Below are positions 1-10,724 of a stretch of 10,724 nt of DNA, in pieces (positions within the stretch are counted from its first letter, which is position 1; each line of letters begins with the position of its first letter). The translations under genes were made by a program, and so were the position numbers. The notes beneath the pieces were generated by a model. The model ran no database searches, was not told where the DNA came from, and saw nothing but the letters and a program-made list of their open reading frames with translations. This stretch comes from Thermodesulfobacteriota bacterium (lineage in GTDB: Bacteria; Desulfobacterota; Desulfomonilia; Desulfomonilales; Desulfomonilaceae): NCBI GenBank assembly GCA_030837305.1, contig JAUPKT010000369.1:1-10724 (forward strand), given 5' to 3'.

Positions 1-125
1 TGTAGCGCTTTATCAGGCGATCCAAAAGCTTTGATCAATCGTGCGATTGACAGAGGACCAATTCCCGGAACACGCTCGAGAGCCAACCAATGAAACAACG
101 ACGACTGATTCTTGGATTCAGCCAC
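1..125 (-). CDS. dprA: DNA processing protein DprA, N-terminal part (cut by window edge)
   Basis: The first 41 codons of a minus-strand gene that continues past the left edge. From a GTG at 125-123 it reads MAESKNQSSLFHW, then LALERVPGIGPLSIARL, then IKAFGSPDKAL. The VPGIGP helix-hairpin-helix signature followed by a 'LxxAFGSPxxAL' stretch is the typical N-terminus of DprA/Smf. That family loads RecA onto incoming single-stranded DNA during natural transformation and is also widespread in non-competent bacteria. The Rossmann-like core lies outside the window, so the call rests on the N-terminal region only. GTG is chosen because GGAG lies at 138-135, nine bases upstream, and no in-frame ATG is nearby. 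The gene starts 54 bases after the LysM gene and is probably cotranscribed with it, an arrangement I recall from deltaproteobacteria. Confidence 0.85.
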   Translation of the reverse strand, partial: MAESKNQSSLFHWLALERVPGIGPLSIARLIKAFGSPDKAL

Positions 126-134
126 TACTTACAA

Positions 135-138
135 CTCC
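135..138 (-). promoter_or_regulatory. Ribosome binding site of dprA
   Basis: GGAG on the minus strand (within TTTGGAG), nine bases before the GTG start at 125. It decides the non-ATG start of dprA. Confidence 0.6.
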
Positions 139-179
139 AAATGTGCGTAAAGCTCGAGTCACAAAGTCAAAGGGGCAAG

Positions 180-1286
180 TCAATCTGACACACTCTTGAT
201 GATGTCCCCCGGCATGATTTCTTCCCTGGAGCGTGTTATCAGAAGACTAGAATTTTTTTCGAATGCTTTCAATACAATTCCTTCTCCCAAATAGGCATCA
301 GGTGTTGAAACCCATCTCGGAAAATACGGATCGCTAACCGGTTCTGCTGGTCTATATACGTTAACCAGAGTTCCGTCACGCACGCCATCGCATTCTCCAC
401 GATCAACGAAAACGATGTCATTTTCCAAGTTAATAGCCGTGGATGGATTGGCTTCCTTACTTGCAGAAACCACAATGGTGCCGGTAAACATTTTATGCGT
501 TTTTGAAGGGACAATCTGTCGTGTCCGGGGTGCATAAAAACAAATCTTGTCACCCCGCTCTATCTCAACATAACTTTCCAGTATAATACCGGTAATCAAG
601 TCATGTCCTGTGCTGGTTATTTCAACTTCCCCCACTACGTCGGTGAGATAACCTATTTCCCTATTTGCATTCACGGGATGATACAAAGGGCCACGGTCAC
701 GATATATTCCGAATCGATCACCAACGAGAACGACCTGCTTTTTCGAGGCACGGAAACGAACATAAATGAGGTCTCGCTCCAAAAACCGCTCTTTGTTCCT
801 TTCAATGCCTGAAACGATGTAGCCCCATGGTACTGTCGGATCCGAACTGAGTCTGTATCTAAAAAATTGCTTGTCGTAAGGGATGCCTTCAAAGGGCACT
901 TTGTTGACAAGATATCGGACATCGTCAGGAAGACCTGTTGGAGGAGTGTAGGTCTCGTCAGCAGCCCCCCGTGGGAGCTTTGATTCATAAAAAAACACCT
1001 TTGTCCCGGGGGAAAGCTCACTGTCTAATGGATTTGGAGAATTCCGGGCAGGAGATATCCACGGATTTTGACTCCAGAGAAGCTTTCCCAAACGCGAGTC
1101 GGAATAGTATTTTTCGGCAACACTGGAGAGAGAATCGCCTAACTGAGCAATATATTCCCCTACTGGGCGAGGGAAAATCTCAAAAGCGTATGAAGGTGCT
1201 TCAAGAAAGAGAGAAACCACAAGCACTGAGATCAGGCGAAGGCGTGTTGGTCCATTAAAAACCGTGGGGAGCGTCACAACCACCAA
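180..1286 (-). CDS. Exported LysM-domain protein with a duplicated C-terminal beta domain
   Basis: A 368-residue protein. Residues 15-35 look like a signal peptide (RLRL, a hydrophobic run, then APSYA before FEIF), so the product should be exported to the periplasm. Residues 44-100 form a LysM module (EYIAQLGDSLSSVAEKYY, ending SPGTKVFFY), a peptidoglycan-binding fold. The rest looks beta-rich and contains two related units. One runs from VVLVGDRFGIYR to VEIERGDKI (about residues 185-249). The other runs from DIVFVDRGECDGVRDG to REEIMPGDII (about 292-364). Both end with a '(I/V)xxGD(K/I)I' turn, and the style resembles FlgT C-terminal-like repeats. The start is uncertain: the longest reading begins at a TTG (1286-1284), with in-frame GTG codons at 1283 and 1277 and no ATG near. 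The gene has its own promoter and precedes dprA. A cell-wall-binding role is likely; the exact function is unknown. Confidence 0.85.
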   Translation of the reverse strand: MVVVTLPTVFNGPTRLRLISVLVVSLFLEAPSYAFEIFPRPVGEYIAQLGDSLSSVAEKYYSDSRLGKLLWSQNPWISPARNSPNPLDSELSPGTKVFFYESKLPRGAADETYTPPTGLPDDVRYLVNKVPFEGIPYDKQFFRYRLSSDPTVPWGYIVSGIERNKERFLERDLIYVRFRASKKQVVLVGDRFGIYRDRGPLYHPVNANREIGYLTDVVGEVEITSTGHDLITGIILESYVEIERGDKICFYAPRTRQIVPSKTHKMFTGTIVVSASKEANPSTAINLENDIVFVDRGECDGVRDGTLVNVYRPAEPVSDPYFPRWVSTPDAYLGEGIVLKAFEKNSSLLITRSREEIMPGDIIKSVSD

Positions 1287-1316
1287 CCTATGGTTTAATG
1301 TTGGCCACCAACCTAT
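1280..1316 (-). repeat. Two 12-bp direct repeats at the start of the LysM gene
   Basis: The plus-strand word CCACCAACCTAT occurs at 1280-1291 and again, identical, at 1305-1316, a 25-base period. On the minus strand it reads ATAGGTTGGTGG. The upstream copy begins about where transcription from the promoter at 1324-1352 should start. The downstream copy contains the TTG start codon and the following GTG. It could be an operator, a site acting in the leader RNA, or a chance duplication. Confidence 0.6.
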
Positions 1317-1323
1317 TTATATT

Positions 1324-1352
1324 AAAATAGTTTTTTCTGATACCGATGTCAA
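1324..1352 (-). promoter_or_regulatory. Sigma70-type promoter for the LysM-dprA unit
   Basis: On the minus strand a perfect TTGACA (1352-1347) is followed by exactly 17 bases and then TATTTT (1329-1324), four of six matches to TATAAT. Transcription should start near 1317, giving a leader of only about 30 bases before the LysM start codon. The promoter lies in the 171-base gap after the GlmS-like gene (1287-1457). That gap otherwise holds the 12-bp repeats and no convincing terminator. Confidence 0.65.
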
Positions 1353-1457
1353 GTGTTTTGGGGCCATAGCTCGATTCGATTACAAGACCGGAGCACGCGC
1401 GCTGACGTAGCACAGGTGAGCAAGTATGACCCAACAGCAGGGGGGAGTTATGTTGCG

Positions 1458-4400
1458 CTACTTCATCTTGCCCAAAACAAGGTTTTCAACGGGTGTGAGA
1501 ACTAGATCTCTCGGAGAAACGCTCCCGAGAAAATCATCGAGCGAATAAGTCTGAGTAGAGTCTTCCAATCTCTCAATTACATCATAATATCGATTCCCTA
1601 ATCCCTTTAACACTCCGAGCTTCTGCTGAAGAGATGCCTGCTCGGCGAACACCACGTGGAACAGGAGTAGCCCCATACAATCACCGTTTCTGTCGGGATA
1701 TAACGGAACAATAAGCAAACTTTCCTCTCCTAATCTTCCAGAACTCCATATTGCGCGTCGCATTCTGAGGGCAGTGCGTTTTGTGCCGCCTGCACAGCTC
1801 GGTTCGTCATAGCGCGACGATTTTATTTCGCAGATGCCGTATCTTCCCACTGTCTGGATATACGGGGAATCAGGTGGACACGCAGGCAGCAATCCCTCGG
1901 TATCCGGCAAGACCCTATAATACAAACCTCCCTCTACATCAGTAATGATGGGAGACAGGTTTCTCAGCATGCGCATGTCTGATTCTCTGATTTGATCGAT
2001 GCGTCCGCACAGTTTCTCAATTGCCATAAGTAAAATAGGAGTGAGTAATTCCTGCGGTCTGGAGATTCCTACGGTAACGGTTTTGGCCTGGTGCCGTATC
2101 GTATCGATGGGGCGAGTAACCTCCTCTAGAGCCCTCTTGAGAATGGCTATGCCTTCGGTAAGTGCATCAGAAGGTAGTTCCCTCCACTCGTAACTCCCCG
2201 TGGATTCATAATAGAGTGACAAGGCCGCCACCGTTGATGCGGGCAACGCAGCGTCCATCTCGCCTCGTCCGATCATTCGCATCAGTTCACTAAATGTCGA
2301 CCGGAATCCAGATGGATTCCAACGCGACGGATCATCCAGGGCTATAGTAAGCATGGAACGCAAATCTCGCAGTATTTCTGCTCTCGCGTCAATTGCCTTG
2401 GCAGCATAAAAGCCCCAGAGATGACCGGCGACGGTTGCCGGGACAAATCCCAAGCCTGCTCCGGTAGAAGGCACCATAATCATGCTCTCCGCGTACCCCT
2501 GGAAGCGATGCTCTCCGCGAGAACAAATAACCAGAGGCTTACCGTTATGGGCCTTAAATATGCTCACTTCCTTTACCGTATCTTGCACAATTTGCTCAGG
2601 TAGATCGTTGGCTACCACGATGGTGAGAGGTTCCGTCGACAAATCAATATGCTTCTTGTCCTCAGTGAAATCACAGGGTATGGATTTGTAACAAAGCTCG
2701 CTAAGTTTAATCCTGATCTCGTCGGCTGCTATCTTGTTGGGTCCGTTTCCAACTACTGCCCAATTCCTGCTGCTCGGTCCATACGTGTCCGCAACATCCC
2801 GTATGTGGTCCGACTGATCCAAAACCCATTGAACATCCGCTGGAAGCCTCTCAAGCTCCTCTATTTCCTGGTAGATTTCCTCATCCGTTAAACTGCCGAA
2901 TTCTTGAGCAAGCAGCAATGCTGTTAACTTTCCCGCTGCAATTTGAGAATAAAATGCTTTTGTCGAGGCGACGGCCATCTCAACGTCTCTCCCGTCACTC
3001 GTATAAAAATATGAGTCGGCCTTTTCCACCAGGGGCGAGTTGCGCCTGTTTACTATTGCATGAATCCATGCGCCCTGTGATCCCGCAAGATCCACGGTAC
3101 GATTTGTGTCAGTCGTAGTACCGCTTTGTGAAATGGCAATGAGCAATGTGTCATCCTGGGGTTCGTCAGAGGCAAATCCAGACATTTCCGAAGCCTTGTT
3201 CCAATCAGCTCTGATACGAGCCCTAGCCAATGCCTTGCCGACCAAATGTGCGATCCCCATTGCAGCAACCGAGGCTGTCCCCTGTCCTATCACCATCACT
3301 CGCCTGATCTGAGGCAAAGCCGAATCTCTCAAACGGCTCATGAGAACCCCAAAACTGTCATACCCCTCAGTATTAAAATGAATTTTCCCAGATGCTTTTC
3401 GATACTTGCCTTTGATTGTCTTCCGTACACTTGAAGGAGCCTCGCGAATCTCTTTCTCAAAGTAATAATCGTAACAGTCACGAAAGATATCTCGGGAATG
3501 AATATAAATTGTCTCTCTTCTTGGCTGAAAAGACTCCTTGTCCTCAAGATACCTCCCTCTAAACACGAAGTCCTTAGATTCCCGGCATTCCAGAATGACC
3601 TCTGTCCCACCATGCTCGGCTCCGGAGAGACCGTAAGAGGTTCTGGTGAGGGCAGCCAACCCGTAGACCTCGGAGGCCAGTATCACGCCTTCCCTGATCT
3701 TACCAACGAACAGACTCTGTCCACTCCCCTTTTGTGCGAGAAACAACGACTTTGGGGCAAGTGGATGCTGCATTACAACCGCCAAGGAACCCTCGCACAG
3801 ATTCATTAAGTCAGCGAAGCGATCTTCCAAGGGTCGTGTATGGTCTGTTCCCAAGCGAAAGGCTATGGGCAATATCTTGGCATCAGTCGTAACATTGGGA
3901 TCAATTGTGAAACCTCTGTCCTCCACGAGTCGAAACCGAAGATCTTGATAGTTATCGACGTCGCCATTGAGCACAAAGAGTGCCGGTCTGTCACCGAAAG
4001 TTGATTCATCCTCTTTGCCGGAAAGACTCCCATCGGTTGGGTGGCAGTTCGGAAGGCTGATAATCCCATTAGAGGCCCAGCGTGTATGAGAGATGACACT
4101 GATCTGACGAAGCCCGGGAGCCATCTCCCACAAGGCCTTATCTCCTCGAATTCTGTTTCTCAAGGCCGCAGTATTGTCTCCAAGTCGTCCTACCAAATTG
4201 GCTACCTTGTAAACAAAAGTTATCACCAGGGAGCCATCGGGATGAGTCAGTGCATGAACATTGCGCCGCACACCGTTTTCAACATCTTCGAGTCCAGGAG
4301 CACCAGCAAGCAGGGAGGGCCAATCTCCATTATTCCAAGCCGTCTCCTTGGAGAAAAGGCATTGTATGGAGATGCCCGCCGAGTCACGACCACGCACTTC

Positions 4401-4883
4401 CAGACGGTCCAAATTTCCCAAGACCTGCTCAGTAGTCCAGGCAAGGAAAGCCACCCCCTTATCCATTTGGATATCGGCCGCCTCTATAGGCATCAGCTCT
4501 TTGGCTCTCATCGCTCCGCCGACAACTTCCCGTTCCAACTGCCATATAAGGTCTCTGAGATGTTCCGAAACTCTCTCCAGATCTTCGGAAGGGCCTTGCT
4601 CGTTGATCACGTTCTCGACCTTTCGATATGAAGTCTCGAGAAGCTCTTTCAGGCAAGTGACACTCTCTAAAACACGTCCTCCATCCATTAAGCGCTTATG
4701 AAGCCCAAATGACATGAGGTCATCAAATTTGCTCGTCAGGTCCAAGAGAGTTCGTTCCACTGAATCTAGAGAGGATTTACCCCTCAACTCTATTCCCAAT
4801 TGGCTAACAGTCTCATCAATCCAGGAGAGATCGATATCAGCATCCCACGATTCACTACTCAATAGACCGGCAATTCCGCACAC
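1458..4883 (-). CDS. Oversized GlmS-like protein: glutamine amidotransferase plus two SIS domains, with extra segments
   Basis: This 1141-residue protein resembles glucosamine-6-phosphate synthase (about 610 residues in E. coli), which makes glucosamine-6-P from fructose-6-P and glutamine in the cytosol. It begins MCGIAGLL with the nucleophile Cys2. GATase landmarks follow: RGRDSAG (164-170), SHTRWASNG (265-273), NG at 306-307 and D334. SIS1 keeps SQSGTTTD (585-592) and VASTKAF (638-644). SIS2 keeps E722, K726, E729 and H745, aligned without gaps to E. coli E481, K485, E488 and H504. K934 in AKTVTV matches the Schiff-base Lys603. So all three steps (glutaminase, isomerase, transfer) look intact. 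Additions are a helical charged insert at about 10-143, extra length at 171-260, an insert at about 833-920, and a 200-residue tail after K934. His77 of E. coli is Asn272 here. Whether it is the cell's main GlmS or a specialised relative cannot be told. Confidence 0.85.
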   Translation of the reverse strand: MCGIAGLLSSESWDADIDLSWIDETVSQLGIELRGKSSLDSVERTLLDLTSKFDDLMSFGLHKRLMDGGRVLESVTCLKELLETSYRKVENVINEQGPSEDLERVSEHLRDLIWQLEREVVGGAMRAKELMPIEAADIQMDKGVAFLAWTTEQVLGNLDRLEVRGRDSAGISIQCLFSKETAWNNGDWPSLLAGAPGLEDVENGVRRNVHALTHPDGSLVITFVYKVANLVGRLGDNTAALRNRIRGDKALWEMAPGLRQISVISHTRWASNGIISLPNCHPTDGSLSGKEDESTFGDRPALFVLNGDVDNYQDLRFRLVEDRGFTIDPNVTTDAKILPIAFRLGTDHTRPLEDRFADLMNLCEGSLAVVMQHPLAPKSLFLAQKGSGQSLFVGKIREGVILASEVYGLAALTRTSYGLSGAEHGGTEVILECRESKDFVFRGRYLEDKESFQPRRETIYIHSRDIFRDCYDYYFEKEIREAPSSVRKTIKGKYRKASGKIHFNTEGYDSFGVLMSRLRDSALPQIRRVMVIGQGTASVAAMGIAHLVGKALARARIRADWNKASEMSGFASDEPQDDTLLIAISQSGTTTDTNRTVDLAGSQGAWIHAIVNRRNSPLVEKADSYFYTSDGRDVEMAVASTKAFYSQIAAGKLTALLLAQEFGSLTDEEIYQEIEELERLPADVQWVLDQSDHIRDVADTYGPSSRNWAVVGNGPNKIAADEIRIKLSELCYKSIPCDFTEDKKHIDLSTEPLTIVVANDLPEQIVQDTVKEVSIFKAHNGKPLVICSRGEHRFQGYAESMIMVPSTGAGLGFVPATVAGHLWGFYAAKAIDARAEILRDLRSMLTIALDDPSRWNPSGFRSTFSELMRMIGRGEMDAALPASTVAALSLYYESTGSYEWRELPSDALTEGIAILKRALEEVTRPIDTIRHQAKTVTVGISRPQELLTPILLMAIEKLCGRIDQIRESDMRMLRNLSPIITDVEGGLYYRVLPDTEGLLPACPPDSPYIQTVGRYGICEIKSSRYDEPSCAGGTKRTALRMRRAIWSSGRLGEESLLIVPLYPDRNGDCMGLLLFHVVFAEQASLQQKLGVLKGLGNRYYDVIERLEDSTQTYSLDDFLGSVSPRDLVLTPVENLVLGKMK

Positions 4884-4890
4884 GGTAAGG

Positions 4891-4896
4891 TCCTTT
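4891..4896 (-). promoter_or_regulatory. Ribosome binding site of the GlmS-like gene
   Basis: AAAGGA on the minus strand, seven bases before a GTG at 4883-4881. This fixes the start so that Cys is the second residue, as the N-terminal-nucleophile mechanism requires. The ATGs further upstream are out of frame. Confidence 0.65.
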
Positions 4897-4907
4897 CGGG
4901 TTTGTCA

Positions 4908-5906
4908 TCATTTTCCTAGGGGAGCATTTTGTTTCGGTAACGGTGAAGGCTTTGTCCTTATGGAAGGGGCAAGTGATGTTGGACGAAAAATTGTTTTCAG
5001 TTCCGTGAGAGTTGAGGAGGATATGAGGCCTTCAGCCTCCAATTTTGTTAATCGGTCTCGCTTTGTCTTCGCATCTGCTTTCAGGAACCCAGGATCAGAA
5101 ACCAGCAGTCGCCAGGCCGGCAGTTTCTCTAACTCTCTCTTGCTCTGCGCTGTTATGAGGCCTTTCTTTTCCCAGTCACGTAAACGCTCTAATCGTTCAA
5201 GGGGCGATGCGGATTGGTATTCGTTATCTAAAGCCAGGGCTTCAGCGGCAAGTACGCTCTCAACAGGCATCCTATAATGCCATCCAATGAGTTTTCCATC
5301 CTCCATTTTTTTCAGCATATTCAAGGCATCCAAAGGCCCGACAAAGCTGTCGCTTCTTGAACCGAAAATCACCGCACCTCCATAGAGTCGCGCATATGAC
5401 AAAGCCACAGAAGCTTCGACCAATTTTTTTTGTTCCAACTTTGAAATCAATTCCAGTCTCTTGATGGGAGAACTCTTGAGATAAGGTGTTTTGTTTACCA
5501 GATATTCCGCTAACAAAATACGGTTGAGGAAATCTCTCGGTATTTTGAGTTGTCCTAATTTGTCGTCACTGACGAATTCCGTCCAGCGTCTCAGACGATC
5601 CAAGGGATCAGAGGGTTCCCTCAAGTACTGATCTCCCCAGTCCAGCAGAGCAAATGACAGGTCGGTGTTCTTCAGCTTCTTTTCGTGCAATAAATCCGAA
5701 GCTAATCTCAAACTCGACAAAGGGTCTCTGCCCTTAAATTGCGGAGCATCAATAACTCCTGACACAATATCCACAATTTCGTAAGCCGGAACACCCGGCA
5801 CAGAGGCAAACAACAATCCCCACGCAAAACAGATGAGCATTCCCAACTGAAAGAATCTTCCCTTCTTGTGGGACAAAGATCCAAAATCTTTTTGATGACA
5901 ACCCAT
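4908..5906 (-). CDS. Exported protein of six tandem ~44-residue helical (SHOCT-like) repeats
   Basis: I do not recognise this protein as a named family. From the ATG at 5906 it has 332 residues; an in-frame TTG at 5939 would add 11. The N-terminus has a basic stretch (SHKKGRFF), a hydrophobic core (LGMLICFAWGLLFASV) and a likely signal-peptidase site after GVPA, so it is probably periplasmic. The mature part is helical and repetitive. Units begin (TTG numbering) at residues 72, 111, 157, 201, 245 and 289, each with the pattern (D/S/G)-P-L-x-x-L, about ten residues, then KL or GLI. The clearest unit has SPLERLERLRDWEKKGLI and looks like the SHOCT oligomerisation motif. Residues after about 320 are Pro/Lys-rich and probably disordered. 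The gene ends 24 bases before the GlmS-like gene, so the two are likely cotranscribed. Its role is unknown; oligomerisation or scaffolding is an inference. Confidence 0.75.
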   Translation of the reverse strand: MGCHQKDFGSLSHKKGRFFQLGMLICFAWGLLFASVPGVPAYEIVDIVSGVIDAPQFKGRDPLSSLRLASDLLHEKKLKNTDLSFALLDWGDQYLREPSDPLDRLRRWTEFVSDDKLGQLKIPRDFLNRILLAEYLVNKTPYLKSSPIKRLELISKLEQKKLVEASVALSYARLYGGAVIFGSRSDSFVGPLDALNMLKKMEDGKLIGWHYRMPVESVLAAEALALDNEYQSASPLERLERLRDWEKKGLITAQSKRELEKLPAWRLLVSDPGFLKADAKTKRDRLTKLEAEGLISSSTLTELKTIFRPTSLAPSIRTKPSPLPKQNAPLGK

Positions 5907-6031
5907 GTGGCCAGAGCCGGTTTCCTGATTGCTTTTCAACTGAAGGTCATCTTAGAATAAAAAGTTAGGCAAGCAAAGATTTTTTTCGGAACCTGAGGTG
6001 TCCATCCGGCCATGCTCAAGATCACTTTTCT

Positions 6032-6058
6032 TCCTACCATGATGTTATATTGGTAGGA
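6032..6058. promoter_or_regulatory. 8-bp inverted repeat upstream of the PHP gene, possible operator
   Basis: TCCTACCA at 6032-6039 and TGGTAGGA at 6051-6058 are perfect reverse complements separated by 11 bases that contain TTATAT. The AT-rich centre could be a -10 element (TTATAT 6045-6050 or TATATT 6046-6051) for the plus-strand gene starting at 6081, although I see no good -35. The site lies in the 174-base divergent gap between the repeat-protein gene and the PHP gene. A repressor operator or a leader hairpin are both possible. Confidence 0.5.
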
Positions 6059-6068
6059 CAAGAATGAG

Positions 6069-6073
6069 AGGAG
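6069..6073 (+). promoter_or_regulatory. Ribosome binding site of the PHP gene
   Basis: AGGAG, seven bases before the TTG at 6081. It supports a TTG start; the ATG at 6064 is out of frame and gives only a six-codon peptide. Confidence 0.65.
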
Positions 6074-6080
6074 AATTCTG

Positions 6081-6737
6081 TTGATCGACTTTCACACCCA
6101 TACACTCTTTAGCGATGGAGTCTTGAATCCCAGCGAGATGGTTCGACGTGCCCGCGTGAAAGGTTATCGAGCTATAGCTCTTACGGATCATGTTGACGGT
6201 TCCACGCTGGATTTCGTTCTGCCGAGGATAATTAAAGTATCCAGGGAACTCAATCATTTTCAGCCAACGATTGTAATCCCGGGGGTCGAAATAACTCATG
6301 CGCCGCCGGCACAAATCCCGGACTTGGTGGAACAAGCGAGAAAGTTAGGCGCTCGCGTCGTGCTGGTCCACGGCGAATCCCCCGTGGAGCCGGTGGAGCC
6401 CGGGACAAACCGTGCCGCTATTGAAGCAGGGGTAGACATCCTTGCGCATCCAGGCTTTATCAATTTGGAGGAAGTTCGATGGGCAGTACGGAATGGAGTC
6501 CGGCTCGAGATTACCGCAAGGTCCGGGCACAGCCTCACCAATGGGCATGTGGCGAGACTGGCTCGTCAAGCAGGTGCCCTCCTCGTAATCGATACAGATG
6601 CGCACGCTCCTGGTGATCTCATCACCCGGGAAAGAGCCGGGCAGATCCTCGTGGGAGCAGGTCTGGATGAGAAACAGGCTGAAGAAGTGCTTGCGAACAA
6701 CGAGAATTTGCTGCACACCGTTTTCCAGGCAGGATGA
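6081..6737 (+). CDS. PHP-domain metal-dependent phosphatase (histidinol-phosphatase-like)
   Basis: This 218-residue protein is a stand-alone PHP domain, the family of metal-dependent phosphoesterases that includes histidinol phosphatase and the exonuclease domains of some DNA polymerases. The metal-binding motifs appear in order: FHTHTLFSDG (H5, H7, D12), LTDH (D36, H37), PGVE (E70), VHGE (H97), LAHPG (H123), and DTDAHAPGD (D173, H175). GVRLEITARSGHSLTNGHV is typical of the short subfamily annotated as 'histidinol phosphate phosphatase domain-containing protein'. Length matches that subfamily. The start is a TTG with a good AGGAG; the H5/H7 motif sits right at the N-terminus as usual. No histidine genes lie nearby, so the substrate is open and a true role in histidine synthesis is not shown. 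It is cytoplasmic, with no signal peptide. Confidence 0.85.
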   Translation: MIDFHTHTLFSDGVLNPSEMVRRARVKGYRAIALTDHVDGSTLDFVLPRIIKVSRELNHFQPTIVIPGVEITHAPPAQIPDLVEQARKLGARVVLVHGESPVEPVEPGTNRAAIEAGVDILAHPGFINLEEVRWAVRNGVRLEITARSGHSLTNGHVARLARQAGALLVIDTDAHAPGDLITRERAGQILVGAGLDEKQAEEVLANNENLLHTVFQAG

Positions 6738-6768
6738 CTTGCGGTTCGCGGAGTCCATCACAACTATC

Positions 6769-6790
6769 ACAGTGAGAAAGATTTCACTGT
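6769..6790 (+). other. Short hairpin after the PHP gene
   Basis: ACAGTGAGA pairs with TTTCACTGT (nine pairs, one G-U) around an AAGA loop, 32 bases after the stop codon. There is no following T-run, so it is at best a weak or factor-assisted terminator or an mRNA end stabiliser. The rest of the 231-base gap before sppA holds only the sppA promoter and leader. Confidence 0.3.
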
Positions 6791-6893
6791 CATTAAAGAG
6801 CGGTCCCCATGTCGATCCTGGAATTTCCCGACGCAATTAGGGAGCCTGGTTCAAATCAGTGAAAATCACCGAACTTGCGGGCACTCCATATTT

Positions 6894-6920
6894 TTGATAG
6901 AGTTTATTATTCTGTATTAT
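6894..6920 (+). promoter_or_regulatory. Likely promoter of sppA
   Basis: TTGATA (6894-6899, five of six matches to TTGACA) and TATTAT (6915-6920, five of six to TATAAT) are separated by 15 bases, shorter than the ideal 17. Transcription would start near 6927. The TTG of this -35 box is the longest possible start of the sppA frame, so that longer start is unlikely to be used. Confidence 0.45.
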
Positions 6921-6968
6921 GCAGGAAGAAACGCCATTGTAGTCGCACGAGACACCTCGAAACTTGAG

Positions 6969-7874
6969 ATGAAACAATCCCGAACAAAAAAAGCCCTTCT
7001 GGCCCTTCTTATAGTCGTAGTGGTTTTTGTGGGAATTTCTCTTCTCCTCTCAAGGAATTCCAATGACGATAGGGCATGGGGGAGTTGGTTAGATCTTGTG
7101 GAGTCAAACAAAATAGGGGTGGTAAGTCTCGAGGGAGAACTAATCTCTTCTGATGACATCCTAAGGGATATTAGAAAATTTCAAAAGAAATCGTCTGTAA
7201 GGGCCATTGTAATTCGAATCAACTGCCCCGGTGGTGCGGTGGCGCCAGCCCAAGAACTTTATGAGGAAATCAAGAGAACCCGCAGAAAGAAGCCGGTAGT
7301 AGCCTCAATGCAAACCATAGGAACCTCGGCTGCATATTACGTTGCGAGCAGCAGTGACAAAATTGTTTGTTCAGCAGGAACCATAACGGGGAGCATTGGA
7401 GTCATCATGATGCTCGCGGACCTGGAGAAAATTGTCGAGCGGGTCGGAGTGAACGTGAGAGTGATCAAAGCGGGAAAGTACAAAGATATAGGATCTATGC
7501 TACGACCCATGACAGAAGAAGAACACACGATACTCCAGGATTTTGCAACGCAAATTCACGAGCAGTTCATACAGGACGTGGCACAGGCGAGAAAAGGTAA
7601 AATACAGGAGCATGAACTTCGTGCCATTTCCGATGGAAGGTTCTTCACGGGTGAAAAAGCGAAAGAAATCGGTTTGGTCGATGCTATGGGGAATTTCTAT
7701 GATGCAGTAAAGATAGCATCTGAACTGGCCGGCGTCAAAGGGGAACCAGAACTCATTTACCCCAGGAAAAAATGGGAAAGCTACCTGGAGCTTTTGGCGG
7801 AATCAACGTTAAACGTTATAGCCAGAGTATTTAGTGCTTCAAAGCATGTTCATTCCGCTGTAGATCTAAGGTGA
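6969..7874 (+). CDS. sppA: Signal peptide peptidase SppA, short membrane-anchored form (family S49)
   Basis: From the ATG at 6969 this is a 301-residue serine protease that cleaves leftover signal peptides in the cytoplasmic membrane. Residues 9-27 form one transmembrane anchor after a basic start (MKQSRTKK), with the catalytic part outside. S49 landmarks are NCPGGAVAPAQEL (85-97), the serine loop IGTSAAYYVAS with nucleophile Ser120, GTITGSIGV (137-145), and the lysine motif KAGKYKDIG with general base Lys172. This is the single-domain type, as in Bacillus, rather than the duplicated E. coli form. The two residues after Ser120 are Ala-Ala where Gly-Gly or Gly-Ala is usual. A TTG at 6894 would add 25 residues but overlaps a likely promoter. 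The ribosome site before 6969 is weak. It is probably its own unit, 231 bases after the PHP gene. Confidence 0.9.
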   Translation: MKQSRTKKALLALLIVVVVFVGISLLLSRNSNDDRAWGSWLDLVESNKIGVVSLEGELISSDDILRDIRKFQKKSSVRAIVIRINCPGGAVAPAQELYEEIKRTRRKKPVVASMQTIGTSAAYYVASSSDKIVCSAGTITGSIGVIMMLADLEKIVERVGVNVRVIKAGKYKDIGSMLRPMTEEEHTILQDFATQIHEQFIQDVAQARKGKIQEHELRAISDGRFFTGEKAKEIGLVDAMGNFYDAVKIASELAGVKGEPELIYPRKKWESYLELLAESTLNVIARVFSASKHVHSAVDLR

Positions 7875-8041
7875 AGTATGGGAGCCTCTGCGATAAGTCC
7901 TAGTACTAAGCACGGACTTTATTGGTCTGACGAGTGCTTGCCGCATACAACACGAAAGGAAAAGTTTGGAATTTCTTATGAGTCCATCACGTATTGAACT
8001 GTCGGCGAGACGAGAAATCGTCCGTCGATGCACAGAGCATT

Positions 8042-8046
8042 GGAGG
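8042..8046 (+). promoter_or_regulatory. Ribosome binding site of guaB
   Basis: GGAGG, seven bases before the ATG at 8054. It selects this start over an in-frame TTG at 7994, whose extra 20 residues do not look like IMP dehydrogenase. The 179-base gap after sppA shows no convincing promoter. Confidence 0.7.
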
Positions 8047-8053
8047 TCGCGGA

Positions 8054-9511
8054 ATGGCCGTCGAAGAATCTCTCACATTTGACGATGTAATTCTTACCCC
8101 ATGCTACTCGGAGGTCTTACCTTCTGATGTCGAAGTGAGCACATTATTGACTCGGGAGATCCGCTTGAATATTCCCCTGGTGAGTGCGGCCATGGACACG
8201 GTTACCGAGTCGGAGATGGCCATAAGTTTAGCTCGTCAAGGCGGGATTGGGATCATCCATCGCAACTTGACCATAAAGCAACAGGCCCGAGAAGTGGACA
8301 GGGTAAAGCGCTCAGAGTCAGGAATGATCGTTGACCCAATCACCATCGCCCCGGACCAAAAAATTGCCGATGCCCTGAATATTATGAAAAAATATCATAT
8401 ATCGGGTGTCCCCGTCACGGTCAACGGCTATCTCAAGGGAATATTGACCAACAGAGATCTTCGTTTTATCGAAGACTTGGACATCAAAGTTGAATCGGTC
8501 ATGACCAAGGACAACCTCGTGACCGTTGATGAAAAGATAGGAATCAACGAGTCTAAATCTCTTCTTCATAAATATCGCATTGAAAAACTCCTGGTCGTTG
8601 ATTCCGAAAATCGACTCAAGGGATTAATCACTATTAAAGATATTCAAAAGGCAATTACCTATCCCGATTCATCAAAGGATAATCTCGGCCGGTTGAGGGT
8701 AGGTGCGGCAGTGGGTGTCGGCCCCGATCGGGAAGAGAGAGTTGATGCCCTCCTTAAAAGAGGCGTAGACATCATCATCGTTGATACGTCCCACGGTCAT
8801 TCCAAGAATGTGTTGGATACAATCCGGCAACTCAAAAAGACGTTTCCCGGCATCTCCGTGATAGGGGGGAATATAGCTACCCCCGAGGCAGTGGAAGACC
8901 TCGTCAAGGCGGGTGCCGACGGAGTCAAAGTCGGAGTTGGCCCAGGATCCATCTGCACGACACGCATCGTAGCCGGAGTAGGGGTCCCACAGATTTCAGC
9001 TATCATGGATTGTGCCGACAAGGCTGACAAACTTGGAATACCTTTGGTCGCCGACGGCGGAATAAAGTTTTCCGGAGATATCACCAAGGCTCTTGCGGCT
9101 GGAGCACATTCTATCATGATCGGTGGATTGTTTGCCGGAACGGACGAGAGTCCGGGAGAGATAGTGCTATATCAGGGGCGGTCATACAAGTCCTATCGGG
9201 GCATGGGATCACTGGAGGCAATGCGGGAGGGGTCCAAAGACCGATATGGCCAGCATGAGGGAGTCCCGGAACACAAACTCGTGCCGGAAGGAATCGTTGG
9301 TATGGTGCCGGCCAAGGGTCCGGTGGCCCACTCAGTGAATCAACTTATCGGCGGCCTCAAAGCGGGAATGGGTTATCTTGGAGCACACAATCTCGAAGAA
9401 CTGCGAAACAGAGCACGCTTCATTCGTATCACCTCAGCAGGTCTTAAAGAATCTCACGTGCACGATGTAGTGATCACCAAGGAAGCTCCCAATTATCGAA
9501 TCGAGTCATAG
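8054..9511 (+). CDS. guaB: Inosine-5'-monophosphate dehydrogenase
   Basis: A 485-residue enzyme, the usual length, oxidising IMP to XMP with NAD as the committed step of guanine nucleotide synthesis in the cytosol. It opens with [17 protein letters not shown], then [10 protein letters not shown]. Two CBS domains fill about residues 92-200 (MTKDNLVTV and [11 protein letters not shown] are typical); in bacterial enzymes these bind nucleotides and tune activity. The catalytic loop [11 protein letters not shown] places the nucleophile at Cys301. [19 protein letters not shown] binds the phosphate, followed by GMGSLEAM (384-391), and the mobile flap has R397-Y398, the Arg that activates water. No key residue is missing. 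argC starts 20 bases after the stop, so the two are likely cotranscribed. Confidence 0.97.
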
Positions 9512-9531
9512 TGAACTCTGGACATGAATAA

Positions 9532-10569
9532 ATGGTAAGAGTGCTCATATTCGGAGCCACTGGTTACACCGGCATTGAACTTATTCGTCTTCTCAGCGGG
9601 CATCCGGATGTGCGGATTGTTGGCGGCACGTCACGTGACTGGGCAGGAAGAAGAGCGAGCGATGCTCTGCCATATCTTTCTCGTAAGCAGGATTTCCCTC
9701 TCCTCAGTATCGCTGACATGACTGAAAAAGCAGGCGAAGATTTAGCCTTTCTTGCCCTCCCCCATGGTCAATCTGCCTTGACTGCCGAAACATTACTGGA
9801 AGCAGGATTGAAGGTGATAGATTTGTCTGCTGATAGCAGGCTCAACGACGTGACTGTGTATCAAAAATGGTATGGCGAGCATCAGGCGCCCAACATTCTG
9901 GAAAAAGCAGTTTACGGACTCCCGGAAATACACCGTAGCCTCATAAAAAAAGCAGATCTTGTCGCCAACCCAGGGTGCTATCCCACAACGGTCTTGCTCG
10001 GACTTGCTCCACTCATGAATCTGAAGGAACTGGATACAGACTGTCCCATAGTTGACTCCAAATCAGGCGTTTCAGGCGCAGGGCGGGGAGCGAAGCTCAC
10101 CACGAGTTTTTGTGAAGTCGGTGAGGGCTTTAAACCATATGGGGTATTGAGGCATCGACACATTCCTGAAATGGAGCAAGAACTGACCCGCCTTGGCGGC
10201 CGGACGATAAAAGTTCGATTTACCCCGCATCTTATCCCTGTCTCTCGAGGCATGGTGAGTACTATGTATATCCCCATGAGAGACGATACAAGTGGATCGG
10301 CACTCAGAGAAATTATCACCGGTTACTACGAAAAAGAAACTTTTGTGCGAGTCTTGCCGGCGGGTGTTTATCCGGATACCGAGAGAATCAAAGGTTCGAA
10401 TCAGTGTCACATAGCGGTGGAGGTTGATGAGCGCACGGGATGGGTGATCATTATGAGCGCTATAGATAATCTTGTCAAAGGCGCTTCAGGCAATGCAGTT
10501 CAGAATATGAACCTTATGGTCGGTCTCGAAGAGACCACCGGCCTCACGGGACTCCCCATCTTCCCCTGA
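9532..10569 (+). CDS. argC: N-acetyl-gamma-glutamyl-phosphate reductase
   Basis: A 345-residue enzyme, matching the family length. It reduces N-acetylglutamyl phosphate to the semialdehyde with NADPH, the third step of arginine synthesis. The N-terminal Rossmann motif is FGATGYTGIEL (7-17). FLALPHGQSA and VIDLSADSRL follow. The catalytic site is NPGCYPT with the acylated Cys149, and RHRHIPEMEQE with catalytic His210. DSKSGVSGAGRGAK and the C-terminal NLVKGASGNAVQNMN are family hallmarks. The start ATG at 9532 sits immediately before the nucleotide-binding strand. Its ribosome site is weak (TGGA), so translation may depend on coupling with guaB upstream. Confidence 0.97.
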   Translation: MVRVLIFGATGYTGIELIRLLSGHPDVRIVGGTSRDWAGRRASDALPYLSRKQDFPLLSIADMTEKAGEDLAFLALPHGQSALTAETLLEAGLKVIDLSADSRLNDVTVYQKWYGEHQAPNILEKAVYGLPEIHRSLIKKADLVANPGCYPTTVLLGLAPLMNLKELDTDCPIVDSKSGVSGAGRGAKLTTSFCEVGEGFKPYGVLRHRHIPEMEQELTRLGGRTIKVRFTPHLIPVSRGMVSTMYIPMRDDTSGSALREIITGYYEKETFVRVLPAGVYPDTERIKGSNQCHIAVEVDERTGWVIIMSAIDNLVKGASGNAVQNMNLMVGLEETTGLTGLPIFP

Positions 10570-10598
10570 GGTGGTGGACGGTCCTTCTGAACAAGACT

Positions 10599-10685
10599 CG
10601 ATTCATGAAAAAGCGTAGGAGCCGAACAGACAATTGGCCGGTAAAGCCACACCCGATTTAGGACATACATTTCACGATTCATGAA
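10599..10685 (+). repeat. 11-bp direct repeat pair downstream of argC
   Basis: CGATTCATGAA occurs at 10599-10609 and again at 10675-10685. The second copy lies just before the ribosome site of the next gene. I see no terminator hairpin in this 136-base gap, so the next gene may be in the same transcript. The repeat may be coincidence. Confidence 0.3.
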
Positions 10686-10692
10686 GACACCG

Positions 10693-10698
10693 AGGAGG
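10693..10698 (+). promoter_or_regulatory. Ribosome binding site of the last gene
   Basis: A perfect AGGAGG, seven bases before the ATG at 10706. It is the strongest ribosome site in the window and suggests a well-translated gene. Confidence 0.7.
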
Positions 10699-10705
10699 CT
10701 GAAGG

Positions 10706-10724
10706 ATGTCCACTGAGGAAAAAA
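10706..10724 (+). CDS. Start of an unidentified gene (cut by window edge)
   Basis: Only six codons are present (MSTEEK), too few to identify the product. The evidence is the ATG placed seven bases after a perfect AGGAGG and the same orientation as guaB-argC. It starts 136 bases after argC and could belong to the same operon. Confidence 0.55.

Follow-up and report, generated by a model that had tools for sequence, protein, structure and literature searches.

Glucosamine-6-phosphate synthase (GlmS) is described in PMC9272926 as a drug target that catalyses the first committed step in making amino sugars, and the roles ascribed below to Cys1, Glu488, His504 and Lys603 follow that source. The closest described systems for comparison are the canonical bacterial enzyme, represented by E. 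coli GlmS (609 residues; PDB 2j6h and 1jxa) and the equivalog model TIGR01135, and the human enzyme GFAT-1. The eukaryotic enzyme is under UDP-GlcNAc feedback.

The window, that is, the whole stretch of 10,724 nucleotides analysed here, harbours on its minus strand a gene for a GlmS-like protein (GlmS-L) of 1141 residues, 532 more than in E. coli GlmS; the nearly doubled length pointed out by the first-pass annotation is thus confirmed. The frame is intact, and the GTG start codon lies immediately 5′ of the Cys codon. Residues are given in mature numbering (Cys = 1), one lower than in the first-pass annotation. The features of the gene are as follows.

1458..4883, minus strand: long GlmS gene (GlmS-L), 1141 aa plus stop, with GTG start at 4881-4883 and Cys codon at 4878-4880; relatives are of equal length
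4891..4896, minus strand: AAAGGA, a possible ribosome-binding site 7 bases 5′ of the GTG, read from the sequence
4857..4880, minus strand: first glutaminase strand with the nucleophile Cys1, CGIAGLLS (mature 1-8), from the alignment; strand at 2-8 in the model
4461..4856, minus strand: insert A (approximately mature 9-140), helical in the model, 30% mean identity to relatives
3501..4460, minus strand: remaining glutaminase domain (mature 141-460) with R267-W268, N305-G306 and D333; the stretch from R163 to R267 is longer than in E. coli GlmS by 57 residues
2367..3500, minus strand: isomerase core, SIS1 plus SIS2 (mature 461-838), Pfam SIS at 1.3e-14, 72% mean identity to relatives
2094..2366, minus strand: insert B, about 91 residues long (mature 839-929), mostly helical, placed after SIS2 and ahead of the catalytic C-tail, from alignment and model
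2058..2093, minus strand: catalytic C-tail, A932-K933-T-V-T-V-G-I-S-R, in which K933 corresponds to E. coli K603; 99% mean identity
1461..2057, minus strand: C-terminal domain (mature 942-1140) of alpha/beta type, with weak GAF/PAS resemblance and helical at its end

Relative to E. coli GlmS (E. coli numbers), the extra residues amount to 137 between C1 and R26 (the stretch from Cys1 to R163 in the window protein), 57 between R26 and R73, about 46 scattered over the following blocks as far as K485, 90 from H504 to A602, and 202 past K603. The first-pass annotation had placed the additions between conserved blocks, which holds for the inserts but not for the approximately 200 residues located after the Lys603 block. 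Conservation is highest in the C-tail, whose motif AK[TS][VI]TVG[IT] is present in 80 of 80 listed loci (model confidence there is low, with pLDDT <50 over 927-944), followed by the isomerase core, which carries SQSGTTTDT, VASTK, K725/E728 and KKH744-ID; for the inserts and the C-terminal domain, mean identity is 30-45%.

Searches with the window protein returned SIS from Pfam, with GATase_6 slightly below the cut-off, while the NCBIfam GlmS models scored 217.6 and 196 bits against cut-offs of 381 and 418, the second being TIGR01135 (curated cut-off 418.05). Cut-off-based annotation therefore overlooks GlmS-L. The best 120 of 7620 protein matches are 983-1179 aa in length and share 46-93% identity, with 86-100% of the query covered; as these are likewise long, GlmS-L belongs to an established long family and is not a fusion artefact. 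Some members, among the matches listed, are labelled glutamine-fructose-6-phosphate transaminase by one source. At the gathering score, Rfam found no RNA family anywhere in the 10,724-nt window.

Conservation of the catalytic residues was followed in two sets: an alignment of 98 sequences (the window protein plus 97 of the best 120 matches), and 80 loci listed out of 558 confirmed. The loci were retrieved by the patterns EDKKHID and [AS]VASTKA[FY]Y, hence H504 and the VASTK stretch are not independently tested there. Between E. coli GlmS and the window protein, the glutaminase residues pair as C1-C1, R73-R267, N98/G99-N305/G306 and D123-D333, those of the sugar-phosphate site as S347/Q348/S349/T352-S584/Q585/S586/T589, and those of the isomerase as E488-E728, H504-H744 and K603-K933. 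The line-up read by the first-pass annotation was borne out: all 98 aligned sequences agree at every named residue, except that C1 is found in 95 and falls on gaps in three. In the 80 loci, R73, N98, G99, D123, Q348, S349, T352, E488, H504 and K603 are invariant, C1 is present in 77 (three gaps), and the S347 position is Ser in 60 loci and Thr in the other 20. TQSGTTTDT replaces SQSGTTTDT in a sub-branch, as seen in L168 and L170.

Thus GlmS-L carries the glutaminase signature of the GlmS/GFAT class (Cys nucleophile, R73, N98, G99 and D123) together with its isomerase site (the S347-T352 phosphate loop, E488, H504 and K603), and the structure model of the window protein superposes on full E. 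coli GlmS, consistent with the whole-chain fold of the class. By analogy, the N-terminal Cys1 would, after Met removal, hydrolyse glutamine, and the ammonia would pass to the isomerase site; there Lys933 (as Schiff base), Glu728 and His744 would act on the fructose-6-phosphate side to yield glucosamine-6-phosphate, which would then be handed to GlmM and GlmU. Added to this core are inserts A and B as well as the C-terminal domain, which would serve assembly and/or metabolite sensing.

Compared with all 21 aligned canonical sequences, S303A, T76S, R539H and S604T are found in 80 of 80 listed loci and E351T in 79, with S in the remaining one. KHGP is changed to KHID throughout the 98-sequence alignment, both columns having fallen on gaps in the 80-locus alignment. 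The fixed changes located in the isomerase site or close to it (S303A, E351T, R539H, HGP to HID) could alter substrate or kinetics.

In the window's genome, whose assembly is 82% complete, the window gene is the sole strong GlmS match, and no second, normal-length glmS was found over the cut-off; a canonical copy could be missing from an assembly of this completeness. The next GlmS match, C209, is a frame of 492 residues matched over model positions 1-224; its length and range suggest PurF. Among 41 relative genomes searched, 34 carried the long form (some in pieces) and four the canonical one, one of them (G012) having both, and four had neither; neither form exceeded the thresholds in 4 of 23 genomes of family f2. 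In a phylum sample of 296 genomes (completeness at least 90%, except the window's own at 82%), the long form was found in 38 and canonical GlmS over the cut-off in 241, with both in a single genome (G194) versus about 31 expected and neither in 18 (P value of 2.7e-32 for exclusion, kinship ignored). The threshold for ‘long' was E <1e-100, set after a gap between 1e-136 and 8e-38 was seen. Two of the 18 (G199 and G204) have canonical-like matches below the cut-off. Of 49 genomes reached via loci (49 of the 80), all selected as long-form holders and some apparently identical to genomes sampled earlier as judged by agreeing match coordinates, one has a canonical copy as well (G333, behind L039). 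Altogether, canonical GlmS over the cut-off was absent from 33 of 34, 37 of 38 and 48 of 49 long-form genomes among the relatives, the phylum sample and the locus-derived genomes, respectively. The two forms occur together at G012:C578, G194:C30 and G333:C35, and G012 has two glmM matches over the cut-off and 5% contamination. GlmS is also absent from G026 (99% complete), but a gap may account for this, since its glmM and GlmU-like genes reach the contig end.

The isomerase part was used for a maximum-likelihood tree of 32 long forms, 21 canonical sequences (E. coli GlmS and 20 others) and six SIS-only proteins; one further SIS candidate was excluded for its length (77 residues). All 32 long forms fall into a single clade (support 100; stem of 1.75 substitutions per site) apart from the 21 canonical sequences, and with the root placed arbitrarily on the SIS-only L160, the SIS-only L162 is sister of the long clade, on a long branch. 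The 38 long-form genomes of the phylum sample are spread over 17 families, of which three (f1, f32 and f47) include both long-form and canonical genomes. Record titles of the 80 listed loci include Desulfomonilaceae, Desulfobacterales, Azospirillum, Niveispirillum, Ahrensia and Oricola, as well as Eremiobacterota, Armatimonadetes, Riflebacteria, Planctomycetota, Myxococcota, Acidobacteria and Acidimicrobiia; the Bifidobacterium breve titles of L089 and L095 look like mislabelling. For Azospirillum sp. B4 and Niveispirillum lacus, the long form was the only one found. A literature search for long, extended or divergent GlmS, with most subscription journals outside its reach, found no description. 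Therefore, of the first-pass concern that the long form might be a subfamily both widespread and already described, the former is the case, but for the latter nothing was found in the literature searched.

In the window's family, the long gene is neighboured by genes for a PHP protein, SppA, IMPDH and an argC-like dehydrogenase, an order that by eye is the same in G014. Near the long gene, no glmM over the cut-off was found in this family; in G002, G003, G011 and G014 the distance to glmU is 9 to 20 kb. In the window's own genome, the only glmM match is weak (68 bits), and glmU is found in two pieces. Of 19 genomes of family f2, 12 have a glmM match above the cut-off no more than 1.7 kb from the long match, and in the other seven the best glmM match is on a different contig. 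The L170 gene row consists of glmS-L, a gene whose product is similar to GlmU's C-terminal half, glmM (over the cut-off) and a nagB-like gene (below the NCBIfam cut-off and above that of Pfam). A member of the glmM cluster is directly upstream of the long gene in seven loci, from a 28-base overlap to 223 bases apart; these loci are mostly titled Actinomycetota or Acidimicrobiia, with one Acidobacteria. In L089, acpS, an nnr-like gene and alr follow, and glmM is truncated by the contig end.

Two frames beside glmS-L and glmM (L170:4170-5405 and L168:70-1383; 411-437 aa) match the C-terminal half of GlmU only (5e-13 and 4e-11), and the best GlmU match in 20 of 23 f2 genomes covers only about the first 320-346 of 452 model positions; GlmU may thus be split in f2. 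In the window itself, a 368-aa secreted-looking protein with a LysM-like start by eye is encoded downstream of the long gene (180-1286, minus strand), a similar-looking one, again by eye, follows the long gene in G014 (L171:305-1030), and a 343-aa protein is encoded upstream on the same strand (4908-5939, minus strand). Neither flanking window gene had a match in Pfam or NCBIfam.

For the C-terminal domain, Pfam gave no convincing family, and a PDB sequence search with the domain profile gave a single match at chance level. A fold match to a large glutamate dehydrogenase (GDH; PDB 7jsr) spanned the entire domain. Large-GDH genes were found in 15 of 24 genomes tested, and none in the window's genome. 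A module common to GlmS-L and large GDH was considered and rejected, leaving a weak fold hint: the profile comparison, with 11 of 14 fetched longer stretches (the motif missed three), gave an hhalign probability of 0.2 (E 0.34). The domain is missing in five loci titled Pseudodesulfovibrio or Desulfovibrio (L035, L037, L038, L040 and L047), whose proteins of about 941 aa end a few residues past the C-tail. In these five, no ORF of at least 90 aa matched the domain profile as a detached copy, and no canonical GlmS over the cut-off was found in their genomes. As L035 and L038 are nested within the long clade, loss of the domain is suggested. Five further loci without a profile match (L058, L074, L092, L096 and L101) retain about 190-200 residues after the C-tail motif and were not counted as domain-less: their longest ORFs cluster apart, with the representative on the opposite strand, probably an ORF-choice fault.

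The position of Cys1 sets apart a sub-branch of the family, which includes Desulfoluna butyratoxydans but not the window protein. Among the 80 listed loci, a start codon directly precedes the Cys in 38 (30 ATG and eight GTG) but not in 32, and in the remaining 10 the motif located no Cys near the frame start. For 30 of the 32 (L056 to L108, for example L107, L060 and L094), the farthest in-frame ATG is 39-62 residues before the Cys, whereas the frames of the other two begin too late. A stretch recurs by eye in these leaders, ‘(Y/E)(F/W/I)G(K/R)..P......(I/V).(L/F)FP', and a conserved-looking leader ending in ‘..FP....' before CG is possibly a propeptide; cleavage would be expected because a free N-terminal Cys is needed. 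Against this, several of the 30 have a GTG or TTG merely 2-18 residues before the Cys.

The residues and fold, the distinct clade, the gene neighbours in relatives and the rarity of canonical GlmS alongside the long form are all directly observed. From these we infer that GlmS-L of the window is the cell's glutamine:fructose-6-phosphate amidotransferase (glucosamine-6-phosphate synthase), most likely supplying the cell wall, and represents an old, separate lineage replacing canonical GlmS (probability about 0.87, with catalysis and substrate being the inferred part). That the protein is instead a decayed or regulatory, non-catalytic relative is extremely improbable. The low scores against GlmS models would fit such decay, yet it is already contradicted at the sequence level by the intact frame, the invariant catalytic residues and the same-sized, full-length relatives, as well as by the long-form genomes, nearly all of which are without canonical GlmS over the cut-off. 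The first-pass view of an active, elaborated rather than decayed GlmS accordingly stands, supported also by the whole-length superposition of the model and by glmM adjacency elsewhere. A changed substrate is a less remote alternative but still improbable: a homologue using another ketose phosphate, or forming another product, might serve a dedicated glycan, with glucosamine-6-phosphate coming from elsewhere. The long stem branch and the fixed substitutions at S303, E351, R539 and G505-P506 are consistent with this; however, the residues for glutamine hydrolysis, phosphate binding and isomerization are retained, and the near exclusion of canonical GlmS, along with glmM, GlmU-like and nagB-like neighbours in relatives, points to the standard hexosamine pathway.

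Glucosamine-6-phosphate synthesis by GlmS-L might in addition be under control of its own additions. A sensing role for the weakly GAF/PAS-like C-terminal domain is plausible, and it is a serious possibility, with a little less than an even chance, that this domain (perhaps aided by inserts A and B) sets activity as an allosteric sensor, much as UDP-GlcNAc feedback does in the eukaryotic enzyme; a regulated or specialised form, as the first-pass annotation had it, is only plausible. Even more tentative, with the odds against it as a whole, is a broader scenario: GlmS-L would be an ancient second glucosamine-6-phosphate synthase lineage across many phyla, repeatedly swapped with canonical GlmS and allosteric through its own sensor domain, and a large sub-branch, with many Desulfobacterales loci among others, would have Cys1 behind a conserved leader and be made as a precursor activated by cleavage before the Cys. 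If GlmS-L is the synthase, bacteria scored as GlmS-less by model cut-off would use a giant GlmS whose active site differs in part and which carries an additional domain, and metabolic reconstructions would be affected; the Pseudodesulfovibrio forms would moreover offer a natural comparison of an essential bacterial enzyme with and without a possible sensor domain.

Among known systems, the SIS-only phosphosugar isomerases and deaminases (NagB-II and others) are without a glutaminase domain, and the six sampled fall outside the long clade. The large glutamate dehydrogenase L-GDH180 (7jsr) has a different catalytic core, and its sequence is unsupportive of kinship. The matched chains of human GFAT-1 (PDB 6r4g), at 640-663 residues, are without additions this large, and GFAT's own insert is at a different location. 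With canonical GlmS, GlmS-L shares the domain order, the N-terminal Cys nucleophile, superposition over the whole length, R73/W74/N98/G99/D123, the SQSG..T phosphate loop, S401, K485, E488, H504 and the AK(S/T)VTV C-tail; it differs in its length (1141 versus 609 residues), its separate clade and the S303A, T76S, E351T, R539H, S604T and HGP-to-HID changes.
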